A stretch of DNA of 27,581 nucleotides from a virus. The stretch is taken from IMG/VR virus record IMGVR_UViG_3300028025_003600, positions 1 through 27,581 of that record. The stretch is one strand, 5' to 3'. Under the pieces are notes generated by a model that saw only the letters and a program-made list of their open reading frames with translations, did no database searches and had not been told where the DNA came from. Numbering within the stretch: the stretch's first letter is position 1; every line of letters begins with the position of its first letter. A program made the position numbers and the translations under genes. This document shows, in pieces, positions 1 through 27,581 of the stretch.

Positions 1-2
1 GT

Positions 3-1349
3 CGTACTCGCAGGGGCAGTTATGCTGCTTACTTGTCTATTGATCATCCAGACATTATCCCATTTTTAGAAATGCGTAAGCCGACAGGCGATCAAAATCT
101 AAGAACACTTAACATGCATCATGGTATCAATATTCCTGACAAGTTCATGGAAATTATTGAGCAGTCAATGATTGATCCAAACTTTGATGATTCATGGAAT
201 CTTGTTGACCCAGCATCGAATGAGATTCGTGAAACAGTGTCAGCAAAAGAACTATGGCAGAAACTATTAGAGTTGCGTATGCAAACAGGTGAGCCATATC
301 TACACTTTATTGATGAATCTAATCGTAAGATGCCTCAGCACTTAAAGGATCTTGGTTTAAAGATTAATCAAAGTAATCTTTGTTCAGAAATTATTTTACC
401 AACTAATGAGAAGCGTACCGCTGTTTGTTGCTTATCATCATTAAACTTGGAGTACTATGATGAGTGGAAAGACCATCCTACTTTTCTTCGTGATGTTGCA
501 GAAATGCTTGACAATGTTCTTCAGTATTTTATTGATCATGCTCCTTCCTCCATCAAACGAGCTAAGTATTCTGCAAGTCGTGAGCGCAGCATTGGTATCG
601 GTGCTCTGGGTTGGCATGCTTATCTTCAGCGAAACAATCTTCCGTGGGAATCCTCCCTCGCAGTTGGAAGAAACAAAAACATCTTTAAAACAATAAGAGA
701 GAAATTAGATGTCGCTAATAAAGAATTGGGATCTCTCAGGGGCGAAGCTCCTGACGCAGTGGGTACTGGGAATCGGTTTAGTCATCTTATGGCTATTGCT
801 CCCAATGCTTCTTCTTCCATTCTCATGGGGAATACTAGTCCTAGCATTGAACCTTATCGTGCCAATGCTTATCGCCAAGACACTTTATCGGGTTCTCACT
901 TAAATAAAAATCGTTATCTTGACGATCTTATTAACAGACATTGTAAGTCAGAACCAACGGCAGACTATCAAGAAATTTGGTCAAGTATTATTGCCAATGA
1001 TGGTTCTGTTCAACACTTAGATTGGATGTCTGACTGGGATAAAGATGTATTTAAAACAGGTATGGAGATTGACCAGCGTTGGTTGATTCAACATGCTTCT
1101 GATAGACAAGAATATATTGACCAAGCACAATCAGTTAATCTTTTCTTTAGACCTGACAGTCATATTAAATACATTCATGCGGTTCACTTCCAAGCATGGA
1201 AACAAAAGTTGAAGACTCTTTACTATTGCCGTAGCGATAAGATTGCTAAAGCAGATAAAGTTTCTAAACGAATTGAACGAGAAATTATAAAAGAGATTAA
1301 TCTTCACGATTTAACAGAAGGTAATGAATGTTTAGCATGTGAGGGTTAA
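3..1349 (+). CDS. nrdA: Ribonucleoside-diphosphate reductase, large (alpha) subunit, 3' part
   Basis: This is the C-terminal part of class I ribonucleotide reductase alpha, which reduces NDPs to dNDPs in the cytoplasm together with NrdB. The frame is open to the left edge, beginning RTRRGSYAAYLSIDHPDI, so the true start lies upstream and the TTG at 33 is not a start. Visible marks are the NLCSEI motif with a catalytic cysteine and glutamate, the partner cysteine in CCLSSLNL, the phosphate-binding GNTSPSIEPY region, the radical-transfer tyrosine pair in KTLYY, and a C-terminal CLACEG tail with the CxxC used for re-reduction by a thioredoxin or glutaredoxin. About 449 residues are present; T4 NrdA is near 750, so roughly 300 are outside. 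The next gene starts on the base after its stop. Confidence 0.97.
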   Translation, partial: RTRRGSYAAYLSIDHPDIIPFLEMRKPTGDQNLRTLNMHHGINIPDKFMEIIEQSMIDPNFDDSWNLVDPASNEIRETVSAKELWQKLLELRMQTGEPYLHFIDESNRKMPQHLKDLGLKINQSNLCSEIILPTNEKRTAVCCLSSLNLEYYDEWKDHPTFLRDVAEMLDNVLQYFIDHAPSSIKRAKYSASRERSIGIGALGWHAYLQRNNLPWESSLAVGRNKNIFKTIREKLDVANKELGSLRGEAPDAVGTGNRFSHLMAIAPNASSSILMGNTSPSIEPYRANAYRQDTLSGSHLNKNRYLDDLINRHCKSEPTADYQEIWSSIIANDGSVQHLDWMSDWDKDVFKTGMEIDQRWLIQHASDRQEYIDQAQSVNLFFRPDSHIKYIHAVHFQAWKQKLKTLYYCRSDKIAKADKVSKRIEREIIKEINLHDLTEGNECLACEG

Positions 1350-2000
1350 GTGGCACATATTGTTGCGAATCTCCCTCCTGTTAAGTGTTTCATTCGCAAA
1401 GAATTTCTCTATGACTTTGAAAAAGGTCATGGAGAACTTGAACCTTGTTGGTGGATAAGTATTAAATCATTAAGAGGTCAAGCATTTCGTATTGAATCTT
1501 ACTTGAATAATTATGGTGCTTTATATGATAAACTACCATTGCATGCATATTGTTGGAAACCGATTGAAGGCGAACCACTACCATTAGATTATCTTCAATT
1601 GTGGGACTGTCTTTCCTATGATATAACTGTCATAAAGAAATCGCAACTTCAGTCAATGAGATGTAAATTTAAATTAAAGAATGGGGAATGGATGTATGGT
1701 GTTTATCTTTTTACAGTTGATTCTGCTCATCCTGATTTTAACATTCTTGATACAGGGTTTTCTGAAGATGTCGAAGACCACAAGTCTTATAATTTCATTC
1801 AGTGTGATAATGGGCAGTTTGCTGCTCAGCCAAATAATCGTTTAATTATATTAGAACCAAGCAGTAACCCAAAACAATTAAAGATGCCAGATTTTAAAGT
1901 AGCAACGAAACGATGGTCAGTTGAAACTGATGCCAAGTGGGCACTTGGAGAAACGAATACCGTAATGTACGAACAGGAAAATAATAACAATGATAACTAA
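1350..2000 (+). CDS. Conserved phage protein of unknown function between nrdA and nrdB
   Basis: A 216-residue protein starting with GTG immediately after the nrdA stop, with GAGGG at 1341-1345 (end of nrdA) as ribosome binding site. It begins MAHIVANLPPVKCFIRKEFL and is rich in aromatic residues (ELEPCWWIS, GEWMYGVYLF), suggesting a compact beta-rich cytoplasmic domain; the asparagine-rich tail overlaps nrdB by 11 bases. There is no signal peptide or membrane segment and I see no catalytic motif. I recall similar ORFs near ribonucleotide reductase genes in aquatic T4-like phages, but no function. Position inside the nrdA-nrdB operon suggests a role with nucleotide reduction, which is inference only. 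Confidence 0.88.
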   Translation: MAHIVANLPPVKCFIRKEFLYDFEKGHGELEPCWWISIKSLRGQAFRIESYLNNYGALYDKLPLHAYCWKPIEGEPLPLDYLQLWDCLSYDITVIKKSQLQSMRCKFKLKNGEWMYGVYLFTVDSAHPDFNILDTGFSEDVEDHKSYNFIQCDNGQFAAQPNNRLIILEPSSNPKQLKMPDFKVATKRWSVETDAKWALGETNTVMYEQENNNNDN

Positions 2001-2982
2001 AACAAAATCAAGACTAACAGATACAAGAAACCATTTTAAACCATTTAACTATCCTTGGGCATATGATGCTTGGTTAAAGCATGAACAGGCACACTGGCTT
2101 CACTCTGAAGTGCCAATGGCTGAGGATGTTAAAGACTGGAAAAAGAAACTAACAAATGAAGAAAAAACTTTTCTCACGAACATCTTCCGATTTTTTACTC
2201 AAGGAGACATTGATGTTGCTGGTGGTTATGTTAATAATTATTTGCCTTATTTCCCTCAACCTGAAGTAAGAATGATGTTGATGGGCTTTGCTGCTCGTGA
2301 AGCATTACATATTGCAGCATATTCGCATCTGATTGAAACCCTTGGATTACCTGAAACAACTTATAACCAATTCCTAGAGTATCAGGAGATGAAGGACAAA
2401 CATGACTATGTACTTGATATTTCTAGTCGCAATGGTACTATCGCTAGTACTGCTGAGCATATTGCTGTTTTCAGTGCCTTTACTGAAGGCATGCAGTTGT
2501 TTAGTTCTTTTATCATGTTGCTTAATTTTCCTCGTCACGGCATAATGAAAGGTATGGGGCAGATTGTAACTTGGTCTATTGTCGATGAAACAATGCACGC
2601 TGAATCAATGATCCGTCTATTCAAAGATTATGTTAAAGAGAATCCTGAAATTTGGGGTGACGAATTAAAAGGTAAGATCTATACCATTGCTGAGAAAATG
2701 GTTCAGTTGGAAGATAAGTTTATTGATTTATGCTACGCTGATGGCGATATGCGCGATTTATCTGCAGCTGATGTTAAACAATATATTCGTTATATTGCCG
2801 ATCGTCGTTTGATTTCCCTTGGTATGAAAGGTATCTTCAAAGTAAAGAAGAACCCACTACCATGGGTAGAAGAAATGATTAATGCACCAGTACACGGAAA
2901 CTTCTTTGAGAATCGTGTAACTGACTACGCTAAAGGTGCATTGTCTGGTGACTGGGGTGATGTTTGGGGTAAAGCAGCATAA
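1990..2982 (+). CDS. nrdB: Ribonucleoside-diphosphate reductase, small (beta) subunit
   Basis: A 330-residue class I beta subunit that houses the metal centre and radical used by NrdA. All six expected metal ligands can be placed: D73, E104, H107, E166, E200 and H203. The radical tyrosine is Y111, at the same spacing from E104/H107 as Y122 in E. coli, so this looks like a tyrosyl-radical enzyme rather than a tyrosine-less class Ic protein. The C-terminal FFENRVTDYAKG region is typical of the family. ATG at 1990 overlaps the preceding gene by 11 bases with AGGA at 1974-1977. Its stop overlaps the iscU start as TAATG, so translation of the two is probably coupled. Confidence 0.97.
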   Translation: MITKTKSRLTDTRNHFKPFNYPWAYDAWLKHEQAHWLHSEVPMAEDVKDWKKKLTNEEKTFLTNIFRFFTQGDIDVAGGYVNNYLPYFPQPEVRMMLMGFAAREALHIAAYSHLIETLGLPETTYNQFLEYQEMKDKHDYVLDISSRNGTIASTAEHIAVFSAFTEGMQLFSSFIMLLNFPRHGIMKGMGQIVTWSIVDETMHAESMIRLFKDYVKENPEIWGDELKGKIYTIAEKMVQLEDKFIDLCYADGDMRDLSAADVKQYIRYIADRRLISLGMKGIFKVKKNPLPWVEEMINAPVHGNFFENRVTDYAKGALSGDWGDVWGKAA

Positions 2983-3380
2983 TGGCATACTCAGATAAAG
3001 TTATTGATCATTATGAAAATCCACGCAATGTTGGATCTTTAGATAAAGATGATTCATCCGTTGGCACTGGTATGGTCGGTGCTCCAGCTTGTGGCGATGT
3101 AATGAAGTTACAAATTAAAGTGGAAGATGGAGTTATCACTGATGCGAAATTTAAAACATATGGGTGTGGGTCGGCGATCGCGAGTAGTTCGCTCGTCACG
3201 GAGTGGGTCAAGGGTAAAACGCTGGAGCAAGCTGGACAAATTAAGAATGCTGAAATTGCAGAGGAACTGGCACTCCCACCAGTTAAGATTCATTGTTCGA
3301 TCCTTGCGGAAGACGCTATAAGATCTGCTATAAACAACTACAGAGAAAAAAATGATAACAGTAACTGCAAATGCAATTGA
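2982..3380 (+). CDS. iscU: IscU-type iron-sulfur cluster scaffold
   Basis: A 132-residue scaffold protein on which [2Fe-2S] clusters are built by IscS and released with HscA/HscB. It is strikingly close to proteobacterial IscU from the first residues ([19 protein letters not shown]). Cluster ligands C37 (GAPACGDV), C62 ([11 protein letters not shown]) and C105 ([11 protein letters not shown]) are present, as are D39 and the HscA-recognition motif LPPVK at 98-102. The C-terminus carries two extra cysteines (NCKCN) in the stretch overlapping iscA. Bases about 3160-3310 use many G/C-ending codons (TCG, GCG, CTC, GTC, ACG), unlike the A/T-ending codons around them, hinting at recent acquisition or recombination with a host gene. 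No iscS, hscA or fdx lies nearby, so host partners would be required. Confidence 0.96.
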
Positions 3381-3663
3381 TCAAATAAAAGAAATTCTTC
3401 TTGGTGAAGAAGCCAAATATGTCAGAGCATTCATAGAAGGTGGTGGATGTTCTGGATTTAATTATGGATTCACACTAGAAAATACTAAGAATGATGATGA
3501 TTTTGAAATCACAGAACAACTACTTGTTGATGCTATGAGCATGCAATATTTTGATAACGCAACTATTGATTATACAAGCGATAAACTAAAGGGTTCGCAG
3601 TTTGTTATATCAAACCCCAATGCGAAATCAACTTGCGGATGTGGGAGTTCATTCAGCGTATGA
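3352..3663 (+). CDS. iscA: A-type iron-sulfur carrier (IscA/ErpA family)
   Basis: A 103-residue HesB/IscA-family protein that accepts or delivers Fe-S clusters or iron. The three invariant cysteines are C33 ([11 protein letters not shown]) and C95/C97 ([11 protein letters not shown]); the CGCGSSF ending is classic for IscA, ErpA and SufA. Which of the three subtypes it represents cannot be decided by eye. The ATG at 3352 lies 29 bases inside iscU, so expression should be coupled. A-type carriers are, from memory, known in aquatic phages; the pairing with a full IscU directly after nrdB is less usual. The stop overlaps the next start as ATGA at 3660. Confidence 0.93.
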
Positions 3664-3812
3664 CAACAAAACATTTTGAGTGCGAAGAGTGTGGATCGCA
3701 AGGAAAAATTATAGTTAAAGGTAATGATACTAGGTTAGAAGACATCGTATTTTGTCCTGTCTGTTCAGCAGATATATATGAAGAGGATGACTATGATGAG
3801 GATGACCAGTGA
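3660..3812 (+). CDS. Small CxxC-CxxC putative zinc-ribbon protein
   Basis: A 50-residue ORF starting at the ATGA junction with iscA. It holds two CxxC pairs, C8/C11 (ECEECGS) and C32/C35 (FCPVCSA), spaced as in a zinc ribbon or rubredoxin-like knuckle, followed by a very acidic tail ([11 protein letters not shown]). The continuous overlapping layout, with the next gene starting inside it at 3809, supports it being real. It probably binds zinc; given its neighbours an Fe-S or iron ligand role is conceivable but unsupported. Confidence 0.72.
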
Positions 3813-4216
3813 CATGGATTTATAAAGATAAAGAATACAACGGCGAAGATATACAAGACTGGTCGGGTTTTGTATATCTCATTACCAATCTTGCAACAGG
3901 CAAGAAATATATTGGGAAAAAGTTGCTTTGGTTCTCAAAACAGCGTATAATTAAAGGTAAAAAGAAAAGGACTAAAGTCGAATCAGACTGGAGAACTTAT
4001 TGGTCCAGTTCAGAGGAAGTAAAAGCGGATGTCTTGAAACTTGGTGAGTCAATGTTTAAGCGAGAAATACTACATTTTTGCCTAAATAAAGGATCGACAT
4101 CATACTATGAAGCAAAAGAACAATTTATTAATGAAGTATTAGAACATCCAGAACTCTGGTATAATGGACAGATACAATGCAGGATACACAAATCACACAT
4201 CAAACCAAAGAAATGA
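3809..4216 (+). CDS. GIY-YIG nuclease-domain protein
   Basis: A 135-residue protein with a GIY-YIG fold signature: GFVYLI at 20-25 for the GIY strand and KKYIGKK at 32-38 for the YIG strand, then R84 in FKREIL, a glutamate in SYYEAKEQF near 101-104, and N119 in YNGQ. These match the catalytic arginine, glutamate and asparagine positions of the family. A DWRTYWSSS segment follows a basic loop. It could be a free-standing homing-type endonuclease or a phage DNA-processing nuclease; no interrupted gene or intron is visible here. It starts with GTG overlapping the previous stop, and its stop overlaps the next ATG (ATGA at 4213). Confidence 0.8.
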   Translation: MTWIYKDKEYNGEDIQDWSGFVYLITNLATGKKYIGKKLLWFSKQRIIKGKKKRTKVESDWRTYWSSSEEVKADVLKLGESMFKREILHFCLNKGSTSYYEAKEQFINEVLEHPELWYNGQIQCRIHKSHIKPKK

Positions 4217-5379
4217 CATATTTGCTGTTCTTTACAGCAATAGCACTGTCGATTGTTTCAGCATATTATTCAATCGCTGGACTTGCTGCAATTTTTGCTG
4301 CAGCAGTTGTTCCTATTGTGGTTATGGGTGGCGTTTTAGAGTTCGCTAAATTAGTAGTAGCTTCTTGGTTATATCGTTCGTGGAATTATGTTCCAATTTT
4401 AATGCGAACATACTTTTCAATCTCCCTAGTAATTTTGATGTCGCTTACCTCTATGGGTATTTTCGGTTTCTTATCGAAAGCACACTTAGACCAAGCAGTT
4501 CCGACAGGTGATGTTGCTGCAAAAGTAGCCATCATTGACGAGAAGATTAAAACCGAAAAAGATAACATCGATGCAGCAAGACAACAACTCAAACAATTGG
4601 ACGCTCAGGTTGACCAAACTATTGGAAGAAGTGACAATGCGCAGGGAGTGGAGAGATCTCTACAGATTAGACGAGGACAGCAAAAGGAAAGAGCCACACT
4701 ACTTGCTGAAATTGGATCAGCTCAAACCAGAGTCGCCAGATTAAATGATGAAAGAACACCAATCGCTGCAGAACTACGCAAAGTAGAAGCAGAAGTTGGT
4801 CCAATTAAATATATCGCAGCACTAATTTATGGTGATAATCCTGATAATAATATTCTAGAAAAAGCAGTTAGAGTAGTTATTATCATGATTGTCATTGTAT
4901 TTGACCCACTAGCAGTATTGTTACTAATGGCAGCATCAATGCCAATAAAAAAGAAGGAAGAAACAAATGAACCAACCAACGAAGAAACCAGCAACGAAGA
5001 AAGCTCCATCGCAGAGCAATTCCAAGCCAAAGCAAACATCATCAAAGAAAGATTCTTCAGCAAGTTCAAAACAACCAAAGAACCAATCGTGGAACAACAG
5101 CCTTCAGAAAGCAGTTCCGAAGGAATCACTAACAGTGTCGGAAACAGTGACAGTGGAAATTCCAGCGAACATGTCAGCACCGAAGACAGAAGTCCAGGAG
5201 TCGCAGTCACAACCAAAGACGACATTTATCCAGAAACTAAAGAGCCTGATTGGACTATAAATGAACCACCTACCAGCAAAATTATTGATTACGATTCTGC
5301 TGGTAGGAGAATGACTCCTGTTGTTAAAACAATAGAACAGGATGTTTTAGATTTGCAGAAAGATAAAACTCAAATATAA
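4213..5379 (+). CDS. Membrane protein with central coiled coil
   Basis: Start taken at the ATGA junction (4213), giving 388 residues; an in-frame ATG at 4177 would add 12. Hydrophobic segments lie at about 3-33 and 34-52 (TYLLFFTAIALSIV; GGVLEFAKLVVASWLY), 67-87 and 219-242 (VVIIMIVIVFDPLAVLLLMA). Between them residues 100-195 form a long charged, heptad-like coiled coil. The tail from about 245 is hydrophilic and low in complexity until SKIIDYDSAGRRMTPVV near the end. I recall this architecture as common in aquatic T4-like phages, function unknown; an inner-membrane role is likely. Two oddities: a slippery A AAA AAG sits in frame right after the last membrane helix (4947-4953), and the tail overlaps a second open frame at 4967-5260. 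Confidence 0.87.
   Translation: MTYLLFFTAIALSIVSAYYSIAGLAAIFAAAVVPIVVMGGVLEFAKLVVASWLYRSWNYVPILMRTYFSISLVILMSLTSMGIFGFLSKAHLDQAVPTGDVAAKVAIIDEKIKTEKDNIDAARQQLKQLDAQVDQTIGRSDNAQGVERSLQIRRGQQKERATLLAEIGSAQTRVARLNDERTPIAAELRKVEAEVGPIKYIAALIYGDNPDNNILEKAVRVVIIMIVIVFDPLAVLLLMAASMPIKKKEETNEPTNEETSNEESSIAEQFQAKANIIKERFFSKFKTTKEPIVEQQPSESSSEGITNSVGNSDSGNSSEHVSTEDRSPGVAVTTKDDIYPETKEPDWTINEPPTSKIIDYDSAGRRMTPVVKTIEQDVLDLQKDKTQI
4967..5260 (+). CDS. Possible nested out-of-frame gene, Lys/Ser/Pro-rich
   Basis: A 97-residue ORF in the +1 frame inside the tail of the membrane coiled-coil gene. It has a well-placed ribosome site, AAGGA at 4954-4958, eight bases before the ATG. The product is basic and low in complexity (NQPTKKPATKKAPSQSNS...) and ends in a short amphipathic stretch, TTFIQKLKSLIGL. 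In this stretch the outer frame shifts to C-ending codons (ACC, AAC, AGC, ATC, TTC) unusual for its neighbours, while the inner frame uses CCA, TCA, ACA and AAA. The outer frame resumes ordinary codon use after 5260. The ATG overlaps a TGA of the third frame (ATGA at 4967). It could still be a by-product of stop-poor A/C-rich sequence. Confidence 0.42.
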   Translation: MNQPTKKPATKKAPSQSNSKPKQTSSKKDSSASSKQPKNQSWNNSLQKAVPKESLTVSETVTVEIPANMSAPKTEVQESQSQPKTTFIQKLKSLIGL

Positions 5380-5408
5380 GTCGTATAATTCCCTAAATAT
5401 TGTTAGAT

Positions 5409-5429
5409 GGGGTTTCTCCCCTATTATAT
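5409..5429 (+). terminator. Weak hairpin, possible terminator
   Basis: GGGG, a TTTCT loop and CCCC are followed by TATTATAT in the gap after the membrane protein gene. The stem is only four G-C pairs and the T run is broken, so termination is uncertain. The rest of the 5380-5464 gap holds TATAAT at 5384 and a CTAAATAT at 5393, which could be part of a late promoter but lack a convincing match. Confidence 0.3.
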
Positions 5430-5464
5430 TATGTTCCTATAATAACAATAATAACTAAGGAATT

Positions 5465-5941
5465 ATGATGACTAAAAAGATCGCTACAGCGGTGCTTTTT
5501 GTCATGGCTATATCTTCTGCGATGGCTGATCCCATTGTAACTGACTCGACTAGTAGATCTACAACCGACTCTACTTCTAATAGCACTACTACAGTAAAAT
5601 CCCCACCACCAACAGCAGTGGCACCAGCAGTTACAGTTATCAACTCAGATGTCTGTGCCGTAGGTGTATCTGGCGCAGCACAAACTCAAATCCTAGGTAT
5701 CTCTTTCGGGTCAACCATGATAGATAAGAATTGCGAAAGACTTAAACTTGCTCGTGGTATTTACGATATGGGTATGAAAGTTGCTGCAGTTTCAATTATG
5801 TGTCAAGATGAACGAGTATTCTCAGCAATGATGAATGCTGGCACACCATGCCCAGTTGACGGTAAAATCGGCGAACCAGCAAAAGCAATTTGGGAATCTG
5901 CGCCAGATCGTCAACCACAAAAGATTAAAAGCAAGGACTAA
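5465..5941 (+). CDS. Secreted protein of unknown function with signal peptide
   Basis: A 158-residue protein with a clear Sec signal peptide (MMTKKIATAVLFVMAISSAMA, cleavage about residue 21). The mature part opens with a Ser/Thr-rich linker, then a Pro/Ala stretch, and then a compact domain from about residue 58 with four cysteines (C64, C89, C112, C129), which could form disulfides in the periplasm. AAGGA at 5457-5461 precedes the start; a second ATG follows at once. I recall similar proteins next to the following large gene in aquatic T4-like phages, without assigned function. It is separated from the next gene by three bases and probably co-expressed with it. Confidence 0.85.
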   Translation: MMTKKIATAVLFVMAISSAMADPIVTDSTSRSTTDSTSNSTTTVKSPPPTAVAPAVTVINSDVCAVGVSGAAQTQILGISFGSTMIDKNCERLKLARGIYDMGMKVAAVSIMCQDERVFSAMMNAGTPCPVDGKIGEPAKAIWESAPDRQPQKIKSKD

Positions 5942-5944
5942 CCT

Positions 5945-7996
5945 GTGAGTAGACTGGTAGTTCTTTTGTTTAGTTGTTTACTGAGCATTTCAGTATCACA
6001 GGCACAAGTACAAATTCAAGGAACTAATTTAACTGTTACTCCAGTTAATGATGGTACAGGTAGTTTAGTATCAATTCCAATTCCAGGTGGTTCTGGATTG
6101 TCAATTACAGTTGGTCAAGGTTCAGCTGCACTTCCACTACAAAATATAAACAACTTAACTGATTCCACTCTTATTCAACTTGGTGATGATGGGTGGAGAG
6201 ATATTCCACTACCATTTCAATTTCCATATTGGGGACAAGTGTTTGATAAGTCAACAATGTATAGTAATGGAGTTGTTCAGTTTGGTAGACCAGTCGGTAA
6301 CAATTGGCCAAATTGGAATAATGCTTTCTGCTGTCATGGTGAAGATTTAAGAAATTCTACAAATAGTGGTCATAACTATTCTATTATGCCACTATGGACA
6401 GACTTAGTTGATATGACTGGGCAAACTTCTTATTATCGTGGCACAGAAAATTCAATGACTTATGGTTGGTATGGTATAAGACAGTTTGGTGACAGAAATG
6501 CTTCGAACACTTTTGAATTGAAAATAAACAATACTGGTTCATTTGATGTTCGTTATGGTGGAACATTTATTTCTCCATCACAATACACAACCATTGGTAT
6601 AACTGGCGATTTATCAAAAGGTGAGTATGTTCAACTTTATCATGGTCTAGGATTACAACAAAATAGCCAGCCATGGTCTTGGAGTGCTTTAGGTGGAACT
6701 GGTGCAGTAGATATGTGTATTATTAATCCACTATCATCTCCAACTTGCGCAGGATATCAAGCAGCATATTTTACTCAACAGTGTACCATAAGTGCATTGT
6801 TTGATCCATCATGTCCAGGATACCAAACTGCATATTTTAGTCTGCAGTGTTCAGCTGATGCTCTTTACAATGTAAACTGTCCAGGATATCAAACTGCATA
6901 TTTTAACCAACAATGTTCATTAAATTCATTGTATAATGTAAACTGTCCAGGATATGCTTCAGCTTATTTACAACAACAGTGTACAGCCAATCCATTATAC
7001 TCAACTACATGTGATGGATATGCCACTGCGTATCATGACCAACAATGTTCATTAAATCCATTATACGCAACAACTTGTGCAGGTTATGCTTCAGCCTATC
7101 ATAACCAACAGTGCACTGCTAATCCTCTTTACTCTACAACTTGTTCTGGTTATGCTCAAGCATATTTTAGTCAGCAGTGTTCATTAGATGGATTATATGA
7201 TAGAACCTGCCCGAATTATTCAACTGCATATGCAACTAAGATGGTACTTGAACAACAAGGTACGGCATCAATAGTAGCAACTGCAGGTACAGTGGCACGA
7301 AACGATCCTGCCAATCAACCTGTTTCTACAACAACTGCTTCAGCTACAGTTGGTTCTGATGGTGCAGTTGCTGTTGGTGTTTCAAAGACAGGTGATAGTA
7401 ATGTGGACAAAGCAATTGCTCCTCCACCACCAAGCGCAAATTCTGCTACCGCACCTGCTGGCGCAGTTCAATTGGCACCACCTCCACCACCCCCACAACA
7501 ACAAATGGCTCAGAATGACCCAAAGGGTGGTGGCGATAAACCTGAACCAAGAGGTGGGAATAAACAAGAGGATAAAAAAGATGATGCTCCGAAAGGCTCT
7601 GGGGGCAGTTCTCCGTCACAGAATACTAATACTGCTCAAGCGTCATCTGATAAACCAGCAGCACCTACTGCTCGCCAAGCACTCCAAGAACGAAGAGAAG
7701 CTGCAGCAAAAGCAGAAGCAGTAGAAAAGGGTAAAGACCTTGCTAATCAAATGGGCAAAGCGTCTGACCTAGAAGCACAGAAAGCAGTTCAGAATGTAGT
7801 TATCCAAGCAATGGGGTTCACTCCTGGATTTGATGCTTATAGCAGACAGATAATCGTACAACAACAATTCTATAAACCATACCAAGTTTATGGAAATCAA
7901 AAGACTATTGACAATCGTGCTAATCTAAGAATGTTTAGTGGTACTGATAAACTACACAATGAAATGGTAGATTCTCAATATAACAAGGAGAAATAA
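5945..7996 (+). CDS. Large secreted protein with nidogen-like domain and 22-residue Cys repeats
   Basis: A 683-residue exported protein starting with GTG. A signal peptide covers about residues 1-20 (cut after SVSQA). Residues 60-235 look like a beta-sandwich similar to NIDO-type domains (FQFPYWGQVF, MYSNGVVQFG, NTFELKINNTGSFDVRYGG). From C258 to C422 there are nearly eight copies of an exact 22-residue repeat with two cysteines each. A Pro/Gly/Lys-rich low-complexity region (about 440-600) follows, then a conserved-looking C-terminal segment (VIQAMGFTPGFDAYSRQII, KPYQVYGNQKTIDNR). It is probably periplasmic or surface exposed during infection, or a virion appendage; neither is shown. The gene belongs to a run of envelope-targeted genes. 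Confidence 0.88.
   Translation: MSRLVVLLFSCLLSISVSQAQVQIQGTNLTVTPVNDGTGSLVSIPIPGGSGLSITVGQGSAALPLQNINNLTDSTLIQLGDDGWRDIPLPFQFPYWGQVFDKSTMYSNGVVQFGRPVGNNWPNWNNAFCCHGEDLRNSTNSGHNYSIMPLWTDLVDMTGQTSYYRGTENSMTYGWYGIRQFGDRNASNTFELKINNTGSFDVRYGGTFISPSQYTTIGITGDLSKGEYVQLYHGLGLQQNSQPWSWSALGGTGAVDMCIINPLSSPTCAGYQAAYFTQQCTISALFDPSCPGYQTAYFSLQCSADALYNVNCPGYQTAYFNQQCSLNSLYNVNCPGYASAYLQQQCTANPLYSTTCDGYATAYHDQQCSLNPLYATTCAGYASAYHNQQCTANPLYSTTCSGYAQAYFSQQCSLDGLYDRTCPNYSTAYATKMVLEQQGTASIVATAGTVARNDPANQPVSTTTASATVGSDGAVAVGVSKTGDSNVDKAIAPPPPSANSATAPAGAVQLAPPPPPPQQQMAQNDPKGGGDKPEPRGGNKQEDKKDDAPKGSGGSSPSQNTNTAQASSDKPAAPTARQALQERREAAAKAEAVEKGKDLANQMGKASDLEAQKAVQNVVIQAMGFTPGFDAYSRQIIVQQQFYKPYQVYGNQKTIDNRANLRMFSGTDKLHNEMVDSQYNKEK
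6716..7243 (+). repeat. Tandem 66-bp coding repeat (22-residue Cys motif)
   Basis: Within the 683-residue protein, cysteines fall at 258, 268, 280, 290, 302, 312, 324, 334, 346, 356, 368, 378, 390, 400, 412 and 422: spacing alternates 10 and 12 with no slip. The unit reads roughly C-[ST]-x3-L-[YF]-x3-C-x-G-Y-x2-A-Y-x2-Q-Q. DNA copies differ at many positions, so the protein pattern is conserved rather than recently duplicated. It is a protein repeat, not a CRISPR array. Confidence 0.92.
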
Positions 7997-7997
7997 A

Positions 7998-8168
7998 TTG
8001 GCAGTGATTGTTGCTCCGATATGTAAAGTGCCAAATTGTAAACATGATGCCCAGATATCATATAAAAATGGTGACCGAGTGCGTTATATGAATACATGTT
8101 CAAGACACTGGAATGAGTTAATTCCATTAGAAATACAAATTTTAATAAAAGGAAATAAAAATGGCTGA
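7998..8168 (+). CDS. Small Cys/His-rich protein, possible zinc binding
   Basis: A 56-residue ORF starting with TTG two bases after the previous stop, supported by AAGGAG at 7985-7990 with seven-base spacing, the strongest ribosome site in the area; no other ORF would use it. Cysteines and histidines (C9, C14, H16, C34, H37 in ICKVPNCKH and NTCSRHW) suggest a small zinc finger. There is no signal peptide. It overlaps the next gene by eight bases. A GTG at 8004 is a less well spaced alternative start. Confidence 0.62.
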   Translation: MAVIVAPICKVPNCKHDAQISYKNGDRVRYMNTCSRHWNELIPLEIQILIKGNKNG

Positions 8169-8661
8169 AGAAATTAAAGATGTCAATAAAAAGATTGACG
8201 AAGCTGAGGCAGCAGTTAAAAAATATGCAAGTAAAGATACAGTTATAAGTATTGGTGGATATGAATTTACACCAGCTAAGTTAATGGTAGCTGCAACATT
8301 AGTATCTTCTATTCTTGGTGGTTTGTATGGTGTGTTTGAAGTTTATAAAGACTATCAAGGTATGAAGAAAAAGATTGCAGAATATGTTTCACCAGACTTA
8401 ACAGAAGTATATAAGAAACTTGCTGTTATTGAAGAGAATAGTCAAAAGACTAGCGATTATACTCGTGATATTAAAGGCGACTTAAAGAATGATATCCGTC
8501 GTTTAGAAGGAGTTGTTGAGTCTGTAGAGCGTAGTGCCAAGCAGTCTGCTCGTGAAGCAACTCAGGCTCAGAAAGAAACTGACCAAGAATTGCGTCAAGT
8601 TCGTAAAGAAATTGATTCAAAAATACAGAAAGCATTAGATAATCCGCTTGCTGGAAAATAA
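8161..8661 (+). CDS. Single-span membrane protein with long coiled coil
   Basis: A 166-residue protein with a charged N-terminal helix (1-30), a membrane segment at about 38-62 (PAKLMVAATLVSSILGGLYGVFEVY), and then a long charged helix (about 65-160) with heptad-like spacing. The pattern resembles holin or spanin-like and tail-associated coil proteins, but I see no defining motif. AAAAGGAAAT precedes the ATG at 8161. It sits among secreted and lipoprotein genes, so action at the cell envelope is likely; function unknown. Confidence 0.82.
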   Translation: MAEEIKDVNKKIDEAEAAVKKYASKDTVISIGGYEFTPAKLMVAATLVSSILGGLYGVFEVYKDYQGMKKKIAEYVSPDLTEVYKKLAVIEENSQKTSDYTRDIKGDLKNDIRRLEGVVESVERSAKQSAREATQAQKETDQELRQVRKEIDSKIQKALDNPLAGK

Positions 8662-8667
8662 TAAATA
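8660..8667 (+). promoter_or_regulatory. Candidate late promoter (AATAAATA)
   Basis: AATAAATA, followed by C, lies 27 bases before the ATG at 8694. T4 late promoters use TATAAATA as their sole conserved element and cyanophages use NATAAATA, recognised by the gp55 sigma factor. The match is good but the element is short and A/T-rich, so chance occurrence is possible. No gp55 gene is in the window. Confidence 0.4.
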
Positions 8668-8693
8668 CAAAAAATGAGATTGGAAAATAAAAA

Positions 8694-8966
8694 ATGAATG
8701 ATAAGAGATTAGCCAAAGGTTTACTTATTTTATTATTACTTCCACTAACGCTGGCATATTTTAGTGGCGAGTCATTTCGTTATCCATGTCAAGACCCAAA
8801 GAATTGGGATAAAGAAATGTGTAAACTACCGCATTGTGATGTGACAAGAACTTGTCCTCAACACATTTTTAAGGGTCAAAACGACCCACGCTTGGGACCA
8901 GATGGAAATAAACCTATTGCGCAAAATACACCAACTACACCAGTAACAGGAGCAAATTGCAAATGA
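8694..8966 (+). CDS. Small secreted Cys-containing protein, unknown
   Basis: A 90-residue protein with a positively charged N-terminus and a hydrophobic core (LAKGLLILLLLPLTLAYFSG) forming a signal peptide or N-terminal anchor. The remainder has cysteines at 32, 43, 48, 54 and 89 (PCQDP, MCKLPHCDVTRTCPQH), likely disulfide bonded in the periplasm, and a Pro/Thr tail. It overlaps the next gene at an ATGA junction. I do not recognise a family. Confidence 0.75.
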   Translation: MNDKRLAKGLLILLLLPLTLAYFSGESFRYPCQDPKNWDKEMCKLPHCDVTRTCPQHIFKGQNDPRLGPDGNKPIAQNTPTTPVTGANCK

Positions 8967-9466
8967 ACTTGAATATTTTTAATAAAGAAGAAAAACAGCC
9001 AGAGACTTTTATGTATACTGAAGAGCAATTAATGGCTCGTCTAAAGTTTTTTATTGGTATCTGTTTAGCACTTACCTTGTTTGGTATTGTATTCGTTGTG
9101 TTATACTCTTTAATCTTTGTTACACAACCACTTAATGCTATTTCTCCAATCGACCAAAAATTCTTTGAGTTAATCATTCCTATCGCTACATTCTTAACTG
9201 GTACTTTGTCAGGAATTATGCTGGCAGGTGGTGATAAAGATGCTCAGAAAGCTGCACTTGCTGCTGCAAACAAGGGTTGGGATAAACCACCAACTCCAAT
9301 TGCACCACCTCCATCTATGTCATCACCAATGGGTGGTATGGGTATGCCACAAAGACCTATGTCTATGCCAACAATGACACCAATGAACAGCGTGTTATCA
9401 GAAGCAACTACTATGCCTGTTTTCGAAGCTGGCGACCCAACTCATAGAAATAGCAGAAACGATTAA
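8963..9466 (+). CDS. Two-span membrane protein with Met/Pro-rich tail
   Basis: A 167-residue protein; the start is taken at the ATGA junction (8963) with AGGAG at 8948-8952, rather than an upstream TTG at 8957. Two hydrophobic segments lie at about 28-52 (FFIGICLALTLFGIVFVVLY) and 68-90 (FELIIPIATFLTGTLSGIML). After GGDKDAQ comes a cytoplasmic-looking Ala-rich segment, then a Met/Pro/Gly-rich low-complexity tail (SPMGGMGMPQRPMSMPTM). The topology would suit a holin-like or scaffold membrane protein, but nothing decides it. Confidence 0.82.
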   Translation: MNLNIFNKEEKQPETFMYTEEQLMARLKFFIGICLALTLFGIVFVVLYSLIFVTQPLNAISPIDQKFFELIIPIATFLTGTLSGIMLAGGDKDAQKAALAAANKGWDKPPTPIAPPPSMSSPMGGMGMPQRPMSMPTMTPMNSVLSEATTMPVFEAGDPTHRNSRND

Positions 9467-9467
9467 C

Positions 9468-9809
9468 ATGAAAAAATTATTATTGATTTCTCTGTTGGTT
9501 TTGTCTGGATGTTCGCTCATTCTACCAAGACCACACGACCCAGTGATGTTTGATAATCTAGTTTCAACTAAAATCGCAGTAAATAAGTTGTCATGTGATG
9601 ATAAAAACTGGACAGATGCTGAAAATAAAATACAACATCTTAAAGTATATACTGAATTACGAAACGACCCTCAAGCAAAATCTATCGCTCAATTAGAGGA
9701 AGCAATTGGTAAAGCCAAAGCATCTAACAGCAAAGTTTTTTGTGAGAGTATCCTTAAAATAAACAAAACTCGCATTGATGTAGTTGTTGATGCATGGAGG
9801 GGAAGATGA
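9468..9809 (+). CDS. Small lipoprotein
   Basis: A 113-residue lipoprotein: MKKLLLISLLVLSGCS has a classic lipobox (LSGC) with the lipidated cysteine at residue 15. The mature part is helical and charged, with two further cysteines (C43, C92) that may pair. No aspartate follows the lipid cysteine, so sorting to the outer membrane is expected in a Gram-negative host. An outer-membrane spanin subunit would have this size and location, but no partner inner-membrane spanin is obvious, so this is only one possibility. Confidence 0.82.
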   Translation: MKKLLLISLLVLSGCSLILPRPHDPVMFDNLVSTKIAVNKLSCDDKNWTDAENKIQHLKVYTELRNDPQAKSIAQLEEAIGKAKASNSKVFCESILKINKTRIDVVVDAWRGR

Positions 9810-10036
9810 TTGATCAATTAAGAGAAGTCGTAGGAATGGGTGGTCCAGGTGCAGCATTGGCAAACGAGTTGCTTGTTCTTCGCGAACAATATGAAAGACA
9901 AGAAATTACACTGGAAGAATATCAATATCTTACCAATCAAATTGCTGAAGTAAGAGCTGCTCAAGAATTAAGTAGCGACGAGCAAGCATGTCGTTATATT
10001 ATTGCTGCTGCTAAAGCTCTTTCAACATTTGTGTAA
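9806..10036 (+). CDS. Small helical protein, unknown
   Basis: A 76-residue protein. The start is taken at the ATGA junction (9806) because GGAGG at 9796-9800 lies five bases before it; the ATG at 9794 has no ribosome site. A Gly/Ala-rich N-terminal segment (EVVGMGGPGAALANELL) is followed by a helical hairpin, LREQYERQEITLEEYQYLTN, that resembles SHOCT-like short motifs. It abuts the phosphoesterase gene by one shared base. Function unknown. Confidence 0.75.
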   Translation: MIDQLREVVGMGGPGAALANELLVLREQYERQEITLEEYQYLTNQIAEVRAAQELSSDEQACRYIIAAAKALSTFV

Positions 10037-10890
10037 TGAAATACCGCACGATATTCATAAGTGATGTTCACTTAGGTACTCGTGATTGTCAAGCAAACAA
10101 ATTAAATAACTTTTTAAAACATAACACCTGCGAGACTCTATATCTCGTGGGTGATATAATTGATGCTTGGAAGATCCAACAAAACAAGTGGAAATGGAAA
10201 CAGAGCCACACTAATGTTGTCCGCAGAATACTTGGTCATGCCAAGCGTGGAACTAGAGTGATATATGTTGCGGGTAATCATGATGAATTCTTAAGACCAA
10301 TGATCCCATACGGATTCTCTTTCGGTCTGATTGAAATACAAAACCAAACAGAACATGTCGGTGTAGATGGTAAACGATACCTAGTTACACATGGAGATCT
10401 ATTCGATGGTATCACTAGACTTGCTCCATGGCTTGCTTTTCTTGGCGATAAACTATACGATTTAGTTCTTGATTGGAATTCTCGATTTAATTGGATCCGT
10501 CACAAACTAGGATTTGGTTACTGGTCATTATCTAAATATCTAAAACATAAAGTAAAGAAAGCATCTGACTTTATGTTTCAATTCGAAACTAATCTTGCAA
10601 AATATTGTAAGAAGCGTGGTTTTGGTGGTGTTATCTGCGGACACATACATCATGCCGAAATAAAAGAGATTGATGGTGTTACATACATGAACGATGGAGA
10701 CTGGGTTGAGTCATGCACTGCTCTTGTTGAGCATCATGATGGACGCTGGGAAATAGTAACATGGACAAAGGAGACCGACCATGAAAGTACAGAAAATAAT
10801 AAAGAAGATGTATCAAGCATGCATCAACCACGACAAGATCAAAGAAAAGAGAATGTGGCTGAAAGCGTTGAAGAAATCATTAAAGCATAA
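10036..10890 (+). CDS. plcP: PlcP/LpxH-type metallophosphoesterase
   Basis: A 284-residue calcineurin-like phosphoesterase with all metal motifs: D10-x-H12 (SDVHLG), D40 (GDIID), N81-H82 (GNHDE), H119 (THGD) and H203-x-H205 (GHIHH). The stretches YWSLSKYLKHKVK and NDGDWVESCTALVEHHDGR match what I recall of PlcP, the phospholipase C-like enzyme of phosphate-starved proteobacteria that cuts phospholipids to diacylglycerol for glycolipid synthesis. The related LpxH (UDP-2,3-diacylglucosamine hydrolase) is the main alternative; the closeness to PlcP is from memory, not a search. A hydrophilic tail after residue 245 overlaps a second small ORF at 10781. It heads a cassette with a glycosyltransferase and a desaturase, which supports a lipid role. 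Confidence 0.86.
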   Translation: MKYRTIFISDVHLGTRDCQANKLNNFLKHNTCETLYLVGDIIDAWKIQQNKWKWKQSHTNVVRRILGHAKRGTRVIYVAGNHDEFLRPMIPYGFSFGLIEIQNQTEHVGVDGKRYLVTHGDLFDGITRLAPWLAFLGDKLYDLVLDWNSRFNWIRHKLGFGYWSLSKYLKHKVKKASDFMFQFETNLAKYCKKRGFGGVICGHIHHAEIKEIDGVTYMNDGDWVESCTALVEHHDGRWEIVTWTKETDHESTENNKEDVSSMHQPRQDQRKENVAESVEEIIKA

Positions 10891-10912
10891 AAATACAAAT
10901 GTTATTAAGTGA
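10781..10912 (+). CDS. Possible small overlapping gene, basic helical peptide
   Basis: A 43-residue ORF out of frame within the tail of the phosphoesterase gene. Its ribosome site is strong: AAAGGAG at 10767-10773, seven bases before the ATG. The product is basic and helical (MYQACINHDKIKEKRMW). It overlaps the phosphoesterase by 110 bases and the glycosyltransferase start by 14. Against it, codon use in this stretch favours the phosphoesterase frame. It could also serve as a leader coupling translation to the glycosyltransferase, which lacks its own clear ribosome site. Confidence 0.42.
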   Translation: MKVQKIIKKMYQACINHDKIKEKRMWLKALKKSLKHKNTNVIK

Positions 10913-11612
10913 TAAAATAACAATAGTTGTTCCTTGTAAAAACGAGGAAACATACATCGCGCATTTGTTAATGCATCTGCGCCAACAAGAGATAGGTAAC
11001 ACTAGAATTATTATCGCTGACTGCTCTACGGACAATACAAGACAAGTCATTGAAACAATGAAAGGTAGTCTGAATGTTGAAGTCATTGAAGGTGGACCAG
11101 TTTCTATTGCTAAAAATAATGGAGCAAAATTAGTAACAACTCCATACATTCTGTTCATTGATGCTGATGTTCGTTTCTTCAACAACAAAGTTATCCGCGA
11201 TGCAGTTGATCAATTAGAAACTAATAACTTAGATCTTGTTGGATTGTATGCAAAGTGTTATGATGATGATTACCGTGCACAAATCGGCTTTATGATTTTT
11301 AACTGTATCAACAGAATTATGCAATATACAGTACCATTCGCTGTTGGTGCTTTTATGCTAACTCGCAGAGATAGGTTTGAAGAGTTCGGCGGTTTCGCTG
11401 CAAAGTATGGAACCAGCGAAGACTTCTTTTTATCTAAACGATACGATGTTAAGAAATTTAAATTGGTGAATCACTATTTTGGACAAGACAGCAGAAGATT
11501 CCAAATAATGGGGTACTTTGGTATGGCATGGTATCTATTAAAGAACTTGTGGAACAGAAACAATGATGCATATTGGAACACGGTAGACTACTCCAAATAC
11601 TGGACTAAATAG
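10899..11612 (+). CDS. GT-A (family 2-like) glycosyltransferase
   Basis: A 237-residue glycosyltransferase with the family 2 N-terminal signature ITIVVPCKNEE, a DCSTDNT nucleotide-binding turn near 41-47, and the metal-binding D88-A-D90 (LFIDADVRFF). The later EDFFLSKR (acid plus basic pattern) resembles the ED/R-type catalytic region. A moderately hydrophobic segment around 125-150 may associate with membrane. It would transfer a sugar from a nucleotide sugar; the acceptor is unknown. Next to a PlcP-like enzyme, diacylglycerol is a plausible acceptor, though the known partner Agt belongs to a different glycosyltransferase family. No good ribosome site precedes ATG 10899, so coupling from upstream is likely. 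Confidence 0.86.
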   Translation: MLLSDKITIVVPCKNEETYIAHLLMHLRQQEIGNTRIIIADCSTDNTRQVIETMKGSLNVEVIEGGPVSIAKNNGAKLVTTPYILFIDADVRFFNNKVIRDAVDQLETNNLDLVGLYAKCYDDDYRAQIGFMIFNCINRIMQYTVPFAVGAFMLTRRDRFEEFGGFAAKYGTSEDFFLSKRYDVKKFKLVNHYFGQDSRRFQIMGYFGMAWYLLKNLWNRNNDAYWNTVDYSKYWTK

Positions 11613-11616
11613 CTAC

Positions 11617-12318
11617 ATGACACCAATATTATACACCTTAATACTAACACATATTACTATTCTTTGTGTAACAATTTATTTACACAGAGGTGTAACTCAT
11701 AGAGGGTTGGAGTTTCACCCAGCACTATCGCATTTCATGCGTTTCTGGTTGTGGCTTACAACAGGTATGGTTACCAAACAATGGGTAGCCATTCATCGCA
11801 AGCATCATAGATTTATTGACACTGATGGTGATCCACATAGTCCTAAGTTATTTGGAATTAAAAACATTGTTTTCCGTGGCGTATACTATTACTATCAAGC
11901 AGCCAAAGATGCTAGAATGATTGTTGAATATGGTGCTGGTACACCAAACGATTGGGTTGAAAGAAAAATATACACCAAACACCATTTCTTAGGTGTATTC
12001 TTAATGCTAGCAATCAATGTTTTATTATTTGGTTGGATAGGAATACTAATTTGGTTATTGCAAATTGTCTGGATTCCATTTTGGGCAGCAGGTGTGATTA
12101 ATGGACTTGGACATTGGTGGGGCTACAGCAACACAGATAATAAAGACAGTTCAAGAAACATACTTCCCTTCGGTATTTGGATTGGTGGAGAGGAACTACA
12201 CAATAACCACCACGCTGAACCAGCAAATCCTAGACTAAGTAGAAAATGGTGGGAAATAGATATCGGTTGGATTTGGATAAACATATTTAAACAATTAAGG
12301 TTATTGAAGATTCGTTAA
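11617..12318 (+). CDS. Membrane fatty acid desaturase
   Basis: A 233-residue desaturase of the acyl-CoA/acyl-lipid delta-9 type. The three histidine boxes that bind the di-iron centre are complete: H23-x4-H28 (HRGVTH), H60-x2-HH (HRKHH) and H195-x2-HH (HNNHH), with the extra INGLGHWWGY motif at 161-170. Hydrophobic segments lie at 3-22, 38-52, 125-142 and 143-162. It is shorter than bacterial homologues (often about 300 or more), lacking much of the N-terminal membrane pair and C-terminal extension, but the catalytic set is whole. It would put a double bond into host acyl chains using O2 and a host electron donor, changing membrane fluidity. Four bases separate it from the glycosyltransferase. 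Confidence 0.93.
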   Translation: MTPILYTLILTHITILCVTIYLHRGVTHRGLEFHPALSHFMRFWLWLTTGMVTKQWVAIHRKHHRFIDTDGDPHSPKLFGIKNIVFRGVYYYYQAAKDARMIVEYGAGTPNDWVERKIYTKHHFLGVFLMLAINVLLFGWIGILIWLLQIVWIPFWAAGVINGLGHWWGYSNTDNKDSSRNILPFGIWIGGEELHNNHHAEPANPRLSRKWWEIDIGWIWINIFKQLRLLKIR

Positions 12319-12333
12319 TATCATTATTTGATT

Positions 12334-12867
12334 ATGAAAATTATTATTACTGGCCATATGAATGGCATTGGAAAAGCAATCTACAACAAGTTTAGTAATT
12401 GTGGTTGGGAAGTTTCTGGCTACGATATACTAAACGATCGCAATGTAACACTCCCCCAAACTCAGAAAAATTTATTAGAAGAACTTCTAACGGCAGATGT
12501 ATTTGTAAATAATGCATTGCCATCACAAACCGAACTCCTAATTGCTACACACAAACAATGGATGACTCAACAAAAAACCATTGTAAATATTTCTAGTGCT
12601 ATAACATACATGTATGTAAACAACGATTATCCTGAATCGTTTACTGCTTACTACAATCACAAACAAACTTTAGATAATCAAACTAGAGTTTTACAAAAAC
12701 AAAACAGATACCCAAATATAATAAACTTTAGACCAGCTTGGGTTGATACACAACTAGCCGATGGTATCTATGATTTTAAAATCAAACCTGAACATCTGGC
12801 CAACCTAATTTATTTTTGTGTAGAAAACTCTGAGCATCAACAATTTTTAGATGTGGTGGTGAGATAG
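12334..12867 (+). CDS. Short-chain dehydrogenase/reductase, compact
   Basis: A 177-residue SDR; the start is ATG 12334 (a TTG at 12328 is in frame but less likely). The cofactor motif TGxxxGIG is seen as TGHMNGIG (6-13), the NNAG-like motif as VNNALP (58-63), the catalytic serine in NISSA (85-89), and Y106-x3-K110 as the catalytic pair. At 177 residues it is about 70 shorter than a usual SDR and lacks some central helices, but the NAD(P) and active-site motifs remain. Substrate unknown; the adjacent aminotransferase suggests the pair could make and aminate a ketone or aldehyde. Its stop shares a base with the next GTG. Confidence 0.84.
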   Translation: MKIIITGHMNGIGKAIYNKFSNCGWEVSGYDILNDRNVTLPQTQKNLLEELLTADVFVNNALPSQTELLIATHKQWMTQQKTIVNISSAITYMYVNNDYPESFTAYYNHKQTLDNQTRVLQKQNRYPNIINFRPAWVDTQLADGIYDFKIKPEHLANLIYFCVENSEHQQFLDVVVR

Positions 12868-14021
12868 TGGAATTAAATCAATGGTCTTTTAATGAGACGA
12901 AGAAACAAGTAGTTAAAACTGAAGGATATTGGATTTACTATTCTGATGGTAGTAGGTGTATGGATATACAGTCAGGTAACACTGCTTTTGTCTTGGGATA
13001 CTCTGATCAAGAAATTCTAAATTCAATTAGAGATAATGATATTGGATTTCTTCGTGGTAACAGTGGAGAAAGTTCTGAAGACAATGATAAACTTGTTCAG
13101 TATATTTGTCAAAGTGGTAACTGGGAATCGTTGGCTTGGGCAGTAAGTGGTAGTGATGCTGTTGAAGCAGCAATAGCCATGAATGATTGTTATTGGGAAT
13201 ACATCGGTAAACACAAGCCAAAGATTATTTCTTTCTCTCCAGGATATCACGGAACTACCATGCTCGCTAAGCATCTTCGTGGAGAATATCCTTATCTTAA
13301 TCGTGCTGAAATTATACCAGCACCAGATTGGAAATACTTGTTAGATAGAGAAGAGCAAGAAGCAATCGCATTGGCATTAGTTCATCAAAAGTTACAAACT
13401 GATACATCTATTGGTTGTATAATCATGGAAACACTTCCTTGGATGCCATCTATCAGTCCATACAGTCAGAACTGGTGGAAAACAATTAGAATGCTATGCG
13501 ATAAGTATAATGTTTTAATGATTGTTGATGATGTGGCAGTTTGTTGGGGAAAGAACGGAACTATGTTTGGATGGCAGAAATATAATGTTCAACCTGACAT
13601 ATCCTCTTTGGGTAAATCTTTGACTGCTGGTTACTCGCCACTTGGTGCTGCAGTTTGCAATAAAAAAGTAGCTGAAGTTTTAAAGTGGAAATCATGGGAG
13701 CATGGGCATACTTGGTCGCCAAACATGCATGGTGTTAGTGCTTCTTTGATAGCAACAAAACGAATAGAATCTTTACTCGATCGTGTTCCATTTATACATA
13801 ATGAACTGGTCAGGATCGCAGAAGAATTGGAACTTGTATGGAGAGGTGAGGGACTGTTTATTTGCTATGACTTCCCACGCTATATATCTCTTGCCGAGTT
13901 ATCATCAGTTGGACTTGTAGCATCAATTCCATCAACAACCTCTGTAAAAGTTATAGCACCGCTGATAGCTGACACAGAATATTTTACAAACCTAAAAACA
14001 AATTTACAAAGGATATTATGA
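12867..14021 (+). CDS. Class III PLP-dependent aminotransferase
   Basis: A 384-residue fold-type I aminotransferase of the class III group (relatives: glutamate-1-semialdehyde aminomutase, BioA, GabT). PLP features: SGSDAVEAA at 94-102, SPGYHGTT at 124-131, the ring-binding aspartate in IVDDVAVCWG near 221, and the Schiff-base lysine K250 in SSLGKSLTAGYSPLG. It starts with GTG, sharing one base with the SDR stop. Family members aminate semialdehydes or ketones, or move an amino group within a molecule; the substrate cannot be told by eye. With the SDR it may build an amino sugar or amino alcohol for a glycolipid or LPS head group, as inference. It ends at an ATGA junction. Confidence 0.92.
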   Translation: MELNQWSFNETKKQVVKTEGYWIYYSDGSRCMDIQSGNTAFVLGYSDQEILNSIRDNDIGFLRGNSGESSEDNDKLVQYICQSGNWESLAWAVSGSDAVEAAIAMNDCYWEYIGKHKPKIISFSPGYHGTTMLAKHLRGEYPYLNRAEIIPAPDWKYLLDREEQEAIALALVHQKLQTDTSIGCIIMETLPWMPSISPYSQNWWKTIRMLCDKYNVLMIVDDVAVCWGKNGTMFGWQKYNVQPDISSLGKSLTAGYSPLGAAVCNKKVAEVLKWKSWEHGHTWSPNMHGVSASLIATKRIESLLDRVPFIHNELVRIAEELELVWRGEGLFICYDFPRYISLAELSSVGLVASIPSTTSVKVIAPLIADTEYFTNLKTNLQRIL

Positions 14022-14197
14022 ACAAACCTGATAAAAACTTTAAATTGAGCAAAACTTCTAAGAGGATTCTTGCATCAATTAAGGATAGTTCTCTCGCTTC
14101 ATCGTGGAAACGCATGATGATTGATGCTGAGATGGAGTCTAAAAAGCCACCTCCAAAACAAGAAAAGGGATTCAAAAAGGATACCCCTACAACTTAA
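14018..14197 (+). CDS. Small basic conserved phage protein
   Basis: A 59-residue lysine-rich ORF starting at the ATGA junction with the aminotransferase, with AAAGGAT just upstream. Sequence such as KLSKTSKRILASIKDSS and SWKRMMIDAEME is helical and basic, followed by a Pro/Lys tail. I recall similar small proteins in aquatic T4-like phages, function unknown; nucleic-acid binding is possible from charge alone. It is the last gene of its unit, before a strong terminator. Confidence 0.72.
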   Translation: MNKPDKNFKLSKTSKRILASIKDSSLASSWKRMMIDAEMESKKPPPKQEKGFKKDTPTT

Positions 14198-14220
14198 AGG
14201 GTTATTACCCATCCTGCAAG

Positions 14221-14242
14221 CCCCACCCAGCGTGGGGTTTTT
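14221..14242 (+). terminator. Rho-independent terminator
   Basis: CCCCAC (14221-14226), a CCAGC loop and GTGGGG (14232-14237) form a perfect six-pair G-C-rich stem followed directly by five T. It ends the lipid/aminotransferase unit and stands just before the first early promoter. Confidence 0.92.
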
Positions 14243-14257
14243 CATTGATTAAAATAC

Positions 14258-14286
14258 TTGCTATTAATTCAGAAATAGAGTATAAT
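14258..14286 (+). promoter_or_regulatory. Sigma70-type early promoter
   Basis: TTGCTA and TATAAT are separated by 17 bases (TTAATTCAGAAATAGAG). The spacer resembles those of the other four promoters in this window. Transcription would start near 14293 and run through the GP88-like, HNH and ligase genes. Confidence 0.85.
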
Positions 14287-14319
14287 AGTTATATTGAGTT
14301 GATAAAGCAAGGACTAATT

Positions 14320-15003
14320 ATGAAACTATTTACGACTGGTAACCCAAAATTGATGAAGGGCGAGAAGAAAGGATATTTGTCCTTTGTTTTACACTTGGCA
14401 CCTGCTGATGTTTCAGGTTATAATACATGTCCCAAAGCGACTGCTGGTTGCAAGAAAGCATGTTTGAACACTGCTGGTCGTGGTGGTATTTTCAAGAAAG
14501 GCGAAACTACTAATGTGATTCAACAAGCTCGCATTCGTAAGACAAAAGAATTCTTTGAAAATCGTGAGCAATTTTTGCAAGACTTGCGTAAAGATATTCA
14601 GCTGGCAATCAAACAAGCAGAAAAGAAAGGGTTGACCCCTGCATTTCGTTTGAATGGCACCAGCGATATTTCTTGGGAGAAGTATGGTATTATTGAAGAA
14701 TTCCCAAATGTGCAGTTCTATGACTATACCAAAGTGCGTAATCGTAAAGTGTCACACTTGAAGAACTATCATCTCACCTTCTCTAAGGCAGATGGCAACG
14801 ACAGCGATGTTGAGAAAGTTGTATCTCAGGGTATGAATGTTGCTGCTGTTTTTGCAAAAGTGCCAGAAACATATCTCGGTCGCAAGGTAATTAATGGTGA
14901 CGAAACCGACTTGCGATTTCTTGATGCGAAAAATGTTATTGTTGGTTTGAAAGCCAAAGGTAAAGCCAAGAAAGACACAACTGGTTTCGTGGTGATGTCA
15001 TAA
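14320..15003 (+). CDS. GP88-family phage protein with cysteine cluster
   Basis: A 227-residue protein; the start is ATG 14320 with AAGGA at 14309-14313, downstream of the promoter (an in-frame TTG at 14245 lies before the promoter and is rejected). The N-terminal part has HLAPADVSGYNTCPKA and KACLNTAGRGGIF, the hallmark of the phage 'gene product 88' family, with C37, C44 and C48 close together. Such a cluster could bind a metal or Fe-S centre, which is not established. Later segments (FRLNGTSDISWEKYG, FYDYTKV) look like a TIM-barrel-type repeat of strands. The biological role of the family is unknown to me. The stop overlaps the HNH gene start (TAATG). Confidence 0.85.
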   Translation: MKLFTTGNPKLMKGEKKGYLSFVLHLAPADVSGYNTCPKATAGCKKACLNTAGRGGIFKKGETTNVIQQARIRKTKEFFENREQFLQDLRKDIQLAIKQAEKKGLTPAFRLNGTSDISWEKYGIIEEFPNVQFYDYTKVRNRKVSHLKNYHLTFSKADGNDSDVEKVVSQGMNVAAVFAKVPETYLGRKVINGDETDLRFLDAKNVIVGLKAKGKAKKDTTGFVVMS

Positions 15004-15473
15004 TGGTTGATAAGGTAAAACAAGCTGAGTATAAAAAGAATTGGCGTGTTAAGAACAAAGATAAAATTCTTGAGTACCAGCGTGATTATAGAAAAAAGAA
15101 TCCTGAGAAAGTAAAAGAGTATTCAAAAATACGAAGAAAGAAAGCAGAAACTGATCCAGTTCGTTTCATTGATTTGATGTTTAGAGCGATGGTTGATAGA
15201 TCTCGCAAGCGTAACCAAGAGATGAATGTTGATCGTGCTTATCTAATGAAGTTGTTGAACAAAGCAGAGGGTAGGTGTGCCTTGTCAGGAATGCCAATAA
15301 CACTGAAGACTCACGATCCGTATCGTGTTTCGCCTGATAGAAAGAATAGTAAAAAGGGTTATGTCAAGGGTAATATTCAATTCGTTGCAGCATGTGTGAA
15401 TATTGCAAAGAATGACTTAACAACAAAAGAATTTTTAAAAATGTGTAAAGCAGTGGCGGAGAATAATTCATGA
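15003..15473 (+). CDS. HNH-type endonuclease-like protein
   Basis: A 156-residue protein with a very basic, helical N-terminal half (repeats of KKN and RRKK, likely DNA binding) and a C-terminal HNH-like region: GRCALSGMPIT (89-99), VSPDRKNSKKGYVKGNIQFV and CVNIAKNDLT. The SPDR...KGYVxGN...N..K pattern is typical of phage HNH homing-type nucleases, although the usual first histidine is not evident, so catalysis is uncertain. It may be a free-standing mobile endonuclease. It overlaps both neighbours by a few bases. Confidence 0.8.
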   Translation: MVDKVKQAEYKKNWRVKNKDKILEYQRDYRKKNPEKVKEYSKIRRKKAETDPVRFIDLMFRAMVDRSRKRNQEMNVDRAYLMKLLNKAEGRCALSGMPITLKTHDPYRVSPDRKNSKKGYVKGNIQFVAACVNIAKNDLTTKEFLKMCKAVAENNS

Positions 15474-15679
15474 AGATTGGTGGCATAGATATGCCGATTG
15501 TCGATGAAGACTTTAATAGTAAAGTTGAATTCGCATGTGCCAATGCTTGTCAAGATTGGGATGATAGAATGATGGAGCTGGGTATTAGTATTCCGCTCAC
15601 AATTATGCAAACGATGCATGAGTTAATGTGTGTAGCTGCAATGAAAACTGTAATGGGACTTTATGATGAATCTGAATAA
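15470..15679 (+). CDS. Small protein, unknown
   Basis: A 69-residue acidic protein starting at an ATGA junction with the HNH gene and overlapping the ligase start by 17 bases. It contains CANACQDWDD and a helical C-terminal half with many methionines (TIMQTMHELMCVAAM). No family is recognised. The tight packing between the HNH and ligase genes supports it being expressed. Confidence 0.7.
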   Translation: MKIGGIDMPIVDEDFNSKVEFACANACQDWDDRMMELGISIPLTIMQTMHELMCVAAMKTVMGLYDESE

Positions 15680-16973
15680 ATTTTTTAATGACTTGGCTGC
15701 GGATAATTCCCGCAATTTTAAACTAGACATGCTTAAGAAAAATGCTGGCGATGTTGTTCTTCGTCAGGTTGTTTCTCTTGCGTTGGATCCATTCACTAAT
15801 TTCTATCAGAGAAAGATTCCAGCATATAAACCAAACACAACAAGCACAAATCTTAATTTGAAGGATGCATTCCCATACCTCTATCAGTTATGTAATCGTT
15901 TGGTAACTGGTAATGCTGCCATTGCTAAGTTGACTGAAGTTCTTGAGATGGTTTCTGCTGATGACGCAAAGGTGCTTGAGCGTATTATTAAGAAAGATTT
16001 AATGTGTGGTGTATCAATTTCAACTGCTAATGCTGTATGGGCAGGATTGATTCGCGAATATCCAGTTATGCTTTGCTCAGGCTACGAGCAGAAACTGGTT
16101 GATAAAGTTAAGTTTCCTGCATATGCACAACTTAAAATGGATGGTATGAGGTTTAATGCTATTGTCAAAGATGGTGCTGTCGAATACCGTAGTCGTAATG
16201 GTAAAGAAATAAACTTGTTGGGGTATCTAGATGACCAATTCCTTAAAATGGCTGATGGTGGCGATTATGTGTATGATGGTGAACTCATGGTTATGTTTGA
16301 TGGTGATTGTCAGTTTGCTGATCGCCAGACTGGCAATGGAATCCTCAACAAAGCAAACAAGGGAACAATCTCAGACAAGGAAGCAAGTCAAGTCCACGCA
16401 ACAGTATGGGACATGATTCCTTATGTATTATTCTGTGAGTCGTATAGCGACACGCCATACTCAACTCGGTTTGCTAAACTGAAACAAATGATTGATAAAG
16501 TTCCAAGTAAAGATAAAAAAGTTTGGCTGGTTACCAGCGATATTGTAAATACGCTTGAAGAAGCGACTGAAATTTTTGAGGGATATCTTTCTAAAGGGTT
16601 AGAAGGTATTATCTTGAAAGATGGCTCAGGTGTTTGGGAAGATAAACGAGCAAAACACCAAATTAAGTTCAAAGGCGAACTCGAATGTGATCTTAAGATC
16701 GTTGGTACTGAGCCACATAAAAAGAAACCTGAGTGGCTAGGTGCTATCATTTGTGAATCTGCCGATGGTATTATTAAAGTTAATGTAGGGAGTGGATTCA
16801 ATGACACGCATCGCAAGACGCTTAAAGAGAAAGATATTCTGGGCAAGATTGTCGCTATCAAGTACAATGCTAGGATTAAAAACAAATCTGGTGAGGAGAG
16901 TTTGTTTCTCCCAGTATTTGTCGAAATCCGTGAAGACAAAGATAGCGCAGATAGTTCTAAGGAAGTAAAATGA
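15663..16973 (+). CDS. ATP-dependent DNA ligase (T4 gp30-like)
   Basis: A 436-residue ligase that seals nicks in phage DNA. The adenylated lysine is K158 in the K-x-D-G motif (QLKMDGMRF); other nucleotidyltransferase motifs follow: YRSRNGKE (motif Ia region), VYDGELMV (motif III), GLEGIILKD (motif IV) and HQIKFKGE (motif V). An OB-fold region follows (LKIVGTEPHKK to the end). Size is close to T4 gp30 (about 490). An N-terminal domain of about 130 residues precedes the catalytic core, as in T4. It starts with tandem ATGs at 15663 and 15666. It ends at an ATGA junction with a 22-codon ORF. Confidence 0.95.
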   Translation: MMNLNKFFNDLAADNSRNFKLDMLKKNAGDVVLRQVVSLALDPFTNFYQRKIPAYKPNTTSTNLNLKDAFPYLYQLCNRLVTGNAAIAKLTEVLEMVSADDAKVLERIIKKDLMCGVSISTANAVWAGLIREYPVMLCSGYEQKLVDKVKFPAYAQLKMDGMRFNAIVKDGAVEYRSRNGKEINLLGYLDDQFLKMADGGDYVYDGELMVMFDGDCQFADRQTGNGILNKANKGTISDKEASQVHATVWDMIPYVLFCESYSDTPYSTRFAKLKQMIDKVPSKDKKVWLVTSDIVNTLEEATEIFEGYLSKGLEGIILKDGSGVWEDKRAKHQIKFKGELECDLKIVGTEPHKKKPEWLGAIICESADGIIKVNVGSGFNDTHRKTLKEKDILGKIVAIKYNARIKNKSGEESLFLPVFVEIREDKDSADSSKEVK

Positions 16974-17038
16974 AAACCACAGATTTTATTGTAATATTTT
17001 TATTGCTTGTATTATTAGTTATTCACTTGGTATTTTGA
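16970..17038 (+). CDS. Tiny hydrophobic peptide ORF
   Basis: A 22-codon ORF at an ATGA junction after the ligase stop; it fills the gap before the next gene one base later. After MKTTD it is almost entirely hydrophobic (FIVIFLLLVLLVIHLVF), enough for one membrane helix. The ATGA overlap, used at many real junctions here, and the lack of any other content support it, but its size makes it uncertain. Confidence 0.45.
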   Translation: MKTTDFIVIFLLLVLLVIHLVF

Positions 17039-17039
17039 T

Positions 17040-17270
17040 ATGAATATAAAATCTGCATCTGGAGTAGAGGGACAGTTAATTTATTGTGCTGATGGGCATT
17101 ATAGATTTAGAGTGTACACAGATACATTTGAATTTACTGATTATGATTTATTGCATTACGACTTATCTATTAAAATATTAGATTGGGATGCAACATTTTA
17201 CTCAGACGAACATGGTGATAGATTAGACCACAGTCCTGCAACTTTAGGATTGCAAAATAAACTTGACTAA
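17040..17270 (+). CDS. Small acidic conserved phage protein
   Basis: A 76-residue acidic protein with an aromatic, beta-rich pattern (YRFRVYTDTFEFTDYDLLHY) and a terminal HSPATLG segment. I recall related short proteins in other T4-like phages, function unknown. It is the last gene of the operon that begins at the 14281 promoter; its final codons contain the -35 element of the next promoter. Confidence 0.75.
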   Translation: MNIKSASGVEGQLIYCADGHYRFRVYTDTFEFTDYDLLHYDLSIKILDWDATFYSDEHGDRLDHSPATLGLQNKLD

Positions 17271-17291
17271 AATTGATTTATAGTGTATAAT
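17263..17291 (+). promoter_or_regulatory. Sigma70-type early promoter
   Basis: TTGACT and TATAAT with a 17-base spacer (AAAATTGATTTATAGTG). The -35 overlaps the stop of the preceding gene. It drives the long operon of small genes from 17322 to 21599. Confidence 0.87.
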
Positions 17292-17321
17292 AGTTTTATA
17301 GATTAATGAAAAGGAAATGCT

Positions 17322-18023
17322 ATGCCAAACTGGTGTGATAATAGTATGCGAGTGAGCCACTCTGATAAAAGTAAGGTTGATGCTCTTGAAGCAGTTCTTC
17401 AAAGTGATGACAAGGGTGTTTTTCAACACCTCCGTCCGATGCCTGAGTCTGAACAAGATAATTGGTATGATTGGAACATCAATAATTGGGGAACCAAATG
17501 GGAATCATCTATTATTGATTGGGAACGCTGTGATGACAACACTATTTGGATTTCTTTCGAATCAGCTTGGTCACCACCTACTGCACTGTATGAGTACATT
17601 TATCATGAACTTGATTGGGAAGTCGAAGGATTATACCATGAGGGTGGTATGGCTTTCTGTGGTATTTGGAAAGATGGTGATGATGACTACTATGAATACG
17701 ATTTCCGAGATTTAGAAACTCTAGAAGCATTGCCTGGAGACCTACAAGATTTTACTGGGTTGATTGACTACTATCATGATCAAGAACAAGAACGGATCGC
17801 AGAAGAAGAATTCAAAAAAGAAGAAGAAACTAAAACAGAATGGTTTGAACCTACAGTAAAACCAGTGCATGTTGGTGAATATGAAGCGAAAGATCCAGAA
17901 CATCCTAATTGGCCATTCGCTGAGTATGCAACATGGAATGGTAAACAGTGGGTCAATGGTGATGGGAAGAAAATTAAAATTGCAAAATGGAGAGGTCTAA
18001 GAGAGGATCCGAATGGTTCTTGA
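17322..18023 (+). CDS. Api92-like / DUF1281-type protein
   Basis: A 233-residue protein opening MPNWCDNSMRVS, the recognisable start of the Api92/DUF1281 family found on phages, plasmids and islands. The aromatic blocks NINNWGTKW, SFESAWSPP and YHEGGMAFCGIW match the family's ferredoxin-like region. A charged linker (EEFKKEEETKTEW) leads to a C-terminal segment with WNGKQWVNGDGKK. Biochemical role unknown. AAAGGAAATGCT before ATG gives a good ribosome site. It is the first gene after the 17286 promoter. Confidence 0.88.
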   Translation: MPNWCDNSMRVSHSDKSKVDALEAVLQSDDKGVFQHLRPMPESEQDNWYDWNINNWGTKWESSIIDWERCDDNTIWISFESAWSPPTALYEYIYHELDWEVEGLYHEGGMAFCGIWKDGDDDYYEYDFRDLETLEALPGDLQDFTGLIDYYHDQEQERIAEEEFKKEEETKTEWFEPTVKPVHVGEYEAKDPEHPNWPFAEYATWNGKQWVNGDGKKIKIAKWRGLREDPNGS

Positions 18024-18243
18024 TGCGGTTATAAAACAAAAAGTATTTTTTAATGTGAAAAACAAAAAACACATTAAACATTACAGCGAGTTTCTTCAGA
18101 CTGGAGCATGGGGAATTGAAGGTTGCCCTTTCATCTTGGAGTTTCCATATTTGTCAGTGCCGTACATGATTAAAGATAAATTGGTAAATAAATTTTTAAA
18201 GATTAAAGGAATACAAACATATGCAGATCGTTATCAACGCTGA
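18013..18243 (+). CDS. Small phage protein, unknown
   Basis: A 76-residue basic protein overlapping the previous gene by 11 bases and the next by 23. Core features are KHYSEFLQTGAWGIEGCPFILEFPYLSVPYMIKDKL, quoted here only as a region at residues 22-57: a helix, a GxxGCPF turn and a beta strand. I have seen similar short proteins in T4-like phages without function. Confidence 0.72.
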   Translation: MVLDAVIKQKVFFNVKNKKHIKHYSEFLQTGAWGIEGCPFILEFPYLSVPYMIKDKLVNKFLKIKGIQTYADRYQR

Positions 18244-18577
18244 TTTTGGTGGGTTTGGGTTAAGTGATGAAGCCATAGAATACTATGGACAGCTTAAAAA
18301 ACTCAACTTAGTTAAAGTAGTTAAAGATGAGACCAGTCGTACCTTTGGTAGCGATTTCTACAAAAATGGTGTAGTAAGCGATGAAAATTATTTTTGGGAT
18401 CATGATATCGAACGAAGCGATCCACTCTTAGTGGAAACTGTTTTGACACTTGGTGAGAAAGCCAATCATTGGTGTTCAAATCTTAAGATTGTAACAATTC
18501 CTGACGATGTTGACTGGGAAATCCATGAGTATGATGGTCGTGAACATATTGCAGAAAAACATAGGACATGGTACTAA
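18221..18577 (+). CDS. Conserved phage protein, unknown (GGFGLSDEA family)
   Basis: A 118-residue protein whose start, MQIVINADFGGFGLSDEAI, is a pattern I recall from many phages and some bacteria; relatives have no assigned function. The rest includes DPLLVETVLTLGEKANHW and IPDDVDWEIHEYDGREHIAE, which are conserved-looking. It is acidic and cytoplasmic. The start lies 23 bases inside the preceding gene. Confidence 0.83.
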   Translation: MQIVINADFGGFGLSDEAIEYYGQLKKLNLVKVVKDETSRTFGSDFYKNGVVSDENYFWDHDIERSDPLLVETVLTLGEKANHWCSNLKIVTIPDDVDWEIHEYDGREHIAEKHRTWY

Positions 18578-18578
18578 A

Positions 18579-18830
18579 ATGCCAAAAAACAAATTAGTAA
18601 AAACTGCTAACGAAGCAAAACATCTATCTGGTGGTTTTGTTATTCCTTATGAAGTTGTTGATGGTATTGTCAAAGCTGCATTGATTGAAGCGAGGAATTA
18701 TCATCAAAAAGACTTAGCAAAACACTTTGCTGATCCAAAAGTACATACTATGCACCCTGATGATATAACAGTATACCACGAGATAATTTATTGTATGAAC
18801 AAATTAATTGGTTACTATGGTGGCGAATAA
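18579..18830 (+). CDS. Small phage protein, unknown
   Basis: An 83-residue protein. ATG 18579 is chosen directly after the previous stop; the same frame is open further upstream, but only inside the preceding gene. It has a basic N-terminus, then GGFVIPYEVVDGIVKAALIEA and a His-rich stretch (KVHTMHPDDITVYHE). Residues after 60 are helical with CMNKLIGYYGGE at the end. No function recognised. The stop overlaps the next start (TAATG). Confidence 0.7.
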   Translation: MPKNKLVKTANEAKHLSGGFVIPYEVVDGIVKAALIEARNYHQKDLAKHFADPKVHTMHPDDITVYHEIIYCMNKLIGYYGGE

Positions 18831-19366
18831 TGAAACAAGAACTAGATGAAGCACTGTGCGCAAAGTATCCGCTGATCTTTAAAGATCGTAATGCAGATAT
18901 GCGAACTACTGCAATGTGTTGGGGTATTTGTACTGGCGATGGCTGGTATAATATTATTGACACACTATGTGGTTTGTTGACAAATGATTATCGTTCTGCA
19001 CAGTCACGCTATGACTTCATTAAAGATAAACTTGGTCAACCAAAATGGTCTGGTAGTAAAGATATTATCACCCAAGAAAAGATTGATGAAGCCAAAGCAA
19101 AACTTGATGAAGAAACTGCCAAGGTTCCAGTTGCAGTTCAAGTTAAAGAGAAGTTCGGTGGACTTAGATTCTATGTTCAGGCTGCAACTGACAAACACTA
19201 CAATTACATCAATTTTGCCGAGAGTATGAGTTATCGTACTTGTGAAGAATGTGGTGCTCCAGGAAAACGATACACCGATGGTTGGCACACAACTCTTTGC
19301 GATATTCATGCAGCAATGCATGGTCGCGAAAATGAATACGAGGAAGAAGAAAATGATTTGGAATGA
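18830..19366 (+). CDS. Phage protein with C-terminal zinc-finger-like motif
   Basis: A 178-residue protein with start ATG 18830, overlapping the previous stop by one base. The first half carries GDGWYNIIDTLCG; the centre is a charged helix, then VQVKEKFGGLRFYV. Near residues 140-165 CEECGAPGKRY...LCDIHAA gives C-x2-C...C-x2-H, a probable zinc site. I recall phage proteins with this KFGGLRFY plus CxxCG combination, function unknown. The very acidic tail overlaps the next gene by 14 bases. Confidence 0.8.
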   Translation: MKQELDEALCAKYPLIFKDRNADMRTTAMCWGICTGDGWYNIIDTLCGLLTNDYRSAQSRYDFIKDKLGQPKWSGSKDIITQEKIDEAKAKLDEETAKVPVAVQVKEKFGGLRFYVQAATDKHYNYINFAESMSYRTCEECGAPGKRYTDGWHTTLCDIHAAMHGRENEYEEEENDLE

Positions 19367-19724
19367 AGAAAGTCTGGTAGAAATTAACGAGCGACTTGAC
19401 CAACTCATTGCCTTGGGTCAAGAGAATTATTCCGCAGATGCGCCAGAGTATATCTTTGGTCAAAACTGGACTGATGAATTACGAAACAAAAATGGATACT
19501 ATTATATTGAAGGAAAGTGGCAAAGACTAACACCAGTAGTTGATTATTGGAGTACAGTTAAAAACGATATTAGATCGCTGTTGAAAGACAAAGAAAGATT
19601 AAGCCACGAAGTACAAATGTTAAAACGCAGAAACTATGAGATGGAATACGGTTTGCGTGTTGCAGAAAGAGCATTGAATAACTCCCTCAATATAACACAG
19701 GAATCCATTAAGAATGAATTATAA
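19353..19724 (+). CDS. Protein with C-terminal coiled coil, unknown
   Basis: A 123-residue protein; the start is ATG 19353 with GAGGAAGAAG just upstream (the frame is open from 19242 but only in shadow of the previous gene). N-terminal half: ESLVEINERLDQLIALGQE and an aromatic stretch, YYYIEGKWQRL. Residues 68-110 form a heptad-like helix (LLKDKERLSHEVQMLKRRN). No family recognised. Confidence 0.72.
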   Translation: MIWNEESLVEINERLDQLIALGQENYSADAPEYIFGQNWTDELRNKNGYYYIEGKWQRLTPVVDYWSTVKNDIRSLLKDKERLSHEVQMLKRRNYEMEYGLRVAERALNNSLNITQESIKNEL

Positions 19725-19941
19725 TAGAAAGGTGCCAGCATTGTTACAATCTAAAGCAAGTTTCACAGACTCCATAACCATGTCCGTGAAACGAGAATTT
19801 ATTGAAGGTTATGTACTCAAATCAAAATGGGGAACATATGGTGAAACATCCCCAATTCTAGTTTCTGCTCAAGAAGTAGAGAATGGTGATGGCGAATTTA
19901 TTAAAGTAAAGGTGATTCCTTATGACGACTCTACAGCGTAA
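19714..19941 (+). CDS. Small protein, unknown
   Basis: A 75-residue protein overlapping the previous gene by 11 and the next by 20 bases. GYVLKSKWGTYGETSPILVSAQEV and IKVKVIPYDDS suggest a small beta-barrel. No family recognised. Confidence 0.68.
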   Translation: MNYNRKVPALLQSKASFTDSITMSVKREFIEGYVLKSKWGTYGETSPILVSAQEVENGDGEFIKVKVIPYDDSTA

Positions 19942-20173
19942 TGTAGTTGAGTATGTTGAGATTGATTTTTGTGATGGATATCAGGTTCGTCTTGAACACG
20001 AGCATGAGAAGAAATACGACACTCATACTATAACATTCAAGCGAAAGAATATTGATCCCGAATGTAAAGACAAACAGTTGTATTCAGACATTCAGTTTAA
20101 TTTAGACACAGAGCATTTCAAACAATTTTGTAAATTTTTTAATACAATCGGAGAACGATATGATAACGAGTGA
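19922..20173 (+). CDS. Small protein, unknown
   Basis: An 83-residue charged protein with alternating beta-strand-like segments (YVEIDFCDGYQVRLEHEHE, THTITFKRKN) and a C-terminal helix (TEHFKQFCKFFNTIGERY). It overlaps the next gene by 14 bases. Function unknown. Confidence 0.7.
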   Translation: MTTLQRNVVEYVEIDFCDGYQVRLEHEHEKKYDTHTITFKRKNIDPECKDKQLYSDIQFNLDTEHFKQFCKFFNTIGERYDNE

Positions 20174-20492
20174 TAGTAACATTGATTTTATTTCTTTAGC
20201 AAGAGCATCTGGTATCGATCCAGATACTATTGTCAATACACCTGAGTTTGCAGAATGGATGCGTGAATATTTGTCAGAGTCCAAAGTTGCTGTAACTTTT
20301 ACGAAAAAAGATGGAAGCGAACGAAGAATGGTTTGCACTAAAAAGAGTGATCTAATCCCAACCGACAAACTTCCAAAGGGAACTGGCACACAACCAACTG
20401 GTGATGCAGTTGCTGCATTTGATTTAGAAAAGCAAGAGTGGAGATCTTTTAATACAAGTTCTATTAAACATATTGAATGGAATGTAGCATGA
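20160..20492 (+). CDS. WYL_2-type Sm-like SH3 phage protein
   Basis: A 110-residue protein. After a short N-terminal helical part, residues 42-108 read as the small SH3-like barrel found in many T4-like phages: VAVTFTKKDGSERRMVCT, then a linker with KLPKGTGTQPT, then AVAAFDLEKQEWRSFNTSSI and KHIEW. This matches the family labelled WYL_2/DUF2693, which may bind nucleic acid or regulate; no role is proven. Its stop overlaps dsbA at ATGA. Confidence 0.82.
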   Translation: MITSDSNIDFISLARASGIDPDTIVNTPEFAEWMREYLSESKVAVTFTKKDGSERRMVCTKKSDLIPTDKLPKGTGTQPTGDAVAAFDLEKQEWRSFNTSSIKHIEWNVA

Positions 20493-20752
20493 GTCAGATA
20501 TCAAGCCCAGCCGATCGCGACAAAATTAAAAAAATGTTGGCGGAAATTAGTGGATCTATGACACGCATGGAAGCAGAGCGTGACTTGGTTCGTGAAACTA
20601 TCAAAGACATGTCTAAACAATTCAATTTACCTGTAAAAACATTGAATCGTATGGCAAAAGTTTATCATAAACAAAACTACAACCAAGAAGTTGCTGAACA
20701 TGAAGAGTTCGAAGAGTTATATGAAACAATCGTACAAGAAAAGAATAATTAA
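20489..20752 (+). CDS. dsbA: DsbA-like dsDNA-binding protein (T4 late transcription)
   Basis: An 87-residue protein starting at the ATGA junction. The C-terminal half (LPVKTLNRMAKVYHKQN, HEEFEELYETIVQ) aligns with my recollection of T4 DsbA, a small double-stranded DNA-binding protein that helps late promoter use in vitro, including the LYHK and ELYDTV blocks. This phage protein is unrelated to the bacterial disulfide enzyme also called DsbA. In T4 the gene lies next to rnh; here rnh is about 2 kb downstream. Confidence 0.78.
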   Translation: MSQISSPADRDKIKKMLAEISGSMTRMEAERDLVRETIKDMSKQFNLPVKTLNRMAKVYHKQNYNQEVAEHEEFEELYETIVQEKNN

Positions 20753-20754
20753 AA

Positions 20755-20943
20755 ATGGGTAAAATATTATTGGCTCTCTTGGTTATTGTTGCATTTTTGG
20801 TGTTAATACCAATTGCTACAATCTGGTCTCTTAATACATTATTCCCTGTTTTGGCAATTCCATTAACATTGGATACTTGGATGGCTGCAGTGGTTTTGGG
20901 TGGTGTAGTCGGTGGAACAACTGCAGTAACTTTTAAAAAATAA
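20755..20943 (+). CDS. Small two-span membrane protein
   Basis: A 62-residue hydrophobic protein with two membrane helices, about 3-27 (ILLALLVIVAFLVLIPIATIW) and 38-57 (AIPLTLDTWMAAVVLGGVVGG). It ends VTFKK. Small proteins of this type are frequent in aquatic T4-like phages; role unknown. It shares its stop base with the next start (TAATG). Confidence 0.75.
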   Translation: MGKILLALLVIVAFLVLIPIATIWSLNTLFPVLAIPLTLDTWMAAVVLGGVVGGTTAVTFKK

Positions 20944-21599
20944 TGAAATCAGTGAAAGACTCAATAATTGTTCTAGACGATCTTGTTCCTAAACATGTTC
21001 AGGATTCATTAGAACAATTGTGTATGTCTGGACATTTTCCATGGTATTTTAATCAATCTTCCAACTATACTTCTAAGTCTAATAGAAATAACAGTATAGA
21101 AGATTATACTAAGATGTCAGAAATATCTTCTGGCATTGATGTTCCACAATTCATACACAGTGTATATCACCACCAGCATCAAAAAGACTCGCAGTTTCTT
21201 GTTGCATTTAATTCTCTACTGTGTTGTATCCCTGCTAGCATTGATACACTATTAAGAATTAAATTGAATCTTAATTATTCTCAAACATTTGATACAACGG
21301 AAACATATAGTATCCCGCATGTTGATTTTGTTTCTGTCGATAACTTGACAACTTTAATATATTATGTAAATGATAGCGATGGTGATACCATAATCTTTAA
21401 CGAAAAGAGATCCACTGGAGATTTACCGAACTGTGATAAATTGACAATCAAACAAAGAATCACACCCAAGAAAGGTAGATTTGTCATGTTTGATGGTTCT
21501 TATTTACATGCAGGCAATTTCCCCTCTGGTGAATCACCAAGAATTGTTGTAAATATCAATATCATTCCCCACAAAGTCTTTACAGTCGTTGAAAAATAA
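20943..21599 (+). CDS. 2OG-Fe(II) oxygenase-like protein
   Basis: A 218-residue protein of the 2-oxoglutarate/Fe(II) dioxygenase superfamily. The iron triad is visible: H-x-D in IPHVDFVS (about 137-139) and the distal histidine in GSYLHAGNFP, followed by the 2OG-binding arginine in SPRIVVNINI. Strands such as LTTLIYYVNDSDG and GRFVMFDG frame the barrel. Phage members can hydroxylate proteins, nucleobases or small molecules; the substrate is not evident. It is the last gene before the 21626 promoter. Confidence 0.87.
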   Translation: MKSVKDSIIVLDDLVPKHVQDSLEQLCMSGHFPWYFNQSSNYTSKSNRNNSIEDYTKMSEISSGIDVPQFIHSVYHHQHQKDSQFLVAFNSLLCCIPASIDTLLRIKLNLNYSQTFDTTETYSIPHVDFVSVDNLTTLIYYVNDSDGDTIIFNEKRSTGDLPNCDKLTIKQRITPKKGRFVMFDGSYLHAGNFPSGESPRIVVNINIIPHKVFTVVEK

Positions 21600-21602
21600 T
21601 GC

Positions 21603-21631
21603 TTGACATTTATTCGTAAATAGGGTATAAT
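21603..21631 (+). promoter_or_regulatory. Consensus sigma70 early promoter
   Basis: TTGACA and TATAAT with 17-base spacing (TTTATTCGTAAATAGGG): both hexamers are perfect. GAGGAG at 21645-21650 serves the next gene. Confidence 0.95.
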
Positions 21632-21657
21632 TAATACTTAAATGAGGAGATTACCCT

Positions 21658-22773
21658 ATGGCTACATCAGCTAAAAATAAGTTGCAAGCAGCAAAACACG
21701 AACGCATGGTGAAAGGCGATGAACCAACACTTCGTTCAGAAAATTATCAAGTCGATCTTTTACATGCATTGAATTATTTTAATGCTCATCACGATGACAA
21801 AGATAAGAAGAAGTGGTTCATTCACTTCGTTGGTAAAACTGACAAGAAACTGGCAGTTCAATTAAACAAACTTGATGAGAAACTTTTCCGTCAAGCAGGT
21901 GTTCTTGCCAGATTACAAGAAACTGGTTCAGAATTAATGGAGAAGGAAGCTGTATATTTTGCAAATAAATTTGCTGAGTTGAAAGAAACCCTACCCAAAC
22001 CTGAACCAACAAAGAAAGAAGTTGATGCATCTGCTGCCAAAGAAGCAGCAAATGTTGTCTCAATTCAAGAACGCATGCTCGAAAAAGCACGAGAAATGGC
22101 TGGAGAATTTGAGGGATTGATTGATGAGTTCGTGGTTAATGATAAGTCTTTTGATGCAGCAACTGTTTTGAAACATTATCAAATCAGTGGACCAGTTGCC
22201 AAACTTATGGTAAACATGTTTGACAAAACCATTGCAGAACTTGAAGAAGTTCTTGAAGGTGATGATGAGCAACTTAACGAAGGTTACTCTCATCTCAAGA
22301 AAACAAAGATCAAGAAACTGTTGGCACTTTATCAATCCATTGGTGAAGCATGTGGTTTGCAGGTTCAGGTTGCCAAGGCAACTCGTGCTCCTCGCAAGCG
22401 TAAAGAGAAACCAGCAGGTGTGTTGGTTGCCAAGATGAAATTCAAGAAAGAAGATACTGACTATGGTATCAAGTCTGTCTTGGCTTCTGGTATTATCAAC
22501 AGTCAGGAACTATGGGTGTTCAATACCAAGTACAAGAAACTACAAGTTTATCGTGCTATGGATGACAAGGGTTTGTCCGTCAAGGGAACTACTATCATCG
22601 GTTACGATCCAAGTAACTCAGGTGGTCGCACTTTGCGTAAACCAGAGTTGGTTTCTAGTTACCAAGGTATGGGCAAGCGTCCGCTAAATGCAGCATATAA
22701 AGCATTGACAACTAAAGAAGCATCGGTCAATGGTCGAGTTAATGAGGAATGTATCCTCTTGAAAGTATTTTAA
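21658..22773 (+). CDS. Conserved T4-like phage protein, unknown
   Basis: A 371-residue lysine-rich cytoplasmic protein headed by the strongest promoter and a GAGGAG ribosome site, so probably abundant early. The N-terminal part has a helical, charged domain (EKEAVYFANKFAELKE); residues around 240-252 are very basic (ATRAPRKRKEKPA); the C-terminal domain from about 255 looks beta-rich (KSVLASGII, ELWVFNTKYKKLQVY, KGTTIIGYDPSNSGGRTLRKPE, the last quoted only in part as GGRTLRKPE). I recall the C-terminal domain from many aquatic T4-like phages with no function. Its place next to rnh hints at replication, as inference. Confidence 0.86.
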   Translation: MATSAKNKLQAAKHERMVKGDEPTLRSENYQVDLLHALNYFNAHHDDKDKKKWFIHFVGKTDKKLAVQLNKLDEKLFRQAGVLARLQETGSELMEKEAVYFANKFAELKETLPKPEPTKKEVDASAAKEAANVVSIQERMLEKAREMAGEFEGLIDEFVVNDKSFDAATVLKHYQISGPVAKLMVNMFDKTIAELEEVLEGDDEQLNEGYSHLKKTKIKKLLALYQSIGEACGLQVQVAKATRAPRKRKEKPAGVLVAKMKFKKEDTDYGIKSVLASGIINSQELWVFNTKYKKLQVYRAMDDKGLSVKGTTIIGYDPSNSGGRTLRKPELVSSYQGMGKRPLNAAYKALTTKEASVNGRVNEECILLKVF

Positions 22774-22774
22774 T

Positions 22775-23647
22775 ATGATTTTAATTGACTACTCGCAGGT
22801 ATCACTGGCTAATATTCTTTCCTTCAAGAAAGAGTTAATGTCAGGTGATGCCAAAGCAACAACCGATTTGATTCGCCATGCGACTCTATCAACAATAAAA
22901 TCCTACAAGAAAAAGTATGGTAAAGACTATGGGGACATAGTTATTTGTTGTGATGGTCGCAACTATTGGCGTCGTCAATATTTTGAGTACTACAAGTCTG
23001 GTCGTAAGAAAGCCAGAGAAGCATCTGACTTAGATTGGCATATGATTTTTGACACGCTGGGTGTCATTCGTGATGAGATGAAGGAACACTTTCCTTACAA
23101 AATTCTACACATCGACCAGTGCGAAGCAGATGATATCATTGCAGTATTGGCTAAACAGACACAAGAGTTCGGGTTCAATGAGAATGTAATGATTGTTTCC
23201 AGCGACAAGGATTTTAAACAGTTACACAAGTATACTAATGTGAAACAATACAGTCCACTGTTGCGCAAAATGATTACAGCCAAGCAGAGTGATCTTCATA
23301 CAAATTTAGTTGAGCATATTGTTAAGGGCGACTCTGGTGATGGTATTCCAAATATCTTGAGTAAAGATAATTGTTTTGCAGTTGGTGATAGACAAACACC
23401 AGTATCTGCGAAAAGACTTGCTGAATTCTTTGAGAAAGGATATGATGCTTGTCGCAATGATGAAGAAAAACGCAACTGGAAACGAAACGAAATTCTAGTG
23501 CAGTTTGAGAGCATTCCTGATGCTATTCAAAAAACAATTCTTGATGAATACCTAAGTAGTAAACCAAAGGGCGATAAAATGAGCATCATGAATTATTTGA
23601 TTGCGAATAGATGTCGATTATTACTAGATGAAATTGAGGAGTTTTAA
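22775..23647 (+). CDS. rnh: T4 Rnh-like RNase H / 5'-3' exonuclease
   Basis: A 290-residue FEN-family nuclease that removes RNA primers from lagging-strand fragments. Acidic residues and signatures: D5 (LIDYSQ), D60 with CDGRNYWRRQYF, the CEADDIIAVL block with D119/D120, VSSDKDFKQL with D144/D146, and GDSGDGIPN in the helix-hairpin-helix region. Length is close to T4 Rnh (305). It follows the preceding gene by one base and shares a base with the next (TAATG). Confidence 0.95.
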   Translation: MILIDYSQVSLANILSFKKELMSGDAKATTDLIRHATLSTIKSYKKKYGKDYGDIVICCDGRNYWRRQYFEYYKSGRKKAREASDLDWHMIFDTLGVIRDEMKEHFPYKILHIDQCEADDIIAVLAKQTQEFGFNENVMIVSSDKDFKQLHKYTNVKQYSPLLRKMITAKQSDLHTNLVEHIVKGDSGDGIPNILSKDNCFAVGDRQTPVSAKRLAEFFEKGYDACRNDEEKRNWKRNEILVQFESIPDAIQKTILDEYLSSKPKGDKMSIMNYLIANRCRLLLDEIEEF

Positions 23648-24090
23648 TGAGTAGAATTATTACAGAAATCTTGAAAGAGATTAATACTGATTACAAGAAT
23701 GCAGAAAAGTATATTAAACAAAAACCTGCATTATCAATTATTTTTCAACATGCATATATGAAGGAAAAGAAGTTTCTTCTTCCTGAGGGAGAACCTCCAT
23801 ACAAAAAATCTTCTGAGCCACTGGGTATGACACCAGTAAATCTATTGACTGAACTCCGTAGATTTTATGTGTTTTGCCGAGCCGACCTGAAGCAACTTCA
23901 ACGAGAGCAGATGTTTGTTGGTCTTTTAGAAGGTCTTCACGCTGATGAAGTAGCTCTAATGATGGCAATCAAGGATCAAACCCTTCACAAACTCTATCCA
24001 AAACTCACCAGAAAGTGGGCTGAGAGCGTGAACTTAATTCCTAAAACCGAGCCTACAACCCCCAAAAAGACCCCTGTAAAGTCCGTGTAG
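23647..24090 (+). CDS. DUF6433-like phage protein next to rnh
   Basis: A 147-residue helical protein. ILKEINTD, KKFLLPEGEPPYKK, GMTPVNLLTELRRFYVF and AIKDQTLHKLYPKLT form the pattern I associate with DUF6433, which commonly follows rnh in aquatic T4-like phages. A Thr/Pro/Lys tail follows. In T4 this position holds small transcription/replication factors, but I see no clear match to them. It is followed by a hairpin and a new promoter. Confidence 0.82.
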   Translation: MSRIITEILKEINTDYKNAEKYIKQKPALSIIFQHAYMKEKKFLLPEGEPPYKKSSEPLGMTPVNLLTELRRFYVFCRADLKQLQREQMFVGLLEGLHADEVALMMAIKDQTLHKLYPKLTRKWAESVNLIPKTEPTTPKKTPVKSV

Positions 24091-24118
24091 ATTCTCCAAG
24101 GACGACTTTTAGACCTAA

Positions 24119-24145
24119 AATAACCCTACCATGCGTAGGGTTATT
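24119..24145 (+). terminator. Perfect 11-bp hairpin, probable terminator
   Basis: AATAACCCTAC (24119-24129), loop CATGC, GTAGGGTTATT (24135-24145). The stem is perfect but the downstream T run is short (TTATTC), so it could act in either direction. It separates the rnh operon from the next promoter. Confidence 0.78.
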
Positions 24146-24156
24146 CGCACTGGTGC

Positions 24157-24185
24157 TTGACATTAATTCGTAATTCAGGTATAAT
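24157..24185 (+). promoter_or_regulatory. Consensus sigma70 early promoter
   Basis: TTGACA and TATAAT with a 17-base spacer (TTAATTCGTAATTCAGG); both hexamers are perfect. It drives the operon 24219-26551. Confidence 0.94.
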
Positions 24186-24218
24186 TATCTTATGATGATT
24201 AAAAAAGGAAATATGAAT

Positions 24219-24497
24219 ATGTTGAAAAACGAGAAATTGGCTACTGTTGGCGATATTATTCGTGCTTATGACTTTAAGCCAATGTATGGTCGTAGTGACT
24301 GTTTTGTTGAAGGTAGAGTTATTTCTATAAACGAAGATCGTGGTTACAAAGCATACAAAATTGAATGTATCAATGACTTCTTTGATGGTAAATTCCGCAA
24401 GGGTGTTCGCAGTTCTCGTGTTGCCAAAGAGGTTTATGTTCCAATGGAAGTTTCTTTCATGGAATATGATGGTCGTATTTTAAACTTGTCGAAGTGA
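24219..24497 (+). CDS. Small phage protein, unknown
   Basis: A 92-residue protein. ATG 24219 is chosen because AAGGA at 24205-24209 is nine bases away and the promoter start site would be near 24192; ATG 24213 is in frame and possible. Segments VGDIIRAYDFKPMYGRSDC and VEGRVISINEDRGYKAYKI suggest a small beta-barrel domain that I have seen in related phages; function unknown. Confidence 0.75.
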   Translation: MLKNEKLATVGDIIRAYDFKPMYGRSDCFVEGRVISINEDRGYKAYKIECINDFFDGKFRKGVRSSRVAKEVYVPMEVSFMEYDGRILNLSK

Positions 24498-24504
24498 GGA
24501 TAAT

Positions 24505-24669
24505 ATGGCACAAATGAAACAACTTTGGGAAAATATCAACTGGGCTCTTGACACCTACATAGGTGCAGAATACAAATCTTGTGAAGAGATTGCTGATGAA
24601 TTAAAATGTCCAGTAGAATGGGTAAATGAAATAGTTGAACAAAGATGGAAAGAAACAATTGGTGAATAA
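24505..24669 (+). CDS. Small helical protein, possible helix-turn-helix
   Basis: A 54-residue ORF with GAGGA at 24496-24500. The middle CEEIADELKCPVEWVNEIVEQ (residues 26-46) resembles a helix-turn-helix (helix, short turn at KCP, second helix), so it may bind DNA. It fills the gap between two genes and overlaps the MazG-like start by eight bases. Confidence 0.65.
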   Translation: MAQMKQLWENINWALDTYIGAEYKSCEEIADELKCPVEWVNEIVEQRWKETIGE

Positions 24670-24964
24670 ATTTATAAAAATGAAACAAATTAATGAAGCA
24701 AATCAAGAAATTTTGTTAATCGCACAGGAAGAATGTGCCGAGGTTACTCAGGCGATTAGTAAAGTGTTTCGGTTCGGTATGGATTATGAGTACAATGGTC
24801 AAACAAATCGCGAACACCTAGAAGAAGAAATTGGCGACCTTATGTGTATGATTGATTTAATGATTGACAATGGCATGGTTAGTGAATCGGCAGTAATGAC
24901 TGCGAAGAACGAAAAACTGAACAAGTTGCTGACATGGTCGACAATCTTTAAGGAAACTGTATGA
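24662..24964 (+). CDS. MazG-like nucleotide pyrophosphohydrolase
   Basis: About 100 residues from GTG 24662; ATG 24680 is an alternative start, and neither has a strong ribosome site. The all-alpha NTP pyrophosphatase motif is clear: EECAEVTQA (E-E-x2-E) and EEEIGDLMCMID (E-x2-D), which bind Mg2+ for hydrolysis of a nucleoside triphosphate to the monophosphate. Phage members may clean dNTP pools or lower host ppGpp signalling; substrate unknown. Next to the dCMP deaminase gene cluster, which fits nucleotide metabolism. Confidence 0.87.
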   Translation: MNKFIKMKQINEANQEILLIAQEECAEVTQAISKVFRFGMDYEYNGQTNREHLEEEIGDLMCMIDLMIDNGMVSESAVMTAKNEKLNKLLTWSTIFKETV

Positions 24965-25182
24965 TTACAATTAATGGTCTTACTAAACGACAAGTAAAAA
25001 TGCTTGACAAAATGTGGGCGATTGATAGTTATGAGGAGTATATGGAGTGGAAATCTACTCTATGTTACGCTCAAAAACAGCAATGTGAGACACTTGAAGA
25101 ACTTGTAACACTTGCTGAAAATGATGTTGTTGATGATGTGACAGAAGCGAAATCTTTAATTGAGAAAGTGATGAAATTATGA
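24961..25182 (+). CDS. Small acidic protein, unknown
   Basis: A 73-residue protein starting at an ATGA junction. It is helical and acidic: LTKRQVKMLDKMWAIDSYEEY, then ETLEELVTLAENDVVDDV. I recall similar small proteins near MazG-like genes in T4-like phages; no function. It ends at another ATGA junction. Confidence 0.73.
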   Translation: MITINGLTKRQVKMLDKMWAIDSYEEYMEWKSTLCYAQKQQCETLEELVTLAENDVVDDVTEAKSLIEKVMKL

Positions 25183-25331
25183 ACGAATATTTTGCGTATT
25201 TGAATGTTTTGCGTGAGAGTGGTGTTACTAACATGTTTGGAGCAGCACCATATCTTCAAAGAGAATTTGATTTGTCCAAACATGAAGCACGAGATATTTT
25301 AAAACAATGGATGGAGAGTTTCCGTGGATGA
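25179..25331 (+). CDS. Small conserved phage protein, unknown
   Basis: A 50-residue ORF at an ATGA junction. ESGVTNMFGAAPYLQREF and LSKHEARDILKQWMESF form a helical pair that I recognise from many T4-like phages; function unknown. It overlaps the next GTG start by eight bases. The conserved look and packing support it despite its size. Confidence 0.75.
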   Translation: MNEYFAYLNVLRESGVTNMFGAAPYLQREFDLSKHEARDILKQWMESFRG

Positions 25332-25551
25332 TACACAATTAGAAGATTTGTCCCATCAAATAGACAATATTTTGATTAGACTTGCCCAAAACAATGACTC
25401 TACGGCACTACTTCTTTCTAGTGTATTTCTAGCCAGATTGATGTTGCTTTGTGACGCAGTTGGTGCTGGTTCAGATTTTAGAAAATTGTGTCAGGAAGTT
25501 TCAACAAATCCGTTGATTCGCAATGACATACCACAGGAAGTAGTTCATTGA
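25324..25551 (+). CDS. Small protein, unknown
   Basis: A 75-residue protein starting with GTG inside the previous gene. A helical acidic N-terminus is followed by a hydrophobic helix (ALLLSSVFLARLMLLCDAV), too broken by charge to be a clear membrane span, and NPLIRNDIPQEVVH. The stop and next start overlap as TGATG. Confidence 0.68.
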   Translation: MDDTQLEDLSHQIDNILIRLAQNNDSTALLLSSVFLARLMLLCDAVGAGSDFRKLCQEVSTNPLIRNDIPQEVVH

Positions 25552-25979
25552 TGAAACAAAAGTGGGTTGCTGCTTTTATGGACACAGCTGAGAGATTTGC
25601 TCAGTTGAGTTCAGCAAAAAGATTGCAGGTAGGTGCAGTTGTAGTCAAGGATAATAGGATTATTTCTATTGGTTACAATGGTATGCCTGCTGGTTGGACA
25701 AACGAATGTGAAGAAGTTATACAGTTGTCAGATGACACTGTTGAATTGAAAACGAAAGATGAGGTAATTCATGCTGAAGCAAATGCTATACTCAAGTTGG
25801 CTCGTGATGGCGAATCAGGCAATGGTTCCAGTTTATTCTGTACTCATTCTCCTTGCATTCACTGTGCTAAATTGATTCACGGAGTAGGTATATATAAAGT
25901 GTACTATCGTCAGTCCTATCGCGACAATGACGGAATTGATTTTTTACAAAAATGTAATATAGAGGTGGAGCAAGTATGA
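25551..25979 (+). CDS. dCMP deaminase
   Basis: A 142-residue zinc deaminase converting dCMP to dUMP for dTMP synthesis. The zinc site is H74-A-E76 (VIHAEANAI) and C102-x2-C105 (SPCIHCAKL); the N-terminal RLQVGAVVVKDNRIISIGYNG (quoted as region 24-44) matches ComEB/T4 cd-type enzymes. ATG 25551 overlaps the previous stop; an in-frame TTG at 25548 is less likely. It is shorter than T4 Cd (about 190), nearer to bacterial ComEB-like forms. It agrees with the ribonucleotide reductase and MazG-like genes as a nucleotide pathway. Confidence 0.93.
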   Translation: MKQKWVAAFMDTAERFAQLSSAKRLQVGAVVVKDNRIISIGYNGMPAGWTNECEEVIQLSDDTVELKTKDEVIHAEANAILKLARDGESGNGSSLFCTHSPCIHCAKLIHGVGIYKVYYRQSYRDNDGIDFLQKCNIEVEQV

Positions 25980-26551
25980 ATGAGCGATTAGATCTTACTG
26001 AAATGTTTACTTCGTTTTATGTTACAACACAATTATCATTGGATAATGAGAAGCTGAAGAAATTATGTATGGAACTTGTTCCAGATGTAAACAAAAACAG
26101 TGGTATGTTGGACATAAATCATGAAGGATTCGCAGAACTAAGATCTAAGGTTGTTGAGAAAACAAACATCATTCATAATAAACTTGGATTGTCTTCGTCG
26201 CATAAGCAAGAAATATGGAGATATTGGGTAAATTTGGATAGAGCATGGGCAGCAATGGAACCACACTGTCATCCTGATGGATTTTTCTCTGCTGTTTACT
26301 ATCCATCGGCAGAGAATGATAGTAAATTGAAGTTTATGAATCCTGTCAGAGAAATTCCCATTGTTGTTAAGAGAGAATTTGTTTCTCAGGGTAACAAGTA
26401 TTGGTCTCATGGGTGGGGTGTAACACCAACTGCTGGGATGTTGGTAATCTTTCCATCTTGGATATATCACTACATTGAGAATGAGAATTATAAAAACACA
26501 GGCGATAGAATTTCTATTGCTTTTGATACAAGAATTGTTGAAAACATTTGA
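25976..26551 (+). CDS. 2OG-Fe(II) oxygenase-like protein (second)
   Basis: A 191-residue protein of the phage 2OG-Fe(II) oxygenase type. HCHPDGFFSAVYYP (about 97-110) provides the H-x-D/H-x-P-x region, GMLVIFPSWIYHYIE the distal histidine, and DRISIAFDTRI the 2OG-binding arginine and last strand. WRYWVNLDRAWAAMEPHCHP is the usual approach segment of the TIGR02466-like group, quoted as a region. Substrate unknown. It is a different subfamily from the protein at 20943. Start at ATGA junction 25976. Confidence 0.87.
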   Translation: MNERLDLTEMFTSFYVTTQLSLDNEKLKKLCMELVPDVNKNSGMLDINHEGFAELRSKVVEKTNIIHNKLGLSSSHKQEIWRYWVNLDRAWAAMEPHCHPDGFFSAVYYPSAENDSKLKFMNPVREIPIVVKREFVSQGNKYWSHGWGVTPTAGMLVIFPSWIYHYIENENYKNTGDRISIAFDTRIVENI

Positions 26552-26576
26552 CATTTATTCATGTTTAGTGTATAAT
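26548..26576 (+). promoter_or_regulatory. Consensus sigma70 promoter before the tRNA cluster
   Basis: TTGACA and TATAAT with 17-base spacer (TTTATTCATGTTTAGTG); perfect hexamers. The -35 overlaps the stop of the oxygenase gene. It would transcribe the 32-codon ORF and, by read-through, the tRNAs. Confidence 0.94.
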
Positions 26577-26579
26577 TAC

Positions 26580-26587
26580 TATAAATA
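26580..26587 (+). promoter_or_regulatory. Candidate T4-type late promoter (TATAAATA)
   Basis: An exact TATAAATA lies four bases after the early -10 hexamer, so early and late polymerase forms could start the same short unit. It is an exact match to the T4 late element, but short enough to occur by chance. Confidence 0.45.
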
Positions 26588-26612
26588 GAAAAAGGATTTA
26601 GAAAGAACCAAA

Positions 26613-26711
26613 ATGATATTAAGACCTACCAACTATAGAAATGATTTACCATCATGCAATGGTTGGACAGGATCACACTCAGAGTATCTTGCTGGGGGTT
26701 TTGTGAAGTAA
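26613..26711 (+). CDS. 32-codon ORF between promoter and terminator
   Basis: ATG 26613 has AAAGGA at 26591-26596 too far upstream and GAAAGAACC nearer by, so its ribosome site is weak. The product (MILRPTNYRNDLPSCNGWTG and SHSEYLAGGFVK) has no recognised family. It is the only ORF in a unit bounded by a consensus promoter and a strong terminator. The transcript could instead be a non-coding RNA or simply a leader. Confidence 0.4.
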   Translation: MILRPTNYRNDLPSCNGWTGSHSEYLAGGFVK

Positions 26712-26733
26712 AAACTTTTTGAGTTTATTTCCC

Positions 26734-26767
26734 AAAACCCTCTACCTGAAAAGTTAGAGGGTTTTTT
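26734..26767 (+). terminator. Rho-independent terminator upstream of tRNAs
   Basis: AAAACCCTCTA (26734-26744), loop CCTGAAAAGT, TAGAGGGTTTT (from 26755), then further T. An 11-pair stem with a six-T run: a strong terminator only ten bases before tRNA-Glu. Confidence 0.92.
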
Positions 26768-26776
26768 GTTTTATAT

Positions 26777-26851
26777 GCTCGGCTCGTCTATCGGTTAGGA
26801 CACTGCCCTTTCACGGCAGGAAGACCAGTTCGATTCTGGTGCCGAGTGCCA
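26777..26851 (+). tRNA. tRNA-Glu (anticodon TTC)
   Basis: Acceptor GCTCGGC pairs with GCCGAGT (one G-T at the end), anticodon stem CTGCC/GGCAG with loop CTTTCAC (anticodon at 26810-26812), T arm CCAG-TTCGATT-CTGG, discriminator G and encoded CCA. Its last six bases are the first part of a 22-base inverted repeat reaching 26867. Confidence 0.95.
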
Positions 26852-27003
26852 TTTGTTTAGTGCTATCAAGGTATCGTCATAGGACGCTATGACTATGCGG
26901 GTCCAACTGGCGAGGGACGGATCCTAATATAACTGCTTAGTCGCTATGGCACAGAATCGAACTGGACGCCTAAATCGAGCAGATAGCACTAAACAAATGG
27001 CAC
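26852..27003 (+). ncRNA. Structured non-coding segment A in tRNA cluster
   Basis: No gene-like ORF. A perfect 22-base inverted repeat (26846-26867 with 26982-27003) would close it. Inside are hairpin GTCATAG/CTATGAC (26876-26893), GGGTCC/GGATCC (near 26900 and 26917, with one G-U), and CTGC-TTAG (26931) pairing with CTAA and GCAG (ending 26981). This gives a multi-branched, roughly cloverleaf-shaped fold. The part at 26952-26965 is the exact reverse complement of the tRNA-Glu T arm. T4 encodes two stable RNAs (C and D) among its tRNAs; this could be an analogue, but no sequence match is claimed. Strand is taken from the tRNAs; because of the symmetry the minus strand also folds. Confidence 0.6.
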
Positions 27004-27022
27004 CCATGCAAGTGCGCAAGGT

Positions 27023-27055
27023 TTGGTAGTTTTCCTTTTATCCAAAAACTACCAA
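27023..27055 (+). terminator. 11-bp hairpin between segment A and tRNA-His
   Basis: TTGGTAGTTTT (27023-27033) and AAAACTACCAA (27045-27055) pair perfectly around an 11-base loop. A T5 run follows four bases later. It may terminate transcription or be a processing signal. Confidence 0.55.
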
Positions 27056-27067
27056 GATGTTTTTGGT

Positions 27068-27141
27068 GTGACTATGTTGTAATGGTAGCAACGCAGATTG
27101 TGATTCTGCTAGTCTGGGTTCAACTCCCAGTAGTCACCCCA
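27068..27141 (+). tRNA. tRNA-His (anticodon GTG)
   Basis: Acceptor GTGACTA/TAGTCAC, D stem TTGT/GCAA, anticodon stem GCAGA/TCTGC with loop TTGTGAT (anticodon 27100-27102), T arm with GGTTCAACTCC, discriminator C and encoded CCA. The base before position 1 is T, so the usual encoded extra G of bacterial tRNA-His is missing by this folding. Confidence 0.93.
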
Positions 27142-27150
27142 AAAGTATTT

Positions 27151-27234
27151 GGAGAATGAGCAGCATTGGCGACTGCAGCAGACTGTAAATCTGTGTCCTC
27201 TGGAAACTTGGTTCGACTCCAAGATTCTCCACCA
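27151..27234 (+). tRNA. tRNA-Tyr (anticodon GTA)
   Basis: Acceptor GGAGAAT/ATTCTCC, anticodon stem GCAGA/TCTGT with loop CTGTAAA (anticodon 27185-27187), a long variable arm as expected for bacterial tRNA-Tyr, T loop GTTCGACTC, discriminator A and encoded CCA. Confidence 0.94.
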
Positions 27235-27239
27235 AATCT

Positions 27240-27450
27240 CGACAGCTACTAGCGTGATAGTAGTCGCATACTCAGCGTCACGAGTCGGGGGTGGTCAACC
27301 GTAAAGAAGAGTGCCCAGTAACATCCAGGAATGTTACATATAAGGGAGTCCGAACCACTGAATAGAACTGTAACTATTAAGAGATCAAAACACAGTGACA
27401 GAGTGTGCAACTCAAGTAAGGGCGATGTGGAAGTCGTAGCTTACACCAAA
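27240..27450 (+). ncRNA. Structured non-coding segment B in tRNA cluster
   Basis: About 210 bases without a gene-like ORF between tRNA-Tyr and tRNA-Asp. Perfect short helices: CTACTA/TAGTAG (27246-27263), GTAACAT/ATGTTAC (27318-27337) enclosed by GTGGT/ACCAC (27291-27295 with 27354-27358), AATAG/CTATT (27361-27378), CACA/TGTG (27391-27407) and GTAAG/CTTAC (27416-27444). It is richer in G+C than the flanking protein genes, as expected of a folded RNA. It may be a stable phage RNA comparable in position to T4 RNAs C/D, or part of a larger ornate RNA such as GOLLD; no consensus match could be tested. Confidence 0.58.
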
Positions 27451-27454
27451 TTTA

Positions 27455-27529
27455 GGCTCGTTAGTATAATGGTCATTACAGCGGATTGTCTATCCGCTTA
27501 TGGGAGTTCGATTCTCCCACGAGTCGCCA
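27455..27529 (+). tRNA. tRNA-Asp (anticodon GTC)
   Basis: Acceptor GGCTCGT/ACGAGTC with one G-T, anticodon stem GCGGA/TCCGC with loop TTGTCTA (anticodon 27488-27490), T arm GGGAG-TTCGATT-CTCCC, discriminator G and encoded CCA. Confidence 0.95.
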
Positions 27530-27535
27530 AGTTAT

Positions 27536-27581
27536 TCCAGTGTAGCACAGCGGTAGTGCAGTTGACTGTTAATCAATTGGT
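27536..27581 (+). tRNA. tRNA-Asn (anticodon GTT), 3' end outside window
   Basis: Acceptor 5' half TCCAGTG, D stem GCAC/GTGC with AGCGGTA loop, anticodon stem GTTGA/TCAAT with loop CTGTTAA (anticodon 27568-27570). The variable loop, T arm and acceptor 3' half are cut off by the window edge. Confidence 0.88.

Follow-up and report, generated by a model that had tools for sequence, protein, structure and literature searches.

Phage DNA contains much phosphate, phosphate limits many aquatic hosts, and phosphate-uptake genes are known in phages. The locus described here raises the question of whether a phage might also draw on the membrane phospholipids of its host. It lies in a 27.6-kb IMG/VR virus record (the window, meaning the whole stretch of DNA that was analysed), which carries phage replication genes identified by profile matches: ribonucleotide reductase, T4-type RNase H, ATP-dependent ligase and an endonuclease VII-like protein. 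The original prediction held that five enzyme genes in this record form one lipid-remodelling cassette.

Layout and boundaries of the unit

The five enzyme ORFs, encoding a PlcP-type phosphoesterase, a GT2 glycosyltransferase, a fatty acid desaturase, a short-chain dehydrogenase/reductase (SDR) and an aminotransferase, are open, intact and collinear on the (+) strand, with intergenic gaps of 8, 4, 9 and -1 bp. The predicted tight unit of intact, co-directional genes is therefore present, and profile searches and motif inspection agree with the families and catalytic motifs proposed for all five enzymes. When compared with the sole other contig carrying the full set, dN/dS is 0.08-0.15 across the five genes. 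The unit is longer than five genes: a 59-aa ORF (14018..14197, +) overlaps the end of the aminotransferase gene by 4 bp, and the unit ends at an intrinsic terminator (about 14218..14242, +), a GC-rich hairpin with a T run after it (-19.3 kcal/mol and z -2.8 for the fold of 14195-14250).

In the window, no Pho box site above chance was found, and a phage gene need not have one. Near the unit, there is no T4-type late promoter, and sigma-70-like sites occur at chance level only. The terminator lies just 5' of the listed start of a GP88 ORF (14245-15003), for which the start is probably the ATG near 14320 (MKLFTTGN) and not the listed TTG. Outside the unit, the window also contains two 2OG-Fe(II) oxygenase-family genes (20943-21599 and 25976-26551) and four tRNA genes (Glu, His, Tyr and Asp; 26777-27529).

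The phosphoesterase and its glycosyltransferase partner

The phosphoesterase (10036..10890, +; 284 aa) matches Metallophos of Pfam (E 1e-10) and bears the metal motifs DVH, GDxxD, GNHD, HGD and GHIHH; the calcineurin-like pattern (D-H / GDxxD / GNHD / H / GHxH) is invariant in alignments. A tree of 56 rows was built from the window protein, viral relatives, 27 cellular PlcPs, and E. coli LpxH with ten other LpxH proteins. A branch with 100/100 support parts the 11 LpxH references from the window protein, its viral relatives and the 27 cellular PlcPs, consistent with the grouping originally proposed. All 11 LpxH references have GNRD, whereas GNHD is found on the PlcP side of the tree with S-SRM01 as the sole exception, and the window protein scores 37.2 bits against the LpxH model TIGR01854, far below the cut-off of 190.35. 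Identity as LpxH is ruled out by the tree, the GNHD motif and this score; by sequence, the protein belongs to the PlcP family, and we infer that it acts as a phospholipase C on membrane phospholipids. A true LpxH above the cut-off also occurs in 10 of 17 genomes picked for carrying PlcP; therefore, the two are distinct genes within one cell. LpxH structures are the closest folds to the structure model (pLDDT 77), but confidence in this model is low for its helical insert and tail, and thus these matches mean only that the proteins share a superfamily.

At least 598 viral PlcP matches were found. Identity to the window PlcP is 79-94% for the best 80 viral proteins and at most 61% for cellular ones, suggesting that the viral proteins form an established branch and were not recently captured from a host. 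A PlcP homologue of 44% identity occurs in MT836169.1, an unverified 'Bacteriophage sp.' record of human faecal origin that may be bacterial DNA.

The glycosyltransferase (10899..11612, +; 237 aa) matches Glycos_transf_2 (PF00535, E 2e-19). Its residues D41, DxD 88-90, ED 174-175 and QDxRR 196-200 are invariant in 34 viral homologues, except for one row at D175, and its structure model (pLDDT 89) adopts a GT-A fold, for which many GT2 enzymes are structural neighbours. Membership of Agt is ruled out, as the protein is a PF00535 GT2 with a GT-A fold, not a GT4 with a GT-B fold. Structure prediction, suggested earlier as a route to relatives that use diacylglycerol as acceptor, yielded this fold, but neither structure nor sequence fixes diacylglycerol as the acceptor; enzymes of the GT2 family act on many acceptors. 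The analysis gave no sign that the protein groups with known glycosyltransferases by which phages modify DNA or LPS. Of 399 Pseudomonadota genomes, 7 hold relatives at E <= 1e-20. In six of these seven (L361-L366; E 1e-28 to 1e-34), the gene, as read by eye, apparently adjoins one for a DedA-like membrane protein that carries a domain at its C-terminus; this unstudied neighbourhood may hint that the acceptor is a lipid.

Gene order offers a reading of the acceptor. The viral loci analysed are the best 80 matches per scan, not a random sample, and the contigs are mostly fragments. ORFs were called and clustered in 80 PlcP-seeded viral loci; 67 were left after removal of duplicate PlcPs, five of them lying at the edge of a contig. 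Of the 62 deduplicated loci with room, 61 have a glycosyltransferase gene next to PlcP or one gene further on, and sequence clustering assigns 38 of these enzymes to GT4 (Agt-like) and 23 to GT2. Conversely, PlcP is directly upstream in 67 of 75 GT2-seeded viral loci, with four lacking room and four lacking PlcP. In three contexts of the viral PlcP loci (clusters 17, 35 and 59), GT2 and GT4 are followed by genes of common families; as judged from this gene order, their exchange is a non-homologous replacement at one site. The viral GT4 groups with cellular PlcP-adjacent GT4 with 100/100 support against other GT4 proteins, and such a GT4 gene is next to PlcP in 54 of 80 cellular PlcP loci, including two SAR11 genomes. 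For the SAR11 GT4, diacylglycerol is a proven acceptor, and the enzyme makes glycosyl-diacylglycerols (PMC8231724). Because GT2 and GT4 swap at one site beside common downstream families, GT2 is probably a stand-in for Agt and, in this context, is best read as a substitute with the same diacylglycerol acceptor.

PlcP has other neighbours as well. A few other cellular PlcPs adjoin, as read by eye, MGDG-synthase-like (GT28) or GT21-like proteins, in line with the variety of PlcP contexts reported from marine bacteria (PMC4796936), and the PlcPs of phages Mosig and S-SRM01 have no adjacent glycosyltransferase. A glutamine-amidotransferase-like protein of about 216 aa (read by eye; cluster 17; L010, L012, L016, L025 and others) follows PlcP-GT4 in 12 deduplicated loci and PlcP-GT2 in one. 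In L052 and L076, a RimK-like ATP-grasp protein of about 300 aa (read by eye; cluster 94) is encoded between PlcP and GT4.

These data also bear on a reading in which the cell surface is the target: the phosphoesterase would act on a lipid A precursor and the glycosyltransferase on LPS or undecaprenyl phosphate, blocking superinfection. The weak GtrB-like PHROG match of the glycosyltransferase (2e-7), the LPS-modifying role given to pelagimyophage glycosyltransferases (PMC7029224), the placing of viral lpxH under LPS biosynthesis in surveys and the LpxH folds closest to the phosphoesterase would be in keeping with it. Surface modification is nevertheless unlikely, given that tree, motif and cut-off all set the phosphoesterase apart from LpxH and that GT2 swaps with a GT4 of the Agt clade at one site. 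The proposal that PlcP and a glycosyltransferase form a glycolipid module has, by contrast, strong support: the gene order holds across about 60 distinct viral PlcP loci, and GT2 exchanges with Agt-like GT4.

A mobile desaturase and a rare gene pair

The desaturase (11617..12318, +; 233 aa) matches FA_desaturase (PF00487, E 6e-17) and the DesA-family model NF049918 (E 2e-114; 382.9 bits against a curated cut-off of 400), and has all three histidine boxes (HRGVTH, HRKHH and HNNHH). It covers positions 11-240 of the 385 in NF049918 and is therefore a short form, compared with about 400 aa in cells. It is 53-58% identical to Methylophilaceae enzymes, and nrdB of the window shows 62% identity to that of an Alcaligenes phage; these similarities only hint at a Pseudomonadota host. 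Among sequenced phages, neither desaturase relatives nor DNA near-identical to the window were found. In viral contigs the desaturase is very common, with matches confirmed in at least 596.

In 53 of the best 80 desaturase-seeded viral loci, no relative of PlcP, the glycosyltransferase or nrdB was found in the stretch examined. Yet the desaturase gene is close to PlcP or the glycosyltransferase gene in the window and in L166, L046, L080, L207, L292, L312 and L320, in several arrangements and in divergent phages. It thus appears to be a frequent, independent phage gene that joined the PlcP-glycosyltransferase pair more than once. Its proposed part in a lipid-remodelling programme is plausible, although most viral copies have no PlcP seen nearby.

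The SDR (12328..12867, +; 179 aa) is a short form that matches adh_short (PF00106) at E 6e-6, with 26.2 bits against a cut-off of 26.6, and carries TGHMNGIG, NNA at 61-63, SS at 89-90 and YYNHK; its start may be ATG 12334 rather than TTG 12328. The class III PLP aminotransferase (12867..14021, +; 384 aa) matches Aminotran_3 (PF00202) at E 9e-42, with 143.6 bits against a cut-off of 30.5, and its PLP lysine is K250 in SLGK. In a sequence scan that finds close relatives only, both genes were recovered from a single further contig, IMGVR_UViG_3300032323_001614, where their order is the same, with 96% identity and dN/dS of 0.15 for the SDR and 98% and 0.08 for the aminotransferase. Given this syntenic second copy and its low dN/dS, an assembly artefact is less likely, and selection is evident. 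No class III enzymes stand out as nearer kin of the aminotransferase, which is 24-34% identical to the class at large, and in 399 Pseudomonadota genomes no source was found at E <= 1e-40, the best match being near 1e-30. An SDR of 29% identity occurs in L072, which has no aminotransferase, and sequenced phages yielded no SDR relatives. Neither this distribution nor the sequence similarities point to a substrate, or to the amino-sugar or amino-alcohol head group originally suggested as a product of the two enzymes.

None of the findings that the original prediction had named as refuting it was obtained. The gene-order search in viral metagenomes that it had called for gave a divided result, as the PlcP-glycosyltransferase core is conserved but the five-gene set recurs in only one other contig. 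Among the viral loci sampled, the whole set is rare, and the SDR and aminotransferase genes are a rare add-on to the core. We read the locus less as a single cassette than as a conserved core of two genes joined by one mobile partner and by a rare pair.

Whether the five genes serve a single pathway at all is, in our judgement, evenly balanced against an alternative in which a functional PlcP-glycosyltransferase pair merely has unrelated metabolic genes as neighbours, the stretch from the PlcP-glycosyltransferase site to GP88 being a variable region. GP88 directly follows GT2 in L077 and L079, the desaturase is mostly elsewhere and often beside nrdB, and the SDR and aminotransferase are confined to two contigs, which all fit a variable region. 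The recurrent desaturase adjacency in divergent phages points the other way, as does the co-directional, nearly gapless arrangement of five genes with one shared terminator. A stronger proposal is very unlikely: a phage-owned GT-A diacylglycerol glycosyltransferase would replace Agt and, together with the other three enzymes (desaturase, SDR and aminotransferase), would produce an unsaturated glycolipid whose amino-modified head group is new to bacteria, while host phosphate is freed for phage DNA.

Proposed role and relation to known systems

We favour, with a probability of roughly two in three, the reading that PlcP-GT2 is a phage lipid-remodelling pair, with the desaturase working on the same membrane and phosphate passing to phage DNA; its substrates, products and benefit are what we infer. 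What the data show is membership of the PlcP family, the gene pairing, the glycosyltransferase swap and purifying selection. PlcP would cleave host phospholipids into diacylglycerol and a phosphorylated head group, and the adjacent GT2 would glycosylate diacylglycerol to a phosphorus-free glycolipid, in the role that the GT4 Agt has in bacteria and, by homology, in sister phages. The desaturase probably alters acyl chains of the same membrane. The released phosphate would feed phage DNA synthesis, and the glycolipid would preserve membrane integrity.

Salvage of phosphate is a plausible purpose. Cellular PlcP acts in phosphate starvation (PMC4796936), PlcP adjoins a phosphate ABC transporter gene in pelagiphage Mosig, and relatives of that transporter protein are encoded near PlcP in three Caulobacteraceae loci, all of which support a phosphate role circumstantially. 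Remodelling might instead lack a phosphate motive, with head groups and saturation tuning membrane curvature, charge or permeability, for example in lysis timing or phage exclusion. Such tuning is possible, if on balance somewhat improbable: the unit includes a desaturase, which is unrelated to phosphate and adjoins PlcP-glycosyltransferase genes in several divergent phages, and the window has no detected Pho box, but the starvation role of cellular PlcP (PMC4796936) and the transporter gene beside PlcP in Mosig weigh against it.

No report of a phage PlcP or a phage glycolipid module was found in the open-access literature searched, and novelty is accordingly provisional; within that literature, the mining of host membrane phospholipids by a phage is apparently an undescribed route. 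With at least 598 viral PlcP matches, the PlcP-glycosyltransferase pair is common enough to matter.

The nearest known system is bacterial PlcP-Agt, the lipid-remodelling route of SAR11 (PMC8231724, PMC4796936). As in Phaeobacter PlcP, SAR11 PlcP-Agt/GTcp and Agrobacterium Agt, the window combines the PlcP family with a glycosyltransferase directly after it, and sister phages carry the Agt-type GT4 itself. The window differs in being viral, in having a GT2 (GT-A) instead of a GT4 (GT-B), in continuing with desaturase, SDR and aminotransferase genes and in the absence of a detectable Pho box. Among phages, Pelagibacter phage Mosig EXVC030M encodes a PlcP homologue (Mosig_00120) that is 49% identical to that of the window and is annotated as a UDP-2,3-diacylglucosamine hydrolase; unlike the window gene, it has no adjacent glycosyltransferase, and the tree groups it with Hyphomonas/Hellea PlcP and not with the window's branch. 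Among phage-borne fatty acid desaturases, lipid desaturases have been described in cyanophages (Roitman et al., 2018, cited in PMC11480375) and a stearoyl-CoA desaturase in putative Fonsibacter myophages (PMC7029224); PlcP is absent from those reports, whereas the window has a short DesA-family form beside PlcP-glycosyltransferase. Stearoyl-CoA desaturase is also among viral-fraction transcripts of Lake Baikal (PMC9611531). Surveys of auxiliary metabolic genes list viral lpxH and assign it to LPS biosynthesis (PMC10653327, PMC9611531). KEGG-style annotation would name a PlcP of the window type lpxH, and some or all of these entries may be PlcP; viral 'lpxH' in auxiliary metabolic gene tables should therefore be re-read.

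Follow-up and report, generated by a model that had tools for sequence, protein, structure and literature searches.

The question raised by this locus is what occupies a gap between two tRNA genes at the right end of a viral contig. The window, i.e. the whole stretch of DNA that was analysed, is a linear IMG/VR record of 27,581 bases. Its left part encodes proteins of the DNA ligase, exonuclease, dCMP deaminase, NrdA and 2OG-oxygenase families, a gene content from which we infer a T4-superfamily myovirus. The right end enters a tRNA array containing tRNA-Glu, -His, -Tyr and -Asp and a truncated fifth tRNA. Upstream of the array, a sequence that matches the sigma-70-type promoter consensus at 12 of 12 positions, TTGACA-17-TATAAT, lies at 26548–26576 (+ strand). 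Between this promoter and tRNA-Glu (26613–26770), a 32-codon ORF precedes a terminator-like hairpin, AAAACCCTCT...AGAGGGTTTT, with a T run; the same layout precedes the array of a related contig, L005. ARAGORN places tRNA-Tyr(gta) at 27151–27234 and tRNA-Asp(gtc) at 27455–27529, both on the + strand, leaving a gap of 220 nt (27235–27454).

An earlier note on this DNA had suggested a structured non-coding segment of about 210 nt at 27240–27450. Its location was right, and the conserved RNA is slightly longer at both ends, occupying about 218 nt (27236–27453, + strand). It is further referred to as segB, and the labels segA and segC are used for other array RNAs. As had also been stated, the gap is richer in G+C than the coding background (45% vs 36.5% for the preceding coding region, 20000–26551) and carries no supported protein gene. 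The ORFs of at least 50 aa listed there are a 51-aa TTG ORF leaving tRNA-Tyr and a 53-aa TTG ORF on the minus strand, and no frame is open across the homologues.

Exact and degenerate pattern scans retrieved segB homologues from 17 further IMG/VR phage contigs of 4.5–358 kb, giving 18 loci with the window included. Clustering at 90% identity places the 15 distinct sequences in 11 groups; the most divergent pairs are 60% identical. Chance pattern matches in coding DNA (L006–L008, L020, L022, L025–L029, L031 and L032) were discarded on inspection, as was a 20-mer match in a Prevotella Lak phage with no tRNA nearby. The covariance model R1 matches 17 other records with E ≤ 1e-58 and finds a single full-length segB in each, in every case on the strand of the tRNAs; since R1 was built mostly from the same carrier sequences, this result describes copy number and is not an independent discovery. 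Against 50,697 records of cultured phages, BLAST searches with six homologues yielded only noise; one homologue had no match among plasmids, and pattern scanning of GTDB genome contigs, done twice, found no segB. The carriers are best read as uncultured tailed phages whose tRNA arrays are large. No description of segB was found among open-licence papers; an earlier description elsewhere is possible. It is close to certain that segB is a real, conserved and previously uncatalogued family of phage non-coding RNAs.

Folding energy provides little help in establishing its structure. The minimum free energy of the gap is −55.1 kcal/mol (z-score −1.48), and 19 of 200 shuffled sequences fold equally well; the L003 homologue has a z-score of −0.87. 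The short helices noticed earlier are present, but the single-sequence fold is unconvincing and no better than chance. Moreover, the long-range helix of the minimum-energy fold, joining the regions of 27266–27273 and 27400–27408, differs from the structure supported by covariation. That the z-score is only −1.48 would suit a chance G+C-rich spacer without function; this reading is refuted by covariation and by conservation across lineages, and we give it practically no weight.

For the covariation analysis, the 15 distinct sequences were aligned with plain MAFFT (alignment A1), and a structure of 54 pairs was derived by hand. It comprises 11 helices, nine plus two pseudoknots, with 96% of cells paired. 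Double (compensatory) changes occur in 32 of the 54 pairs, compared with a shuffle mean of 17.9 (s.d. 2.3); none of 500 shuffles reached 32, and sliding the partners leaves only 6–10 pairs with double changes. Given that kinship can inflate such counts, coordinated changes were also counted on a tree built from unpaired columns, yielding 65 for the segB structure versus 15–28 for slid pairings. The predicted structure is thus proved by comparison of homologues and not by folding energy. The covariation check proposed in the earlier note was therefore positive.

In the predicted fold, a 5' domain (P1, P2, and P3 with its loop pseudoknot) would be followed by a central domain (P4–P6), and the conserved core would comprise P7, the second pseudoknot, the UGACAGRG/CAACUCA motifs and the P9 hairpin. 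All coordinates below are on the + strand. P1, formed by 27238–27241 (CUCG) and 27286–27289 (CGGG), closes the 5' domain; it is paired in 98% of cells, with one pair varying on one side (C-G/U-G) and no double changes. The P2 hairpin (27245–27251 with 27258–27264) is paired in 100% of cells and has double changes in five of seven pairs, and the P3 hairpin (27265–27267 with 27275–27277), in two of three. Pseudoknot 1 joins the P3 loop at 27270–27273 (ACUC) to 27282–27285 (GAGU); all four pairs show double changes, pairing is 100%, and the variants found in different phages include ACUC/GAGU, AUUC/GAAU, GCCU/AGGU and GUUA/UAAC. The central domain is closed by P4 (27291–27294, GUGG, with 27355–27358, CCAC), in which one pair covaries (U-A/C-G) and the remaining ones are invariant. 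Within it, P5 (27314–27316, CCC, with 27344–27346, GGG) has double changes in two of three pairs and in L033 pairs in a shifted register. The P6 hairpin (27318–27324 with 27331–27337) is of variable length and is missing from several homologues; its double changes, in six of seven pairs, were counted among the six sequences that have it.

The P7 hairpin (27361–27365 with 27374–27378) has double changes in four of five pairs. Pseudoknot 2 pairs its loop, 27367–27371 (ACUGU), with 27392–27396 (ACAGU). It is paired in 100% of cells and shows double changes in four of five pairs, each of these four with at least three changes on the tree; the variants are ACUGU/ACAGU, AUUGC/GCAAU, AUCAC/GUGAU, ACCAU/AUGGU and ACUGC/GCAGU. 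The two pseudoknots rank with the best supported helices of segB. The conserved core motif, UGACAGRG....CAACUCA (27396–27414), is near-invariant in all homologues, with many invariant unpaired nucleotides. It includes the short P8 (27401–27403 with 27411–27413), which is weakly supported, having no double change. The support for P1 and P8, which show almost no variation, and for P4, with a single variable pair, comes mainly from conservation. The P9 hairpin (27416–27444) consists of 27416–27420 with 27440–27444 and an inner part, 27422–27425 with 27434–27437; double changes are seen in four pairs despite two misaligned rows, and by eye P9 reads CUAUAG/CUAUAG in L019 and GGACGG/CCGUCC in L034.

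Does this structure belong to a known family? A comparison with Rfam 15 (4227 models, GOLLD included), again a check proposed in the earlier note, produced no match at segB in the window and six homologous loci, either at gathering thresholds or at E ≤ 10; L033, L035, L036, L038 and L014 were compared at gathering level only. Taken together with the overwhelming covariation, this bears out the suggestion that a new phage RNA family might be present. segB is new to Rfam and constitutes a new family within the structured RNAs of phage tRNA arrays. Several identities were considered and rejected. The core resembles RNase P in GGAGUCC and GACAG, but no model matches and the architecture is wrong. 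Group I intron and tmRNA identities were dismissed as well, and so was a Ro/Y RNA identity: the Ro/TROVE protein (PF05731) was not found in 16 carrier records, many of which are fragments. Two sub-threshold YrlA-like matches of about 31 bits (E about 0.004–0.005) lie in segB-bearing arrays, at 3418–3521 (−) of L017 and 1137–1199 (−) of L023. ARAGORN also reports, as a starred entry, a tmRNA with the tag ANDELYALAA in the tRNA array of a 316-kb contig (L034 4528–4855, +).

The position of segB bears on its function. All 18 loci lie within tRNA arrays on the tRNA strand. In 17 of them P1 starts 2–4 nt past a CCA that ends an upstream tRNA or a tRNA-like minihelix (3 nt past that of tRNA-Tyr in the window), which is shorter than the usual distance between tRNAs: the ordinary tRNA–tRNA gaps of the same arrays (those of at most 30 nt) have a median of 6 nt and quartiles of 5–8. 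The remaining locus, L002, has a spacer of 14 nt, so strict abutment is not required. The upstream tRNAs vary (Tyr, Ser, Ala, Ile, Gly, Arg and Pro). In L033 and L038 no full tRNA is called there, and segB is directly preceded by an acceptor and T-arm-like minihelix with a CCA end (about 9614–9650, −, and about 614–650, +, respectively; −16.5 kcal/mol), an arrangement suggesting that what matters is a 3' end of tRNA type and not the identity of the tRNA. On the other side, the downstream tRNA usually begins 6–16 nt past P9 (10 nt in the window) and farther away in L034. No tRNA immediately follows segB in L017, L024 and L023, so that its 3' end must arise otherwise there.

Such tight placement next to unrelated upstream tRNAs in 17 of 18 loci, along with the many invariant unpaired nucleotides of the core, might indicate a ribozyme, cleaving itself or acting in trans, whose cut at the 5' edge of segB frees the CCA of the upstream tRNA. 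Such a mechanism has been proposed for the HDV-like theta ribozymes, which set a published precedent for RNAs located in the 3' trailers of phage tRNAs (PMC10879173). However, the distance to CCA is not constant (2, 3, 4 and once 14 nt), segB accompanies one tRNA per array although arrays reach about 30 tRNAs, its topology is not the nested double pseudoknot of HDV, and no Rfam ribozyme model matches. We regard cleavage of this kind as unlikely, and slightly less likely still that segB would represent a new large natural ribozyme acting on tRNA precursors, in cis or in trans, by a cut just past CCA.

A comparison with L005 bears on two other explanations. This relative, the only locus found via the neighbouring 2OG-oxygenase, has a neighbouring protein 97% identical to that of the window, and in its array tRNA-Tyr is directly followed by tRNA-Asp (CACCAAATTAGGCTCG) without segB. 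The presence of the same junction without segB makes segB an exchangeable cassette. As the Tyr–Asp junction is filled in the window and empty in L005, CACCAAAT flanks segB on both sides, and the upstream tRNAs differ between phages, segB could be a selfish or mobile cassette, of an orphan guide-RNA or intron-like type, that inserts at tRNA 3' ends without benefit to the phage. HEARO, the guide RNA of IscB (RF02033), is a structured RNA of about 200 nt from mobile elements. Its model (gathering threshold 83 bits) gave, in 17 carrier records, a best match of 7.1 bits (E 8.35) at one unrelated place, and a HEARO identity of segB was rejected as not exceeding noise. Rfam introns do not match either, no cognate nuclease was identified in a non-exhaustive search, segB is present in a single copy per genome, and its core is under strong purifying selection across lineages that are only 60% identical. 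The odds are clearly against a purely selfish element.

The same junction argues about action in cis. segB always lies on the tRNA strand and adjoins tRNAs, and the same arrays are filled with structured spacers from other families, as would be expected if segB acted only in cis, as a spacer, a terminator or a signal for processing of the tRNA operon, and had no function as a free RNA. On the other hand, sequence conservation and two pseudoknots far exceed the needs of a spacer, no terminator-like site occurs within segB on the + strand, and segB is missing from the same junction in L005, which means that this tRNA pair does not need it in cis. A role restricted to cis thus seems improbable.

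The reading we favour, and consider probable, is that segB represents a new family of phage tRNA-array RNAs that is released by tRNA end processing and acts in trans. In this model segB would be transcribed within the tRNA-array precursor; co-transcription with the tRNAs is suggested by the perfect promoter upstream of the array. Release of a free RNA of about 210–220 nt would then follow from maturation of both flanking tRNAs, the upstream one being trimmed at its 3' end to CCA and the downstream one being cut by RNase P at its 5' end. Excision through tRNA end maturation on both sides is known from mitochondrial tRNA precursors as the punctuation principle. The enzymes that process tRNA ends are known to accept acceptor/T-arm minihelices as minimal substrates, and thus the minihelix of L033 and L038 fits the punctuation model. 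Once free, segB may serve as a stable scaffold or regulator in trans during infection. We infer action in trans, since a cis spacer needs no near-invariant core and the L005 junction exists without segB. Most plausibly it would act in translation or in the tRNA economy, a role already suggested for other RNAs of tRNA arrays; this is the natural guess from the company that segB keeps. A function of this kind is suggested by location and by analogy with GOLLD and ROOL, which are themselves unexplained.

The tRNA arrays that carry segB apparently contain many structured RNAs not yet described. segA is a structured spacer 3' of tRNA-Glu, located at 26846–27003 in the window, 9878–10036 (−) in L002, 823–972 in L003 and 9473–9625 in L005. 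A long helix closes it and, in the window, runs into the 3' end of the tRNA; CAAGGUAUCGU...AUAACUG is conserved. The region 26852–27067 of the window folds with a z-score of −3.8, compensatory changes are seen among three to four phages (the window, L002, L003 and L005), and Rfam contains no match. In the window, 14 nt of segA (26952–26965) are a perfect reverse complement of the T-arm of tRNA-Glu (26825–26838); this complementarity is not apparent in the aligned copies from L002, L003 and L005. segC, an RNA of about 220 nt also without a match in Rfam, is found in L019 (41–~240, −), L023 (1970–2206, −), L038 (5620–5850, +) and L033 (record G012, 42329–42383). It shares with segB the 3' module, GACAGGGUAAC.ACUCA and a P9-like hairpin, which in segC reads GACAGGGUAACMACUCAG followed by the hairpin GGGC..GUAGC and is matched by R1 with E-values from 3.6e-5 to 7e-4. 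More spacers with long closing stems were observed in L015 (7349–7457, reverse-strand positions), L013 (4486–4750 and 5543–5722) and L014 (between Lys and Met and between Arg and Leu). One closing stem among these is AACAGAAACATACT...AGTATGTTTCTGTT, and the stem TGTTGAGAGT...ACTCTCAACA is common to L013 and L015.

The structured RNAs of phage tRNA arrays, namely GOLLD, ROOL and T4 rnaC/rnaD, are a long-standing puzzle. To these segB adds a family that is independent and smaller, whose secondary structure is defined and whose two pseudoknots are strongly supported. It is found in contigs from 4.5 to 358 kb alongside at least two further uncatalogued families, segA and segC. Its size suits routine structure determination and in vitro tests, and the non-tRNA content of phage tRNA arrays becomes a directly testable question. 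Should segB prove catalytic or ribosome-directed, it would represent a new class of phage RNA.

Comparison with these known systems places segB beside them and within none. The theta ribozymes are HDV-like RNAs located directly 3' of phage tRNAs (PMC10879173), and segB shares the position immediately 3' of a tRNA. However, they have a small HDV-like fold and occur mostly with CCA-less tRNAs of gut phages, whereas CCA is encoded in the tRNAs that precede segB, and the covariation-supported topology of segB differs from the HDV-like nested double pseudoknot. The T4 stable RNAs named in the earlier note, rnaC and rnaD (species 1 and 2), are, like segB, small RNAs encoded among the clustered tRNA genes of a phage of the T4 superfamily. 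They are 119–139 nt long compared with about 218 nt, and R1 run with filters off on T4 69000–74000 gave no match to either of them (best E 1, elsewhere in the region); the likeness therefore holds as an analogy and not as membership. The same applies to GOLLD (RF02032), a structured RNA of phages and prophages found near or in tRNA arrays, with function unknown (PMC12286853). At 400–800 nt and more, it is unrelated to segB in sequence and structure, its model (at least 150 bits) has no match at segB, and in the arrays of L019 and L021 it is present separately from segB. The L019 copy, on a 358-kb contig (2226–2690, −; 33668–34132, −, of record G008), scores 198 bits and, in the same array as segB, overlaps a tRNA-like call at 2555–2626. 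ROOL, a pseudoknotted phage RNA often found near tRNA islands (PMC12286853), is likewise much larger than segB. What segB has in common with GOLLD is that both are structured RNAs of phage tRNA arrays, and with ROOL, that both are pseudoknotted phage RNAs next to tRNAs; the location typical of the two, in or beside a phage tRNA array, is shared by all 18 segB loci.
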